Positions 1-64,000 of a stretch of 64,000 bases of DNA are shown piece after piece. The notes beneath the pieces were generated by a model. The model had not been told where the DNA came from. It made no database searches and saw only the letters and a program-made list of their open reading frames with translations. Every line of letters starts with the position of its first letter. Position 1 is the first letter of the stretch. A program made the translations under genes and the position numbers. The stretch is taken from the NCBI RefSeq assembly GCF_004803915.1, contig NZ_CP039396.1:2790001-2854000 (forward strand), given 5' to 3'. The DNA is from Duncaniella dubosii. GTDB lineage: Bacteria; Bacteroidota; Bacteroidia; Bacteroidales; Muribaculaceae.

Positions 1-302
1 ACAAGGTCGATTCAAAGTTGCAGCTTCTCTTGATGACAGCCAACATGATTCTTGGAAACATGGATGATTATTTTAAGGCTAAAACGAGGTTCGACCGACT
101 GGCGCGGCAGATTACAAACCAGCTTACGCAGGCGCTCGTCATCTTGCTCACGTCGGTTGTTTCTCATGATTATTCCGGTCTTGAAAATGGCTTGTCGCTG
201 ATTGAAAGCAAAGAAGGAAAACCGTCCAAGTTCCAGTCTATGCTGGCTTCTGAATACAAATATTATCTCTCTGTCGATTCTTCATGCCTGCTCAAAGCTT
301 AG
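1..302 (+). CDS. 3' part of an unrecognised gene, open at the window edge
   Basis: The frame is open from the first bases of the window to a TAG at 300-302, so the gene starts upstream. The visible ~99 residues are helical-looking, with no membrane segment or motif I recognise. The next frame (284-1099) overlaps by 19 bp. Adding one A to the AAA run at 296-298 would fuse the two frames smoothly (reading ...CLLKSLENFSG...), so this may be one gene broken by a one-base deletion rather than two genes. Function unknown. Confidence 0.5.
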   Translation, partial: KVDSKLQLLLMTANMILGNMDDYFKAKTRFDRLARQITNQLTQALVILLTSVVSHDYSGLENGLSLIESKEGKPSKFQSMLASEYKYYLSVDSSCLLKA

Positions 303-1099
303 AAAATTTTAGCGGTGCTGTGATGCCCGTCACGGACTCTACCGATCTGACGGCTACGATGGCCTATGGCTACTATCTGCTGGCGCGTTATCAATGTGGA
401 GTGGCTGATAGCTTGGCTGTTGGGCTTGATACGCATGGCGATGTGAGGGAACTTCGCCGCTTTGTACGACTGCTTGACCGTAGGCTCGACTCAGCCGTCC
501 CGGCTGAGTTGTGTAGTCTTGTCCCGCTCTATGAGCTGATTTATAGGGTAGGGCATGGGTGTGCGCCATCTACTAAAATCAGAATGGGAAGCCGTCAGAA
601 ATGCTTTCATGCGTGGCTTCATGGTGATATGGCTATCACCGAGACGCAGTTGGCAGGAATGATTCGGACTGATCTCAGGCGGAATCCGGCCGACGTTGAT
701 GCGAGACATCTGTCATGGTATGCCGGTGTAATCGACGGATGGTGTAGGGCGCTGAGGCGCACTCCTCGTTTTGCACAATTGTCCTTCGCCGAAAATTTTG
801 CCCGGCTATCGATACTTCTTAAAGAAAATCTTCGTGCATTTTATCCTGCAAGTGAAACCCGCGTGAAACAAGGCTGGGTTAAAGCCAACCTGATTGACAA
901 TCTCACAGATTGCGACACATTGTCGCTCAAGGAATACCGCTCATTTCTCAGCAGCGCTGTCTCTCACGGTATTACTACCTCGGAATATATAGCGCATGAT
1001 ACCGCTGCCCTTTCAGAGCTCGGCAGCCGGACTGACATTCATCCCTTTGAACGTGAGGCATACCGTCTGCTCAGGAATAGTCGGCAGTTTACCGCGTGA
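284..1099 (+). CDS. Unrecognised protein, probably the C-terminal half of the preceding gene
   Basis: An open frame of 271 codons whose ATG at 284 lies inside the end of the previous frame. The translation is rich in Leu, Arg and Ala, predicted helical, and reads like a periplasmic or cytoplasmic helical-repeat protein. I see no signal peptide, which fits a C-terminal fragment. No catalytic motif is visible. The gene lies 55 bp before the polysaccharide operon but I have no evidence that it belongs to it. It could be an independent overlapping gene; the one-base fix described for the preceding entry makes a single frameshifted gene more likely. Confidence 0.5.
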
Positions 1100-1154
1100 C
1101 CTCTATTCATCACATATAAGCAAAACCAACTCCCAAATAATCACTATAACAACG

Positions 1155-2558
1155 ATGGAAAAATTTAATATAGCCGTGGCCGGGACTGGCTACGTCGGGC
1201 TTAGCATTGCCACTCTTCTTGCTCAGCACAACCATGTTACAGCTGTCGATGTCATCCCTGCGAAGGTCGATCTCATTAATGACCGCCGTTCACCGATTCA
1301 GGACGAGTATATCGAGAAATACCTTGCCGAAAAGCCTCTCGACCTCACTGCCACGCTCGACGGTGCTGCAGCCTACAGCAATGCAGATTTCGTTGTCATC
1401 GCAGCCCCGACAAACTACGACCCGGTCAAGAACTATTTCGACACCACCCATGTCGAGGAAGTCATCGACCTCGTGCTTGAAGTGAATCCCGAAGCTGTCA
1501 TGGTGATCAAATCGACAATTCCTGTGGGCTACTGCCGTTCGTTGTACATGAAATACGCAGCCAAAGGTGTCAAGCGTTTCAACCTTCTTTTCTCGCCTGA
1601 GTTCCTACGCGAGTCAAAGGCGCTCTACGACAATCTCTATCCCTCGCGTATCATTGTCGGCATACCAAAAATCATCGCTGACGAGCGTTTTGCCGACGAA
1701 AACGCTGCAATCCTCGCGGTTGCCGACCTCGAAAAACTCGACCGTGCGGCCCGCACATTCGCATCGCTTCTTCAGCAGGGCGCGATCAAGCAGGACATCC
1801 CCACGCTGTTCATGGGCATGAAGGAGGCCGAAGCCGTGAAGCTCTTCGCCAACACCTACCTCGCCTTGCGCGTCAGCTATTTCAACGAGCTCGACACCTA
1901 CGCCGAGGTCAAGGGACTCGACTCGCAGGCAATAATCGAGGGAATCGGTCTCGATCCGCGAATCGGTACTCACTACAATAACCCGTCGTTCGGCTACGGC
2001 GGCTACTGTCTGCCCAAGGATACCAAACAGCTGCTTGCCAACTACGCGGATGTGCCTCAGAACATGATGACGGCCATTGTCGAGTCAAACCGTACCCGTA
2101 AGGATTTCATAGCCGACCAAGTGTTGAAAATGGCCGGATGGTATGACTACTACGACAATAACACCTTCCGTCCGGCATCTAAAGACTCACAGCTTAATCC
2201 CCCAAGTGAATCTGAAGGAAAAGAACTTAATACTTCATCCTTAAACCTTGATACTTCACGCAATTCCGAAGGAAATTGCGTGATTGGCGTCTACCGCCTG
2301 ACGATGAAATCGAACTCCGACAACTTCCGCCAGTCGTCGATCCAAGGTGTGATGAAGCGTATCAAGGCCAAGGGCGCGACCGTCATCATCTACGAACCGA
2401 CCCTTGAAGACGGCTCAACCTTCTTCGGATCGCGCGTGGTCAACGACCTTGCCGAATTCAAACGCCTCTCCCACGCCATCCTTGCCAACCGCACCTCCCC
2501 CGACCTCACCGACGTCGAGGAGAGAGTCTATACACGTGATTTGTTTTCAAGAGATTAA
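1155..2558 (+). CDS. ugd: UDP-glucose 6-dehydrogenase with a 33-residue insertion
   Basis: NAD-dependent oxidation of UDP-glucose (or a related nucleotide sugar) to the uronate, supplying precursor for the polysaccharide made downstream. The N-terminal Rossmann motif is GTGYVGLS and the catalytic cysteine lies in [10 protein letters not shown]. The ATG at 1155 is chosen because the protein then begins [15 protein letters not shown], as the family does; the frame is open further upstream but without family similarity. The protein is 467 residues, longer than the usual ~390-440. The excess is a low-complexity Ser/Asn/Glu stretch encoded by about 2178-2276, inserted just before the conserved GVYRLTMK block of the C-terminal domain. 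First gene of the polysaccharide operon, 6 bp before the flippase. Confidence 0.93.
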
Positions 2559-2564
2559 TAAATA

Positions 2565-4016
2565 ATGGCTGAATCTCTAAAAAACCGCACTGTAAATGGT
2601 GTAGTTTGGAGTGCGATAGACAGGTTCTCTGCCTTAGGTATTCAGATAGTATGTTCTCTAATTATTGCTCATCTGTTAACTCCCGAGGATTTCGGTATTC
2701 TTGGAATGATTACTGTGTTTTCTGCAATCGGACTGGTAATTATAGACAGTGGTTTTGGATTAGCCCTTATTCGACGTAATGATGTGACAGAATTGGATTA
2801 CTCATCTGTCTTCTATTTAAATTTATTTCTTGCGATAATATGTTACTCGGTTCTTTATTGCTTATCTCCCTTAATAGCTGATTTCTACAATCTTGAACCT
2901 TTGACTCAGATATGTAGAGTTACTTTTTGGGTACTGCCTATCAATGCCTTCGGCCTTATTCAAAATACAATACTTCTAAAAAAAATTGATTTCAAAACAA
3001 TTGCGATTGCTTCACTTGCTTCCTCATTGTTTTCTGGTATTATAGGTATTATCCTTGCCTATAACATACGAAATGTCTGGGCATTGGTTATCCAAAATAT
3101 ATCTATGTATGGTCTTCGTTCCATTATTCTATGGTGTGTAGGCCATTGGAAACCAATGCTGCGCTTTTCCATAACTTCTATTAAATCAATGTGGAGCTAC
3201 TCCATGAATTTATTGGGTTTTGGCTTAATATCCAGCCTTACTCAAAATATATATCCGTTAGTAATAGGAAAGTTTTACAATGCTACGCAGTTGGGATTTT
3301 ATTCCCAAGCAGATCGATTGCAAAAGTTACCGGCAACAAGCATTACAGAAGTTATACAACGTGTTTGTTTTCCAGTATTATCAGAGGTCAAGGAAGATAT
3401 TCCTCGAATGCGCGAAGCTTATCGGAAAATCATAATGACAACTTTCTTCATCGTTTTTCCAATGATGATACTCCTGATAGGGATTGCGAATGAACTTATA
3501 ATGCTTTTACTTGGCCCTCAATGGAGCGAATCGATTTTATACTTTCAGATTCTATGTATTGTCGGTGCTCTCTACCCACTACATTCCATTAATCTCAACA
3601 TTCTTAATGTCGTCGGTAAAAGCCGGCTCTCACTTGTATTAGAAGTAGCAAGAAAGGTCATCCTTATTTTATTAATAATTATCGCTATCAAGTATGATAT
3701 GATTATACTTGTTCTTGCACAAGTAGTTTACAGCATAATAGTCCTGTTTCTAAATATGTATTATAGTGGCAGAGAAATTGATTATGGAATTATACAACAA
3801 TTTAGAGATATTTCTCCAACAATTCTCTTGTCTCTTATTTCATTGGGGCTGATTTCATTATTCATATATATCCCATATCAGCATGAATTTGTCTTACTTG
3901 TAATAAAGTGTTTGACTTTCATTATATCATTTTTTATGCTTAATCGAATATTCAAAACTCAATCATATTCATTTGCTATACCTATATTGGCCAATCTGAT
4001 AAAACAAATACGATGA
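2565..4016 (+). CDS. Polysaccharide flippase, Wzx/MOP family
   Basis: Likely moves undecaprenyl-linked oligosaccharide units across the inner membrane. The 483-residue protein is almost entirely hydrophobic, with 12-14 membrane segments. It starts with a basic amphipathic stretch (LKNRTVNGVVWSAIDRF) typical of the PST/RfbX branch, and family features such as LLTPEDFGILGM and FYSQADRLQKLP are visible. The ATG follows the dehydrogenase stop by 6 bp, and the 3' end overlaps the next gene (ATGA, 4 bp). Visibly AT-rich compared with ugd, gmd and fcl, as is common for serotype-specific capsule genes. The substrate cannot be told from sequence. Confidence 0.9.
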   Translation: MAESLKNRTVNGVVWSAIDRFSALGIQIVCSLIIAHLLTPEDFGILGMITVFSAIGLVIIDSGFGLALIRRNDVTELDYSSVFYLNLFLAIICYSVLYCLSPLIADFYNLEPLTQICRVTFWVLPINAFGLIQNTILLKKIDFKTIAIASLASSLFSGIIGIILAYNIRNVWALVIQNISMYGLRSIILWCVGHWKPMLRFSITSIKSMWSYSMNLLGFGLISSLTQNIYPLVIGKFYNATQLGFYSQADRLQKLPATSITEVIQRVCFPVLSEVKEDIPRMREAYRKIIMTTFFIVFPMMILLIGIANELIMLLLGPQWSESILYFQILCIVGALYPLHSINLNILNVVGKSRLSLVLEVARKVILILLIIIAIKYDMIILVLAQVVYSIIVLFLNMYYSGREIDYGIIQQFRDISPTILLSLISLGLISLFIYIPYQHEFVLLVIKCLTFIISFFMLNRIFKTQSYSFAIPILANLIKQIR

Positions 4017-4723
4017 ATCGATTCAGTAATATCATAACGTTTCTAAAGACAACCTCTATTATAAAAACTTTATATTTCAACTTTAAATCATTCAAATTCA
4101 CTAAGGCATTACATCTTCCTGTATTAGTCGGAAAGAAAGTATCCTTAAAATCTATCGGGAATGTAGTTCTGAACTATGATGGCCCTAAAAAAATTCATAT
4201 AGGGTCTGCGAATCTATTCAACACCACAACCTCTATGCCAACAATTTGGAATAATTTAGGCAATGTGGCTTTTAATGGACCGGTAACATTCTATCCCGGC
4301 ACAACGATATATGTCACGTCTAATGCCACAATTGAATTTGGAGGAAATAACAGGTTTGGGAAAAACACATCATTATTATGTACGAAATACATTAAGATAG
4401 GACATACGACAGGATTTTCATGGGATTGTCAGATTGCAGATTCTGATTTTCATTTTATTGAAAATATGGAATCCGGAGACATTAAACCACGTTCTGCTTC
4501 GATACTCATCGGAAACAATGTTTGGTGTGGAAATAGAGTTGTAATCGGAAAAGGAGTTACTATCGCTGACAATTGTATTTGTGGAATGAATACACTTGTT
4601 AATAAATCATGTGAGATACCATACTCACTACTTCTCGGAATCCCTGCAAAGATACGTTCTGGCAAATTTAGGCGTGTCTTTGATTTGGATAAGGAAAACT
4701 ATCTTATTTCTAAATTTGGATAA
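4013..4723 (+). CDS. Left-handed beta-helix acyltransferase
   Basis: 236 residues with hexapeptide repeats from about residue 90 to the end. The C-terminal part (IGNNVWCGNRVVIGKGVTI, then LLGIPAKIRS) is the classic O- or N-acetyltransferase end of the LbH family. Probably acetylates a sugar in the repeat unit, using acetyl-CoA in the cytoplasm. Overlaps the flippase stop by 4 bp and is followed 6 bp later by a glycosyltransferase, so it is translationally coupled in the operon. Unlike the two other acetyltransferases of this cluster, it is intact and has no long G tract. Confidence 0.85.
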   Translation: MNRFSNIITFLKTTSIIKTLYFNFKSFKFTKALHLPVLVGKKVSLKSIGNVVLNYDGPKKIHIGSANLFNTTTSMPTIWNNLGNVAFNGPVTFYPGTTIYVTSNATIEFGGNNRFGKNTSLLCTKYIKIGHTTGFSWDCQIADSDFHFIENMESGDIKPRSASILIGNNVWCGNRVVIGKGVTIADNCICGMNTLVNKSCEIPYSLLLGIPAKIRSGKFRRVFDLDKENYLISKFG

Positions 4724-4729
4724 CATCAA

Positions 4730-5857
4730 ATGGCGACTCTTATATTTGACAATACCCTTTCAGGCCATCATTTGGAATATCTCAATCACATCTACAAGGG
4801 TGCAATTCAACGCACCGACGAAAAATTTGTGTTTGCAGTTCCAAGACAAGAATGGAATAATGTCAGAGAAAAATGTGAATGGCCACAAGCCGACAATATT
4901 CGCTGGGTGATGCTTGACGACTATGAATGTCAGGACGTGTCCAAAGGCTCGATGTTAGTCCGATGCTTTAAACTCTCAAGATTGGTTAAACGGGTGGCGT
5001 TAAATGAGAACGTCAGTAAGATTAAATTGATATCCCTTGCCGGAGTCATACCATTTCTTCCTTTAATGCTCCCGAGCGAGGTCAAACTGTCTGGAATTAT
5101 ATATAAAATTTATCTCCGTGCGCCTAAAAAGGGATTTCGTGGTTTAATCGACAAGTTTAGATATACGATAATGGCAAGGAGCAGGTTAATGGATAAAGTT
5201 TTTATTCTAAACGATCCGCGCAGTGCCGAAAGACTTAATAAGATTTATGACTCACGACGTTTCATATCTCTTGCAGATCCCGTCCCCCAACCAGATATGA
5301 ATGAGGTGAGAAATCTTCGGCCTATATTGAATATACCATCTTCAGCCACTGTATTTCTTCATTTCGGGTCAATGGATAAGCGTAAAGGGACGCTTGAAAT
5401 ACTCCGAGCACTGAATGTCATGCCAAAACAAGAGCATTTTAATCGTTATTTCATATTTGCCGGACGTGTGGGTGATAATCTAAAAGATCAATTTTATTCT
5501 TTGGCAAAAGACGCTGAGTCGAAAGGTGCTCACATAATAATAAGAGACGAATTCTGCTCTTATGAATTACTTCATTCATTGTGTCATACATCTGATGTCA
5601 TATTGATTCCTTATCTATTGACTGATTTGTCAAGTGGTGCTTTGGGATATGCGGCGCTGCATCATAAACCGGTTATAGGACCGGCGAGCGGACTTATTGG
5701 AGAACTGATAAATGATAATAATTTGGGGCTTACGCTTTCATGTATAAATCAGGAAATGCTTGCAAAGTCCTTTTCGGTAGATATACCGTATGAAGAATCC
5801 ATGTATGCAGAAAAGAACTCCATTTATTTATTTACAAAAACAATTCTTGATTCATAA
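4730..5857 (+). CDS. Glycosyltransferase, GT-B fold (GT4-like)
   Basis: 375 residues. The C-terminal half has the nucleotide-sugar-binding half of a GT-B enzyme: FLHFGSMDKRKGTLEIL, FAGRVGDN, a region like VILIPYLLTDLSSGALGYAAL and a final Gly-rich HKPVIGPASGLIGELI, where the EX7E motif would sit. The N-terminal opening (FDNTLSGHHLEYLNHIY) suits acceptor binding. Adds one sugar to the lipid-linked repeat unit at the cytoplasmic membrane face; donor and linkage unknown. Stops immediately before the next ATG at 5858. Confidence 0.82.
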   Translation: MATLIFDNTLSGHHLEYLNHIYKGAIQRTDEKFVFAVPRQEWNNVREKCEWPQADNIRWVMLDDYECQDVSKGSMLVRCFKLSRLVKRVALNENVSKIKLISLAGVIPFLPLMLPSEVKLSGIIYKIYLRAPKKGFRGLIDKFRYTIMARSRLMDKVFILNDPRSAERLNKIYDSRRFISLADPVPQPDMNEVRNLRPILNIPSSATVFLHFGSMDKRKGTLEILRALNVMPKQEHFNRYFIFAGRVGDNLKDQFYSLAKDAESKGAHIIIRDEFCSYELLHSLCHTSDVILIPYLLTDLSSGALGYAALHHKPVIGPASGLIGELINDNNLGLTLSCINQEMLAKSFSVDIPYEESMYAEKNSIYLFTKTILDS

Positions 5858-7117
5858 ATGAATTTAAGGTTTAACATTCCGTCATATTCAGAGATTCGGC
5901 ATGAGTCCCGTCCTTTAGCTATGGGGTTAATAATTGTTGGGGCTGCTTTAGGAATGTATATGAATTTCTATTTTGGCAACATCGGATGGAATAATGTCCT
6001 TATGTTAGGCTCTTTGATGCTTTTACCCAATTGGAGAAATTTATCTTGTTTCCGATTGCCGTTTGTAAATCGAACGTTTAAAACCATATTACTTTTCCAA
6101 GTGATATGTATAGTCTACATGGTTATTGGAGGATTAATTGACATTTCACTTATGACATATCTTCTTTTCACCATATTTATGATGATAGGTATTATGTCTC
6201 AGACACCATCGGATATGTCAATTCCAAAAGTTGCGTTTTATTCATGGCTATTTGGGTGGATTTGCATTGCGTTTTGCACAACAACGATGGCTACGGGAGC
6301 ATTCTTTATCGAATATGCTCGTCTTCATGACGGATCTGGTTATCAAAGCATCTTGATTGATTTAACAATGGCAGGTAACATTTACACGTTTATTGTATGT
6401 TGTCTGTATTATCTCAAGAGTTCGAAGACAAAATCAAATCTTTCAATATTGGGTATTATTATAGGATTGATTTTAATGGTTATTCTTGGAAAGAGGACCC
6501 CGCTTCTTATTTCAATTATTTCGATATGTTTTTATCTATCCCGTTTTCATCCGATATCAAGAACTGTCAATAAAAAAGCGATTGGTTACAGCTTGCTGTT
6601 TTTAGGATTGATTGTATTGTTATTAAAAATATCAGATTTTGGTGAGATATTTATAACTGTAATAAAACGTTCCATTGATGGTGTTTTTGATATGATACAT
6701 GGAACCTCAAGTACAGGTGCCGCTGCGATGGAACGTTATCGGCTACGCGATTGGGCTTTTACATATATTGAAAATAAATTTACGCCGTTTAATTATCTTT
6801 TTGGAGCCGGATTTATGACAAAATGGCTCGATGCTCCCTTGCTTCAAGCTTATCTTGACATGGGAATAATCGGGTTTTCAGTATATTTTTACTACGTTAT
6901 TGTAAAGCCACTTAAATTGACATTTTCAAGGTTATCACGCAATCGAATCGTATTTTGGGGTTGCGCACTAAATTTTTATAATATTTTCTCCGCATTGAAT
7001 TCTGGTGTTCCATATACTCATCTTCGCTGGATACCACTAATTGTTTTGATTCTTACAATTAACAGTTTAAGAGATGGAAGCAACAGAACTGAAATCAAGC
7101 TATGTTACGAGTCGTAA
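5858..7117 (+). CDS. O-antigen/capsule polymerase, Wzy-like
   Basis: 419 residues with about 10-12 hydrophobic segments and a long hydrophilic loop around residues 270-320, the shape of Wzy polymerases, which join repeat units in the periplasm. Sequence identity within this family is always low, so the call rests on topology and on its place between glycosyltransferases and a flippase. The start directly abuts the preceding stop, implying coupling. It is very AT-rich. An alternative would be an O-antigen ligase, but the cluster needs a polymerase and this is the only candidate in it. Confidence 0.78.
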   Translation: MNLRFNIPSYSEIRHESRPLAMGLIIVGAALGMYMNFYFGNIGWNNVLMLGSLMLLPNWRNLSCFRLPFVNRTFKTILLFQVICIVYMVIGGLIDISLMTYLLFTIFMMIGIMSQTPSDMSIPKVAFYSWLFGWICIAFCTTTMATGAFFIEYARLHDGSGYQSILIDLTMAGNIYTFIVCCLYYLKSSKTKSNLSILGIIIGLILMVILGKRTPLLISIISICFYLSRFHPISRTVNKKAIGYSLLFLGLIVLLLKISDFGEIFITVIKRSIDGVFDMIHGTSSTGAAAMERYRLRDWAFTYIENKFTPFNYLFGAGFMTKWLDAPLLQAYLDMGIIGFSVYFYYVIVKPLKLTFSRLSRNRIVFWGCALNFYNIFSALNSGVPYTHLRWIPLIVLILTINSLRDGSNRTEIKLCYES

Positions 7118-7174
7118 ATATCCCATATTTTATCATTATAAATTATAACTGCCATTAATCAATCATTGTACGAT

Positions 7175-8272
7175 ATGTCAAAACTCTGTGTAATTTATAA
7201 TATGGCTGCCAAATATCGCGCCCCTATTTTCCAGTTGATGGATAAAGAAATGGACGTTGACTGGTACTTCGGCAATCCTATTGGTGATATAAAGGGATTA
7301 GAACCTGAATTATTGAAAAATGCAACTATCGTAAACCGTAAGATTTGGAAGGGACTTACGTGGCAAAAAGGTATCTTGAAGCATCTTGTTAATAAAAATT
7401 ATGACAGATATCTAATGCTTGGCGAACCATTCACGCTGTCGACTTGGGCTTTTATGCTATTAAAAAAAATAGTTGTCCCAGAGAAAAAAGTTTATTTATG
7501 GAGTCATGGTTGGTATGGTCGTGAGAATTTTACAAAGAAATGGATTAAACGTGCTTTCTTCGGGCTTGCTGATGGGAATTTTCTATATGGTAATTATGCA
7601 CGCAAAGTAGCAATTGAACAGGGAAACAATCCTGATAAATTATGGGTAATACATAACTCTCTTAATTATTCGAAGCACATAGAGTTACGCAGATTGATTA
7701 AACCGTCAGCCATCTATAAGGAATATTTTGGGGATGACAATCCGGTCTTGATATTCATCGGGCGTTTGACAAAAATAAAAAAACTTAATCAGATATTTGA
7801 AGCAGTTGCTTTTTTGAAAAAACAAGGCTCGAATTATAATGTGGTTTTAGTTGGCGACGGTGAAGAACGGTCTATGCTTGAAATAGAAGCTATAAAATTA
7901 AAAATTCCAGTATGGTTTTATGGAAGTTGCTATGATGAAATCAAGAATGCTGAGCTGATATACAACGCAGATTTATGTGTATCACCCGGTAACGTCGGTC
8001 TGACAGCAATACATGCAATGACATTTGGGACTCCTGTCATAACGCATTCTAATTTTTCCAATCAAATGCCAGAATTTGAGGCTATAATTCCCAATAAAAC
8101 AGGTAATTTCTTTACGGAGAATTCTATTCAAAATCTTGTTGAATCAATCTCAAAGTGGTTTTCAGATAAAAATTATTCACGAGAACGGATTCGACAATAT
8201 TGTTATAAAGAAATTGATAATTTCTGGACGCCTAAATATCAACTCGATATAATAAAAAAACATCTTTCATGA
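7175..8272 (+). CDS. Glycosyltransferase family 4 protein
   Basis: 365 residues from the ATG at 7175 (reading MSKLCVIYNMAAKYRAPIFQ). The N-terminal acceptor half is followed by the donor half with VLIFIGRLTKIKKLNQIFEA, VVLVGDGEERSMLE and a loop with LCVSPGNVGLTAIHAMTFGTP, the place of the GT4 EX7E motif. Retaining transferase acting in the cytoplasm on the growing lipid-linked unit. Separated from the polymerase by 57 bp, the longest gap in this part of the operon. Its TGA overlaps the ATG of the next acetyltransferase (ATGA). Confidence 0.85.
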   Translation: MSKLCVIYNMAAKYRAPIFQLMDKEMDVDWYFGNPIGDIKGLEPELLKNATIVNRKIWKGLTWQKGILKHLVNKNYDRYLMLGEPFTLSTWAFMLLKKIVVPEKKVYLWSHGWYGRENFTKKWIKRAFFGLADGNFLYGNYARKVAIEQGNNPDKLWVIHNSLNYSKHIELRRLIKPSAIYKEYFGDDNPVLIFIGRLTKIKKLNQIFEAVAFLKKQGSNYNVVLVGDGEERSMLEIEAIKLKIPVWFYGSCYDEIKNAELIYNADLCVSPGNVGLTAIHAMTFGTPVITHSNFSNQMPEFEAIIPNKTGNFFTENSIQNLVESISKWFSDKNYSRERIRQYCYKEIDNFWTPKYQLDIIKKHLS

Positions 8273-8810
8273 AATCTGTAGATGCATTTCAAGATATTCG
8301 TAAGAATTATAATAATGTAAACCTGTTTTCTCATATATATCGATGTTTAAATTCTCCATCATATCGTATCATCTGGTTATTTAGAGTTTTAGGGGGGGTA
8401 ATAGCTTGATTAGCAAGTTGCTCTCCTTATATTACCATAGATATTCACGTAAATATCTTATTGAACTTGAACCTGAGACAAGAATTGGTGCTGGCATACA
8501 TTTCCCACACAATGGGCCAATTGTAATTAATCCTAAAACTAAAATAGGAGAAAATTGCATAATACATCCATGTGTATTATTAGGTGGAGATCGTAAAACT
8601 GGAGCCCCTGTAATCGGTAATAATGTTTTTATAGGACATGGCTGTAAGCTTATAGGAAAGGTTGTAATTGGGGACTACGTTTTCATTGCTCCTGGGGCAA
8701 TTGTTACAAAAGATGTATATTCGGACTATATAATAGGTGCTGGCATAAATAATATAATCAGGACTACGGGTGGACGACAAGAAGTCGAACGCTATTCAAT
8801 AAAATTATAA
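8269..8810 (+). pseudogene. Serine acetyltransferase-like O-acetyltransferase, out of frame at a G7 tract
   Basis: A frame starting at the ATGA overlap (8269) encodes 44 residues ending in RVLGGVIA-stop. The rest, from about 8399, is the left-handed beta-helix domain of a CysE-type capsule acetyltransferase (RIGAGIHFPHNGPIVINPK, VIGDYVFIAPGAIVTKDVY) in the -1 frame. The break is at a run of seven G at 8392-8398. Eight G would give one 180-residue protein reading RVLGGGNSLISKLL, which matches the family. As given, the gene is OFF. It may be phase-variable, frameshifted during expression, or an assembly error. The GTG/TTG starts available downstream would lack the N-terminal helices. Confidence 0.8.
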
Positions 8811-8815
8811 ATATC

Positions 8816-10012
8816 ATGCCTATCCTTCTTCAAATCAACGTCACAGCCAACTGGGGTTCTACCGGCAAAATAGCCGAGGATATAGGAAAACTGGCAATCG
8901 AGGCCGGATGGGAGAGCTGGATTGCATATGGACGTGGAAATCCTACAAGCGCTTCCAACCTTATCCGTATTGGCAACGATTTTGATATGAAATTCCATGC
9001 GCTTCAAACACGGCTTTTTGACAATCATGCTCTTGCATCAAGTAAGGTGACAGAGGGATTTATCAGGAAAATAAAGGAAATAAAGCCTGACATCATCCAT
9101 CTTCACAATATACATGGCTATTATCTTAACTATCAGATTCTCTTCAGATTCCTAAAAGAGTATGATGCACCGATAATCTGGACGCTCCATGATTGCTGGC
9201 CGTTTACAGGCCATTGCGCCTACTACGATTTTGCAAAATGCTCACGGTGGCAGACTGAATGTCATGACTGTCCGCAACTTAAAAGCTATCCAGCCTCATT
9301 ATGGCATGACCGCAGCACAAAGAATTTCTTTACAAAGAAGGAATCGTTTCTCGGATGTCGGAATCTGACTTTTGTCCCTGTCTCCGACTGGCTGAACGGG
9401 GAGCTTAAAAAATCATTTCTGTCGGGCTATCCGGCCGTCACAATTCACAACGGCATAGATCTTTCGGTCTTCACCCCGGCTGAGACGGTTAAAGAAGACT
9501 CGACTCAAAAAATAATCCTTGGGGTTGCAAGCGTATGGGACAAGCGTAAAGGACTGGATGAGTTTGTAAAACTGCGTAAATTATTACCTGAAAACTATCA
9601 TATTACTCTTGTCGGTCTCTCGAATGACCAGATAGCAACCCTTCCTGATGGAATAACAGGCATAAGAAGAACCGAGAATGTCCGTCAGCTCGCCGATTTG
9701 TATTCGATGGCGGATGTATTTGTAAATCCAACCCTTGAAGACAATTTCCCGACAACCAACCTTGAGGCGCTTGCTTGCGGTACACCGGTGATAACATATC
9801 GGACCGGAGGATCGCCCGAAGCTATTGATGACGCTACGGGCTTCATCGTAGACTATCAGGATGTAGAAGCCTTGGCAAGACAGATTGTGACTGTTTGCGA
9901 GACCAATGCGATTTCTGCAAATGTATGCCGTAAACGGGCTGAAAATTTTTACAACAAAAAAATAGTATTCCAACAATACATCACTCTCTACAATAATTGT
10001 CTAAAACAATGA
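8816..10012 (+). CDS. Glycosyltransferase family 4 protein
   Basis: 398 residues. N-terminal Gly loop (NVTANWGSTGKIAEDIG), then HLHNIHGYYLNY and a Cys/His cluster (CAYYDFAKCSRW, CHDCPQ) often seen in Bacteroidetes WcaF-neighbour GT4 enzymes. The donor domain has GVASVWDKRKGLDEF, VGLSNDQI and the signature NPTLEDNFPTTNLEALACGTP, with the EX7E-type glutamates. Adds a sugar to the repeat unit. Codon use is visibly less AT-rich than the 2565-8272 block. The stop overlaps the ATG of the following acetyltransferase (ATGA), exactly as at 8269. Confidence 0.88.
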   Translation: MPILLQINVTANWGSTGKIAEDIGKLAIEAGWESWIAYGRGNPTSASNLIRIGNDFDMKFHALQTRLFDNHALASSKVTEGFIRKIKEIKPDIIHLHNIHGYYLNYQILFRFLKEYDAPIIWTLHDCWPFTGHCAYYDFAKCSRWQTECHDCPQLKSYPASLWHDRSTKNFFTKKESFLGCRNLTFVPVSDWLNGELKKSFLSGYPAVTIHNGIDLSVFTPAETVKEDSTQKIILGVASVWDKRKGLDEFVKLRKLLPENYHITLVGLSNDQIATLPDGITGIRRTENVRQLADLYSMADVFVNPTLEDNFPTTNLEALACGTPVITYRTGGSPEAIDDATGFIVDYQDVEALARQIVTVCETNAISANVCRKRAENFYNKKIVFQQYITLYNNCLKQ

Positions 10013-10559
10013 TCCGTTCTTTAGCTTTCCATCTGATTTATTGGAAAAACAAACTTTTTATGCGCAATGTCAGGATGAAAGGCTATTGCGTAATATTCTC
10101 ATTTCCAGGGAGTAATATTAAATTAGGGGGGGTAATATAAACTCCTCATTCACAAGTAATATGCTTGGGCTATGGCAACGTACCATCATGGTGGCACGCT
10201 ATGGCGGAAGTATTGAAATCGGGGATGGCTTCGGCATTTCCGGAACGACAATCTATTCTACATCATCCATTGTAATCGGCAAGAATGCGACAATAGGTGC
10301 TAACTGTAAAATCATCGACAATGATTTCCATCCTCTTGACCCGGAGCAGCGCCGACTGAATCTTAACGAGGAGCATACAGCCCGTAAGCCTATCAGAATA
10401 GGAGACAACTGTTTCATTGGCATGAACAGTATCATACTCAAAGGAACGACAATTGGAAATAATGTCGTAGTCGGTGCTGGCAGTGTTGTTCACGGAACTT
10501 TTCCTGACAACTGCATCATAGCCGGTAACCCTGCCAGAATAATAAGGCAAATCAGATAA
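10009..10559 (+). pseudogene. WcaF/Maa-type hexapeptide acetyltransferase, out of frame at a G7 tract
   Basis: The frame from the ATGA overlap at 10009 runs 43 residues to a TAA at 10138. The catalytic left-handed beta-helix (YGGSIEIGDGFGISGTTIYS, IGDNCFIGMNSIILKG, GNPARIIRQI) continues in the -1 frame. The junction is a run of seven G at 10126-10132 inside the same 15-mer as in the other acetyltransferase (8389-8403). With eight G the product is a 183-residue protein reading IKLGGGNINSSFTSN, as expected for the family. OFF as sequenced. An ATG at 10161 could in principle start a shortened catalytic domain. Followed 17 bp later by a GT2 gene. Confidence 0.8.
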
Positions 10560-10576
10560 TAATCAACTTACATTTT

Positions 10577-11353
10577 ATGAAAATCTCCATCATCACCGCT
10601 ACCTACAATAGCGGTGTGACTCTTCGCGACACTATGGAGAGCGTGCTCGCGCAGGATTTCGATGATTTCGAGCATATCATTGTCGACGGTTGCTCAAAGG
10701 ACCATACCCTTGATATAGTCCGCGAACTTGAACCGCGCTACAACGGACGGCTAAAATGGATTTCCGAACCCGACAATGGAATCTACGACGCGATGAACAA
10801 GGGGATAATGATGGCGACCGGCGATGTGGTCGGCCTCCTGAATTCCGACGATTTCTACAGCGCGTCGGATATCCTCTCGACCGTCGACCGTGAAATCCGC
10901 GAATTCGATGCCGTGTATGGAGATGTCCACTATGTCGACCCCAAGGATACGGCCACGCCTGTCCGTTTCTACTCGTCGGCGGCATTCCGGCGCTGGAAAA
11001 TGAGACTCGGATTCATGCCGGCGCATCCGTCGTTCTACTGTCGCCGTACAGTCTACACCCGCTACGGACTTTTCGATCCCGGGTTTAAGGTCGCAGCCGA
11101 TTTCGAACAGCTCCTGCGTCTGATTTATGTCAACAGTATATTCACAAGATATATAAGGAAAGACTTTGTGACAATGCGCACCGGCGGGGCATCCTCGTCG
11201 GGGCTTCAGAGCCACCGGCGCATCATCAGTGACCACCTGCGTGCCTACCGTAAGAACGGCGTGTCATCAAACATTCTTCTCGAATCACTCCGATATGCCT
11301 ACCGTATAGGCGAACTTCTAAAATTCAGACTTTCATCAATAAAACTAAGGTAA
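10577..11353 (+). CDS. Glycosyltransferase family 2 protein
   Basis: 258 residues with a GT-A fold: ITATYNSGVTLRDTMESVL at the N-terminus, IIVDGCSKDHT, then the DXD-like NSDDFY (residue ~92) that binds the metal-nucleotide sugar. Similar to WcaA-type enzymes of Bacteroidetes capsule clusters. No membrane segment. Likely the priming or an early transferase of this cluster, as it sits next to gmd, but the order of action cannot be read from sequence. The spacer to gmd is 12 bp. Confidence 0.9.
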   Translation: MKISIITATYNSGVTLRDTMESVLAQDFDDFEHIIVDGCSKDHTLDIVRELEPRYNGRLKWISEPDNGIYDAMNKGIMMATGDVVGLLNSDDFYSASDILSTVDREIREFDAVYGDVHYVDPKDTATPVRFYSSAAFRRWKMRLGFMPAHPSFYCRRTVYTRYGLFDPGFKVAADFEQLLRLIYVNSIFTRYIRKDFVTMRTGGASSSGLQSHRRIISDHLRAYRKNGVSSNILLESLRYAYRIGELLKFRLSSIKLR

Positions 11354-11365
11354 CTTAATTCAATT

Positions 11366-12457
11366 ATGAAAAAAGCATTAATCACAGGCATCACCGGTCA
11401 GGATGGTTCGTTTCTGGCCGAGTTTCTTCTCGAAAAAGGCTATGACGTGCACGGCACGATCCGCCGCTCGTCGGTAGACTTCCGCGAGCGCATCGCCCAC
11501 CTCGAGGGACACCCCAACTTCCACCTCCATTACGCCGACCTCGGCGACTCGATGTCGATCATGCAGGTCGTCTCAAAGGTGCGCCCCGACGAGATCTACA
11601 ACCTCGCCGCACAGAGCCACGTGCAGGTGTCGTTCGACTCCCCCGAGTTCACAGCCGATGTCGACGCAACAGGCGTCCTCCGCATCCTTGAGGCCGTACG
11701 CCTCTGCGGACTCGCCGCGACCTGCCGCATCTATCAGGCATCTACCTCAGAGCTCTACGGCAAGGTCGAGGAAGTGCCCCAGAACGAAAAGACACCCTTC
11801 CACCCATATTCGCCATACGCCGTCGCCAAGCTCTACGGCTTCTGGATCGTGAAGGAATACCGCGAGGCATACGGCATGTACTGCTGCTCCGGCATCCTCT
11901 TCAACCACGAGTCAGAGCGCCGCGGCGAGACATTCGTCACCCGCAAGATAACCCTCGCCGCCGCACGCATCGCTCAGGGCAAGCAGGAGAAGCTCTGCCT
12001 TGGCAATCTCTCGTCGCTCCGCGACTGGGGCTACGCACGCGACTACGTGGAGTGCATGTGGCTCATCCTCCAGCAGCCCGAGCCCGAGGACTACGTGATC
12101 GCCACCGGCGAGCAGCACTCCGTCCGCGAGTTCTGCCAGCTCGCATTCCGCCGCGCCGGCATCGAGCTGCGCTTCGAGGGCGAGGGCGAGAACGAGAAGG
12201 GCATCGATGTCAACACCGGCAAGGTGCTGATCGAGGTGTCGCCCGACTTCTACCGCCCGACCGACGTGGTCAACCTCTGGGGCGACCCCACGAAGGCGAA
12301 GCAGAAACTCGGCTGGGACCCCACGAAGAAGACATCGTTCGAGCAGCTCGTCAACCTCATGGTCGACGCAGACATGGCCAAGGTCGCCGTCGAGCGCGCC
12401 GGGGAGCAGGTCAAGCTCAACCTCGCCGAATACCTCGAGAAAGGAATCGTGAAGTAA
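11366..12457 (+). CDS. gmd: GDP-mannose 4,6-dehydratase
   Basis: 363 residues. An extended short-chain dehydrogenase with the N-terminal [18 protein letters not shown] and the catalytic YSPYAVAK. Converts GDP-mannose to GDP-4-keto-6-deoxymannose, the first of two steps to GDP-L-fucose; the second enzyme follows at 12644. Length and motifs match the family (slightly longer than 345-350). The gene is clearly GC-rich with C-ending codons, in sharp contrast to the AT-rich transferase genes upstream, either from strong expression or from a different history. A 186-bp spacer containing an inverted-repeat element separates it from fcl. Confidence 0.96.
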
Positions 12458-12476
12458 AGCGTCTCTGAAATTGAGG

Positions 12477-12614
12477 GGTACAGAAATTCATAAATAACAT
12501 AAGTAACAAAATATTGGAGGGGTTAATTCCTGAAGACGGAAGGATTAGAACAAGCCCTCTATGAATTATCATTAAAATAATCTGTTATTCGTGTTACTTC
12601 TGAATTTCTGTACC
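12477..12614. repeat. 138-bp element with 14-bp perfect terminal inverted repeats
   Basis: The left end reads GGTACAGAAATTCA (12477-12490) and the right end is its exact reverse complement (12601-12614); weaker pairing continues inward over about 15 more bases. The inside (~110 bp) has no ORF. The whole element fills most of the gmd-fcl spacer. It may be a MITE-like insertion, or a long structured RNA segment within the gmd-fcl transcript. I see no clear target duplication. Confidence 0.6.
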
Positions 12615-12643
12615 TTACCCACATAATATTCAAACCAGACAGA

Positions 12644-13585
12644 ATGGAAAAAAATTCCAAGATCTACGTTGCCGGTCACCGCGGCATGGTCGGGTCGGCC
12701 ATCGTCCGCGAGCTGCAGCGTCAGGGATACACCAATATCATAACACGCACCCACGCCGAACTCGACCTCATCAGCCAGCAGGCGGTCAACGACTTCTTCG
12801 CCGCAGAGAAGCCCGACTACGTGTTCCTCGCCGCCGCCAAGGTAGGGGGCATCGAGGCGAACTCATCGGCGCTCGCCGACTTCATGTACGACAACATGAT
12901 GCTCGAGATGAACGTCATCCACGCCGCATGGCGGAACGGATGCAAAAAACTCGAATTCCTCGGCTCGTCGTGCATCTACCCCCGCATGGCCCCGCAGCCC
13001 ATGCCCGAGTCATGCCTGCTCACCTCCGGGCTGGAGAAGACCAACGAGGCGTATGCGCTCGCAAAGATCTCCGGCCTGAAATACTGCGAGTTCCTCAACC
13101 GGCAGTACGGCACGGACTACATCTCCGTCATGCCCACCAACCTCTACGGCCCGAACGACAACTACCACCCCACGCACTCCCATGTCCTCCCCGCGCTCAT
13201 CCGCCGCTTCCACGAGGCGAAGGAGGCCGGCGAACCCGTGGTGACATGCTGGGGCGACGGCTCGCCGCTGCGCGAGTTCCTCTATGTCGACGACCTCGCC
13301 GAGCTTTGCGTGTTCCTCATGAACAGCTACTCCGGCAACGAGACCGTCAACGCCGGCACGGGCAAGGAGCTCACCATACGCGAGCTGGCCGAGCTTGTCG
13401 CGTCGACCGTCGGCTACGAAGGCCGCATCGAATGGGACACCACCAAGCCCAACGGCACACCCCGCAAGCTCCTCGACGTGAGCAAGGCCACCCGCCTCGG
13501 CTGGACCGCCTCGACCCCTCTCGCCGAAGGCATCCGCCTCGCCTACGAAGACTTCCTCAACAACCCGATGCGCGCCGAGCGCTGA
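12644..13585 (+). CDS. fcl: GDP-L-fucose synthase
   Basis: 313 residues. NADPH-dependent 3,5-epimerase/4-reductase turning GDP-4-keto-6-deoxymannose into GDP-L-fucose. N-terminal [14 protein letters not shown], the Ser of LGSSCIYP, and YALAKISG carrying the catalytic Tyr and Lys. Pairs with gmd. GDP-fucose could feed this polysaccharide or general protein O-fucosylation, which is common in Bacteroidetes. Very GC-rich, like gmd; long antisense and shifted frames exist over it only because of that composition. It ends the plus-strand polysaccharide block, with a strong terminator 48 bp downstream. Confidence 0.96.
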
Positions 13586-13632
13586 CCTCTTCCCCTCAGA
13601 CTTCAACTAACAGATAATACAGATTACACAGA

Positions 13633-13673
13633 AAAATGCCCATGATTCCCGGACTGAGAATCATGGGCATTTT
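13633..13673. terminator. Terminator after fcl
   Basis: A perfect 16-bp stem, AAAATGCCCATGATTC paired with its complement at 13658-13673, with a 9-nt loop and A/T-rich ends on both sides. It can serve the polysaccharide operon (plus) and possibly also the susCD operon arriving from the other side. Confidence 0.85.
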
Positions 13674-13701
13674 CATATAACTTGGTCACCAATTAAAATC
13701 A

Positions 13702-13734
13702 GTGGAGAAACAGCCTCCGAGGCTGCCTCTCCAC
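13702..13734 (-). terminator. Probable terminator of the susCD transcript
   Basis: Two-part stem GTGGAGA/TCTCCAC with inner CAGCC/GGCTG, just downstream of the susD stop on the minus strand. The T-run is weak, so this may be an mRNA-stabilising hairpin. Confidence 0.55.
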
Positions 13735-13808
13735 TTCCAAAATTACCTCCTGAATCTTTTTTACCTTAAATAAATTACCTTACGTATCAATTGCGTATAT
13801 CTTTAGTA

Positions 13809-15578
13809 TTAGAATGATGGATAACCGGGGTTCTGTACATATATACCGCCTGAGAAGTTGTATTGAGCTACGGGAACAGGGAAATATTCCTCGCCAGTCT
13901 CGAATGACGCATTCTGATAATAGATGCGGTTGTCTTTTTCTGCGGCAAAATAGTTATTCATCGTCTCTTTGGCGATACCCCATCTTACGAGATCGAAGAA
14001 TCGTTCGCCTTCCATTGCTTTTTCAAGACGCATTTCAGTGCGCAGTGCCTGTCGTGCGTAGTCCTGATTCCAGACGGATGCCGGATAAAGGCCGATTTTA
14101 TAGTTGGCGGCATCTTTGGTCTGGTCATAGAAATCCTTTACGTAGTCACTGTTCATCGCACGCGTACGAACTCTGTTGATAAGTGTCCGGGCCTTTTCGA
14201 GACCGCTGCCTCCGATTTCAATCAGCGCCTCGGCTTTGTAGAGCAGCAGGTCGGCATATCGTATAAGCTGCCAGTTGAGAGCCGATGCACCCCAAGGCCA
14301 GCCCTGTGTGGCATCCGGCGATTCAGGTGAGAGCCAGAAGCGTTTGGTGTTGTTATATCCATAAGTATCGCTGTTGCGCACCCATAGACCGCATGGACGT
14401 TCGGAGTAAGTCTTGTATCTGATGGTCGGACGGCCAATCACGAAGTCGAGACGCGGATCGACATTGCCATCGACATTTCCCAGTGTATAACCGCCGTTTG
14501 AGTCGAATACCACGTTTCCATAGTCGGGACGGTTCTGATAATCAAAGAGTGGCAATCCGTTTTCATCAGTTTGATATGCGTTGATGAGATCCTGTGAAGG
14601 GAGGAAGAATCCGTCACCCTGCCAAGGGCAACCCGGGCCGGTCATAGAGTTCAAAAGCATGCTCCAGTTGATTCGTCCCACACCGCTTGAGCCGTCGTCT
14701 TTTGAAAACTGTATGGCAAACACGGATTCAGGTCCGTTTTCATATTCGAGAAGGTCGAGTTGCTGGAAATCAGTAAGAAGATCGTAGCCTTGCACTTGGT
14801 CAATTAGATTGACAACTTCCTGAAGAAGCGATTTGTTGATATTGATCACTGCGTTGGTCTGCGGATCTTGTTCGTATGCCTGATAGAGTTTTACTTTCGC
14901 AGCATATGCGAGAGCAATCCGGCGGTTGACGCGTCCGATTTCGGTCTGTGCTTCCGGAAGGACTTCGGCTGCCTCAAGCAGTTCTCCTGCGATGCGTGCG
15001 AGGTGTTGCTCACGTGTGAACTCATCGTTTCTGACCGACTGATATTCGTTTTCAGGAAGATTAATATCCATGTACGGAATGCGGTTGAAAAGACGGACAA
15101 GTTCGAAATACCAGTGAGAACGTATAACTTTCACCTCTGCGATACGGATATTCTTTTCAGGGATTAGATTCTCGTCGACTTTATTGAGTGCGCGTATTGC
15201 TGAATTGCAACGAGAGATCCCACAGTAGACGTTAAACCATTTTCCGTCAAGGAATCCGTTGTTAGGCTGAATCTTTGCAGTCTCCATATCATGGATTTCC
15301 CAAGCGTCAGTCTCTCCGCCGCCACCTTTATATGCGTTGTCGGCTCGTACTTCGCCATAGCTCCAGTTGGTGACAGGATACCAGTGCGGATCGTTTGAAT
15401 CAGCATATCGGCATCCGAATGTCGCATACGCACCGCTGACAAGAAGATCCACGGCCTGAGGGTCATTCATATTGCCTTCCGAGAGAGGTCCTTGAGGCTT
15501 GTTTTCAAGAAAATCGTCGCTGCAAGCTGTAAATGTAAGGCAGACAAGCGCAGCAGTCATTATATTTTTAAGTGTCAT
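13809..15578 (-). CDS. SusD/RagB-family outer-membrane glycan-binding lipoprotein
   Basis: 589 residues. Signal peptide with lipobox TFTAC (Cys19), followed by SDD, which suits surface export in Bacteroidetes. TPR-containing SusD fold; visible markers include GAYATFG, SHWYFELVRLFNRIPY, LLLYKAEALIEIGG and the C-terminal RFFDLVRWG. It caps the SusC transporter and binds oligosaccharide, here probably a fructan, given the GH32, permease and fructokinase next to it. It lies 24 bp downstream of susC in the same direction, so it depends on the susC promoter and may suffer polarity from the insertion in susC. The gene itself is intact. Confidence 0.95.
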   Translation of the reverse strand: MTLKNIMTAALVCLTFTACSDDFLENKPQGPLSEGNMNDPQAVDLLVSGAYATFGCRYADSNDPHWYPVTNWSYGEVRADNAYKGGGGETDAWEIHDMETAKIQPNNGFLDGKWFNVYCGISRCNSAIRALNKVDENLIPEKNIRIAEVKVIRSHWYFELVRLFNRIPYMDINLPENEYQSVRNDEFTREQHLARIAGELLEAAEVLPEAQTEIGRVNRRIALAYAAKVKLYQAYEQDPQTNAVININKSLLQEVVNLIDQVQGYDLLTDFQQLDLLEYENGPESVFAIQFSKDDGSSGVGRINWSMLLNSMTGPGCPWQGDGFFLPSQDLINAYQTDENGLPLFDYQNRPDYGNVVFDSNGGYTLGNVDGNVDPRLDFVIGRPTIRYKTYSERPCGLWVRNSDTYGYNNTKRFWLSPESPDATQGWPWGASALNWQLIRYADLLLYKAEALIEIGGSGLEKARTLINRVRTRAMNSDYVKDFYDQTKDAANYKIGLYPASVWNQDYARQALRTEMRLEKAMEGERFFDLVRWGIAKETMNNYFAAEKDNRIYYQNASFETGEEYFPVPVAQYNFSGGIYVQNPGYPSF

Positions 15579-15602
15579 TTTGGTCAGTATTTAAGATTAA
15601 TT

Positions 15603-18600
15603 TTAGAAACCGAACTGTACGCCGAAAGTATATTGGCGGGGGAGGGCATAAGGGTAGCCGAGACCTTCGGGATCAGCTCCGGTGTAGTTTGTTATTGTGA
15701 AGAGATTTTGGGCCTGAAAATAGATACGGGCATTTTTCAGACTGAGTTTGCTTTGTACGCTTTTGGGGAGTGTGTAACCGAGAGAAAGTGTTTTCAGACG
15801 TACAAACGAACCGTCTTCGATGAAATATTCCGAGCCTTCGTTTTCATTATTGCTGTTGTCGACAGCTGGAGCCGGAATGTTTGATGCGTAGTAGCCGGTC
15901 TGAAGGTATCTTTCATAGGCATTAGCTGCATCAAGGAGTTGTGTGCCGTGGTTGCCGGTCCAGAGAGGGAAGAAGTCGGTATAGAATTTGGAATTGTTCC
16001 ATGCGTCACGGATGATACTGTTAAAGAAGAGGCTGAGATCGAATCCTTTCCAGTTTGCCCCGAGAGTCAGACCGAACTGGGCTTTCGGAAGGTCTGTTCC
16101 GAGCCATGTGCGGTCACGGTCATTGATTTCTCCGTCTCCGTTTGTGTCGACGTAGCGCACGCGACCTACCGCCGGATTGCCGAAGCTGACTTTATATTTC
16201 GCTTTGTAGGCATCAACTTCTTCCTGTGTACGGAAAACACCGTCGGTCTTGTAGCCCATCCATGAGCCGAGTGCCTGTCCGACAATACTCTTGTCAATGC
16301 CGTTGCCTCCACCCCATGTGTAGTAGATGTCTTTCATGAGGTCGGTTACTTCGTTTTTCATTGCAGTTACGTTGATGCCGACGTTATAGCTGAAATCTTT
16401 GTTGAGCGACTGGCGCCATTCAGCAGTGATTTCAACGCCTTTGTTGATCATCGAACCGCCGTTATACCAGCAGTAGCCACCTTCACCGATAGTTGCGATA
16501 TATGGTTTTTCTACAAGCATGTCGTTGGTCTTTTTGTAGAAATAATCAAACGAGAAGTTCAGCTTGCTGTTGAGAAGCGATGCGTCCAAACCGACATTTG
16601 TCTGGTAGGTCTTTTCCCATGTGAGATCAGGATTGGTGCTGCGTGAACGGAGCGCTCCGGGAGTGAGGGTGTTGCCGCCTCCGATGGCATACGCCGCACG
16701 GTCGAGATCCATTGCATATTTTGCATAGAAAGCGTCGTTTGCTATAATGTCGTTACCATTGACTCCGTAAGCGCCACGGATTTTCAGGTCGCTGAGCCAC
16801 TTGCGGGTGCTCTCCATGAATTTTTCCTGAGATATGCGCCAGCCGGCAGAGACAGATGGGAACCAGTCATAGTTGTGGCTGTTGGAAAGGCGTGAAGAGG
16901 CATCGCGGCGCAGAGTGAATGATAAGAGATATTTATTGTCCCATGTGTAATTGATTTTTCCGAATACGGAGAACATCGAGTAGTTCGATGCGCCTGACCC
17001 AGTATTCTTATTCGCAGTCACGTTGCCGAGATAAAGATAATTGGGGTCTTCGATTTCAAGGCCCTTGCCTTCGCCGAACATGTCTTCAAAATGGTTGCGC
17101 TTTGCCTCTACGCCAATCAGAGCCATAAGAGAGTTCTTGCCGAAATCCACATTGTATTGAGCAGTATTTGTCCATACCCAATCCGTGGTCTTGCTTGAAT
17201 ATTGATAAAGATTGTTGGTCTTGTCGCGGAGATTGGCAGGAGTGAATATTTTGTCATTCCCGTTATGGTAGTTCAGACCGAAGTTGGTCTTGACGATAAG
17301 ATTCTTGATAGGTTCGATTGAGAGATAGGCATTGCCGAACACTCTCCAGTATTCGCGCTTGTTGGTCGCTTCTTCTTCAATCTGGCGCATAAGGTTCGGA
17401 GTGTCATTCAACCCGAATGCGACCTGATCGTTGAAGTTGCCTTCCGAGTCATAGACTGTACGGGCCGGGTGCATTTTGATGGCATTTTCCTCGATTCCAC
17501 CGGGGGCGTTGTGCTGACGCCACCAGTTGACGGTGACATTACCTCCTGCACGTAGACGGTTATTGATGAAACCATAGTCAGAGCTGAAACGCGCGTTGGC
17601 CTTCTGGAAGTCAGAACCCTTAATGATACCGTCGTGGTCAAGCCAGCTGAGCGACATGGATGAGGTGCCGTACTCGTCGCCTTTTGAAAGGCCTACGCTA
17701 TATGTCTGCATCAGGGCTGTGCGGTGAATTTCCTTTTCCCAGTCTGTGTTCTGAGGTGTGACCATGACTCCATTGAGATTGGCGTATGGCTGGAGTTTCG
17801 GTGTCGCACCGTTTCCATATAGCTCGGATGTCGGGGTGGTGCCGTAGGAATATTTGTAGGCTGACCAGTAGACCTCGCCCCATTGGTCGGCGTTTAGCAT
17901 ATCGAGTCCACTTTGATAGGTCTGGAGTGTCAGTGTTGCGTCAAATTTCACACGGCATTCGCCTTTTTTTGCGCGTTTGGTCGTGATGATTATAACACCG
18001 TTGGCAGCCTGAGCACCGTAGATTGATGCAGATGCGGCATCCTTGAGCACCTGGATTGACTCCACGTCGTTGCTGTTGAGGATCGTACCGGGATTCTCAC
18101 GGGTCATGACGCCGTCGATTACATAGAGAGGCCCGTTGGCTTCGCTCCGGAATGAGGATGTGCCACGGATTGAAGTGCCTGTGCTTAGACCACCCGGTGT
18201 GCCGTCAGTCGTGATATTCATACCGGCTACACGTCCCTGAAGAGCCTGAATAACATTGCCGGTAGGAGTGTCGGACACATCTTTCATCTTGACTACGGAT
18301 ACCGAACCGGTAAGATCGGATTTTTTTTCGGAAGAATAACCGACAACGACTACTTCGTCAAGAATTTCGCTGTCTTCTGTAAGATCAACAGTTCGGTAAT
18401 TTTTGAGCAGGCATAGCTGTATCGCACTGATACACAATAGTTTGCATCGATATTGAATTGTTGTTGTATCTTATTGATATTCAATTGAATATGCAAATTT
18501 TACCGAACTATTGTAAGATGAATTGTCATTTCCGCCTGAGCTTCGACTGTTGCGGTGACATAGCCGACGTATGAAATGGTTAGTTTGCTGCCTTTGGGAA

Positions 18601-18790
18601 CTGAAATTGTAAACTGGCCGTCAATGTCTGTGGCCGCTCCGGATTTAAGGGTTTCAGAGAATACGGATGCTCCGATCAATGGTTCGTCGTCAGTCTTTGA
18701 AAGAACTGTTCCATGCACCGTGATGTTTTGTGCTTGTGCGCCTATCGCAGCTAATAGCAGAAAGAACGCAAACAGGATTGATTTTTTCAT
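15603..18790 (-). pseudogene. SusC/RagA TonB-dependent transporter interrupted by a MITE
   Basis: The 5' part (18790 down to about 18514) encodes a signal peptide (MKKSILFAFFLLLAAIGAQAQ) and a carboxypeptidase-regulatory-like domain. The 3' part (to 15603) encodes the TonB box region (ILDEVVVVGYSS), plug and 22-strand barrel. A 126-bp element lies between and puts a stop after TIHLTIVR. Removing the element with one copy of the flanking repeat (134 bp in all) restores the frame exactly, giving ...TIHLTEDSEILDEVVVVGYSS. So the gene was intact recently. It would have imported oligosaccharide with the SusD partner. As sequenced it cannot give a full transporter; an internal ATG at 18437 lacks a signal peptide. 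Confidence 0.93.
18387..18512 (-). mobile_element. MITE-like element, copy A, inside susC
   Basis: 126 bp, with no ORF, bounded by imperfect inverted repeats AAYAGTTCGGTAA. Direct repeats TAAGAT (GTAAGAT with one base offset) flank it at 18379-18385 and 18513-18519. It matches the reverse complement of 26148-26273 at 125 of 126 positions. The inside contains the 16-bp palindrome ATATTCAATTGAATAT. No transposase is present in the window, so a full-length IS elsewhere must have moved it. Confidence 0.9.
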
Positions 18791-18820
18791 GTCTATTATG
18801 ATTGGTAAAAATTTCTGACG

Positions 18821-18828
18821 CAAAGTTA
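18821..18828 (-). promoter_or_regulatory. -7 box of the susC promoter
   Basis: On the minus strand TAACTTTG fits the Bacteroidetes TAnnTTTG -7 element, about 31 bp before the susC ATG. A GATGCAACAT motif shared with the GH32 promoter lies 30-40 bp further upstream. Confidence 0.6.
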
Positions 18829-19056
18829 TTGATAGAGTAGCGTTTGCGTCTTTCACTCATGTTGCATCGGATATTAAAAATCGGTCATGGCTGAATTTTT
18901 AATATATAACGCAACATTATTACTATTGTGTCGCACACGTATGTAGTGAGCTCTATGATACATTATTACTATGTCATCATGCAGGAACAGTGCGAACTGC
19001 ATGTCCCTGCATGATATGTCAAGTCTGCTATGTTGACAGACTTGGCTTAAACAATC

Positions 19057-21789
19057 CTATTTCGCAGCTATGCGGTCGCGAAGTTCCGATGGGGTTTCGC
19101 CAAAAGCCTCTTTGTAGCAGCGTGTGAAATAGGCTGGAGTCGAAAATCCGACTTCGTAGGCGATTTCACTGATTGATTTCTGAGTGGTGGTCAGCATTTC
19201 GCGTGAGCGTTTGAGACGGATGTTACGCAGAAGTTCTACCGGAGTATAATTGGTGAGAGCCTTTATCTTGCGGTATAATTGTGAGCGTCCAAGCCCCATG
19301 TCTGACGCAAGCCGGTCGATATTAAGGTCTGGATTACCCATTTCAGCCGACACGATTTCAAGGAAACGTGCATAGAATTCGTTTTCGGTATCGGGATTTA
19401 CCTTAGGTTTAGGTGTCTCGGCCGTCTTTACAGACATAGGAGATGGATTTCCCCATACATTTTTGATACGTCTGCGGTTCTCGATCAGATTCCGGCAGCG
19501 TGATTTCAGCACAGTGGTGTTGAACGGTTTTGCCACATAACCGTCAGCTCCGCTCTCATAGCCTTGGGCTCTTTGCTCGTCCATAGAGCATGCTGTCAGA
19601 AGCAGTACGGGGATATGTGAAGTGGATATCTCATCCTTGATTTTCCTGCAACATTCAAGTCCGTCCATGACAGGCATCATCACGTCGCAGACAATCAGAT
19701 CCGGCACATATTTCGCTGCCAGTCGCAGGCCTTCTCTTCCGTTTGATGCAAAAATGACGGTATATTCATCGGAAAGGAGTTGTCCGAGCATATTGCGGAT
19801 ATCTTCATTGTCGTCGATTACGAGCAGAAGCGGTTTGTCAGTGTCAGTTTGCTGCCGATTCGTATCTATTTCTCCAAGTTCCGTTTCCACATCGGTTCCA
19901 GAAATCGCTTTTTTCGTCGTAAAGTTTCTTGTCTCAGCCACATGTCTTACGGGGAGTTTTACCGTGAACCGCGACCCTTCGTTCAGACGGCTTTCTACTT
20001 CAATGCTGCCTTCATGCAGTTCGACAAAAGCTTTTGCGAGAGACAGACCAATGCCTGAGCCGTTTGGATGGATTTTGTCTACCTGATAGAATCGGTCGAA
20101 GATATTGTCGATGTCTTCGGCAGCTATTCCCCGGCCGGTGTCGGCTACTGACAAAACGAGCTTTTCACTGCCGTCGCAATTGGCGGAAAATTTAATCTTT
20201 CCGTTATCAGGAGTATATTTGAACGCGTTGGACATCAGATTAAAGAACACACGCTCGATTTTTTCGACATCGATGGCTATCGAAAAGTTGTCGGGGAGAT
20301 GGATGTCAATATTCAGTTTGATATCTCTTTTACGGGCAATTGCAAGAAACGAATCGGCCCAGTCTGCCAAAAGCGGCTTGAGACTTACTTCCTCAAGGTT
20401 TATATCCAGTTTGCCGTTTTCATATTTTCTGAAATCGAGTATCTGATTGATGAGCCTGTGAAGAATTCTGACGTTCTTGTGGGCTATCTTTACCAATGTA
20501 TGTTGCTGTGGAGTAAGGTTATCGGCTTTGACAAGTTGCTCAACCGGTTCTGCAATTAGAGTGAGAGGAGTTCGCAGGTCGTGGGATACATTAGTGAAAA
20601 ATATCAGTTTTGATTGTGTGGCTGCATTGAGTTGTTCGTTGAGCGCTTTTTGCGTATCACGTTGTTCCTCAAGTAGTCGATTCTGCTCCATAAGTTCTTT
20701 CTGGTGGCGCTGACGTTGCCAGAATATTCTCAGGAACAGGAATAATACTCCCAACAGCAGAACCACGATGGCAATCGCCGCATAGAACAGAGAGGTCTGT
20801 GCTGAATGCTTGTTCCAGAAATCATCAACCTGACTTTTAAGCGTCTTTATTTTTGCAGAATCTTCTTTGAGTGATTCATTCTGCAGCAGAAGTATGTCAG
20901 CATTGCTTATATCCACAGGCGATGATATCGGGAAAGTCGAGACTCTTTCGTATGGTTCTCCTTTGAGTATTGCCAATGCAGTCCTTATGACCCGATAGCC
21001 TTCAGTCGGATAGAGAAATGTTGCATCAATCACACTGTCGGCCACAGCTTTTATGCCTATTTCCGGGGCTGCGTCGATACCGATGACCTTAATGTCGAGT
21101 CCATGTTTTTTTGCCATTTCGGATGCCGCGATAGCCATGCGGTCGTTATGGGCATAGATAAGATCGATATCTTTACAGACAGTAAACATTGAATCGCATA
21201 CGCTTGCCGCATCATCGTAATTCCAATTGCCGTATGCTGATGCGATTACACTGATGCCTTCCTCTGTAGCCCCTTCGATGAATCCGTCGTGACGCTCTTT
21301 GGCCGGTGTTGAGCCTGCAAGTCCGTAGATTTCTATCACTTTCCCGCCTTTGCCTATAAGATGACGGCCATAATGTGCGGCTGATTTACCGATGCCGAAA
21401 TTATCAACACCCAAGTATGCGGTATAACTGTCGCCGTTGATGTTGCGGTCAAAAATAATAACCGGCGTCCCGGACTCATACACCTCTTTTATTATAGGGG
21501 TTATGGCATCTGCTTCATTGGGTGCGGCGATGATTATGTCGAAGCCATTGTCTTTGAAATAGCGTATGTCGGATATCTGCTTTTCGTTGCTGTCGTCTGC
21601 GGAGCGTATTTCTACTGTCGCTTCGGGATGGAACATTATCTCTCGGTTGATTTCGTCGTTCATTTTTGCACGCCAGTCATCCTGACTGCATTGCGACACA
21701 CCGATCCGATAAGTCTTTTTCTCATGGCATGAGGACAAGAGTGCAGAGAAGGATATGATTGTCAGAAATAATAAATAAATCCTTTTCAT
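19057..21789 (-). CDS. Hybrid two-component sensor/regulator with fructose-binding-protein-like sensor (BT1754-like)
   Basis: 910 residues. Signal/anchor with SSC near residue 20; a periplasmic-binding-protein sensor (about 28-310, with IIAAPNEADAITPIIKE and VIIFDRNINGDSY); a membrane span near 335-355; HisKA with NVSHDLRTPLTLI; HATPase with DTGRGIA and GSGIGLSLAK; a receiver with VIDDNEDIR and VCDVMMPVMDG; and a C-terminal AraC HTH (GLGRSQLYRKIKALT). The architecture matches the fructan regulator BT1754 of B. thetaiotaomicron, whose sensor binds fructose (established knowledge), so free periplasmic fructose is the likely signal. It lies upstream of susC and divergent from GH32 and should activate both. 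Intact. Confidence 0.93.
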   Translation of the reverse strand: MKRIYLLFLTIISFSALLSSCHEKKTYRIGVSQCSQDDWRAKMNDEINREIMFHPEATVEIRSADDSNEKQISDIRYFKDNGFDIIIAAPNEADAITPIIKEVYESGTPVIIFDRNINGDSYTAYLGVDNFGIGKSAAHYGRHLIGKGGKVIEIYGLAGSTPAKERHDGFIEGATEEGISVIASAYGNWNYDDAASVCDSMFTVCKDIDLIYAHNDRMAIAASEMAKKHGLDIKVIGIDAAPEIGIKAVADSVIDATFLYPTEGYRVIRTALAILKGEPYERVSTFPISSPVDISNADILLLQNESLKEDSAKIKTLKSQVDDFWNKHSAQTSLFYAAIAIVVLLLGVLFLFLRIFWQRQRHQKELMEQNRLLEEQRDTQKALNEQLNAATQSKLIFFTNVSHDLRTPLTLIAEPVEQLVKADNLTPQQHTLVKIAHKNVRILHRLINQILDFRKYENGKLDINLEEVSLKPLLADWADSFLAIARKRDIKLNIDIHLPDNFSIAIDVEKIERVFFNLMSNAFKYTPDNGKIKFSANCDGSEKLVLSVADTGRGIAAEDIDNIFDRFYQVDKIHPNGSGIGLSLAKAFVELHEGSIEVESRLNEGSRFTVKLPVRHVAETRNFTTKKAISGTDVETELGEIDTNRQQTDTDKPLLLVIDDNEDIRNMLGQLLSDEYTVIFASNGREGLRLAAKYVPDLIVCDVMMPVMDGLECCRKIKDEISTSHIPVLLLTACSMDEQRAQGYESGADGYVAKPFNTTVLKSRCRNLIENRRRIKNVWGNPSPMSVKTAETPKPKVNPDTENEFYARFLEIVSAEMGNPDLNIDRLASDMGLGRSQLYRKIKALTNYTPVELLRNIRLKRSREMLTTTQKSISEIAYEVGFSTPAYFTRCYKEAFGETPSELRDRIAAK

Positions 21790-21835
21790 GTGGTTTCAGA
21801 TTATTAGGCATGGGGTAGGTTTCTTTCGATGTGTG

Positions 21836-21843
21836 CAAAGATA
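21836..21843 (-). promoter_or_regulatory. -7 box of the sensor/regulator gene
   Basis: Minus-strand TATCTTTG matches TAnnTTTG, 47 bp before the regulator's ATG. Confidence 0.5.
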
Positions 21844-21891
21844 ATGATAATAATATGAAAAACAGAGCCTTCACTTATAAATTTTGTGCGA

Positions 21892-21907
21892 TGCAACATT
21901 TGTTGCA
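21892..21907. promoter_or_regulatory. Palindromic candidate operator for the fructan regulator
   Basis: A perfect 16-bp palindrome, TGCAACATTTGTTGCA, 43 bp upstream of the GH32 -7 box. Halves of it (GATGCAACAT, TGTTGC) and a 12-mer CGATTTTTAATA recur upstream of susC (18857-18935), which is expected of a shared AraC-type binding site. Confidence 0.5.
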
Positions 21908-21949
21908 CCTTATGCACGATTTTTAATACTTGCTGTCTGGGATAGTTAG

Positions 21950-21957
21950 TAGATTTG
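21950..21957 (+). promoter_or_regulatory. -7 box of the GH32-permease-kinase operon
   Basis: TAGATTTG matches TAnnTTTG, 40 bp before the GH32 ATG, with a TTG about 18 bp upstream. Confidence 0.55.
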
Positions 21958-21996
21958 CATTGTCAAAACAAACAACGACAAAACCTTATTATAAAT

Positions 21997-23838
21997 ATGA
22001 AAAAAATTTCCAATATCATGATGACTCTGGTTACTGTGGCAACCGCCATGACCGGGAACCAGAATGCAATTGCAGGAAACGGAGTGGAAGTCGAGCATCT
22101 CGGCACAAACAATACTTTGGTACGGGTTACATCCGATGGAAAGTATCTTATACTTCCTGTTCAGGAATCCAACGAAGAAGCTGCTGTCAATGTACTCGTA
22201 GATGGCCGGCTCGATAAAACACTGAGTGTCCGTCTTGCAAAATCAAAGGTGGATTATACTGTTCCTCTGAATATTGAAAAGTACAAAGGAAAGGAACTCC
22301 TTTTAAATGTAGTGACTTCTCAGAACCGTTCGTCTGTCCGTGAAGCGAAGGAAGACGCATGCTGGAGCAATTTTGTAGTCTCCGATACTTTTGATGTCTC
22401 AAATCGTGAGAAATTTCGTCCGGCATATCATCACACTCCTATATACGGCTGGATGAACGATCCTAACGGAATGTTTTACAAAGATGGCGTGTGGCATCTG
22501 TGCTACCAGTGGAATCCCTATGGTTCAAAATGGCAGAATCTTTCGTGGGGACATTCGACAAGCCCTGACCTGATTCATTGGACCCGGATGGACGATGCAG
22601 TTATCGAGCCTGACGGCCTCGGCCTGATTTTCAGCGGTAGTTCCGCTATTGACAAGGAAAACAGTGCCGGATTCGGTAAAGATGCCATAGTAGCCATGTA
22701 TACCTCGGCTGCCGCCAGTCAGATTCAAAGTCTTGCATGGAGCGATGACGATGGCATGACATTCAATAAATATCCGGGCAATCCTGTCCTTACGCTCAAT
22801 AGCGAGGCTCGTGACCCGAATATGTTCTGGAATCCCGACACGAAAGAATGGACTTTAGTGCTCGCACATGCGCTTGACCATGAAATGCTGATTTTTACAT
22901 CTCCCGACATGAAAGAATGGACTTTGCAGAGTCGCTTTGGACGTGGACTTGGTGCGCAGGACGGTGTATGGGAATGTCCCGACCTGTTTGAACTTCCGGT
23001 AGAGGGTACAGATGAGAAGAAATGGGTGTTGCTCTGCAACCTTAATCCCGGCGGTCCCTTCGGCGGAAGTGCCACACAGTACTTTATCGGTGATTTTGAC
23101 GGCAAAACATTTGTATCTGATACGGATGCGTCGGGCAATGTACCTACAAAATGGCTCGATTTCGGCAAGGATCACTATGCTACTGTAAGCTTTAGCGATG
23201 CTCCCGATGGCCGTCGGACAGTGATAGGCTGGATGAGCAACTGGCAGTATGCCCCCGAAGTACCTACCATGCAGTTCAGAAGTGCGAATACCCTCCCGCG
23301 CGAAATCGGACTTTTTCGTGGAGCTGATGGCGAGATTTATGCCTCTTCAACACCTTCGCCCGAACTTGAGGCGCTTCGCGACAGACTTACACTTGATGTA
23401 AAGTCAAAAAAGATAGGGAAGAAGCCTGTATCGTTCCGTTTGCCTTCAGAGAATGATGGCGTCTGCGAAATATTGGCGGATGTCAATCCGGGCAACGCAG
23501 CTAAAGTCAATCTCGAACTCTCGAACAGCAAGGGTGAAAAAGTGGATATGATTTATGATGTCAATGCTCGGACATTGTCGTTTGACCGTCGTGAAAGCGG
23601 AATCGTTGATTTCAGTCAGGATTTTCCTTCTGTTACGGTGTCGCCCACTTTTGGTGACGGCAAAAAGATAAGCCTCCGTATTTTCATTGACCGTTCAAGT
23701 ATTGAAGTCTTTGGCAACAACGGACGTTTCGTGATGACGAACCTTGTTTTCCCTAATGAACCATATTCCGCCTTATCTGTAAAGTCGGAAAACGGTACAG
23801 CTAAACTATCCGATTTGCGGATTTATTCAATTAAGTAA
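21997..23838 (+). CDS. GH32 fructan hydrolase (levanase/inulinase/invertase family)
   Basis: 613 residues from the ATG at 21997, chosen because the signal peptide (MKKISNIMMTLVTVATAMTG...AIAG) starts there. There is no lipobox, so the enzyme is probably periplasmic. An N-terminal ~110-residue beta domain precedes the five-bladed propeller. All three catalytic residues are present: nucleophile Asp155 in WMNDPNG, Asp273 in EARDPN, acid/base Glu326 in WECPDL. A C-terminal beta-sandwich follows (IDRSSIEVFGNNGRFVMTN). It should release fructose from fructo-oligosaccharides. First gene of an operon with the permease (40 bp gap) and fructokinase. Whether it is exo-levanase, exo-inulinase or sucrase cannot be told. 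Confidence 0.95.
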   Translation: MKKISNIMMTLVTVATAMTGNQNAIAGNGVEVEHLGTNNTLVRVTSDGKYLILPVQESNEEAAVNVLVDGRLDKTLSVRLAKSKVDYTVPLNIEKYKGKELLLNVVTSQNRSSVREAKEDACWSNFVVSDTFDVSNREKFRPAYHHTPIYGWMNDPNGMFYKDGVWHLCYQWNPYGSKWQNLSWGHSTSPDLIHWTRMDDAVIEPDGLGLIFSGSSAIDKENSAGFGKDAIVAMYTSAAASQIQSLAWSDDDGMTFNKYPGNPVLTLNSEARDPNMFWNPDTKEWTLVLAHALDHEMLIFTSPDMKEWTLQSRFGRGLGAQDGVWECPDLFELPVEGTDEKKWVLLCNLNPGGPFGGSATQYFIGDFDGKTFVSDTDASGNVPTKWLDFGKDHYATVSFSDAPDGRRTVIGWMSNWQYAPEVPTMQFRSANTLPREIGLFRGADGEIYASSTPSPELEALRDRLTLDVKSKKIGKKPVSFRLPSENDGVCEILADVNPGNAAKVNLELSNSKGEKVDMIYDVNARTLSFDRRESGIVDFSQDFPSVTVSPTFGDGKKISLRIFIDRSSIEVFGNNGRFVMTNLVFPNEPYSALSVKSENGTAKLSDLRIYSIK

Positions 23839-23878
23839 GCCAGTTTTTGTAAATTCATTGAAAAATAAAATCTGAAAT

Positions 23879-25066
23879 ATGGAAGTTACTCAACCTTTAG
23901 CTACCGATAAAAAAAGCACTCTGTTGCAGATTGCCCCTGTGATGTTATGCTTTTTCGCGATGGGATTTGTGGATCTTGTCGGAACTGCCTCAAACTACGT
24001 GCAGAAAGACCTCGGACTTACTGATTCGCAAGCCAACCTGTTTCCCTCGCTTGTATTTTTCTGGTTCCTGATATTCTCTGTGCCGACCGGCATGCTGATG
24101 AATAGGATCGGACGTAAGAAGACCGTGCTGTTGAGCCTCGTTGTTACTGCGGCATCTCTGATAGTCCCCATTGCGGATGACGGTTATATGACAATGCTTA
24201 TCTCGTTCTCTCTGCTCGGCATCGGTAATGCCATCATGCAGACTTCTCTGAATCCCCTCGTCACCAACCTGATCAGTGGCGATAAACTTGCTTCGACTTT
24301 GACTTTCGGACAGTTCGTAAAGGCTATCGCGTCGTTTCTTGCCCCGATACTTGCCGCATGGGGCGCTACGACTTTCCTTCCGACTTTCGGCCTTGGATGG
24401 CGCGCGCTGTTTGTGATTTACGCAGTGATTTGTTTCCTCTCCATTTCGGCTCTCGGAGCTACTCCTATCGAGGAGGAGCGTCCCGACAAGGCTTCCGGTG
24501 TAGGGGAGTGTCTGAGACTTCTTGGCCGTCCATTTGTGTTGCTGTGTTTCCTTGGCATAATATGCCATGTCGGAATTGATGTCGGCACCAATACAACTGC
24601 TCCGAAGATTATCATGGAGCGCATGGGGCTTCCTCTGGAAGAAGCCGGTTTTGCAACAGGTATCTATTTCATATTCCGTACTGTCGGTTCGTTTGCCGGC
24701 GCATTCATCCTTCGTTCGGTCTCATCGAAACTTTTCTTCGGCCTAAGTGTTGTAATGATGCTTGTGGCAATGGTGATGCTTGCCGTCTGTGATACTATTA
24801 CCCCGATTTATGTGGCTCTTGCTCTTATCGGATTTGGTAATTCCAATATTTTCCCGATAGTATTTTCTCAAGCTCTTATAAGTTCTCCCAAAGAGAAGAA
24901 TGAGGTTTCCGGACTTATGATTATGGGCCTTTTCGGTGGCACTGTGTTCCCTCTTGCTATGGGATATGCTGCAGATGCTGTCGGCCAGATCGGTGCTGTA
25001 GCTGTCATGGCTGTCGGTGTAATCTACCTGCTTTACTATACAATTAAGATTAAAACCATTAAATAA
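23879..25066 (+). CDS. MFS sugar permease, FucP/GlcP type, probably fructose
   Basis: 395 residues and 12 membrane segments. The first half carries the MFS loop GMLMNRIGRKKTV, and the second half VALALIGFGNSNIFPIVFS resembles FucP-family sugar:H+ symporters. Placed between GH32 and fructokinase, it most likely takes free fructose from the periplasm into the cytoplasm, as the corresponding permease does in the B. thetaiotaomicron fructan locus. Starts 40 bp after GH32 and ends 11 bp before the kinase. Confidence 0.9.
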   Translation: MEVTQPLATDKKSTLLQIAPVMLCFFAMGFVDLVGTASNYVQKDLGLTDSQANLFPSLVFFWFLIFSVPTGMLMNRIGRKKTVLLSLVVTAASLIVPIADDGYMTMLISFSLLGIGNAIMQTSLNPLVTNLISGDKLASTLTFGQFVKAIASFLAPILAAWGATTFLPTFGLGWRALFVIYAVICFLSISALGATPIEEERPDKASGVGECLRLLGRPFVLLCFLGIICHVGIDVGTNTTAPKIIMERMGLPLEEAGFATGIYFIFRTVGSFAGAFILRSVSSKLFFGLSVVMMLVAMVMLAVCDTITPIYVALALIGFGNSNIFPIVFSQALISSPKEKNEVSGLMIMGLFGGTVFPLAMGYAADAVGQIGAVAVMAVGVIYLLYYTIKIKTIK

Positions 25067-25077
25067 TAGAAAGAATC

Positions 25078-25956
25078 ATGAAAGACTATGTAGTCGGAAT
25101 GGGAGAGGCTCTGTGGGATGTTCTCCCCGAGGGAAAGAAGATCGGTGGCGCTCCTGCCAATTTTGCATATCACGTGTCGCAGTTCGGGCTTCCCAGCTGT
25201 GTGGTAAGTGCGGTCGGCGATGACGCTCTTGGAAAAGAAATCCTTGAAAATTTCACTTCAAAAGGTCTGAATCAGTTGATAGAGACAGTCCCTTATCCGA
25301 CAGGTACTGTACAGGTTGAAATCGATCAGGCCGGAATACCCCAGTATGAGATAAAAGAAAACGTGGCATGGGATAATATTCCTTATACCAACCGCCTCGA
25401 AGAACTTGCAAAAAAGACAAAGGCTGTATGCTTCGGTTCTCTTGCTCAGCGCAATGTAGTATCGCGCAACACGATAAACCGTTTCCTTGACGTAATGCCG
25501 AAGACGGATGACAGTCTTGTCGTGTTTGATGTCAATCTTCGTCAGGGTTTCTACAACAAAGAAATTCTGTGCAGTTCGATGGAGCGATGCAATATTCTCA
25601 AGATAAATGATGAGGAACTTGTGACAGTCAGCCGAATGTTCGGATATCCCGGAATCGACCTTCAGGATAAATGCTGGATTCTGCTTGGAAAATATAATCT
25701 CAAGATGCTGATTCTTACCTGTGGCATAAACGGAAGCTATGTTTTCACTCCGGGAAATGTATCGTTTCAGCCGACCCCTAAAGTGGAAGTCGCTGATACG
25801 GTCGGAGCAGGCGACTCCTTCACTGCGGCCTTTATCTCAAGCATCCTTAAAGGCAAATCCGTCGCTGATGCACACGCTCTTGCCGTCCAGACCTCCGCAT
25901 TCGTGTGTACACGACAAGGTGCTATGCCAATCCTCCCCGCTGAATTTACTGCATGA
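25078..25956 (+). CDS. PfkB-family fructokinase
   Basis: 292 residues. A ribokinase-fold enzyme with the N-terminal GEALWDVLPEGKKIGGAPANFAYH and the C-terminal anion hole DTVGAGDSFTAAF carrying the catalytic Asp. Phosphorylates fructose, probably to fructose-6-phosphate, for glycolysis. Last gene of the GH32 operon; a terminator follows 24 bp later. KdgK at 40718 is the other PfkB enzyme of the window and is clearly distinct. Confidence 0.93.
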   Translation: MKDYVVGMGEALWDVLPEGKKIGGAPANFAYHVSQFGLPSCVVSAVGDDALGKEILENFTSKGLNQLIETVPYPTGTVQVEIDQAGIPQYEIKENVAWDNIPYTNRLEELAKKTKAVCFGSLAQRNVVSRNTINRFLDVMPKTDDSLVVFDVNLRQGFYNKEILCSSMERCNILKINDEELVTVSRMFGYPGIDLQDKCWILLGKYNLKMLILTCGINGSYVFTPGNVSFQPTPKVEVADTVGAGDSFTAAFISSILKGKSVADAHALAVQTSAFVCTRQGAMPILPAEFTA

Positions 25957-25980
25957 TCTAGATACAGATGTATTGAATGC

Positions 25981-26018
25981 AATCAGCCTCTGAGATAATT
26001 CCGTCTCGGAGGCTGATT
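25981..26018 (+). terminator. Terminator of the GH32 operon
   Basis: AATCAGCCTCTGAGA pairs with TCTCGGAGGCTGATT (one G-T/mismatch) across an 8-nt loop, followed by ATTTTG. Confidence 0.85.
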
Positions 26019-26147
26019 ATTTTGTATGACGGGTATGTCATAAAAATATAGAGTGTAACATTTAAGCTACACTCCATTTATATGTATTTAGATTGTTCTA
26101 AATTGATGGATTACTTCTCTTCCTCAAATCTAACCATATATGATTAC

Positions 26148-26273
26148 AATAGTTCGGTAAAATTTGCATATTCAATTGAATATCAATAAGATACAACAAC
26201 AATTCAATATCAATGCAAACTATTGTGTATCAGTGCGATACAGCTATGCCTGCTCAAAAATTACCGAACTGTT
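26148..26273 (+). mobile_element. MITE-like element, copy B
   Basis: 126 bp, inverted with respect to copy A at 18387-18512, and identical except for one base. It is flanked by the direct repeats GATTAC at 26142-26147 and 26274-26279, a 6-bp target duplication. It lies between the GH32 operon and the toxin gene and does not break any gene. Together with the terminator it fills most of the 398-bp gap after the kinase. Confidence 0.9.
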
Positions 26274-26354
26274 GATTACCAATATATTGGTATTGCATGG
26301 TACAAATATGGATATTCAAATTCGTAGGAATGACATCGGTTACTTTGCCGTTTT

Positions 26355-26958
26355 CTATCTCGGAAGGATAGTTGAAGCCCAGTCGGGAAGCTCCTCAACA
26401 TAGCGTTTCACAAGCTCTCCTTCGCTCAGTCGGAAGAGAAGCCTCGCTTCCGCATCCTCAATTGAATTGTCATAGACATATAGCCTATCGACATATGGAG
26501 CCAAGGCTATACAGTTTGCGATGGACTTTTCGTAGCGGGATATGATTTTGGGAATAGGCACATCATGACCGCCATTTAGCACGCGGTTAGCGACTCGCTT
26601 AGCATTTATAGAGGGGGATTCGGTGGAGACAAAGAAGAGACGGATGAAGAATCCGGCTTGCTTCGTTCTGAGAATATAATCGATTTTGTCGGTGGCTGAC
26701 ATCACAGTCTCAAAGATATGGCTCTTGCGTTCAGCAAGACATTTTTCCCTCCATTCGTTGCAATAGTTTGCGGCTTTCAGAATAGACTCCTGATTATTCC
26801 AATACGCCGAACACATCGCGGGCAACATTGTCGGGATTGATGTATTCCGAATCTTCTATCCATTCATGGTGGAGAATTTTGGAGGTCACAGATGTTTTAC
26901 CCGACCCGTTGGGTCCGGCAATAACAATAAGAACAGGACGATGTTTACTTGCAGCCAT
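26355..26958 (-). pseudogene. Zeta-toxin-family kinase, frameshifted
   Basis: The N-terminal part (26958 down to 26794) reads with the Walker A loop IAGPNGSGKTSVTSKIL and EYINPDNVARDVFG, then a stop. The rest, in the +1 frame, has the zeta-family parts WNNQESILKAAN, FETVMS, KQAGFFIRLFFVST, RVLNGGHDVPIPKIISRY and LYVYDNS. Removing one T from the TT in GTATTGG (near 26800) joins them. Zeta toxins phosphorylate UDP-GlcNAc (known for the family); this chromosomal Bacteroidales type is less studied. Inactive as given, if the sequence is right. Overlaps its small upstream partner by 14 bp. Confidence 0.8.
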
Positions 26959-27160
26959 TGCGGAGTCGATTAAGCGTTTCTTCTACTCTTGCACGGGCTT
27001 CTTGAGTAGCTGCCTCAATCCCGGCAGCCACGCGTTCGGCCGCGCGGCTGGTGCTTTCGCGCGCATCTTCGGCAACCTCACGCATAATCTGAGCCATGCG
27101 CTCGTCACCCGGCTCCTCCATCGACGTGAGTCGATAGCTGTTCATCTGCTCTTCCGACAT
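26945..27160 (-). CDS. Small partner (putative antitoxin) of the zeta-like toxin
   Basis: 71 residues from the ATG at 27160 (MSEEQMNSYRLTSMEEPGDE...); mostly helical, Arg/Glu/Ala-rich, with no DNA-binding motif. The frame extends further upstream but the extension is AT-rich and unlike protein. Its stop overlaps the toxin start by 14 bp, the arrangement expected for a coupled toxin-antitoxin pair. The antitoxin role is inferred from position only. Confidence 0.7.
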   Translation of the reverse strand: MSEEQMNSYRLTSMEEPGDERMAQIMREVAEDARESTSRAAERVAAGIEAATQEARARVEETLNRLRNGCK

Positions 27161-27368
27161 AATATAATCTTTTCTTAATTCAACGCCAAATATACGAAAA
27201 AAGTCTGAAACGACCTTTCTTTTTAACAATGCTCTATTACTCATGGTTATATGAATATAGCCGTTTTGGCGTTTCCTCCACAAAGGAATATCAACGTCAA
27301 AATGAGTATCAGTACAAATATAAGCTAAAATCCATAAAAACAAGTATCTGGAGCGAAGAGTAGAAATA

Positions 27369-27405
27369 AAAATGGAGTGTGACTCGCTGAGCCACACTCC
27401 ATTTT
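27369..27405 (-). terminator. dnaK terminator
   Basis: A perfect 13-bp stem, AAAATGGAGTGTG with CACACTCCATTTT, and an 11-nt loop, 22 bp beyond the dnaK stop. It ends in T-rich sequence in both directions. Confidence 0.9.
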
Positions 27406-27427
27406 ATTATCGTTGATTTGGTGTCTC

Positions 27428-29735
<2,308 letters not shown>

Positions 29736-30770
29736 TCATAACAATTCGATTCCTGCTTCCGCACACTTCCTGATCTGGTCCTCCGGCCATATTGAAGCTT
29801 GTACTTCTCCGATATGGGCTTTGTGGAGAAGGAACATACAGAGACGGCTCTGGCCGATACCTCCGCCGATGGAGTAGGGCAGTTTGTCTTCAAGTAGCAT
29901 TCGGTGGAAAGGGAGTTCGGCGCGTTCGGCACAACCTCTTATTTCGAGCTGTTCGACGAGTGATTCAGGACTTACGCGGATACCCATTGACGAAATTTCA
30001 AACGGAATTTCAAGCACGGGATTCCAGAGGATGATGTCGCCGTTGAGTCCGTGATAGCCTTCTTCGTTGAGTGAGATCCAGTCGTCATAGTCGGGAGAGC
30101 GTCCGTCGTGTGGCTCGCCTCCGTCGATTGGCGCGCCTATACCTATAATAAATATAGCGCCGTGTTCCTTTGCTGTTATTGCTTCGCGCTCGCGAGGTGT
30201 TTTGTCGGGATAGCGTTTGGCGAGTTCTTCGGCATGGACAAATGTGATTTCCTGAGGAAGTACTGGGGTGATGTGTGGAAAGCGTTCAAACACCATTTGC
30301 TCAACTTCGAGCAGGGTGCGGTAGATGGTGCGTACAGTCTCCTTCAGATAGGATAGTGTGCGGTCTTCCTTGCGGATACTTTTTTCCCAGTCCCACTGGT
30401 CGACATAGAGCGAGTGGATGTTGTCGAGGTCTTCGAACGTCCGGATCGCATTCATGTCGGTATATAGTCCGTAGCCTGGAGCGATGTCGTATGCGCCGAG
30501 TTTGTAGCGTTTCCATTTGGCAAGCGAGTGGACTACCTCGGCTGTTTTCCCGCCCATTGCATCAATGGTGAATGACACGGCTTGTTCAACTCCGTTGAGA
30601 TTGTCGTTAAGACCAGTCCCTGTCAAAAGGAAGAGCGGGGCGGTGACACGACGCAGCTTAAGCTCTCTGGCAAGAGTTGTCTGAAATGCGTCTTTGACCA
30701 TCTTGATTGCAACCTCGGTTGTTTCAGGGAGGAGTTTGCGGTGATATTTCTTGGGAAGAATAAGGGGCAT
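29736..30770 (-). CDS. asnA: Aspartate--ammonia ligase (asparagine synthetase A)
   Basis: 344 residues. Makes asparagine from aspartate, ammonia and ATP; class II aminoacyl-tRNA-synthetase-like fold. Recognised by LFLLTGTGLNDNLNGVE, the SLYVDQWDWEK block and the C-terminal YSIGGGIGQSRLCMFLL (motif 3 type). Length fits the family (~330-345). Single gene with its own -7 box upstream. Confidence 0.96.
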   Translation of the reverse strand: MPLILPKKYHRKLLPETTEVAIKMVKDAFQTTLARELKLRRVTAPLFLLTGTGLNDNLNGVEQAVSFTIDAMGGKTAEVVHSLAKWKRYKLGAYDIAPGYGLYTDMNAIRTFEDLDNIHSLYVDQWDWEKSIRKEDRTLSYLKETVRTIYRTLLEVEQMVFERFPHITPVLPQEITFVHAEELAKRYPDKTPREREAITAKEHGAIFIIGIGAPIDGGEPHDGRSPDYDDWISLNEEGYHGLNGDIILWNPVLEIPFEISSMGIRVSPESLVEQLEIRGCAERAELPFHRMLLEDKLPYSIGGGIGQSRLCMFLLHKAHIGEVQASIWPEDQIRKCAEAGIELL

Positions 30771-30807
30771 GATAGAGTCGTTTGATGAATAATTTTATTG
30801 TTTTTGG

Positions 30808-30815
30808 CAAAGGTA
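30808..30815 (-). promoter_or_regulatory. -7 box of asnA
   Basis: Minus-strand TACCTTTG matches TAnnTTTG, 38 bp before the asnA ATG. Confidence 0.5.
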
Positions 30816-30972
30816 AATATAAAAGATTGTTTTTGCAAGCAGAATGTAAATATATTTAGTGTTTTAATTGCAAAATGTCAGTAAAATGTTTCGTTAGCCC
30901 TCATGCTGTCATTTACTGGGCGCACTTTTGCGGTTAAATTTCAACCTTATTAAAATTTAGATATTGATGAAT

Positions 30973-31003
30973 TTTGAAGAGTTGCTTAAATCGCTTAAAT
31001 TTG
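30973..31003 (+). promoter_or_regulatory. Promoter of the Sua5/sugar-transferase/CLC genes
   Basis: TTTG at 30973-30976 and TAAATTTG at 30996-31003, 19 bp apart, which is the expected -33/-7 spacing in Bacteroidetes; 25 bp before the first ATG. Confidence 0.65.
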
Positions 31004-31028
31004 CAGTAAGAAAATTAGCCTCCCTAAA

Positions 31029-31598
31029 ATGACATTTGAGCAAGATATAAACAATGCGGTAGCCGCTTTAAGAAGGGGCGGTGTGATTCTCTATCCGACA
31101 GATACGGTGTGGGGCATCGGGTGCGATGCGACTGATCCGACTGCTGTAAGGCGAGTGTTTGAAATTAAGCGCCGTGCTGATTCCAAGGCATTGATCACGC
31201 TTGTGGCTGATGTGGCCGATATCGGACGTTATTCAGCAGTCTCCCCGTCAACGGTCTTGGCCATAATAGGTCGATCGGAAAGACCGACGACCGTAGTCTA
31301 TCCCGGAGGATGCGGCCTTGCACCTGAGCTCCTCGCAGAAGATGGCAGTGTCGGGATGCGTGTCACCGGAGAACTGGTGTCGGCTTCGATATGCCGGGCA
31401 TTAGGCAAGCCTCTTGTGTCGACTTCGGCAAATATAAGCGGTCAGCCGGCCACAGGGATCTATTGCGAAATATCAAAAGAAATAATTGATGCGGTGGACT
31501 ATGTGGTTGAAGCTCGCCGCGATGACTGTTCCCGCTCAATGCCATCGCGGGTAATTAAAATTAATGCTGACGGAAGCGTCATCACGCTTCGCCCATAA
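31029..31598 (+). CDS. L-threonylcarbamoyladenylate synthase (Sua5/YrdC/YciO family)
   Basis: 189 residues; a single YrdC domain with GVILYPTDTVWGIGCDATD, KRRADSKALITLVAD and PLVSTSANISGQPAT. Makes threonylcarbamoyl-AMP for the t6A37 modification of tRNAs. Length is that of the short TsaC/YciO type without the extra Sua5 domain, so the precise subfamily is open. Followed 15 bp later by the sugar transferase, so they are probably co-transcribed. Confidence 0.9.
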   Translation: MTFEQDINNAVAALRRGGVILYPTDTVWGIGCDATDPTAVRRVFEIKRRADSKALITLVADVADIGRYSAVSPSTVLAIIGRSERPTTVVYPGGCGLAPELLAEDGSVGMRVTGELVSASICRALGKPLVSTSANISGQPATGIYCEISKEIIDAVDYVVEARRDDCSRSMPSRVIKINADGSVITLRP

Positions 31599-31613
31599 AA
31601 ATATTTTGTTTGT

Positions 31614-33008
31614 ATGAACGAGCGGAAAATGCGTCTGGTCTATATTTTCGCTGACTATATCTCCACGCTTGTGGGAGTGATGGTCTTCACGTTCGTGCGC
31701 TTTATGCTTGTCTCCGACATAAGGGCTTGTTATGCCGAGATGTCGGCTTTTTTCGGTTCATACGGACTCAAGCTTACCATGTCGCTGTTCCCGCTGTTCA
31801 TGCTTGGGCTTTATTATCTGTCGGGATTTTATGTCAACGTTACAAACAAGTCGCGTGTCAAGGAATTTCTTTCGACTGGAATGAGTGTGGCCATAGGCGC
31901 GTTTATCTTTTTTATGGTCGTACTGCTCAACGATGTGCTGCCGCGACGGGTGATGAACTATGAGATTCTGCTTGTGTTTTTCGTCTGCCTGTTTGTCCCC
32001 GTCTATATCACACGTCTGGTGCTGACATCATTATGGATTTCGCGTTGGCGAGGCTCTAAGCTTGAAAATGTAGTGGTCATATCAGGCAGTGACACATGTC
32101 CTGCCAATATCGCGGATATAATTGAAAGGAGCAACAAGTGCATAAGGTCGGTGATAAGCGTTGACGGGCAAAATTCCGATCTACAAGCCGGACTGTCTGT
32201 CCGCAGGCTCGTCACTGAACTGCGCGACACCGGAGCTACGGCTTTCGTCGTGGCGCTTCCTTCTGATGATCCGGGGCTCAGTCTGCGTGTGCTCGGATGT
32301 CTCTATCCGCTTGACCGCGCCATCTATGTGAGTCCTGACGATTATATGCTCCTTGTCTCCAAAGTGCCATACGACAATCTTCTATCAGAGCCTTTGGTTG
32401 ATATATCGCGTTCGTCTCTCTCAGATTCCATCGTGTCGATGAAGCGGGCGAGCGATGTTGCCGGAGCGCTGGTCGGTCTGCTGTTGGCAGCACCGGTGAT
32501 TGGAGTGCTCGCGTTGGCTATAAAATTTAAATCTCCCGGTCCGGTATTCTATTCGCAGGAACGGATTGGCTATCACAGAAAGCCGTTTAAAATATATAAA
32601 TTACGGACAATGACGGTCAATGCCGAAAGCAGCGGCCCGGCGCTTTCGAGCGACAATGACCCGCGAGTGACAAACGTAGGACGGTTCATGCGCAAATATC
32701 GTCTTGACGAGCTTCCAAACCTGTGGAATGTTCTGCGTGGCGACATGTCGCTTGTCGGACCGCGTCCTGAACGGGAGTATTTTCTCGGTCAGCTTCGACT
32801 TCGTGCGCCACACTGTGCGCTCCTCCATCAAGTCAGACCGGGGCTGACATCGCTCGGCATGGTGAAATTTGGCTATGCGTCGACAGTCGATGACATGTTG
32901 GCGCGTATGAAATACGATTTGCTTTACATTCAAAACATATCGGTCTCGCTTGACCTCAAGGTGATTTTCTATACCGTCCGGACCATTTTTCGCGGTGAGG
33001 GCAAGTAG
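31614..33008 (+). CDS. Undecaprenyl-phosphate sugar phosphotransferase (WbaP/WcaJ type)
   Basis: 464 residues. Four N-terminal membrane helices, a nucleotide-binding-like middle part, and the C-terminal catalytic domain from about residue 275 (KRASDVAGALVGLLL, SPGPVFYSQERIG, KIYKLRTM, LDELPNLWNVLRGDMSLVGPRP). It transfers a sugar phosphate from UDP-sugar to undecaprenyl phosphate, starting a polysaccharide repeat unit. The polysaccharide cluster at 1155-13585 contains no such initiator, so this gene may serve it although it is 18 kb away (inference). Confidence 0.93.
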   Translation: MNERKMRLVYIFADYISTLVGVMVFTFVRFMLVSDIRACYAEMSAFFGSYGLKLTMSLFPLFMLGLYYLSGFYVNVTNKSRVKEFLSTGMSVAIGAFIFFMVVLLNDVLPRRVMNYEILLVFFVCLFVPVYITRLVLTSLWISRWRGSKLENVVVISGSDTCPANIADIIERSNKCIRSVISVDGQNSDLQAGLSVRRLVTELRDTGATAFVVALPSDDPGLSLRVLGCLYPLDRAIYVSPDDYMLLVSKVPYDNLLSEPLVDISRSSLSDSIVSMKRASDVAGALVGLLLAAPVIGVLALAIKFKSPGPVFYSQERIGYHRKPFKIYKLRTMTVNAESSGPALSSDNDPRVTNVGRFMRKYRLDELPNLWNVLRGDMSLVGPRPEREYFLGQLRLRAPHCALLHQVRPGLTSLGMVKFGYASTVDDMLARMKYDLLYIQNISVSLDLKVIFYTVRTIFRGEGK

Positions 33009-33028
33009 GGCGCGATTAACTCATTGAT

Positions 33029-34837
33029 ATGCTTATGACAAAAGTGATTGGTAACATAGGAAATAATCTGCATGATGCTTTCATGGCGCTGCTCGTTTGG
33101 CGCGAGCGTCATATAAAAGAGAAGACATTCGTTATAATTCTTGCTCTTCTGGTCGGAATCGTCGCCGGAATTGCGGCGCTTGTGCTGAAAACCCTTATCC
33201 ATCTCATCAGCACAACGCTGACCGCGCGCATCAATATCGATGAAGGGAGTTTTCTCTATCTCATATATCCGTTGATAGGTATTCTCCTGACGATGCTGTA
33301 TGTGAAATACATCGTCCGCGACAATATCTCGCATGGTGTCACGCGTGTGCTTTACGCGATTTCCCAAAACAAGTCGCGTCTGAAGAAGCATAACATGTAC
33401 ACTTCCGTCATAGCCAGTTCCATCACCATCGGTTTTGGTGGATCGGTCGGAGCGGAAGGCCCGATAGTCTACACCGGTGCGGCCATCGGGTCTAATCTTG
33501 GACGTGTGTTCCGCATGTCGCCGCGAATACTGATGATTCTTGTCGGATGCGGGGCTGCTGCAGGTATTGCAGGCATATTCAAAGCCCCGATTGCCGGAAT
33601 GCTCTTCACTCTTGAGGTGCTGATGCTCGACCTGACTACTGTTTCTGTCATGCCATTGCTTATAGCATCGATTACAGCTGCGACTGTGGCATATGTGTTC
33701 ACGGGCTATGACGTTGAGTTTTTCTTTGTGCAGAGCGAGCCGTTTGTGACAGCCAGAATCCCGTTTGTGATTCTTCTTGGTCTGTTTCTTGGCTTTGTGT
33801 CGCTTTATTTCACCCGTTCGATGAACATGATGGAGGGTGTGTTCCGTCGTCTTGGCAAGCCTTGGAAAAAAGTAATTGTAGGTGGCTCGATTGTGGCTCT
33901 CCTTGTATTCCTTTTCCCGCCTCTCTATGGGGAAGGCTATACTTCGATTATCGACCTTCTGAGCGGCAATCCTGAGTCAATTGTCAACAGTTCGATTTTC
34001 TATAAGGACAGAGAGTCGGTGTGGTGGATTCTCGGATTCATAGCCGCATTGGTGTTGCTGAAATCATTTGCTACGGCATCGACCAACGGTGGCGGTGGCT
34101 GTGGCGGCACATTCGCTCCATCGCTCTATGTCGGGTGTATGGCCGGATTTTTCTTTGCCTATTTTATCAATACAGTTTTTGACCTTGATCTTTCGACCAA
34201 GAATTTCGCACTTATGGGCATGGCCGGAGTGATGTCGGGTGTGATGCACGCGCCATTGATGGGAATCTTCCTCACGGCTGAACTGACCGGCGGATACGAT
34301 CTCTTCCTGCCGTTGCTGATTGTCTCGGCCATTTCATATGGCACGATAAAATTCTTCGAGCCTTACAGTATTTATACCATGCGTCTCGCCCATGAGGGAA
34401 AACTTATTACCCATCACAAAGATAAGGCAGTGTTGACGCTGTTGAAAATCAACAACGTCATAGAGACCGACTTTGTATCGGTGCAGCCTGAAATGAATCT
34501 TAAGGAGATGGTCAATGCCATATCCCGTTCGTCGCGCAATCTGTTTCCTGTGGTTGATGCCGGAGGAAGTCTGCTTGGGGTGGTGCTTCTCGACGAGATA
34601 CGAAATATAATGTTCCGGCCGGACTTGTATAAGCGTATGTATGTCAATCAGTTCATGTCACTGCCGCCGGCGGTCATAGATGTCAGCCAGAGCATGGAAA
34701 GCGTGATGAATGCTTTTGACGATACGGGCGCGTGGAATCTGCCTGTGGTTGAAAACGGGAAATATGTCGGTTTCGTTTCGAAATCGAAGATCTTTAATTC
34801 CTATCGTCGCGTCCTGCGTCACTATTCTGAGGATTAG
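33029..34837 (+). CDS. CLC-family chloride channel/antiporter with CBS domains
   Basis: 602 residues. CLC membrane domain with the selectivity motifs GSVGAEGPIV (gating Glu present) and GGCGGTFAPSLYVG, then two CBS domains from about residue 460 (FVSVQPEMNLKEMVNAI and FMSLPPAVIDVSQSMESVM). Probably a Cl-/H+ exchanger or channel. Starts 20 bp after the sugar transferase. A second ATG six bases downstream is an equally good start. A strong terminator follows. Confidence 0.93.
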   Translation: MLMTKVIGNIGNNLHDAFMALLVWRERHIKEKTFVIILALLVGIVAGIAALVLKTLIHLISTTLTARINIDEGSFLYLIYPLIGILLTMLYVKYIVRDNISHGVTRVLYAISQNKSRLKKHNMYTSVIASSITIGFGGSVGAEGPIVYTGAAIGSNLGRVFRMSPRILMILVGCGAAAGIAGIFKAPIAGMLFTLEVLMLDLTTVSVMPLLIASITAATVAYVFTGYDVEFFFVQSEPFVTARIPFVILLGLFLGFVSLYFTRSMNMMEGVFRRLGKPWKKVIVGGSIVALLVFLFPPLYGEGYTSIIDLLSGNPESIVNSSIFYKDRESVWWILGFIAALVLLKSFATASTNGGGGCGGTFAPSLYVGCMAGFFFAYFINTVFDLDLSTKNFALMGMAGVMSGVMHAPLMGIFLTAELTGGYDLFLPLLIVSAISYGTIKFFEPYSIYTMRLAHEGKLITHHKDKAVLTLLKINNVIETDFVSVQPEMNLKEMVNAISRSSRNLFPVVDAGGSLLGVVLLDEIRNIMFRPDLYKRMYVNQFMSLPPAVIDVSQSMESVMNAFDDTGAWNLPVVENGKYVGFVSKSKIFNSYRRVLRHYSED

Positions 34838-34886
34838 AGGCACAGAATAGTTGCCGGAGGGACACTATCTCAGCTCCCACAGATTT

Positions 34887-34926
34887 CAAGGCTTAATTTT
34901 GTTTCCAGCAACAAAATTAAGCCTTG
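34887..34926. terminator. Terminator between clc and fbp
   Basis: A perfect 17-bp stem, CAAGGCTTAATTTTGTT with its exact complement at 34910-34926, and a 6-nt loop. The A/T-rich inner arms make it unusual, but no gene lies inside. The following ~180 bp to fbp hold nothing I can support. Confidence 0.8.
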
Positions 34927-35109
34927 AGTTATGAAAAAAGATCATCGTTATTCAGTGATTCGGTATCGAAATCGAATTTGACTGTCCGAACTGTCGGGCG
35001 GTTAAACGTAGCTTATGGCTGTCGCGCGGCCTGCCACGAAACGGTATAAACCCCTTGTGTCTGCGTGATAGTCGCTTGATGTATATCGGCACCCTGCATT
35101 GGCATTCAA

Positions 35110-37127
35110 TCAGATGATAATGGTCTTCCCTGTGGTTCGCTCTTTTATTATCCCGTGGCGGAAGGCATAGAGCAGTTCTGTCAGCTCGTCTATCTGACTC
35201 TGAAGTATTTTGCCCTTGTCGGTATCGCGCACACGGATGCGCTGCGTAGTCTGCTCGACCATTTTGGTCGAGCGCACGATGTCTGTTCCGCTTCTGATGG
35301 CTTCTTCTTCAGATATAAATGGTTCGTGCTCGACAAGCTCAAAGTTGCTGCTGTGGTAAATCAGCGTGTATCCGGCTATGCCCGTTGTCTTGTGATAGGC
35401 TTTTGCAAAACCACCGTCGATTACCATAAGTTTGCCGTTGGCGCGTATCGGACTTTCTCCTTTCTGGGTTCTGACGGGGACATGGCCGTTGATAATGTGG
35501 CGCTGCGAGCCGTCCACTCCGAATTCGTCAAGAATCATGTCGCATATTTCCTCGTTCTGGCGCAGGGTGTAGTAGTAACCTTTCTCTTCCTTGTGAGCTT
35601 CAGGGTCTTTTATGAAATACCGTTCGAAAGTTGTCATCTTGCTCTTGTCGAACAATGGAGAGTCCGGGCCACACCACAGATACCAGTAGTAATCGCGTGC
35701 ATAAGCCTTTTCTTCGGGAGGAGTGTCATCATTAAAGGCTGAACGCAGCAACATGCCGATTCTGTGGAAGAGTTCACGCCCGCGATATTTCTCTCCATAT
35801 ACTATCACGTCTTTGAGCGAGCCGTCGGCATTGAGAGGCATTGAAGCATGGAAAAGCAGATTGGAGTTGTAGATTCCATACATGCAGCCGTGGCTGAAAA
35901 GAAGCGCGATATGGTGCTTTAGTCCGGTGCTTACCGAGAATGAATGGCGTAGTTTTGCCATTAGCTCTTTTTCCTCTTCGGTGAGTTCATAGGGATTGGC
36001 CGGATCTATGGTGGGGAAGTTGGTGTCGCAGATGTCGTATGTCTTGCCGTCGATTTCGACAGTTCCTTTGGCATAGTCGATTTTGTGGAGCAGATTTCGG
36101 CCGGTCATTTCCCATTCGGTATGTTTGAGCGTCATTGCGCCTTCAAGTTTGAACTGGATGATTGCAATGGCCTTGTGCATCTGAGCCATCAGGCGGAGTG
36201 TCTTTTCAGGATGCTCGTTGTTCTCCTTGTCGACTCGGGGTGCGAATTCCGTGCAGGGGTCGTCGGCGTATGTTTCCATTGCCATTGTCGCCAGAGGTAA
36301 GAGGTTGATGCCATAGCCGTCCTCAAGGGTGGTGAGATTGCGTAGCGTAGCGACACACGCACGACGTTGGCTATGCAGCATTCGTTGCCTGCGGCTGCAC
36401 CCATCCAGAGCATGTCGTGATTGCCCCACTGGATGTCCCAGTTGCCGTAGTGACACAGAGTGTCCATTATAAGATGTGCGCCCGGCCCTCGGTCATAGAC
36501 ATCGCCGAGTATGTGCAGCTGGTCGATGCTGAGTTTCTGGATGACCTTGCACATGGCGACGATAAAGGCATCGGCCTGTCCGGTGGAAATGATTGTCTCG
36601 ATAATGCGGTTGAAATAGTCCTGCTTGTCATATTCGCCGCGTTCCTCGTGGAGGAGTTCCTCGATTATATATGCAAATTCTTTCGGGAGGGCTTTGCGGA
36701 CTTTTGAGCGTGTGTATTTCGACGATACGCTTTGGCAGACCTTTATTAGCTGATGCAGAGTGATGTTATAGAAATCCTCCATGTTGTCCTCTGTCGAGCG
36801 GACTATCTGCATTTTTTCTTCCGGATAATATATGAGCGAGCAGAGCTGGCGGATTTCGTTTTCACGCATCGACGTGCCGTAGATATCGGTTACCTTACGT
36901 TTGATATTGCCGGAGGCGTTTTTTAATATGTGGCGGAATGCCTCATGCTCGCCGTGGAGGTCGGCGACGAAATGCTCAGTGCCTTTAGGCAGGTTGAGTA
37001 TGGCTTCAAGATTGATGATTTCAGTGCTTGCCGAACTGATGTCGGGGTAAGTCTGGGCAAGCAGCTCAAGGATTCGGCGGTCGTTTTCTGCTTGTTGGGT
37101 TGTGACCTTTGTGTCGATAGGAGACAT
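35110..37127 (-). CDS. fbp: Class III fructose-1,6-bisphosphatase, with a one-base frameshift
   Basis: Two overlapping frames together give the ~665-residue Firmicutes/Bacteroidetes-type FBPase (metallophosphatase fold). Motifs: FVADLHGEHEAF, LGDVYDRGPGAHLI, WGNHDMLWMGAAAGN in the N-terminal frame and GHVPVRTQKGESPI plus IDGGFAKAYHKTTGIAGYTL in the C-terminal frame. The break is after VRVSLRYA; one extra T at 36338-36339 (plus strand) restores RYANLTTLEDGYG. Gluconeogenic enzyme. The frameshift is probably a sequencing error. Confidence 0.9.
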
Positions 37128-37190
37128 GGCGGTTAGATTATCGTTGATTTAACAAGGACATTGTTGTTTGGTCCCTCGATTTTGTCTTTG

Positions 37191-37221
37191 GAAGCAAATT
37201 TACAAAGAATTCCTATATTTG
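37191..37221 (+). promoter_or_regulatory. Promoter upstream of the kdu operon
   Basis: TTTG at 37191-37194 and TATATTTG at 37214-37221 with 19-bp spacing. This would give a ~175-nt leader before kduD, long enough for leader regulation; I see no recognised riboswitch. Confidence 0.5.
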
Positions 37222-37401
37222 CGTCGAAAAGTATAAATAAAATTCAAATGACAGTCGGCTATGTGCAAATAGAGCTAATTTTCACAAGTTTTAAGTGGCT
37301 AAATTTGGGCGTGAATGTTAAAATTATTAATTTTACCACCGATTTGTGAAACATTTAGCTTCTCTACCTTAAACCATTGAAACTTATTAAACTACGCTTA
37401 T

Positions 37402-38196
37402 ATGGTAAATTTTTCACTTGAAGGCAAGGTCGCTCTTGTGACCGGTGCCGCTTATGGAATCGGACTCGCCATCGCTCAGGCATACGCTGAGGCCGGTGCA
37501 AAAATCGTGTTTAACTGCTCTCGTCAGGAAACGGTCGACCGCGGTCTCAAGGCATACAAGGAACTTGGCATAGAGGCCAAAGGTTATCTATGTGATGTCA
37601 CTGATGAAGAGGCTGTAAAGGCTATGGTGGCTGATATCGAAGCGACTGTCGGAACAATTGATATCCTTGTCAATAATGCAGGTATCATCAAGCGCATCCC
37701 TATGGAACAGATGAGTGTGGAAGATTTCCGTCGCGTAGTCGATGTCGATCTCATCGCTCCTTATATCTGTGCCAAGGCTGTAATCCCCGGGATGATTAAG
37801 AAAGGTCACGGAAAAATCATCAATATCTGTTCTATGATGAGTGAGCTGGGGCGTGAGACTGTCAGCGCTTATGCTGCAGCAAAAGGCGGCTTGAAGATGC
37901 TCACACGCAACATTTGCTCGGAATACGGCGAACACAATATCCAGTGTAACGGTATCGGCCCGGGTTACATCGCAACAGAGCAGACCGCGCCCCTCCGCGA
38001 GCGTCAGGCTGACGGTAGCCGTCATCCTTTCGATCAGTTCATAATTTCCAAGACTCCTGCCGCACGCTGGGGCACCCCCGAGGATCTTATGGGGCCGGCT
38101 GTCTTCCTCGCATCTGATGCGTCGGATTTTGTCAATGGCCATGTCCTCTACGTGGACGGCGGTATCCTTGCATACATCGGAAAGCAGCCTAAATAA
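37402..38196 (+). CDS. kduD: 2-dehydro-3-deoxy-D-gluconate 5-dehydrogenase (SDR family)
   Basis: 264 residues; classical SDR with GAAYGIGLAIAQAYAEAG, NNAG at about 90 and the active-site SAYAAAKGG. Reduces 3-deoxy-D-glycero-2,5-hexodiulosonate (DKII) to KDG in the pathway for unsaturated uronates released by pectin, alginate-like or glycosaminoglycan lyases. The neighbours kduI and kdgK supply the preceding and following steps, which supports KduD rather than gluconate 5-dehydrogenase. Confidence 0.92.
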   Translation: MVNFSLEGKVALVTGAAYGIGLAIAQAYAEAGAKIVFNCSRQETVDRGLKAYKELGIEAKGYLCDVTDEEAVKAMVADIEATVGTIDILVNNAGIIKRIPMEQMSVEDFRRVVDVDLIAPYICAKAVIPGMIKKGHGKIINICSMMSELGRETVSAYAAAKGGLKMLTRNICSEYGEHNIQCNGIGPGYIATEQTAPLRERQADGSRHPFDQFIISKTPAARWGTPEDLMGPAVFLASDASDFVNGHVLYVDGGILAYIGKQPK

Positions 38197-38332
38197 CAAA
38201 AGCTGATGTTTCTGGCTCGGGTTTTGGAATGCCGGCTATATCATACATATGTCTATACGCATTGAATGTCCGGTGTCTGTCAATCCTGACTTTGAAACAA
38301 AGGGTCTATTCTACTCTATTAAACCATAAAAA

Positions 38333-39754
38333 TTGGAACAGGTTTTTTCTTATATCATAGGACTGGGCGCGGCAGTGATGATGCCAATCATCTTTACCGT
38401 GCTCGGCCTTTGCATTGACCTCAGCTTCGGCAACTCGCTGAAATCCGGTTTGAAGGTAGGTGTCGGTTTCATCGGACTTTCGATAGTGACAGCCCTTCTT
38501 ACTTCTGCTCTTGGCCCTGCGCTCGACGAGGTTGTTAAGATTTATGACCTTCAGCTCAAGGTGTTCGACATGGGATGGCCGGCTGCCGCTGCCGTCGCAT
38601 ATAATACCGCTGTCGGTGCATTTATCATCCCTGTTTGTCTTGGCGTGAACCTTCTGATGCTTCTCACAAAGACAACACGTACCGTCAATATCGACCTTTG
38701 GAACTACTGGCACTTTGCTTTTATCGGTGCTGTGATTTACTTTGCGAGCGAATCACTCGCATGGGGATTTTTCGGAGCAATCATCTGCTACATAATCACC
38801 TTGATTATAGCCGATATGACAGCCAAAAAATTTCAGGGCTTCTATAAGGATATGGACGGAATTTCGATTCCACAGCCTTTCTGTGGCGGTTTTGTGCCTT
38901 TCGCATGGGCTATCAACAAAGGTCTCGACATGATTCCCGGCATTGAGAAGCTTGAAATTGATGCTGAGGGAATGAAGAAGAAATTCGGACTCCTTGGCGA
39001 GCCTCTTTTCCTCGGTGTTGTGGTAGGTTTCGGCATCGGTTGCCTTACCTGCAACTCAGGTTCAGAGATTGTCGACAAAATTCCTTATATCCTCGGTCTC
39101 GGTATCAAAATGGGTGCCGTCATGGAGCTTATCCCCCGTGTAACAGTGTTGTTCATCGAAGGTCTTAAGCCTATCAGCGACGCTACACGCAGTCTGATTG
39201 CCCGTAAATTCAAGGGGGCTGACGGTCTGAATATCGGCATGAGCCCTGCGCTTGTGATCGGCCATCCGACCACTCTCGTGGTTTCGCTTCTGCTCATTCC
39301 CGTGACGCTTCTCCTTGCCGTCATTCTTCCGGGCAACCAGTTCCTGCCGCTCGCTTCGCTTGCCGGTATGTTCTATGTATTCCCTCTCGTGTTGCCTTTC
39401 ACGAAGGGCAACGTGGTCAAGACTTTTATTATCGGTCTTGTGGTAATAGTGATGGGACTTTATATGGTGACAAATCTTGCCGGAGCGTTCACGCTTGCTG
39501 CCAAGGACGTCTACGCAGCTACAGGCGACGCTGCGGTTTCAATCCCGGCTGGTTTTCAGGGTGGCAGCCTTGATTTCGCATCAAGCCCTCTCGCATGGAT
39601 TATCTATCAGTGCACTGAAAATCTTAAATGGATCGGGTCAGGTCTTCTTGTTATTGCGACAATGGGACTTATGATATGGAACCGTATTCTTATTGTACGC
39701 AACCAGAAAGCGATGGTTGCCAAGAACTCAGATGAAATTCAGAAAACAGAATAA
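38333..39754 (+). CDS. Orphan PTS EIIC-like permease, galactitol (GatC) family
   Basis: 473 residues, ~10-12 membrane segments, similar to the galactitol/SgcC EIIC family ([43 protein letters not shown]). There is a TTG start at 38333 (in-frame TAA six bases upstream leaves no other full-length start). No EIIA, EIIB, EI or HPr gene is nearby, and Bacteroidales generally lack a PTS, so it should work as a PEP-independent permease. Sitting between kduD and kduI, its substrate is probably a deoxy-keto-uronate or KDG-type acid. Nine bases before kduI. Confidence 0.85.
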
Positions 39755-39762
39755 ATAGACTT

Positions 39763-40683
39763 ATGAAGAAAATATTAACGGCTATCGCACTTATGAGCAT
39801 TTCACTCTCAGGCATGGCACAGACTGAATATTCTGTGCTTCGTGCCTGTCACCCCGATGACGTGAAGCATTATGACACAAAGCAGCTCCGCTCGCGCTTC
39901 ATGATGCCCAAGGTCATGGAACAGAACAAAATAAATCTTACATATTCCATGTATGACCGCCTTATCTACGGAGGTGTAAGTCCCGTAGGCAAGGAAATCG
40001 TTCTTGAAACCATCGATCCGCTCAAGTCAAAATATTTTCTTGAGCGTCGCGAGCTTGGTGTCATCAACACCGGTGGCGACGGCATCGTGACTGTCGACGG
40101 CAAAGAATATGAGCTTCATTTCAAAGATGCTCTTTATGTCGGCCGTGGCAAGCAGAATGTGACTTTCCGCAGCAAAGATGACTCAAATCCTGCGAAATTC
40201 TATATCAATTCAACTCCTGCCCACAAGGAATACAAGACACAGCTCATCACAATCGACGGACGCAAGGGTTCGATCAAGGCAAACTGCATCAAGGCCGGTT
40301 CGCTCGAAGAGTCAAATGACCGTGTGATCAACCAGCTCATTGTGTCAAATGTGCTTGAGGAAGGCCCCTGCCAGCTTCAGATGGGTCTTACCGAACTGAA
40401 GCCCGGTAGCGTATGGAACACAATGCCGGCTCACACCCATGACCGCCGTGTAGAGGCTTACTATTATTTCAATGTACCCGAAGGCAATGCTATCTGCCAT
40501 ATCATGGGTGAGCCTCAGGAAAACCGTCTCATCTGGCTTCACAACGAGCAGGCGGTGATGTCGCCCGAATGGTCAGTCCACGCAGCAGCCGGAACATCAA
40601 ACTATATGTTCATCTGGGGCATGGGAGGCGAGAACCTTGATTATGGCGACATGGACAAGGTAACCTATCTTGAAATGGAATAA
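39763..40683 (+). CDS. kduI: 5-dehydro-4-deoxy-D-glucuronate isomerase with a signal peptide
   Basis: 306 residues; the usual enzyme is ~280 and cytoplasmic. The core is typical: [32 protein letters not shown] and the metal-binding [37 protein letters not shown]. It starts with [20 protein letters not shown], a clear n-h-c signal peptide ending ...MAQ as is common in Bacteroidetes, so the protein is predicted periplasmic. It converts 4-deoxy-L-threo-5-hexosulose uronate to DKII. An internal ATG at codon 18 would give a cytoplasmic form, but the KK plus hydrophobic stretch in frame argues for export. Confidence 0.93.
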
Positions 40684-40717
40684 TGTTTTTTAATCCCAAT
40701 ATAAATCATTAATTATC

Positions 40718-41737
40718 ATGAAAGTCGTAACTTTAGGCGAAATCATGCTTCGCCTTTCTCCCGAAGGAAACCATCGTTTTGTTCAAGTAGATAATTTCGA
40801 TGTCATCTGGGGTGGCGGTGAGGCCAATGTGGCTGTCAGCTGCGCAAACTATGGCCTTGACGCATACTTTGTGTCTAAGCTTCCCAAGCACGAAATCGGG
40901 CAGGCTGCTGTCAATGCGCTCCGTCGCTATGGCGTACACACCGAACACATTGCCCGTGGCGGCGACCGTGTAGGTATCTACTATTGCGAGACCGGTGCTT
41001 CAATGCGTCCTTCAAAGGTGATCTACGACCGTGCTAATTCAGCTATTGCTGAGGCCGATCCCGAAGATTTTGATTTCGATGCAATCATGGAAGGTGCCGA
41101 CTGGTTCCACTGGAGCGGTATCACTCCCGCTATCAGTGACAAGGCTGCTGAGCTTACCCGTCTCGCCTGCGAGGCTGCAAAGCGTCACGGCGTGACTGTT
41201 TCTGTGGACCTTAACTTCCGTAAGAAACTCTGGACAAAGGAAAAGGCTCAGTCAATCATGCGTCCTCTTATGCAGTATGTCGATGTCTGCATCGGCAATG
41301 AGGAAGACGCTGAACTTTGCCTCGGCTTCAAGCCTGATGCTGACGTTGAAGGTGGCGAAACCAACGCTGAAGGCTACAAGGGCATCTTCAAGGCTATGGC
41401 CAAGGAATTTGACTTCAAGTATGTGATTTCTACCCTCCGTGAATCATTCTCTGCTACCCACAACGGCTGGAAGGCTATGATCTACAACGGTGAAGAATTC
41501 TATGAGTCAAAGCGCTACGACATCAACCCGATTATCGACCGTGTAGGTGGTGGTGACTCATTCTCAGGTGGTGTTATCTATGGCCTTCTCACCATGCCCA
41601 CTCAGGGTGAGGCTCTCGAATTTGCAGTTGCTGCTTCTGCTCTTAAGCACACTATCCCCGGTGACTTCAACCTCGTTACTGTTGACGAAGTGAAGGCTCT
41701 CGCAGGCGGTAACGCAAACGGCCGTGTACAGCGCTAA
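40718..41737 (+). CDS. kdgK: 2-keto-3-deoxygluconate kinase
   Basis: 339 residues, PfkB family: WGGGEANVAVSCANYG at the N-terminus, VSVDLNFRKKLW in the middle and DRVGGGDSFSGGVIYGLL with the catalytic Asp. Phosphorylates KDG to KDPG. Last gene of the kdu operon; a KDPG aldolase is not in the window. A terminator follows at 41766. Confidence 0.93.
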   Translation: MKVVTLGEIMLRLSPEGNHRFVQVDNFDVIWGGGEANVAVSCANYGLDAYFVSKLPKHEIGQAAVNALRRYGVHTEHIARGGDRVGIYYCETGASMRPSKVIYDRANSAIAEADPEDFDFDAIMEGADWFHWSGITPAISDKAAELTRLACEAAKRHGVTVSVDLNFRKKLWTKEKAQSIMRPLMQYVDVCIGNEEDAELCLGFKPDADVEGGETNAEGYKGIFKAMAKEFDFKYVISTLRESFSATHNGWKAMIYNGEEFYESKRYDINPIIDRVGGGDSFSGGVIYGLLTMPTQGEALEFAVAASALKHTIPGDFNLVTVDEVKALAGGNANGRVQR

Positions 41738-41765
41738 TCGAATTTATATAATTCACATAAAATTA

Positions 41766-41803
41766 ACCACCCGCAATTCATGGTCAGCATGGTTGCGGGT
41801 GGT
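41766..41803 (+). terminator. Terminator of the kdu operon
   Basis: ACCACCCGCAA pairs perfectly with TTGCGGGTGGT across a 16-nt loop, followed by GCTGTTTTG. Confidence 0.85.
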
Positions 41804-41822
41804 GCTGTTTTGTTTATACGAC

Positions 41823-42860
41823 TTACGATTTGTTGAGGTGGTCAATCGCTTGGCTGAGGGCTTTGTCAAGATAATAGCCCGATTTTAGTTTTGCATTTAT
41901 TCTTCTTGCATTGTCGGTGAGCAGCCTATATTCTTTGTCATCAATCTCTTTTAACCTATCGTCGAGTGTTGTCAGTGAATCGATGGTAATGCCTACTTTT
42001 TCTTTGTTGATGAATTCTGCGCGTCCTGCTCCGGACCACACGATTACAGGTGAATTACACCGAAGGTAGAGGGAGACTTTATGTGGATTATTATATGCCA
42101 TGTACTCGCCGATGCGTCCTTCTCCGCTGTCAAGCGATTCGCCATACCATGAGAGACCGAAGTCTCCCATGTGGGATTTTATTATCTGACGGTCAGAGAC
42201 TATGCCCATATAGTGCAGATTGGGATATTTCGCTATTTCTTCCAATTCCGGGTGCGTCCCGTAGAGATATATGTCGCGGTCGGGCATTATTTCTGCAAGT
42301 TTCCTCAGATAAGGATGGGTTTTGAAAGAGACATTCCCGACATAGTACAATGAATAGTTTCGGTCAACAGGTTCATGTGGGGCGCCTGATTCTCCATGAA
42401 TATAGTCCATGATTTCATAATCAATCATTTTTACCTTGCATCCATGTTCAGAAAGCCATTCGCGCATGCGATGATTATGTGTGAGGAGTACATCGGTGGC
42501 ATTCAGCCGCATTATTTCCTCGTCGGGCGTGAGTGATTTGTTTCTGAAAGATGACAGGTCGTGAATCAGGCAGATGATTTTTGCTCCGCGTTGGTGGGCT
42601 TTCTTACAGATTCTGTCGAATCCAATCTTCATCGGATATTGAAGGACTATGGCATCGTTTCTATGGATTGACATCATGGCTTTTTGCAGTCCGATGAAAT
42701 TGCGGATACCATGAACGAGATTGTTGTGATAGAAAGACCGTCTGAGCCCTATGTTTTGATAACCTAAGTTTTCCAATGTGATGTCTATATCGCTTTTGGC
42801 TATTCCACCTCCATTGTCAAGATGCTTGTAGTTCCGAGATATGAATTTCCGATTTAACAT
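41823..42860 (-). CDS. Glycosyltransferase, galactofuranosyltransferase-like
   Basis: 345 residues with a GT-B-like C-terminal half (YYVGNVSFKTHPYLRKLAEI, LYGTHPELE, DFGLSWYGESLDSGEG, SLYLRCNSPVIVWSGAGRAEFI). The N-terminal half has KSDIDITLENLGYQN and LIHDLSSFR, as in the beta-1,6-galactofuranosyltransferase (WbbI/Glf-linked) family found in Gram-positives and Bacteroidetes. Single gene, with convergent terminators around it. The donor specificity is inferred from family resemblance only. Confidence 0.78.
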   Translation of the reverse strand: MLNRKFISRNYKHLDNGGGIAKSDIDITLENLGYQNIGLRRSFYHNNLVHGIRNFIGLQKAMMSIHRNDAIVLQYPMKIGFDRICKKAHQRGAKIICLIHDLSSFRNKSLTPDEEIMRLNATDVLLTHNHRMREWLSEHGCKVKMIDYEIMDYIHGESGAPHEPVDRNYSLYYVGNVSFKTHPYLRKLAEIMPDRDIYLYGTHPELEEIAKYPNLHYMGIVSDRQIIKSHMGDFGLSWYGESLDSGEGRIGEYMAYNNPHKVSLYLRCNSPVIVWSGAGRAEFINKEKVGITIDSLTTLDDRLKEIDDKEYRLLTDNARRINAKLKSGYYLDKALSQAIDHLNKS

Positions 42861-42927
42861 TGCCGTTCATTGTTTTATTGCAAAATAAGATTCCCCTTAG
42901 ATTTTTTCGGGCGTATGTAATATTCGA

Positions 42928-42935
42928 CAAAATTA
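42928..42935 (-). promoter_or_regulatory. -7 box of the glycosyltransferase gene
   Basis: Minus-strand TAATTTTG matches TAnnTTTG, 68 bp before the ATG at 42860. Confidence 0.4.
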
Positions 42936-43068
42936 CAATAAATGTAGGCAAACAGGCTAAATTTTTATGACTAAAATTAATTAATAATAAAATTTTAACA
43001 TTGTCCGGATACGTTTGAAGTATTGTCGTCAGGGCTTGTCAGGGAGATGTCTTTTTCACATGAAAAAG

Positions 43069-43105
43069 CAGACCTGTGAAGACTTCTTACGCTATCACAG
43101 GTCTG
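43069..43105. terminator. Terminator of the phosphatase gene
   Basis: CAGACCTGTGA pairs perfectly with TCACAGGTCTG across a 15-nt loop; A-run on one side and T-run on the other, so it can act in both directions. It lies just beyond the phosphatase stop on the minus strand. Confidence 0.85.
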
Positions 43106-43130
43106 TTTTGATTTGTTTCTATAAGACGTT

Positions 43131-44396
43131 TTAAATTTGCATGCTGAGAGGAAGGCAGCGATTAAGGTATTCGCGTGTGGTTGACCACGGAATATAGATG
43201 TCGCTCCGGCCGGGAATCAGAGGAACAGGAACTTCATTAAGGTCGACTCTTACATAATATTTCCCGCTCTCGGCACGGAAGACAATCATCTGAAGATTTG
43301 ATGCCATTGGCACTACGTAGAAGTCGCGCCAATGAAGTCCTACGGTGTCGAAATAGTTGGTCATGTAGTAGCAGCCGGGTATGTGTATGAGCGCAAGTAG
43401 CGGCATCATTGTTTCCGCATGTCCGAAACGCAGCATCACACTGTATTGGTTCTTTCCGTCTATATAGTCATCAACGGTGCTTATGAGTTCAGCCAAAAGC
43501 CGGCTTGCGAGCTCCGGGGCTGCATTGGAGAGGGTGGAGGCTGAGTGGGTGAGATAGTGATGTAGGTTCTCGACACTCCAGAGAGCGTTGATTTCAGCTT
43601 TGGTAAAATACTTCTGTAGGTCAAGTTCGATTGACATTGCCGAACATCCGGCGAGCACCTTGTAGATGGCCATACTTACGTCTTTGGCTTCGTCGCCGTC
43701 AAACGGGTAGCTTTTCCCAAGTGTGCGTTCAGCCAATGATGGCGGGACTTGCTGGCTGAAATAATCGTCATAGACTTTGTGCCATGCTTCACCGGCCATG
43801 TATTCCTTATAGGCTTCATCGTCCTGCCACGGGCGCACGAGCGGTGAGTTCTGGCGTCCTGACGACATATAGATTTCAACTTTGTTGTTGAGTCGTGTAA
43901 GCTGATGGGTGAATTCGTCCATTGACATCACACAGCGTGGAACGTATGACGAGATTGCATTGATTTTTGTATTGTCAAACAGCGGTCGGAAAGCCATAAA
44001 TGCCCGAGAGGCTATGGCACGTTGCTCAGCCATTCCGAGCGAGTCGAGTGCGCCCCATCGTCCGGCTGTGCGTTCGACAACCAGATTGCATATATTGATA
44101 AGTTCGCGTCCCATCGGGGTGATGGTGCGCAGACTGTCGGCCTTATGGAGAGAGCGGAGCAGCGATGTCGTGTACTTCGACGATGACAGAAACCTTGCGC
44201 CGTGACGGCCGACATGGTTCAGATAGACTGGTTTAAGGGAGTCGGGATAGGCAAGTCCGTCAACAGTGCGTTCAGGGTAGGGAATTGCAGAACCCTGACA
44301 TTCGATAAATGTATAGTCGGTTGCAGTCGGGTCGAGTGCGTTGGCCGATAGGGCAGAACCGATGGCGAATGCAAGTAAAAAGTGTAGTTTCTTCAT
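43131..44396 (-). CDS. Secreted histidine-acid phosphatase, MINPP-like
   Basis: 421 residues from the ATG at 44396 (signal peptide MKKLHFLLAFAIGSALSANA). The catalytic NHVGRHGARFLSS has the RHG-R signature and RFGHAETMMPLL the second motif (HAE, as in the multiple inositol polyphosphate phosphatases). Likely hydrolyses phytate or other phosphomonoesters in the periplasm or outside the cell. BT_4744 of B. thetaiotaomicron is a characterised relative (established knowledge). Single gene, divergent from the small TPR gene. Confidence 0.88.
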   Translation of the reverse strand: MKKLHFLLAFAIGSALSANALDPTATDYTFIECQGSAIPYPERTVDGLAYPDSLKPVYLNHVGRHGARFLSSSKYTTSLLRSLHKADSLRTITPMGRELINICNLVVERTAGRWGALDSLGMAEQRAIASRAFMAFRPLFDNTKINAISSYVPRCVMSMDEFTHQLTRLNNKVEIYMSSGRQNSPLVRPWQDDEAYKEYMAGEAWHKVYDDYFSQQVPPSLAERTLGKSYPFDGDEAKDVSMAIYKVLAGCSAMSIELDLQKYFTKAEINALWSVENLHHYLTHSASTLSNAAPELASRLLAELISTVDDYIDGKNQYSVMLRFGHAETMMPLLALIHIPGCYYMTNYFDTVGLHWRDFYVVPMASNLQMIVFRAESGKYYVRVDLNEVPVPLIPGRSDIYIPWSTTREYLNRCLPLSMQI

Positions 44397-44418
44397 TGTG
44401 GATGACAATTCTTTTTAG

Positions 44419-44426
44419 TAGCTTTG
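44419..44426 (+). promoter_or_regulatory. -7 box of the TPR gene
   Basis: TAGCTTTG matches TAnnTTTG, 37 bp before the ATG at 44464. Confidence 0.55.
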
Positions 44427-44463
44427 CGGAAACGTAAGACCGTAGTAAAATAACACAGAGAAA

Positions 44464-44736
44464 ATGGGTGTAGTTGAAACATATAGGCAATTGATTTCTG
44501 AAAACCGATTGCATGAGGCTATCAAGGAGCTTGACCGGCTCATAGAGGCGACGCCTGATGACGATGCGCTGCTCTTTGCCCGAGGAAAAGCTAAATGGCG
44601 TGTCGGCGACCATGCCGGCGCTACCGGCGACTATGCCAAAGCTTCGTTGATCAATCCGGAGAGTCCGGCTGTGAAAGCGCTTGAAAACGCCCGTGACATC
44701 GCTGACTTCTTTAATCCGGATCTATACAATCCGTAG
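44464..44736 (+). CDS. Small tetratricopeptide-repeat protein
   Basis: 90 residues with two TPR-like helix pairs (TYRQLISENRLHEAIKELDRLIE and LLFARGKAKWRVGDHAGATGDY), ending DFFNPDLYNP. No signal peptide, so cytoplasmic. Role unknown; probably a protein-binding adaptor. It has its own promoter and a hairpin 12 bp after the stop. Confidence 0.85.
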   Translation: MGVVETYRQLISENRLHEAIKELDRLIEATPDDDALLFARGKAKWRVGDHAGATGDYAKASLINPESPAVKALENARDIADFFNPDLYNP

Positions 44737-44747
44737 AGAGATATAGC

Positions 44748-44776
44748 ATAGCCGGTTTGGTGAAGAATCCGGCTAT
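44748..44776 (+). terminator. Terminator of the TPR gene
   Basis: ATAGCCGG pairs with CCGGCTAT across a 13-nt loop, followed by ATTTG. Confidence 0.7.
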
Positions 44777-44780
44777 ATTT

Positions 44781-44826
44781 GTTATATCAGTGTGTACACT
44801 TGGCCAAGTGTACACACTGATATAAC
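44781..44826. repeat. 46-bp perfect palindrome
   Basis: GTTATATCAGTGTGTACACT...AGTGTACACACTGATATAAC is perfectly self-complementary over 46 bp with the centre TTGGCCAA and no spacer. It lies between the convergent TPR and ABC-F genes. It could be the ABC-F terminator, but there is no loop and only weak T-runs, so a protein-binding or cruciform site is equally possible. Confidence 0.8.
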
Positions 44827-44885
44827 GTTTGCTATTACGGTTTCGTTTAGTGCAAGCCGTTTAATGATTGTCCATTAACCGTCTT

Positions 44886-46683
44886 TTATTCTTTTTCCGA
44901 TAGTTCAAGCCAACGGAGCTCCTTTTCATCAAGGATCTCCTTTAGCTCGCTGTATCGGCGCGCTTTGTCTGCTATGTCGGCTATTTCAGCTCCCGAATTA
45001 AAGAGCGCTTCAAGAGAATTTTTTTCTTCAGTCAGTTCATAGATCTCTTTTGTGAGCGTTTCCAGTTCCTTTCGTTCTTTAAAAGAGAGTTTTTTGCGGC
45101 CTGGCTGTCTCGCGTCGCTGTGGCTGTGACATCTGTGATGCCGAAGCGGTCGTTCTGGCAGCATCCTGTGTCGCTTTTTGCTGTTCTTTGAGATAATTAC
45201 GGTAGTCAGTATAGTTTCCGGGGAAATCTTTGATGACACCTCCTCCTTCCATGACAAAAAGGTGGTCGACTATAGAATCGAGGAAGAAACGGTCGTGGGA
45301 GATGACGATGACACAGCCTTTGAACTCTCTTAGATATTCCTCAAGTATGCCGAGCGTCATGATGTCAAGGTCATTTGTCGGCTCGTCGAGAATAAGGAAA
45401 TTTGGCTGGGTTATGAGAACGGCTGCGAGATGAAACCTGCGCATCTCTCCGCCGCTTAGAGTCGAGATATACTTCTGTTGGTCAGCCGGAGAGAATAGAA
45501 ACCGTGTGAGGAACTGCATCGGCGAATAGTGCGTAGTTCCGTTTATGACCACATCTTCAGTGATATCGGTTATGGCATCGATCACTTTTTTGCCTGGAGG
45601 AAGCTGAAGTCCGTCCTGCGAATAATATCCGAAACGGACTGTCTCGCCCACGTTCCACTCTCCGCTGTCAGGAGCGACGAGCCCTTGGAGCATCTTGACG
45701 AAAGTTGATTTCCCTACGCCGTTGCCACCGATTATGCCGAGTTTTTCGTAGCGGGCGAAGGTGTATGTGAAATCATCGAGAATCACCTTCTCCCCGAAAC
45801 GTTTGGATATGTTCTCGGCTTCAAAAATTTTAGATCCGATATATGATGATTTTATCTCTGTCGGGTCTATCTGTTTCTCGTCATAGTTGGCTCGTGAACG
45901 TTCCTTGAGGTCATAGAACGCATTTATACGGTAGCGGGCTTTCCCTGCGCGTGCCTGAGGCTGTCGTCTCATCCACTCCTGTTCCTTCCGTAGTGTATTT
46001 TTTACCTTTGCCAACTCACCTGTAAGGGCTTCGATGCGCTCCGCACGTCGGCGGAGATAAAGATCGAAATTGCCCTCGTAGGTGAAAATCTGCTTCATGT
46101 CGATTTCGATAATCTTGTTGCAGACACGGTCAAGGAAATAACGGTCATGCGTGACCATTAGAAGAGTGACACGCATGCGGGTAAGATAGTTTTCCAGCCA
46201 TTCGACCGACTGGAGGTCAAGATGGTTGGTAGGCTCGTCGAGAATAAGCAGGTCGGGATTTCCAAGCAAAACCTGAGCGAGCGCGACACGCTTTATCTGT
46301 CCGCCGGAAAGGTGGTCGACATCTTGTCCCGGATTTTCTATGCCGAGCTGGGAAAGCATCTGGCGTATGCGGTCTTCATGACCCCATTCCTCATGCTCCT
46401 CCGGCTTTACTGTGGCAAGAAGATTGTCCATTATCGACATCCCCTTCTCGAATTCCGGCATTTGTGCGAGGAATCCGACACGAAGTCCGTTGCGGAATGT
46501 GACATTGCCACTGTCGGGGGCTTCTGCCCCGGACAGAATACGTAGAAGTGTTGATTTTCCTGTGCCGTTCTTGGCTATCAACCCTATTTTGTCACCCTCG
46601 TTTACCCCGAAAGTTACCGAGTCGAAGAGCATGCGGTCGCCGTAGCTCTTGGTGAGATTTTCAACTTGCAGATATGGTTTCAT
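44886..46683 (-). CDS. ABC-F ATPase (YdiF/Uup type), frameshifted near the C-terminus
   Basis: Two ABC domains: GKSTLLRILSG, LSGGQIKRVALAQ and LLILDEPTNHLD in the first; GNGVGKSTFVKML, LSGGEMRRFHLAA and FLILDEPTNDLD in the second. The linker between them carries the P-site interaction region. Soluble, so a translation factor of the ABC-F class, not a transporter. The main frame ends at 45079 after 534 residues. The C-terminal coiled coil (LSFKERKELETLTKEIYELTEEKN...) continues in another frame to 44886. A one-base surplus near 45090-45110 would explain it. Otherwise the protein has lost the coiled coil but keeps both ATPase domains. Confidence 0.9.
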
Positions 46684-46706
46684 TGGTCAAGGCGGTCTTC
46701 AGGAGC

Positions 46707-48011
46707 TTATACGTCCAGACAGGCGTCAAGTGATTCTGTGATTGCTTTACGGTCAAGATTCTGCCCGATAAATACTATTTTAATCATACGGTCTCCATAG
46801 TCCGGATCCCAGTCGCGCAATATAGAGGGGTCTTGCTCGGCCATTTCGCGCAGTTCGTCTTCGGGTGCTGTGGCAAACCACATTCCGGCTTCTTTTAATT
46901 GTTTCTGACGGCCGGCGCTCTCGAATAGATACGACATGTCGGGGTTGTTGCCGAAATAGCAGATGCCTTTTGAGCGGATGATGCTCTTCGGCCATTTGTT
47001 TGCTGCGAGGTAGTCGAATTTGTTGAGATCGAAACCGGGACGGCGGAAATAGACAAACGAGCTTATGCCATACTCTTCGGCTTCTCCTTCACCATGATGA
47101 TGGTGGTGATGACATCCGCATGTGCATTCAGAGCCATGCTCATGATGGTGTTCATGATGATGTCCGCACTCACATTCGTCGTCGTGGTCGTGATGATGAC
47201 CGTGTTCATCATGCTCATCTTCATGGTGATGATGTCCGTGGTGCTCGTGGTGATGACGTTCCTCCTCCTCGATTTGCTCGATTGGTTTCTCGATTTCCTT
47301 GACCCATGCTGCGGAGGTGGCTACTTCAGTGAAATCAAACAGATGGGTATTGATTATGCTTTCGATGTCAACGTCGGCATAGTTACACTCGATGATCCGT
47401 GCCCCCGGATTGATAGTCTTGATGATTGCACGGATTCTGCCTCGCTCTTCGGCTGTGACTTCTGAAATCTTGTTGAGTATGACGATGTTGCAGAATTCAA
47501 TCTGTTGGATTACGAGGTTCGCGATATCCTCCTCGTCGTGTTTTTCGGCGGTGAGAGCCTCGCCGCAGGAGAATTCATCCTGCATGCGGAGTGCATCGAC
47601 CACAGTCACGATGCAGTCGAGACGAGGGACACCGTTTTTAAGAAATTCCTCGCCCATGCGCGGTATCGAGCAGATGGTCTGTGCAATGGGTGCGGGTTCA
47701 CAGATTCCGCTTGCTTCAATGACGATATAGTCGAATTTACCCATCGCGAGTATTTCGTCGATCTGTTTTACAAGATCCATCTTTAATGTGCAGCAGATGC
47801 AGCCGTTCTGGAGGGCTACAAGAGAGTCGTCCTTCGAGCCGACTATTCCGCCGCGCTGAATCAGGTCGGCATCAATATTTACTTCGCCGATGTCATTGAC
47901 GATGACTGCAAATTTGATTCCACGTTCGTTAGTGAGAATATGATTGACAAGTGTTGTTTTTCCGCTTCCGAGATAGCCGGTAAGCAAGAGGATTGGAGTT
48001 GATGCTGACAT
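46707..48011 (-). CDS. CobW/COG0523 G3E GTPase with a His-rich metal-binding loop
   Basis: 434 residues. P-loop GYLGSGKTTLVNHIL, the CxCC-type metal site GCICCTLKMDL and LNKISEV (NKxD region). Between about residues 245 and 315 lies an unusually long stretch of His, Asp, Glu and several Cys (ECECGHHHEHHHEHGSECTCGCHHHHHH). The C-terminal CobW domain contains YFRRPGFDLNKFDYLAANKWP. A zinc (or other transition-metal) chaperone of the YeiR/ZigA/ZNG1 kind. No zinc-uptake gene is adjacent and I see no clear Zur box. folB lies upstream. Confidence 0.92.
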   Translation of the reverse strand: MSASTPILLLTGYLGSGKTTLVNHILTNERGIKFAVIVNDIGEVNIDADLIQRGGIVGSKDDSLVALQNGCICCTLKMDLVKQIDEILAMGKFDYIVIEASGICEPAPIAQTICSIPRMGEEFLKNGVPRLDCIVTVVDALRMQDEFSCGEALTAEKHDEEDIANLVIQQIEFCNIVILNKISEVTAEERGRIRAIIKTINPGARIIECNYADVDIESIINTHLFDFTEVATSAAWVKEIEKPIEQIEEEERHHHEHHGHHHHEDEHDEHGHHHDHDDECECGHHHEHHHEHGSECTCGCHHHHHHGEGEAEEYGISSFVYFRRPGFDLNKFDYLAANKWPKSIIRSKGICYFGNNPDMSYLFESAGRQKQLKEAGMWFATAPEDELREMAEQDPSILRDWDPDYGDRMIKIVFIGQNLDRKAITESLDACLDV

Positions 48012-48102
48012 ATATGTTTAAAGTAAAACTTTAATATGGTTAAACTGATAGTTGAATTGTGTGCTGTATATATCTGTTTTGCAGTCGCATTTTCAGCGTG
48101 GC

Positions 48103-48456
48103 TTACCACTCGATTCGTACTGCCGTCCCGTCAATGTCGGCATGAATCGGCGGATTGAGCTTTGTCAGCTTGATCGAGCCTGATATGATAGCCGGATAGG
48201 CTGCAAGCAAAGCCGAATGGATGCGTCCGACAACATGTTCGAGTAGCCGGGAAGGAATTTCCATCTCTTTGCGTATGATTTCGATGGCTTCCGCGTAATT
48301 TAGCGTGTCGGCTACATTGTCCGATTGCATGGCATTTTCAATCGGATAACAGAGGTGGACGGTCAACTCAAACGTGTTGCCGTTGATTCGTTCCTCCTCG
48401 AATACACCGTGACGCGCGAAGAGTCGTAGACCGTTGATTTCAATAATGCCTTTCAT
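48103..48456 (-). CDS. folB: Dihydroneopterin aldolase
   Basis: 117 residues from the ATG at 48456 (MKGIIEINGLRLFARHGVF). The family glutamate lies in GVFEEER and the lysine in IKLTKLNPPI. Converts dihydroneopterin to 6-hydroxymethyl-dihydropterin and glycolaldehyde in folate synthesis. An ATG at 48480 in the same frame overlaps the preceding glycosyltransferase stop and would add eight residues; I prefer the shorter form because the family begins at this position. Probably co-transcribed with the glycosyltransferase. Confidence 0.92.
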   Translation of the reverse strand: MKGIIEINGLRLFARHGVFEEERINGNTFELTVHLCYPIENAMQSDNVADTLNYAEAIEIIRKEMEIPSRLLEHVVGRIHSALLAAYPAIISGSIKLTKLNPPIHADIDGTAVRIEW

Positions 48457-48470
48457 TTTTTTTGCGGTTT

Positions 48471-49649
48471 TTAGTTCCATGAAAGATTGCCGGCTCTCTT
48501 GAAGAAGCCTTTGATGCGGTAATAGAAGTTATAGATCGGCTCATAGGTCATGAACCACGGAACTGTCACAAACAACGGACGGGAGCCGAGCGCGCGTGAT
48601 GTCTTTCGCCATGTAAACATCAGGATTATGGCTGTTGTGAGCAGTATGACGCAGGAAGCGATAAGGGGAATCAGTGAGGGGAATCCGACAATTGAAATTG
48701 CTATGGTTGATCCAAGCAATGCCCACCAAGCGAGTGAACATGAGCCGAAGAAGCGGCGGGCGGATGTCCTCAGTGATTTTGCTGTGTAATTATAGCGTAT
48801 CTTTGCATTCCTGTGGGCAATCTGCGGATATGGGTCGTGAACCTCTACAATAGAGGCTGTGGATAGTTCGATGGCTGTATTGGCGGAATTGGACACTTCG
48901 TTGATGAACACATCGTCATCGCCATATTTTAGATGTAATGCGCGTGAAAAACCTTTGTTTTTGAAGAAAACGGAGCGGCGGTAGGCGAGATTGTAGCAGT
49001 TGCCCCTGTAGGGATGTCCTGCGATGGCCCATGAAAGATATTCAACGGCAGTTCGTACTTGGTCGAAAGCATGGAGGCGTTTCCACGGGTTCGGAGCGCC
49101 TTCGGGAATCAGGGATGTGGCGTAGCCGATGACAATCTCCTTGCCTTGGATAAAGTGACGGGTCATGCTTTTGAGCCATGTCTTTGATTCTATGCAGCAG
49201 TTGCCGGATGTCAGGATCACTGTCTCATAGCGGGATGCCTTTATTCCAAGTGTGATCGCGAGTTTCTTGCGCGAAAGCGAGCGCGACTGCAGTGGAGTGA
49301 ATGTCATGTAGAGATTAGGATAGGTCCGATCGAGCTTCGCTATTACATCCTTGGTCGCAGAAACAGCACCGTCGTTGACAACGATGACTTCAAACTGGCT
49401 CTTATAGTCCTGCTCGAAAATCTGGTGAATAAGTGGTTCCAGATTTTCAGCATCGTCTTCGGAATAGATTATAATTGATACTGAAGGATAGTCAGATTCG
49501 TCAGACGGGAGAGAAGTGCCATCGTCAATGGTGACACGTTTGCTGACAGAAGAAACGTAGTGGCGGAAACCTGTCAGAAGATAGATTGTAGATATTACGA
49601 TGATTGAGAAGAGTGTTATTATGGCCGGTGTGATTACAATTTCGAACAT
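48471..49649 (-). CDS. Membrane-anchored glycosyltransferase family 2 protein
   Basis: 392 residues from the ATG at 49649. N-terminal membrane helix (VITPAIITLFSIIVISTIYLL), GT2 domain with VSIIIYSEDDAENLEPLI and VIVVNDGA, KYGDDDVF acceptor/metal motif, and two C-terminal helices. Similar to the glycosyltransferases commonly found single in Bacteroidales, substrate unknown. The frame extends 24 codons upstream, but that part is not protein-like. Promoter-like CAAATTTA/TAAATTTG boxes lie upstream. Confidence 0.88.
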   Translation of the reverse strand: MFEIVITPAIITLFSIIVISTIYLLTGFRHYVSSVSKRVTIDDGTSLPSDESDYPSVSIIIYSEDDAENLEPLIHQIFEQDYKSQFEVIVVNDGAVSATKDVIAKLDRTYPNLYMTFTPLQSRSLSRKKLAITLGIKASRYETVILTSGNCCIESKTWLKSMTRHFIQGKEIVIGYATSLIPEGAPNPWKRLHAFDQVRTAVEYLSWAIAGHPYRGNCYNLAYRRSVFFKNKGFSRALHLKYGDDDVFINEVSNSANTAIELSTASIVEVHDPYPQIAHRNAKIRYNYTAKSLRTSARRFFGSCSLAWWALLGSTIAISIVGFPSLIPLIASCVILLTTAIILMFTWRKTSRALGSRPLFVTVPWFMTYEPIYNFYYRIKGFFKRAGNLSWN

Positions 49650-49718
49650 CGTGAGTGCATATAATGTAAATGTATGGACGTTGGAAAGACGTGATGCTTT
49701 CAATGTTAAATTTAGCTG

Positions 49719-49726
49719 CAAATTTA
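49719..49726 (-). promoter_or_regulatory. -7 box of the GT2 gene
   Basis: Minus-strand TAAATTTG matches TAnnTTTG, 70 bp before the ATG. A second copy lies at 49759-49766. Confidence 0.4.
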
Positions 49727-49803
49727 CAAAATCCCTGCAAAAAAGCCTTGTCTGACTGCAAATTTATAGCTAAATGAAACTGATTTGTCATTTCTTACGG
49801 AAT

Positions 49804-50457
49804 TCAGTTGACTTTCCTGCCCATGTAGTATGTATTCCATGTATCTTTGGCATAGCCATCTCTCATTACTTTAAATTTTCCGGCGGTAGCACCTGAAATT
49901 TTTATTCCGTCGAAGTATGCGTTCCACGTATCTTTGGCATATCCGTCGGAAAGTACATGGAAGCTGCCGGACGAGGCTTCCTTTACTTTCTTCCCCTTGA
50001 AATATACGAGCCATGAATCTTTGGCGTAGCCGTCTTTCAGTGTCTTAAAACCGTTTGGGGATGCGCCGGGAACTTTATGCCCGAAGAAATATACATTCCA
50101 TGCGTCTTTTGCATAACCGTCGCCGATTACACGGAATGAATTGCTTGTCGCCCCTTGAATTTTCTCTCCGCGCCAGTACACGTTCCACGTATCCTTTGCA
50201 TAATAGCCGTCGAGTACCTTAAAACTTGAAGGTGAAGCATCTTTGACGGGACGGCCATTGAAATATACACCTTTGCTGTCGACAAAATAGGTCTGACGGT
50301 GATGTCTGCGATGATTCTTCTCTTTGTCGGCATGGCGCATCCGTTCGTCGTGGCAGTATTCCATTTTGTCGTGGCGGTGTCCACGGTTCTGGGCTGTCAA
50401 ATCCGCACCGGCTACAAATGAAAGGGAAAGAATAAGAATGAGATGAAGTTTGCGCAT
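49804..50457 (-). CDS. Exported DKNYY-type repeat protein
   Basis: 217 residues. Signal peptide MRKLHLILILSLSFVAGADLTAQ, then a His/Arg/Asp-rich stretch (about residues 25-55), then five full and one partial repeats with a period of 29 residues (consensus DGYAKDTWNVYFxGxKIxGA...F.VL). Each repeat forms a strand pair in the DKNYY family. Function unknown; periplasmic or surface. The DNA repeats diverge enough that recombination seems unlikely. Single gene, no operon partner in the same direction within 100 bp. Confidence 0.82.
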   Translation of the reverse strand: MRKLHLILILSLSFVAGADLTAQNRGHRHDKMEYCHDERMRHADKEKNHRRHHRQTYFVDSKGVYFNGRPVKDASPSSFKVLDGYYAKDTWNVYWRGEKIQGATSNSFRVIGDGYAKDAWNVYFFGHKVPGASPNGFKTLKDGYAKDSWLVYFKGKKVKEASSGSFHVLSDGYAKDTWNAYFDGIKISGATAGKFKVMRDGYAKDTWNTYYMGRKVN

Positions 50458-50585
50458 AATGTAGGAATTTAAGAGTTCATAGCGTGAATATGAAGTCGGT
50501 TGAGAAATTTCTGTGGATACTATACCTATATAGACGCTATGAATTCTTAAAAGTTTAGCGGTACGGACAGAAATGGCATATTTTT

Positions 50586-51865
50586 TCAGTTGCCCGCGGT
50601 GACGACTATCATTTTTGACAGATCGAAATATCTGCGCGCCATTCCGGCAAGTATCTCCGGGGTTAGTCTGCGGGCAAGAGATTCCTGTTGTTCGAAATAG
50701 TCTTCCGGCGTGTCGGCATAGATATGGGTCTGTGTGTAATCCATACGGCTGAACGGCGTGTCGAGCGTAGTGGCAAGATTTGAAAGGATGAATTTGGACA
50801 GACGTCTGATTTCATCATCGTTGTAAGAGCTTTCATCTTTCATTTTCTCGATTTCGTCGCAGATCAGACGTATCACCTCGTCTTTGGTCGAGCCGTCGGT
50901 CTGGGTGCTGACAGTGATGAAACTGCGGTCTGTGTAGCCGAACAGCGATGCCGATATGCCGTATGTCAAACCTTTGTCTTCACGGATGTTGAGCATAAGA
51001 CGGCTTCCGAAATATCCTCCTAAGGCGATTACGGCCGCACGCAGTGGCACGAAGTCAGAGTCTGTACGGCCTACTGCCGGAATCATAAGCTTTACGGCGC
51101 TTTGCTGTGCGTGCTCCACAGGGATGTCCACTCTGCGTGGTTCGCCTGAGGTCGGAGTGGGAAACGACAGTCGGTTGAGCTGCGGCCCTGCATGGCGAGG
51201 GATACGGGTAAATATCATGTCGACTGTACGGATCATATCGTCGGTTATGTTACCGGCGAGAAAGATGTGCATGTTTGACGGATCAAGACGTGAGAAATGG
51301 AAGTCAGACAGTTCCTTTGGGTAAAGGACTTTACTTCATCGGGAGTCTCGCTTCTGGCAAGAGGGTTATCCTGGCCGTAGGCAAGCGGTCTTATCGTGGC
51401 GTCGGCTATGAACGAGACTTTTTTATGTTCGATCTCCAAGCGCGCCGCCTGTCGCTGGAGCAGACGAGAGGTGGCAGCTTCCGGGAAAGCCGGACATATT
51501 ATCATGTCTGCGATGATGGGCAGGACATCTGCGAATTTGTCGTTGAGTGTCGACAGTATGATAGATGTATAATGGGTCGAAACGGTAGTGTTCACCCATG
51601 CACCGTTGTATTCAAATGTATTTGCGATTTCTTCACCGTTCATCCTTGCTGTTCCCTCGACCAGCATCATGGCTGCGCAACCTGCAAGTCCCGGTTTGGG
51701 AGATTCGGCTTCTCCGGCCGGAAGGGCTATCGTCAGACGGCTGACATCGATTTCGCTGCCGCTTTCAATATGGACACTGATGCCGTTTGGCAATATATGG
51801 GTCGATGCCGGAGAGAGGGTCAAAGGTCCGAAATTGTATACCTTAGGGGCTTCGTTACGGTTCAT
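50586..51865 (-). CDS. M16-family peptidase homologue without the zinc motif, frameshifted
   Basis: Two frames join to ~426 residues (start at 51865, MNRNEAPKVYNFGPL). The first M16 lobe has NGISVHIESGSEIDVSRLTIALPAGEAESPKPGLAG; the second lobe has SRLMLNIREDKGLTYGISASLF. The break is near 51313-51321; one more A (minus strand, CAAAAGGAACTG) restores FTQKELSDFHFSRLDPSNMHIF. At the place of the HxxEH zinc motif there is GCAAM, so this should be a non-catalytic M16B-type subunit; no catalytic partner is adjacent. Lies 42 bp downstream of the NlpC/P60 gene. Confidence 0.88.
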
Positions 51866-51906
51866 TGTGGTAATATTCTGTGATTTTGATAAGAGTTTCC
51901 TGCCTC

Positions 51907-52926
51907 TCATGGCTTGAGAATCGAATCAATTTTCTGTTCGATTATTGAATTGAGCACTGATTTGCGGGCTTGGTCGACACTCGGTTCTGGTTTTCCGTCG
52001 GTCTTGGAAGTCGTCACCGGCATAACCTTTGGAGTTGCGGCAGTCATGGATGTAGTGTCTTTTTTCACCGATGTGCCTTCAGCTTTCTGCGGATTCTGGC
52101 GTTCGATTTTCTTAGGCAATGATGTGACAGGAGTATATGTGATAGACTCTTCGTTAACGATAGTCGTAGTCGTTTCAATAGGTGAATCGGGCGATGTGAC
52201 GGGTGTCGCCTTGATTATAGCGCCGACAGCAGTCTCAGTATCGTTTTTTATGACAGGGGATGTTGTTGGCGCTGAAATGCGGTCCTCGGATTTTTGTGGC
52301 TTCGGATTTTTTTTACCTGAAGTCGCCGCGATGGGTCGTGTTTCAGGCTTGACAGTCGGTGTCGGTTCGGTGTACTTCCCGGAAACCATTGCCCGGTATT
52401 TATCGACAGATCCTGCACCTGCATAAGTCCTTACATAGTAGTCCGCAGAGATATCGCTTACGATGACACCTTTTGACGATGAAGAATGTACCATCTTGCC
52501 GTCTCCGACATAAATTCCTACATGCGAGACTTTTTTTCTGGAACCTGACGTGGCAAAAAAGATCAGGTCGCCCGGCATGAGCTGATTTTTTTGTAACGGT
52601 GAACAATATCCGGCCTGTTCGGCGGAATTGCGTGGCAACTTGATATCAAGCGCGCTTTTGTAGACCTTAAGGACGAACCCCGAACAATCGACACCACGCT
52701 TGTCGTCACCACCATATCTATAAGGTGTGCCTATCCAGCTCTTGGCTTCTGTCAGGAGTGCATGTGACTGAGGCGGGAGTGACTTTGGAATCTCGAACGT
52801 GCGCGAGTCGCCGCTCCCGCCATGTCTGTAGGAGTGGCGCCCTGTATTCTTTGAACTGCCACATGACACAAGAAGTGACGCAATGGCAGCCACAAACAGC
52901 AATATGTACGATTTCTTTGACATCAT
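51907..52926 (-). CDS. NlpC/P60 (C40) peptidase lipoprotein
   Basis: 339 residues. Signal peptide with lipobox LLVSC (Cys22). Catalytic Cys81 in GVDCSG and His135 in VSHVG; a third polar residue (His) follows. Cell-wall hydrolase, probably cutting peptidoglycan stems at the outer-membrane inner face. The last ~150 residues are a Thr/Pro/Lys-rich, low-complexity tail ending in a helix (VLNSIIEQKIDSILKP), unusual for a small C40 enzyme. A -7 box lies directly next to the start codon. Confidence 0.92.
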   Translation of the reverse strand: MMSKKSYILLFVAAIASLLVSCGSSKNTGRHSYRHGGSGDSRTFEIPKSLPPQSHALLTEAKSWIGTPYRYGGDDKRGVDCSGFVLKVYKSALDIKLPRNSAEQAGYCSPLQKNQLMPGDLIFFATSGSRKKVSHVGIYVGDGKMVHSSSSKGVIVSDISADYYVRTYAGAGSVDKYRAMVSGKYTEPTPTVKPETRPIAATSGKKNPKPQKSEDRISAPTTSPVIKNDTETAVGAIIKATPVTSPDSPIETTTTIVNEESITYTPVTSLPKKIERQNPQKAEGTSVKKDTTSMTAATPKVMPVTTSKTDGKPEPSVDQARKSVLNSIIEQKIDSILKP

Positions 52927-52930
52927 AGGG

Positions 52931-52938
52931 CAAAATTA
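52931..52938 (-). promoter_or_regulatory. -7 box abutting the C40 gene
   Basis: Minus-strand TAATTTTG ends only 5 bp before the ATG at 52926, so a transcript from it would be leaderless or nearly so. Confidence 0.35.
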
Positions 52939-53198
52939 AGGAAAAAAACTGACAATCTTATTTTAACAAAACAACATATATCGGAGCATCGTGGGTAAAT
53001 ATATCTTAAATAGGGCGAAAATGGTCTTAATTTATTTTAAACCCATGACAATGGCATGTAACATTGCATGGTTTTTGCCGTCTAATAAACAAAAAGCATG
53101 AAACACGGCGCAATCTCTACGGATGGGATGCCGACATAAAAGAGTGCTTTAATTCATCAAAAAATAATTAACAACAATTTCATAATCATTCACAACTA

Positions 53199-54752
53199 AT
53201 GAAATTATCCGGAAAAATCATCATGTTAGCTGCCGGTACGGCTGTCCTCAGTTCGGCAGTAACCGCCGTTGCAATGAAACGGGCTCTTTTTAACGATGGA
53301 GAAGTTCAGAGCTACAGTGAGTTGTTCGATCAGGGTGGTGCAACGTCAGGACATCTGACAAAGGTTGCCCAGTTGCCGGCCAATCATTCCGATTTCACGA
53401 CGGCTGCTGAAAGTACAATCAACGGCGTTGTGTCAATTAAAAGTTATGCAACCCCGCGCGGATATAGCCAGAACAGTGGCAACGGCGGATTCTTCGGCGA
53501 TCCTTTTTTCGAATATTTCTTCGGAAATCCCGGAGGGAACCGTCGCAGTCAGCCTCGTCAGGAACATCAGCCTCGTCAGCAGCAGCCGTCAGGTCTCGGA
53601 TCGGGTGTGATCATAAGTGCCGACGGCTATATAGTCACGAACAACCATGTCATTGATGAGGCAGACCGTCTTGAGGTGACATTGAATGACAACCGCACAT
53701 TTGACGCGACGGTTGTCGGTTCGGATGCGTCAACCGACCTTGCATTGATAAAAATTGAGGCAAAAGACCTTCCTGTCATCCCGATGGGCGACAGCGAGGC
53801 TCTTAAAGTCGGCGAATGGGTGCTTGCCGTCGGAAATCCGTTTGGTTTCACATCGACAGTGACTACAGGCATTGTATCGGCTAAAGGTCGCAGTATCGGT
53901 TCGCAGAGTCATGGCGGCCGTATGGGTATTGAATCGTATATTCAGACTGATGCTGCCGTCAACCCCGGAAATTCCGGTGGCGCTCTTGTGAATCTTGCAG
54001 GTGAGCTTATCGGGATAAACACCGCAATCTATAGCCAGACCGGAAACTATGCCGGATATTCGTTTGCGATTCCTACGACAATTGTTAAGAAGATTGTCAG
54101 CGATCTGCGTCAGTTCGGGACAGTACAACGTGCGGTGCTTGGCATCTCGATTATGGATCTCAGCAATGAAATCGCTAAAGAAAACAATATCACCGCTGTC
54201 ACCAAAGGTGTTTTTGTCGGTGATGTCAGTGACCGCAGCTCTGCAAAAGAAGCCGGTCTGCAGAAAGGCGATGTCATAGTCAAGATTAATGACATCAATA
54301 CGGATAATGTGGCACAGCTTCAGGAACAGGTTGCAAAACACCGCCCGGGCGATAAGATCAAAGTCACTTATATCCGTGACAACAACACTAAATCGGTTGA
54401 TGTCACATTGCGAAATCCTCAGGGGAATATGCAGATAACTAAAGCTGGTGACATCACTGACCTTGGATGTGCGTTCAAGAAAGTCGACGAATCTGTGCTT
54501 CGTCAGCTTGGTCTTAGCAATGGCGTTCAGGTAGCCGGTCTGTCCGATGGCCGTTTCCGCGATTCGGGTGTCAAGAACGGTTTCATCATCTATTCAATCA
54601 ATGACAGCCGTGTAAGTTCGCCTGAAGATGTCGAAAAAATTCACAAGGCTATCATGAAGGGTAGCGGTGATGAGAAAGTAATGATTCTCCGAGGTGTCTA
54701 TCCTACCGGCAAACGCGGTATCTATGCCGTTGATCTCTCTGGAACTGAATAA
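53199..54752 (+). CDS. DegP/HtrA-family periplasmic serine protease
   Basis: 517 residues. N-terminal signal/anchor (KIIMLAAGTAVLSSAVTAVA), a Gly/Asn/Gln/Arg-rich linker (to about 130), then the protease domain with His150 (NNHVID), Asp180 (STDLALIK) and Ser259 (NPGNSGGAL). Two PDZ domains follow (FVGDVSDRSSAKEAGLQKGDV near residue 345, and a C-terminal one around 430-515). Degrades misfolded envelope proteins. Single gene; a large hairpin follows. Confidence 0.95.
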   Translation: MKLSGKIIMLAAGTAVLSSAVTAVAMKRALFNDGEVQSYSELFDQGGATSGHLTKVAQLPANHSDFTTAAESTINGVVSIKSYATPRGYSQNSGNGGFFGDPFFEYFFGNPGGNRRSQPRQEHQPRQQQPSGLGSGVIISADGYIVTNNHVIDEADRLEVTLNDNRTFDATVVGSDASTDLALIKIEAKDLPVIPMGDSEALKVGEWVLAVGNPFGFTSTVTTGIVSAKGRSIGSQSHGGRMGIESYIQTDAAVNPGNSGGALVNLAGELIGINTAIYSQTGNYAGYSFAIPTTIVKKIVSDLRQFGTVQRAVLGISIMDLSNEIAKENNITAVTKGVFVGDVSDRSSAKEAGLQKGDVIVKINDINTDNVAQLQEQVAKHRPGDKIKVTYIRDNNTKSVDVTLRNPQGNMQITKAGDITDLGCAFKKVDESVLRQLGLSNGVQVAGLSDGRFRDSGVKNGFIIYSINDSRVSSPEDVEKIHKAIMKGSGDEKVMILRGVYPTGKRGIYAVDLSGTE

Positions 54753-54874
54753 TGTTTAGTGCATTCTCCTCTCTTCCCTCTCTCTTCTGTGTATAAAAAT
54801 GATTGGTAACATCCTTTCTCCTCTTTTAGGTTAGTTCTCCTCGCTCCTCGTTCATTTTTTTGTCCATTACAATT

Positions 54875-54968
54875 GTGAGGCTGTGTCAAAATAGGCGCAG
54901 CCTCTTTTCATAATCTATTATAAAACAAAGAGGCTGCGCCGTAAAACAGAATTACGACACAGCCTCAC
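54875..54968. terminator. Nested double-stem element between htrA and ridA
   Basis: Outer arms GTGAGGCTGTGTC (54875-54887) with the complement at 54956-54968, inner arms GGCGCAGCCTCTTT (54894-54907) with the complement at 54927-54940, then a T7 run. The genes on both sides converge on it, so it should be a bidirectional terminator. The length and two-tier symmetry also resemble a decayed small inverted-repeat element. Confidence 0.7.
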
Positions 54969-54988
54969 TGTTTTTTTGAGCTGATAGC

Positions 54989-55366
54989 TTATCCGAGGAT
55001 TGCAATAACCTCAATTTCGACGAGCACCTGCTTGGGGAGTTCGCGGACTGCCACAGCCGAGCGGGCGGGGAATGGCTCGGTGAAGTTCTGGGCATATACT
55101 TCGTTCATTTCGCCGAAAAGGCTCATGTCGGCAAGGAAAACTGTAGTCTTCACGACGTTCTCAATGCTTGCACCTGCTGCGGCGAGAATAGCCTTGACGT
55201 TTGCAAGAGACTGGGCGGTCTGAGCCTTGATGCCTTCAGGGATTGTACCAGTAGCAGGGTCAACAGGTATCTGTCCTGAACAGTAGAGCATATTTCCTAC
55301 TTTGATTGCCTGGCTGTAAGGGCCGATTGCGCCGGGAGCGGCGTTGGTTGAAATTACTTCTTTCAT
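54989..55366 (-). CDS. ridA: RidA/YER057c/UK114-family enamine deaminase
   Basis: 125 residues, the usual length. Markers [22 protein letters not shown] and, at the C-terminus, [24 protein letters not shown] with the substrate-binding Arg and Glu. Hydrolyses reactive enamine/imine products of PLP enzymes. Cytoplasmic. Probably transcribed separately from the YihY gene (78-bp gap). Confidence 0.95.
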
Positions 55367-55444
55367 GATAAGACGTATGTTAATGATTTATTAAGAATGA
55401 GGAGGGTATGACCTGTAGGATGACGGATTGTGCATCCTGTTGTT

Positions 55445-56842
55445 TCATTTGTTCTTGCTGTCCTGTCTGCTGACGAGAGGGAGATGTATCTCGGACAAAA
55501 GTACTGATGAAGCTTTCTGTCGGAAGTCAATGTCGAGTTTGTCGCAGAGATCAAGCAATGGTTTGAAGTCGGTGTCAAATGTCGGGAGGAATGAATCCTC
55601 ACCATGATTAGAAAGCACTTCCATGACATGCCCAAGCGTGTAGTGCTCAGGGCTCGTCGATGGCACTAATGGAGCATCGGTTAGAGGATCTTCTCCGTTT
55701 TTCGGCCCAAGTTTTGAGATGAGATTACAGTCGAGGAGGAAATTTACGACTTTGGCTGTCAGCCGAGGCGGGATGGCAAACCGCGTTGAGATTCCTGCAA
55801 TGTTTAGAGGGGCTTCATCATTTTTGAACCGTTTGATTATTATCGTAAGTACGGCAAGGGTGACCTTGCGTCTGTATGCGCCGGAGATTTTGTTGGTCTG
55901 ACGTTCAAATGAAAACAGGAATATATCCTGAGAAGAGCGACAGATGAGCGCTCCGGCGAGTGTTATGAGCCATGAAAATTGCATCCATATCAACATTAAT
56001 GGCAGGAAAGAGAAACTACCGTAGATTGCATTGTATTTTGCAACGTAAATCTGACCCGTAAGGAAAAGCCATTGAAGCACCTGAAAGGCAATGCCCGCGA
56101 TTGTACCGGTAATGAGTGCATTGCGGAAGTTGACTTTCGTGTTCGGAATTAGCATGTAGGCTCCGGCAAAGAACAGACATCCGAGAAGTACTGATACAAG
56201 GTCAAGGATGTCGCCGACAACAGGACCGATGAAATCAAATGGCAGGAGTTTCTGGATAGTGGTAGACATCAGGATGCGTAGGCCACCCGAACAAATCATA
56301 AGCACAGGGAGTATGATGCAGATAGCGAGATAGTCGGTGACTTTGCGTGCGAACGGACGGTCGACCTTTACCCCCCAGATGTTGTTGAATGAATTTTCGA
56401 CGGAATCAAGGAGTGATATGAGTGTCCATAATAGGAAAACAATGCCGACCCCGACAAATATCCCTTCAGAAGCTTGTGCGAGACAGGAGTCTACGAAAGA
56501 GAATGCCATTTCCAATGCGCGGTGTTGCGATGGAAAATACTGGTAGAGTTGTGTCTGGAGGAGATTCTGAAACCCGAAGCCCCTTCCGATTGCAAAAAGC
56601 AATGCCAGCGCCGGGACTACGGCGAGCATTGTGCGATAGGTGAGGGCGCATGCCGATGACTGAAGGTCGCTGTCCATGAATGAACGCACGGTGAGATTGA
56701 GGGTCTTGACGATGTTGACTTTTGCAGTGTCGCGCTGGTCTTCCCATACTCCTTCGGCACAATACTCCCATATGGAGATTGCGCGGATTTTAGTGCGTTC
56801 GATCCAAGAGGCGAATTTGCCGGGTTTCTTTTCTTCAGTCAT
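55445..56842 (-). CDS. YihY/BrkB (UPF0761) family membrane protein
   Basis: 465 residues. Six membrane helices in the first ~320 residues with family blocks FMDSDLQSSACALTYRTMLAVVPALALLFAI and FNNIWGV; then a ~140-residue C-terminal domain (AIPPRLTAKVVNFLLDCNLIS) resembling a winged helix. YihY proteins were once called RNase BN, wrongly; the function is unknown. It starts 19 bp after the lipoprotein gene and thus lies in the relA operon. Confidence 0.88.
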   Translation of the reverse strand: MTEEKKPGKFASWIERTKIRAISIWEYCAEGVWEDQRDTAKVNIVKTLNLTVRSFMDSDLQSSACALTYRTMLAVVPALALLFAIGRGFGFQNLLQTQLYQYFPSQHRALEMAFSFVDSCLAQASEGIFVGVGIVFLLWTLISLLDSVENSFNNIWGVKVDRPFARKVTDYLAICIILPVLMICSGGLRILMSTTIQKLLPFDFIGPVVGDILDLVSVLLGCLFFAGAYMLIPNTKVNFRNALITGTIAGIAFQVLQWLFLTGQIYVAKYNAIYGSFSFLPLMLIWMQFSWLITLAGALICRSSQDIFLFSFERQTNKISGAYRRKVTLAVLTIIIKRFKNDEAPLNIAGISTRFAIPPRLTAKVVNFLLDCNLISKLGPKNGEDPLTDAPLVPSTSPEHYTLGHVMEVLSNHGEDSFLPTFDTDFKPLLDLCDKLDIDFRQKASSVLLSEIHLPLVSRQDSKNK

Positions 56843-56860
56843 GACAGGAAAGGATTAGGG

Positions 56861-57715
56861 TTATTGTTCGTTGTCCTTCTCAACAAATGTGCGCGCTGCC
56901 TGATTTCTTGCAATCTCAACAGCGCGGCTCAGACGCTCTTTTTCAAGTGTCGCTACTTTGAAGCGTCGGAGGGTGGTCGCATAATCATAGAGCAGGGCTA
57001 TTTCATTAGCTTGTTTTTCAGGCAGAGGCATGGAATAGGTGGTTGATCCGACAAATGTAAGAGTCATCGGTTGTCCGGCATGAGTGCTGACAAATTTGCC
57101 GAGACTGTCACATTCGACTCCCATAAATGTAATGACTTCTGCTCCCATCGACCGGTCATTACGCTCGCCGTCATGTGCGACTGTCGATGTCGCGGCCTTT
57201 TCTCCTCCGGCGCTCACTTCAACCGAAGTGCTTTTCACACTTTTGGCTTTGAGCGACGACATGATGTAGAAATCTCCATCAGGACTTACACGCGCCTGAA
57301 GGCCATTTGTACCGAAAAATTTTGATGGTTCTGTAGTTGCAGCCACATAGTAGCCTTCGATAGGATTTTTGACGAACTTCATTAACCGCTGGAGTGAATC
57401 GCCTCTGACGGCAAGTACTGCAGACAACGAATCGGCTTGCTGCAGACGTTGTACAGTCAGACCTTCGGTTGCCCGGGTTGACAGATGGAGTGCTTCACGA
57501 CGCACGTCAATTTCCTTGGGATATGTGTTTTTGATTGAATCAGTGAGGGCAATTGCGGTCTCATAGTTCTTGGAATCGTATGCTCTTTGGGCCTGTTCGA
57601 GCAACTCGGTGGCCTTCTGGGTGTCACCATTCCCTCCGCAGGAGCATGCGATTGCAATCCCCGCGATAGCGGAGAGTCTGAGAATTCCGTTTTTATTAGT
57701 TACTACGTTCAACAT
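56861..57715 (-). CDS. Putative lipoprotein with TPR-like N-terminus
   Basis: 284 residues. The signal peptide ends in a lipobox-like AIAC (around residue 24), followed by SCGGNGD. Residues ~30-75 look like a TPR pair (ATELLEQAQRAYDSKNYETAIALTDSIK), followed by a beta-rich domain. No catalytic motif, function not recognised. Overlaps the 3' end of the Rel gene by 20 bp and is followed by YihY after 18 bp, so it is translationally coupled to Rel, which is worth noting. Confidence 0.78.
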   Translation of the reverse strand: MLNVVTNKNGILRLSAIAGIAIACSCGGNGDTQKATELLEQAQRAYDSKNYETAIALTDSIKNTYPKEIDVRREALHLSTRATEGLTVQRLQQADSLSAVLAVRGDSLQRLMKFVKNPIEGYYVAATTEPSKFFGTNGLQARVSPDGDFYIMSSLKAKSVKSTSVEVSAGGEKAATSTVAHDGERNDRSMGAEVITFMGVECDSLGKFVSTHAGQPMTLTFVGSTTYSMPLPEKQANEIALLYDYATTLRRFKVATLEKERLSRAVEIARNQAARTFVEKDNEQ

Positions 57716-59903
57716 CTTTTACGCCTTTTACGGTTTTGATTTTCTTTATAAGGTTGTTTAGTGAGGAAGTGTCGCTGATACCTACGACAATGAATCCGGA
57801 GAAGATGCCGTCGGAAGAGTCGATTGTTATATTTCTCAGTGTGACATCTTTCTCCTTGTTAATAATAGAGGTTATGTTGGTGACGATTTCGATATCGTCA
57901 TTTCCGACTATGCGGAGCGTGGCGGCAAAGCGGCTGCCGACTTTTCCTGACCAGCGGGTGCGGATGACACGGTAGGGGTATTTGTAACGTATGTGTTCGG
58001 CATTCGGACAGTCATGGCGGTGGATTTTGATTACGCCTTCGGCTGATACAAAACCGAACACATCGTCACCGAAAATCGGGTTGCAACATTTTGAAAGCTT
58101 GTAGTTGATACCTTTTATGTTATCGCCGATAATCAGAATGTCGTCGGACAGATTGTTGGCACGCTCGTTGTTTTCAAGAAGCTCGAATTCTTCCGCGCTG
58201 CGACGTTCGGTTTCCGCGCGTTTGTCGGCATTCTCGATGAGTTCGTATTGGGTGATGACATCGTTGACATCAATGACTTCGTCGCCGATTGCCTTATAGA
58301 AGTCCGTGACCGTGCGGTAGCCCATTTTCTTGATGGTGCGCATCAGTGTGCCTTCTTCAAGTTCGACTTTGCGGTTTTTGCATCGACGCTGCAGAAGTTC
58401 CTTGCCGAGTTCGGCAGAACGGTTTGCCCGCTCGTTGATTGTCTGGCGTATCTTGTTACGGGCCTTGGATGTCACGACAAATGATAGCCAGTCCTGCTTG
58501 GGGACTTGGCCGGGAGCTGTGGTGATTTCGACCGTGTCGCCGGAATGCAGTTTATAGTTGAGTTTGCGGTTACGTCCGTTGACCTTGCCCCCGACGCATG
58601 TGCAGCCGAGTTTGGAATGGATGTTGAACGCAAAATCAAGCACAGTCGCACCAAGAGGAAGCCGGTAGAGGTCGCCACGCGGAGTAAAGACGAAGACTTC
58701 TTTGTCGTAAAGGTCCATCTTGAAATTTTTCATCAACTCCATCGGGCCGTCGGCCGTCTCAAGGATGTCGCGGATATTGTTCATCCACGTGTCAAGGTCG
58801 CCTTCGCTTTTAATCCCCTTATATTTCCAGTGTGCTGCAAGTCCCTTTTCAGCCACGAGATCCATGCGTTTGGTGCGGATTTGTACTTCCACCCATTTGT
58901 TGTCAGGGCCTTTGACCGTCGTATGAAGCGATTCGTAGCCGTTGCTTTTGGGAATGGACAGCCAGTCCTTCATTCGCGCGGGATTTGGTGTATACATGTC
59001 GGCGACAATCGAGTAGACGTTCCAGCAGTCGGCTTTCTCTCTTTCCAGCGGAACATCGAGAATTACGCGGATGGCAAAAAGGTCATATATGCCGGATAGC
59101 TCCACCTGCTGTTTGCGCAGTTTGTTCCAGATTGAATAAATAGACTTGGTTCGTCCCTTGATTTCATACTTCAAGCCTGTCGCGTCAAGTTTTTCTTTAA
59201 GCGGGGCAATGAAATTGGCTATATAGGCATCACGTGCCACCTTTGTTTCGTTTAGCTCGCGTGCGATTTTAGTATACGTCTCACGTGCGCTGTACTTGAG
59301 CGACATGTCTTCAAGTTCGCTCTTGATTTTATAGAGACCGAGCCTGTGGGCAAGAGGCGCATAGAGATAATTTGCTTCAAAAGCCGTGTCGGTGACAAAT
59401 TTTTCGTCCGAGTGATGGTTGATTGCCCGCATTAGGGTCAGGCGCTCGACAATCATTATTATGATAACGCGGATATCTTCGGCGAAGGTCATTAGCAGAC
59501 GGCGGAAATTATCGGTCTTGACCACACCTTGTTTTCCATAAAGCGTGGAGACTTTCCGCAATCCGTTGACCATGCGCTCGACATCTTCGTCCCAGAGCGA
59601 ACGTACGTTTTCAAGCGATAGTGCTTCATCGACACACAGTCCGTAGACGAGTGTGGCGATAATCATATTGCGGTCAGGCGACACCATGTCACATAAAGCT
59701 ATAGATGTCTCCAAAGTGTGTGCCACTTTGTTTAGCCCGTGGCGATCCATGACGGACCGCCCGTCGGCATAGGCATTTTTGATGGCCTTTTTGACGATGG
59801 TAAAATCGTCGGCCTTGGCTACGTCTGAGCTTTCAACGAGCAACCGACGTACAAGATTCCTTATATATGCCCTCTCATCGGAGGGACGGGGCGTTTTTTC
59901 CAT
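57696..59903 (-). CDS. rel: RelA/SpoT-family (p)ppGpp synthetase with degenerate HD domain
   Basis: 735 residues. HD-like domain (1-180), synthetase (220-370; ARMKDWLSIPKSNGYESLHTTV, EVQIRTKRMD), TGS (VFVFTPRGDLYRLPLGATVLDFAF) and ACT at the end. In the hydrolase part the HD/ED signature is gone: where Rel enzymes have LHDVVED, this one has VYGLCVDE, and RLA-D-RLH is MIVERLT. The synthetase has the RxKD loop of bifunctional enzymes. So probably synthetase-only, with the bifunctional enzyme elsewhere in the genome. Located upstream of the lipoprotein and YihY genes. Confidence 0.93.
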   Translation of the reverse strand: MEKTPRPSDERAYIRNLVRRLLVESSDVAKADDFTIVKKAIKNAYADGRSVMDRHGLNKVAHTLETSIALCDMVSPDRNMIIATLVYGLCVDEALSLENVRSLWDEDVERMVNGLRKVSTLYGKQGVVKTDNFRRLLMTFAEDIRVIIIMIVERLTLMRAINHHSDEKFVTDTAFEANYLYAPLAHRLGLYKIKSELEDMSLKYSARETYTKIARELNETKVARDAYIANFIAPLKEKLDATGLKYEIKGRTKSIYSIWNKLRKQQVELSGIYDLFAIRVILDVPLEREKADCWNVYSIVADMYTPNPARMKDWLSIPKSNGYESLHTTVKGPDNKWVEVQIRTKRMDLVAEKGLAAHWKYKGIKSEGDLDTWMNNIRDILETADGPMELMKNFKMDLYDKEVFVFTPRGDLYRLPLGATVLDFAFNIHSKLGCTCVGGKVNGRNRKLNYKLHSGDTVEITTAPGQVPKQDWLSFVVTSKARNKIRQTINERANRSAELGKELLQRRCKNRKVELEEGTLMRTIKKMGYRTVTDFYKAIGDEVIDVNDVITQYELIENADKRAETERRSAEEFELLENNERANNLSDDILIIGDNIKGINYKLSKCCNPIFGDDVFGFVSAEGVIKIHRHDCPNAEHIRYKYPYRVIRTRWSGKVGSRFAATLRIVGNDDIEIVTNITSIINKEKDVTLRNITIDSSDGIFSGFIVVGISDTSSLNNLIKKIKTVKGVKDVERSN

Positions 59904-60008
59904 TCTGATTAAGAAGTGTGCAAGAGTGGTGAGAAAGAGGAGGCTGATTTCCAGCCCGGAGAAAGTATATTATTAAAACCCCGGTTTATGCCGATGTCAG
60001 CCGGACAA

Positions 60009-61319
60009 TCAGTCTCTTCGGTAGATACATGCGCCGACAGAGTTCAGACGTGTGTCGATTGCCTGATACCCACGGTCAATCTGATCGATATTGTCAATCG
60101 TAGATACACCTTTGGCGCTCATCGCTGCGAGAAGCATTGCGATGCCGGCACGGATGTCGGGCGAGTGCATCTTGTTTGCGCGAAGAGGAATTTTATGGTC
60201 CAGACCAATGACCACGGCACGATGCGGGTCGCATAACATTATCTGAGCTCCCATGTCTATGAGTCGGTCGACAAAAAAGAGTCGGCTTTCAAACATCTTC
60301 TGATGTATGAGCACACTGCCTTTACATTGGGTGGCGGTGACAAGCATGACTGACAAAAGGTCGGGTGTAAGTCCGGGCCAAGGCGCATCGGCGATGGTTG
60401 GAATCGAGCCGTCAAGGTTGGTCTCGATCTCGTAGTGTTCCTGAGATGGGATATAGATGTCGTCTCCACGTCGTTCGATATTGATGCCGAGGCGACGGAA
60501 CGAATCAGGGATGATGCCAAGATTATCGTAGCTGACATCCTTTATGGTAAGTTCGCTTCGGGTGATTGCAGCCATACCGATGAAACTGCCTACTTCAATC
60601 ATGTCAGGCAGAATAGTGTGTCCGGCACCTGCAAGTTTTTCCACTCCTGTTATGCGTAGCAGGTTAGAGCCGATGCCTTCGATTGAAGCGCCCATGCCTA
60701 CGAGCATTTTACACAGTTGCTGGATATATGGTTCGCAGGCCGCGTTGTAGATTGTTGTAGTTCCCTCGGCAAGTGTGGCTGCCATGATTATGTTGGCTGT
60801 GCCTGTCACAGATGCTTCATCAAGAAGCATATAGCATCCCTTGAGACCGTTGACAGTCACAAGATAGTAAGCCTGACGTTCTTCGTTATATGCAATCATT
60901 GCTCCGAGTTTCGACAGGCCGGTGATATGTGTGTCGACTTTCCGTCGTCCGATCTTGTCACCTCCCGGTTTTGCGAAATAAGCTTGTCCCAAACGAGCAA
61001 GCAGCGGCCCTACGACAAGAACCGATCCTCGGAGCGAAGCACATCGCGACACAAAATCAGCACTTGAAATATATTCTTCGTCAAGGTCGTCGGCTTGGAA
61101 TCTGTATGTGTCATCGCTCAGTTTATCAACCTTTACCCTCATGGCTTTAAGAAGGTTGATAAGGTTGACCACATCAAGAATATTGGGCACATTGTGGATG
61201 GTGACCGGCTCTGAAGTTAGAAGAGTTGCGCAGATAACTTCAAGCGCTTCGTTTTTGGCTCCTTGAGGTCTGATGCTTCCGCTCAGCCTATGGCCGCCCT
61301 CAATAATGTAAGTGCTCAT
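60009..61319 (-). CDS. murA: UDP-N-acetylglucosamine 1-carboxyvinyltransferase
   Basis: 436 residues. EPSP-synthase fold; Lys22 and Asn23 in QGAKNEAL. The active-site loop reads KPGGDKIGRR with Asp121 in place of the usual Cys of PGGCAIG. An Asp here is known to make MurA insensitive to fosfomycin in other bacteria. Catalyses the first committed step of peptidoglycan synthesis. Followed by Rel after 105 bp and preceded by murB in the same direction. Confidence 0.95.
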   Translation of the reverse strand: MSTYIIEGGHRLSGSIRPQGAKNEALEVICATLLTSEPVTIHNVPNILDVVNLINLLKAMRVKVDKLSDDTYRFQADDLDEEYISSADFVSRCASLRGSVLVVGPLLARLGQAYFAKPGGDKIGRRKVDTHITGLSKLGAMIAYNEERQAYYLVTVNGLKGCYMLLDEASVTGTANIIMAATLAEGTTTIYNAACEPYIQQLCKMLVGMGASIEGIGSNLLRITGVEKLAGAGHTILPDMIEVGSFIGMAAITRSELTIKDVSYDNLGIIPDSFRRLGINIERRGDDIYIPSQEHYEIETNLDGSIPTIADAPWPGLTPDLLSVMLVTATQCKGSVLIHQKMFESRLFFVDRLIDMGAQIMLCDPHRAVVIGLDHKIPLRANKMHSPDIRAGIAMLLAAMSAKGVSTIDNIDQIDRGYQAIDTRLNSVGACIYRRD

Positions 61320-61399
61320 GTCGGGAGTGATGTAATTAATAATTGAAACGTAGATATATTCTAAATGCCTGAATGGCCATTTGTGTTCACGGGCCGCCT

Positions 61400-62425
61400 T
61401 CAGATATGTTCGACTTCGGGTGAGAGTTTTATGCCGAACTTATCACGCACAGAGTCGATTATTTTCTTTTCAAGGGCGATGACTTCGCATGGCGATGCCT
61501 TACGCTCAGGATTGACTATCACGAGGGGCTGAAGATGCCATACAGCCACATTCCCTTCGCTGTATCCTTTCCATCCACATTGGTCAATCAGCCATGCGGC
61601 AGGGATCTTGTAGCCGCTATCGACACGGAAATGAGGAACATCCGGGCCTGATTCTCCGGCTACGATGGCATTGAAGCATTCTTCACTTACAACAGGGTTT
61701 TTGAAAAAGCTTCCTGCACTTGGGACAGTTGCCGGATCCGGAAGTTTGGATGACCGGGTTGCGATTACTGCGTGGCGGACATCATTGGGAGATAGAGATG
61801 ACAGTTCACATCCTTCAAATTTTTTCTGCAATGCAGGATAGGAGAGGTTCGGACCGGCGTCCGGCGACAGTTCATAGTCGACTGCATGGATGATGTAGCG
61901 CTTTCTGGCATCAGGCTTCTTGAAAATAGAGTCACGATAGGCATATCTGCACTCTTCTTTCGTAAAGGTGACAAACTCTTGTTCGACTTCATCATAAGCG
62001 TGGACGGCTACGATGGCATCGCATGCCTCTGTGCCGTATGCCCCGACATTCTGCACTGCCGATGCTCCGACTTCACCCGGAATACCAGAGAGGTTTTCAA
62101 TGCCCCACAATTCACGGTCGCAAGCCCATTTGACAAGATCTTCCATTATCTCGCCTGCGCCAGCCCTGACAATCACGTTACCCATGTTTTCTCCAAGAAT
62201 CTGTATGCCTTTTATGGCACTGTGCAGTACCACTCCGGGATAATCATCAGTGAATAGGATGTTGCTCCCGGCACCGATGTGCATCTTTCCGATGTCTTTA
62301 CGGATTGATGAAAGAAGAAAAGGAATATCATCGGCTTTGGTGTATTCCATGAATATCCCGCACTTCACATTCATTGCAAATGTGTTGCGGGCAGAAAGGT
62401 CGTAATTGTCAATTGTCGTAATCAT
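61400..62425 (-). CDS. murB: UDP-N-acetylenolpyruvoylglucosamine reductase
   Basis: 341 residues from the ATG at 62425 (MITTIDNYDLSARNTFAMNV), the family start. The open frame goes 37 codons further up without similarity. FAD-binding type I MurB: GAGSNILFTDDYPG, LSGIPGEVGASAVQNVGAYG, YRDSIFK, SAGSFFKNP with the catalytic Ser, and the final Glu in YSEGNVAVW. Reduces enolpyruvyl-UDP-GlcNAc to UDP-MurNAc using NADPH. Pairs with murA 80 bp downstream. Confidence 0.94.
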   Translation of the reverse strand: MITTIDNYDLSARNTFAMNVKCGIFMEYTKADDIPFLLSSIRKDIGKMHIGAGSNILFTDDYPGVVLHSAIKGIQILGENMGNVIVRAGAGEIMEDLVKWACDRELWGIENLSGIPGEVGASAVQNVGAYGTEACDAIVAVHAYDEVEQEFVTFTKEECRYAYRDSIFKKPDARKRYIIHAVDYELSPDAGPNLSYPALQKKFEGCELSSLSPNDVRHAVIATRSSKLPDPATVPSAGSFFKNPVVSEECFNAIVAGESGPDVPHFRVDSGYKIPAAWLIDQCGWKGYSEGNVAVWHLQPLVIVNPERKASPCEVIALEKKIIDSVRDKFGIKLSPEVEHI

Positions 62426-62568
62426 TTTCGGAGCGGGTTGGCTGCAACGGGCAAACATTGCGCCCGGATGCGATTTCTTCCACAAATTTATGAAATTTTC
62501 ATCAGTCTCAGTTATAAAACAGAAATATTTTTTCAATGAAAGAACGTGTCCGTTCGGAATAAAAGCGT

Positions 62569-62576
62569 TAATTTTG
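62569..62576 (+). promoter_or_regulatory. -7 box of the Dabb gene
   Basis: TAATTTTG matches TAnnTTTG, 43 bp before the ATG at 62620. Confidence 0.5.
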
Positions 62577-62619
62577 ATGCTGGAAAATTAGAAAATAATT
62601 TAACTGTAATCTAAAAAAT

Positions 62620-62916
62620 ATGGTCAAACATATAGTATGCTTCAAGTTAAAAGGTGATGCAGATGTGCGTCGCGAAGTCGCCGAGCGGTTCAAGCGTGCT
62701 CTTCTTGAGCTGCCGTCGCAGATTGATGTTCTTCAATCAATGGAAGTGGGAATCAATGAAAACTCCGCCGAAGACTGGGATGTGGTTCTGACGGCTGTAG
62801 TTCCTGAAATGGAGGATGTGGCTGTGTATGCCAATCATCCGGCTCATCTGGCCGCAGCGGCGATTGTCGGGCCTCATAAGGAAGCTCGCGCTTGCGTGGA
62901 CTATTATTTCGCCTGA
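62620..62916 (+). CDS. Dabb (stress-responsive A/B barrel) family protein
   Basis: 98 residues, the ordinary ~100-residue ferredoxin-like dimer: MVKHIVCFKLKGDADVRREVAERF, then WDVVLTAVVPEMEDVAVYANHPAH and a final KEARACVDYYF. Cytoplasmic; exact role unknown in most bacteria. Same direction as the HAD gene 18 bp downstream. Confidence 0.9.
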   Translation: MVKHIVCFKLKGDADVRREVAERFKRALLELPSQIDVLQSMEVGINENSAEDWDVVLTAVVPEMEDVAVYANHPAHLAAAAIVGPHKEARACVDYYFA

Positions 62917-62934
62917 AAAAACGGCAACATTCGG

Positions 62935-63573
62935 ATGACTGTAGTCTTTGATCTTGATGATACCCTGTATGCCGAAATGGAATTTGTCAGATCGGCATAC
63001 AGAGCTATCGCCCGGCGCTATGGATTGCATTTGCTTGACCCTATGATGCGTGCTTCCTCGCCACGTGAGGCTTTTGATTCTACCGGGCTGCCGATTGCCG
63101 ATCAGCTCAAAGTCTACAGAGAACATTTCCCTGACATACGTTTGCCGTGGCTGTCGCTGTATACATTGTCAATGCTTCGGAATCGGGGGCACAGGCTTGG
63201 CCTCGTTACCGACGGCCGAAGCGTCACGCAGCGTAACAAGATCAGGGCTCTCGGGCTGGAGCGTTTCATCGATCCTGAACTGATATTCATTTCGGAGGAA
63301 GTAGGTTCGGACAAACTCTCAGGACAGGCATTCGGGCGGATAATGGCATTGTGTGGAGAGAATGATAAATATGTTTATGTGGGCGATAATCCACATAAAG
63401 ATTTTGTGGCAGGAAACCGCCTCGGATGGCTTACGGTGTGTCTGCTGGACGGAGCTTTTGGCGAAAATCTTTTTGATCAGAGCCTTGGTGGCTTGCCTAT
63501 TGAAAATTTGCCAAGAAAAATTATTTGTGGATTGACGGAGTTGCTTGATTTTGATGGTTTTGCGAAATCGTAG
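62935..63573 (+). CDS. HAD-superfamily phosphatase
   Basis: 212 residues. Motif I FDLDDTLYAE, motif II LVTDGRS, motif III Lys in KLSGQAFGRIM, motif IV VGDNPHKDFV. Alpha-helical C1 cap as in phosphoglycolate-phosphatase and pyrimidine nucleotidase relatives; substrate not predictable. Downstream of the Dabb gene by 18 bp, so probably one transcript. Ends 244 bp before nrdD. Confidence 0.9.
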   Translation: MTVVFDLDDTLYAEMEFVRSAYRAIARRYGLHLLDPMMRASSPREAFDSTGLPIADQLKVYREHFPDIRLPWLSLYTLSMLRNRGHRLGLVTDGRSVTQRNKIRALGLERFIDPELIFISEEVGSDKLSGQAFGRIMALCGENDKYVYVGDNPHKDFVAGNRLGWLTVCLLDGAFGENLFDQSLGGLPIENLPRKIICGLTELLDFDGFAKS

Positions 63574-63695
63574 CTGTTGAAAAGTTATCCAAAACGCAAT
63601 TTTAACAGCTTAATAATGTGGATGTTATAATTTTGGTGCAAGCTTAAAGTTTTCCAAAAAGTAAAATTTTACCTTGAAATAATTCAACAAAAATA

Positions 63696-63726
63696 TTGGA
63701 TTATTGTTTTTATCTGTGTAACTTTG
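63696..63726 (+). promoter_or_regulatory. Promoter of nrdD
   Basis: TTG at 63696-63698 and TAACTTTG at 63719-63726, 20 bp apart, ~90 bp before the nrdD ATG. I see no clear NrdR box. Confidence 0.55.
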
Positions 63727-63817
63727 CCGTCGCATTTCAGACGATAAAAATGCAGAAAACAGAGTTCAAAAACATAACAATCTATATTTCAAGCCCCCTC
63801 ACAAAAAACAAGCAATT

Positions 63818-64000
63818 ATGATACTGACAGTGGTAAAGCGCGATGGCAGAATCGTCGGTTACAATGAAGAAAAAATCAAGGCTGCAATCCGCAAGGCTAT
63901 GCTCACAACCGAAATGGGCGAGGATGAAGCTCTCATTGCGCGTATTACCGATCGTATAGGCATGACCGGCAGTGAACAGATGTCTGTTGAAGAAATTCAG
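63818..64000 (+). CDS. nrdD: Anaerobic ribonucleoside-triphosphate reductase, N-terminal part
   Basis: 61 codons, cut off by the window end. It begins MILTVVKRDGRIVGYNEEKIKAAI, the ATP-cone (allosteric) domain found at the N-terminus of class III and some other reductases. The nrdD name is an inference from the cone, the organism type and the frequent MILTVxKRDG start; a class I or II reductase cannot be excluded from this fragment. Confidence 0.75.
   Translation, partial: MILTVVKRDGRIVGYNEEKIKAAIRKAMLTTEMGEDEALIARITDRIGMTGSEQMSVEEIQ

What the first reader, a model, noticed from the sequence alone, without database searches (positions are those of the whole stretch)
10123..10137. Second acetyltransferase with the identical 15-mer TTAGGGGGGGTAATA and the same frame break
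A different family of acetyltransferase (10009-10559) has the same tract, the same flanking bases, the same needed change (+1 G), a stop just after the tract, and nearly the same distance from its ATGA-overlapped start (117 versus 123 nt). Two unrelated genes in one operon are unlikely to share this by chance. It suggests a shared switch motif, by slippage or ribosomal/transcriptional frameshifting, that sets the acetylation pattern of the polysaccharide (up to four states).
Basis: partly seen in the sequence, partly recalled or inferred. Interest (0 to 1): 0.75.

Follow-up and report, generated by a model that had tools for sequence, protein, structure and literature searches.

The report
Poly-G switch in polysaccharide acetyltransferases
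Two sugar-acetylating enzyme genes in one surface-polysaccharide operon are interrupted at a short run of G bases, and relatives of one of them carry a G run at the same spot, usually also interrupting the gene, in several other gut bacteria, which suggests a recurrent on/off mutation site rather than a special 15-base motif.

Summary
TTAGGGGGGGTAATA lies at 8389-8403 and 10123-10137 and nowhere else in the 3.69-Mb genome. Each copy sits about 40 codons into an ATGA-coupled hexapeptide acetyltransferase and splits its frame. What recurs in relatives is the G run, not the 15-mer. Of 11 loci found that encode close relatives of the second gene (window included), 6 carry a G6-G9 run at the homologous site. 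The frame is broken in 5 of those 6, and in 0 of the 5 without a run. Downstream of the break the protein stays conserved while synonymous sites are saturated (omega 0.015 between two broken species), so these are not long-dead genes. Best explanation: a slippage-prone poly-G on/off site in a polysaccharide O-acetyltransferase. Against it: all broken copies are shifted in the same direction, so programmed frameshifting is not excluded. Four of the five broken copies are MAGs, and the fifth is the window's own assembly, which has uncertain G9/G10 calls. No within-species length variation or reversibility could be tested. The first gene's only orthologue found has no run, so its case is weaker, and the exact 15-mer is best read as coding coincidence.

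The parts
8269..8409 (+). First acetyltransferase gene, upstream open frame (ATG to TGA just after the G run)
8392..8398 (+). G7 run of the first gene, inside the 15-mer 8389-8403
8400..8810 (+). First gene, downstream open frame with the hexapeptide-repeat domain (serine acetyltransferase/EpsC-like)
10009..10140 (+). Second acetyltransferase gene, upstream open frame (ATG overlapping the preceding stop, to TAA just after the G run)
10123..10137 (+). 15-mer TTAGGGGGGGTAATA; G7 run at 10126-10132
10134..10559 (+). Second gene, downstream open frame with the hexapeptide-repeat domain (WbbJ/maltose O-acetyltransferase-like)
2565..12457 (+). Surrounding polysaccharide operon: flippase-like protein (2565-4016), third hexapeptide transferase without a G7 run (4013-4723), glycosyltransferases (7166-8272, 8816-10012, 10577-11353), GDP-mannose dehydratase (11366-12457)

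Best explanation
The second gene is a polysaccharide O-acetyltransferase with a slippage-prone poly-G run about 40 codons after its start. Gain or loss of a G during replication moves the enzyme domain in or out of frame, so lineages or cells switch between acetylated and non-acetylated polysaccharide. The assembled genome shows the OFF register. The first gene carries the same kind of run and probably behaves in the same way. Shown: the broken frames, the recurrence of the run at the homologous site in other species with both registers seen, and purifying selection on the domain. Inferred: slipped-strand mispairing as the cause, reversibility, and the effect on the polysaccharide.
For: Of 11 loci encoding close relatives of the second gene (window included), 6 have a G6-G9 run at the homologous site (G7, G7, G8, G9, G6, G6): the window, L087, L088, L089, L092, L093. 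The frame is broken in 5 and open in L088, the Segatella albensis type strain. The 5 without a run (L086, L090, L091, L158, L159) are open. Downstream of the run omega is 0.015 between two species that are both broken (window and G198/L087), and synonymous divergence is saturated or above 2.5 in all 36 pairs of nine of these loci, yet GGG GGG is kept in all 6 although GGG is only 12-24% of Gly codons in these loci. Other runs in such polysaccharide loci are in frame: an Acyl_transf_3 gene (G8), a family-2 glycosyltransferase (G11), an NTP_transf_5 protein (G7) and a protein without a Pfam match (G8), so both registers occur. Runs of 7 or more are denser in these loci (9 in 159,245 bp) than elsewhere on contigs of six of the genomes (3 in 399,000 bp).
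Against: No reads and no second strain of the same species were available, so length variation in a population and reversibility are untested. G6 and G7 are short for high-rate slippage (recalled). All five broken copies are shifted in the same direction (chance about 1 in 16 if both directions are equal). Four of the five broken copies are MAGs and the fifth is an assembly with doubtful long G runs; the one named isolate with a run is in frame. L092 also has a further in-frame stop. With the gene-2 runs themselves left out and genomes matched, the density contrast is only 4 in 115,000 against 3 in 399,000 bp, P = 0.049. The first gene's only orthologue found has no run.
Confidence: 0.55

Rival explanations
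1. Programmed recoding: the ribosome (or RNA polymerase) slips by one on the G run and makes a set fraction of full-length enzyme from the unchanged DNA.
For: All 5 broken second-gene loci, the first gene, and two other broken genes of this genome (lpd-like L039, SusC-like L013) are displaced in the same direction, 8 of 8 by my reading. The sequence after the run is unusually conserved in the window, G198 and G201: 28 invariant nt, 7 leading identical codons, P = 7e-5 for that position and 0.006 for a run of that length anywhere. The run pairs with a nearby pyrimidine stretch in the predicted fold of all 8 sequences tried.
Against: L088 is in frame with its run, so a fixed recoding signal is not conserved. 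Run length (6-9) and flanks vary. Stop codons follow at differing distances (2 codons in the window, several more in L093). Fold z-scores are modest (-0.7 to -3.1), and the 28-nt block is also kept in G201, which has no such run. The lpd-like and SusC-like genes are not homologous cases.
Confidence: 0.17
2. Assembly or sequencing error: the runs are miscounted by one in this genome and the genes are intact.
For: The assembly has long-read-type indel errors. Overlapping copies of two small contigs differ only by indels, mostly near contig ends, and the sole interior difference between C5 and C2 over 15.5 kb is G10 against G9. A housekeeping-type lpd-like gene is broken at a G9 run.
Against: On the main contig the other coding G7 runs are in frame, 6 of 6, and three copies of one plasmid G7 agree. 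In the window A or T runs of 7 or more lie inside intact long frames 11 times. Independent assemblies show a broken frame at the same site (L087, L089, L092, L093).
Confidence: 0.12
3. Mutation-prone loss without regular switching: G runs are weak spots at which the enzyme is lost from time to time, for example under phage pressure, and seldom regained.
For: Runs of 6-7 G are short. Five of six runs are OFF. L092 has an additional stop. A review keeps such mutation-prone adaptive loci apart from true phase variation (PMC11868660, passages seen).
Against: Purifying selection on the downstream frame between two OFF species (omega 0.015), and the run is kept at a fixed codon although synonymous sites are saturated.
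Confidence: 0.13

Closest known systems
Simple-sequence-repeat (poly-G) contingency loci of Campylobacter, Helicobacter and Neisseria
   Same: A homopolymeric G run inside surface-structure genes puts the rest of the gene in or out of frame (an H. pylori poly-G example was seen in passages of PMC12003011; Campylobacter and Neisseria phasomes in search listings only).
   Different: The runs here are shorter (6-9 in the second-gene loci), the hosts are Bacteroidales, and no length variation or switching has been shown.
Phase-variable O-acetyltransferases: E. coli K1 NeuO (polysialic acid), H. influenzae oafA
   Same: Acetylation of a surface polysaccharide as the switched trait. NeuO and meningococcal polysialic acid O-acetyltransferases share the hexapeptide fold and are hit by a profile of the second-gene family (3jqy 1.9e-12, 2wlc 3e-16).
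   Different: The K1 repeat is heteropolymeric (passage of PMC3090145), not a G run. oafA is known to me here only from a passage of PMC11868660.
Bacteroides fragilis 638R PSI/9 acetyltransferase frameshift
   Same: A Bacteroidales polysaccharide acetyltransferase broken by one extra base in a C run; the authors proposed slippage (passages of PMC3090145).
   Different: A run of only 4-5 C, one strain pair, and no conserved site across species.
Akkermansia cps1 acyltransferase with mononucleotide repeats
   Same: A gut commensal capsule acyltransferase for which slippage was suggested (passage of PMC13343947).
   Different: Another phylum; the repeats lie at the end of the gene, and the shown switch is an inverton.
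Invertible-promoter capsule switching of Bacteroides
   Same: Generates surface-polysaccharide variation in Bacteroidales (passages of PMC3090145, PMC12118408).
   Different: Switches whole operons by DNA inversion, not single decorating enzymes by run length.

Membership tests
Homopolymer contingency (phase-variable) locus | Homopolymer run inside the coding region of a surface-structure gene, with a frame break at the run | tested here: met
   both genes, in a polysaccharide operon
Homopolymer contingency (phase-variable) locus | Run kept at the same place in orthologues, with differing length and both registers seen | tested here: met
   Second gene: 6 of 11 loci with a run, lengths 6-9, 1 in frame and 5 out. 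First gene: 0 runs in the single orthologue found, so not met there
Homopolymer contingency (phase-variable) locus | Length variation among isolates or cells of one species | not testable with these tools
   No reads and no second strain held; the protein database was switched off
Homopolymer contingency (phase-variable) locus | High-rate, reversible switching | not testable with these tools
   Needs an experiment
Homopolymer contingency (phase-variable) locus | Gene still under selection although often OFF | tested here: met
   Omega 0.015 between two OFF species; synonymous saturation across nine loci
Programmed -1 frameshifting | Same frame offset in the homologues that keep the slippery run | tested here: not met
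   5 of 6 share the offset, but L088 keeps a G8 run with no offset
Programmed -1 frameshifting | Downstream stimulatory structure | tested here: inconclusive
   Run pairs with a nearby pyrimidine stretch in 8 of 8 folds; z -0.7 to -3.1; no covariation test made
Hexapeptide-repeat (left-handed beta-helix) acyltransferase | Hexapeptide repeats above the curated cut-off | tested here: met
   PF00132 53.2 and 47.6 bits, cut-off 27
Hexapeptide-repeat (left-handed beta-helix) acyltransferase | Acetyl transfer to the polysaccharide | not testable with these tools
   Inferred from operon context and relatives; no NCBIfam equivalog cut-off was reached

The most novel reading that the evidence does not exclude
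Bacteroidales surface-polysaccharide loci carry a widespread poly-G contingency system in their decorating and assembly enzymes (acetyltransferases first, also acyltransferases and glycosyltransferases). It works beneath the known invertible promoters and gives each expressed polysaccharide several acetylation or sugar variants; the two sites in this operon would give four states.
Probability: 0.35. Interest if true: 0.7.

Novelty: new member of a known kind. Interest (0 to 1): 0.5.

Why it matters
Capsule variation in gut Bacteroidales is usually explained by promoter inversion. A run-length switch in single decorating enzymes would add a second, finer layer of variation that inversion-based surveys miss and that annotation pipelines record as pseudogenes. 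It could be tested directly by amplicon sequencing of two short sites.

Tried and rejected
Conserved 15-mer motif: rejected. TTAG6-9TAATA occurs in 5 of 198 family genomes including the window's own. Of the four others, L003 and L006 lie between genes and L004 inside a long open frame by ORF listing only; L005 was not examined. Flanks differ in the second-gene relatives.

Window-only artefact: not supported for the second gene, because other assemblies agree; still open for run length in this assembly.

Gene 1 in relatives: 2 of 27 genus genomes by DNA, 2 of 397 family genomes by protein, 0 of 139 in the family of G785, own genome included in the first two. Only G117/L049 is a relative, and it has no run.

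More distant homologues of gene 2: 24 rows (two show the same gene) have no G run above 5 within 160 nt of the alignment start. That alignment start is not always at the homologous site, so this control is rough.

Plasmids and viral contigs: no relative of gene 2. Predicted structure of the intact relative L086: mean pLDDT 67.9; the run's residues fall in a turn between two early strands; not used as evidence.

Of 43 loci I examined 13 (L086-L098) for a run; the other 30 are remote matches and were not examined. First dN/dS attempt was out of frame for G201 and was redone; its valid G000-G198 value was 0.024 on 135 codons.

Full report
Observation. The window holds two copies of TTAGGGGGGGTAATA, the only two in its genome G000 of 3,691,068 bases in 5 contigs. 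Each lies 117 or 123 nt after an ATG that overlaps the preceding stop codon, and each is followed within a few codons by a stop, while the rest of the enzyme is open in a frame displaced by one. The operon holds a flippase-like protein, glycosyltransferases, a third hexapeptide transferase without a G7 run, and GDP-mannose dehydratase.

What recurs. The second gene was followed in relatives: protein search in 397 family genomes, genome contigs, 393 order genomes, 271 and 140 genomes of two other families. With a post hoc cut at the gap between profile E-values of 1e-67 and 1e-39, and counting L086, which is the profile's first row, 11 loci form a close group: the window, L087 (the same sequence as G198), L086 (the same as G201), L088, L089, L090, L091, L092, L093, L158, L159. 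Seven of them built the profile, so their matches are by construction. Six have a G run at the homologous site: window G7, L087 G7, L088 G8, L089 G9, L092 G6, L093 G6. L088 (Segatella albensis DSM 11370) is in frame; the other five are not. L086, L090, L091, L158 and L159 have no such run and are open. In 24 rows of more distant homologues no G run above 5 was seen near the alignment start.

Selection. Between the window and G198, both out of frame, 140 codons downstream of the run give dN 0.053, dS 3.5, omega 0.015. Across nine loci, synonymous divergence is above 2.5 or not computable in all 36 pairs, while protein identity is 63-96%. With synonymous sites randomised, two successive GGG codons persist in all six run-bearing loci although GGG is 12-24% of Gly codons there; multiplied by hand this is about 1e-10, but it is post hoc, since the six were counted for having the run. 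Orthologues without the run encode Gly-Arg-Gly or Gly-Lys-Gly there, so the protein does not demand it. I read this as selection for, or repeated origin of, the run.

Mechanism. Recurrence, varied length, both registers, a surface-polysaccharide enzyme and retained selection fit a poly-G contingency locus. Other runs in such loci are in frame: an acyltransferase of family PF01757 (G8), a family-2 glycosyltransferase of G117 (G11), an NTP_transf_5 protein (G7) and a protein without a Pfam match (G8). One further run (L169, G10) lies near the 3' end of a long frame, and one (L173, G8) opposite a gene. Runs of 7 or more: 9 in 159,245 bp of these loci, 3 in 399,000 bp elsewhere on contigs of six of the genomes. 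Leaving out the gene-2 runs and matching genomes, 4 in 115,000 against 3 in 399,000, P = 0.049.

Results against. (a) Direction: the five broken second-gene loci, the first gene, and the lpd-like and SusC-like genes of G000 (named by eye) are all displaced in the same direction. This could reflect contraction bias, recoding, or undercounting. (b) The window, G198 and G201 share 28 invariant nt after the run, 7 leading identical codons, P = 7e-5 there and 0.006 anywhere, and the run pairs with a nearby pyrimidine stretch in 8 of 8 folds with z -0.7 to -3.1. This leaves room for an RNA-level signal, though G201 keeps the block without the run. (c) Assembly: G000 has 30 distinct G runs of 7 or more, 22 on the main contig. 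Of these 22, by ORF listing, 4 break a frame (the two here, lpd-like G9, SusC-like G8), 9 lie in frame (7 sense, 2 opposite strand), and 9 are between genes or unassigned. The small contigs show indel-only differences between copies, mostly near ends, and the one interior difference between C5 and C2 is G10 against G9, so G9/G10 counts are doubtful. The other six coding G7 runs on the main contig are in frame. (d) Four of the five broken second-gene copies are MAGs; their sequencing method is not given. L092 has a further stop.

First gene. Its only relative found, L049 of G117, is intact without a run; Gly-Gly and a following Asn-Ser are kept there.

Literature. Searches listed no paper that, by title, abstract start or passages seen, describes poly-G switching of Bacteroidales polysaccharide acetyltransferases; for only the first 12-15 of 41-258 papers were listed. 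Passages of PMC3090145, PMC11868660, PMC3711429, PMC12003011, PMC13343947 and PMC12118408 were seen; none was read whole. PMC3090145 proposed slippage for a B. fragilis acetyltransferase; PMC13343947 mentions it for an Akkermansia acyltransferase. The kind is known; the site and hosts appear new within these searches.

Organism.

Noticed in passing
G000 C1 2995461-2995469 (L039:1462-1470): An lpd-like gene is split at a G9 run; none of the 14 relatives' loci compared has a G run of 6 or more there. Either a miscount in this assembly or another slippage-prone run.
   Followed up: partly
G000 C1 1109051-1109058 (L013:1500-1507): A SusC-like gene is split at a G8 run about 12 codons after its start.
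   Followed up: no
G000 C1 1224867-1225489 (L016): Three G runs (G10, G9, G7) about 308 bases apart, the first two upstream of TAnnTTTG-like promoter boxes: possible promoter-length variation.
   Followed up: no
G000 C1 1755736-1756388 (L032): Tandem genes of phage-tail-like appearance (by eye) have in-frame G9 and G8 runs near their 3' ends, each followed by TAA in another register.
   Followed up: no
G000 contigs C2, C3, C5 (L160-L164): C2 and C5 are the same element with an 18.7-kb repeat spacing, and C3 has a 15.4-kb spacing: probably circular plasmids assembled past their ends, with indel differences mostly near contig ends.
   Followed up: partly
window 8406-8409 and 10161: The first gene's stop TGA overlaps a TTG in the downstream frame, and the second gene has an in-frame ATG 20 nt after its stop; a shortened enzyme domain could be made by re-initiation.
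   Followed up: no
L173:5689 (G117): A glycosyltransferase syntenic to window 10577-11353 has an in-frame G11 run that the window gene lacks.
   Followed up: partly
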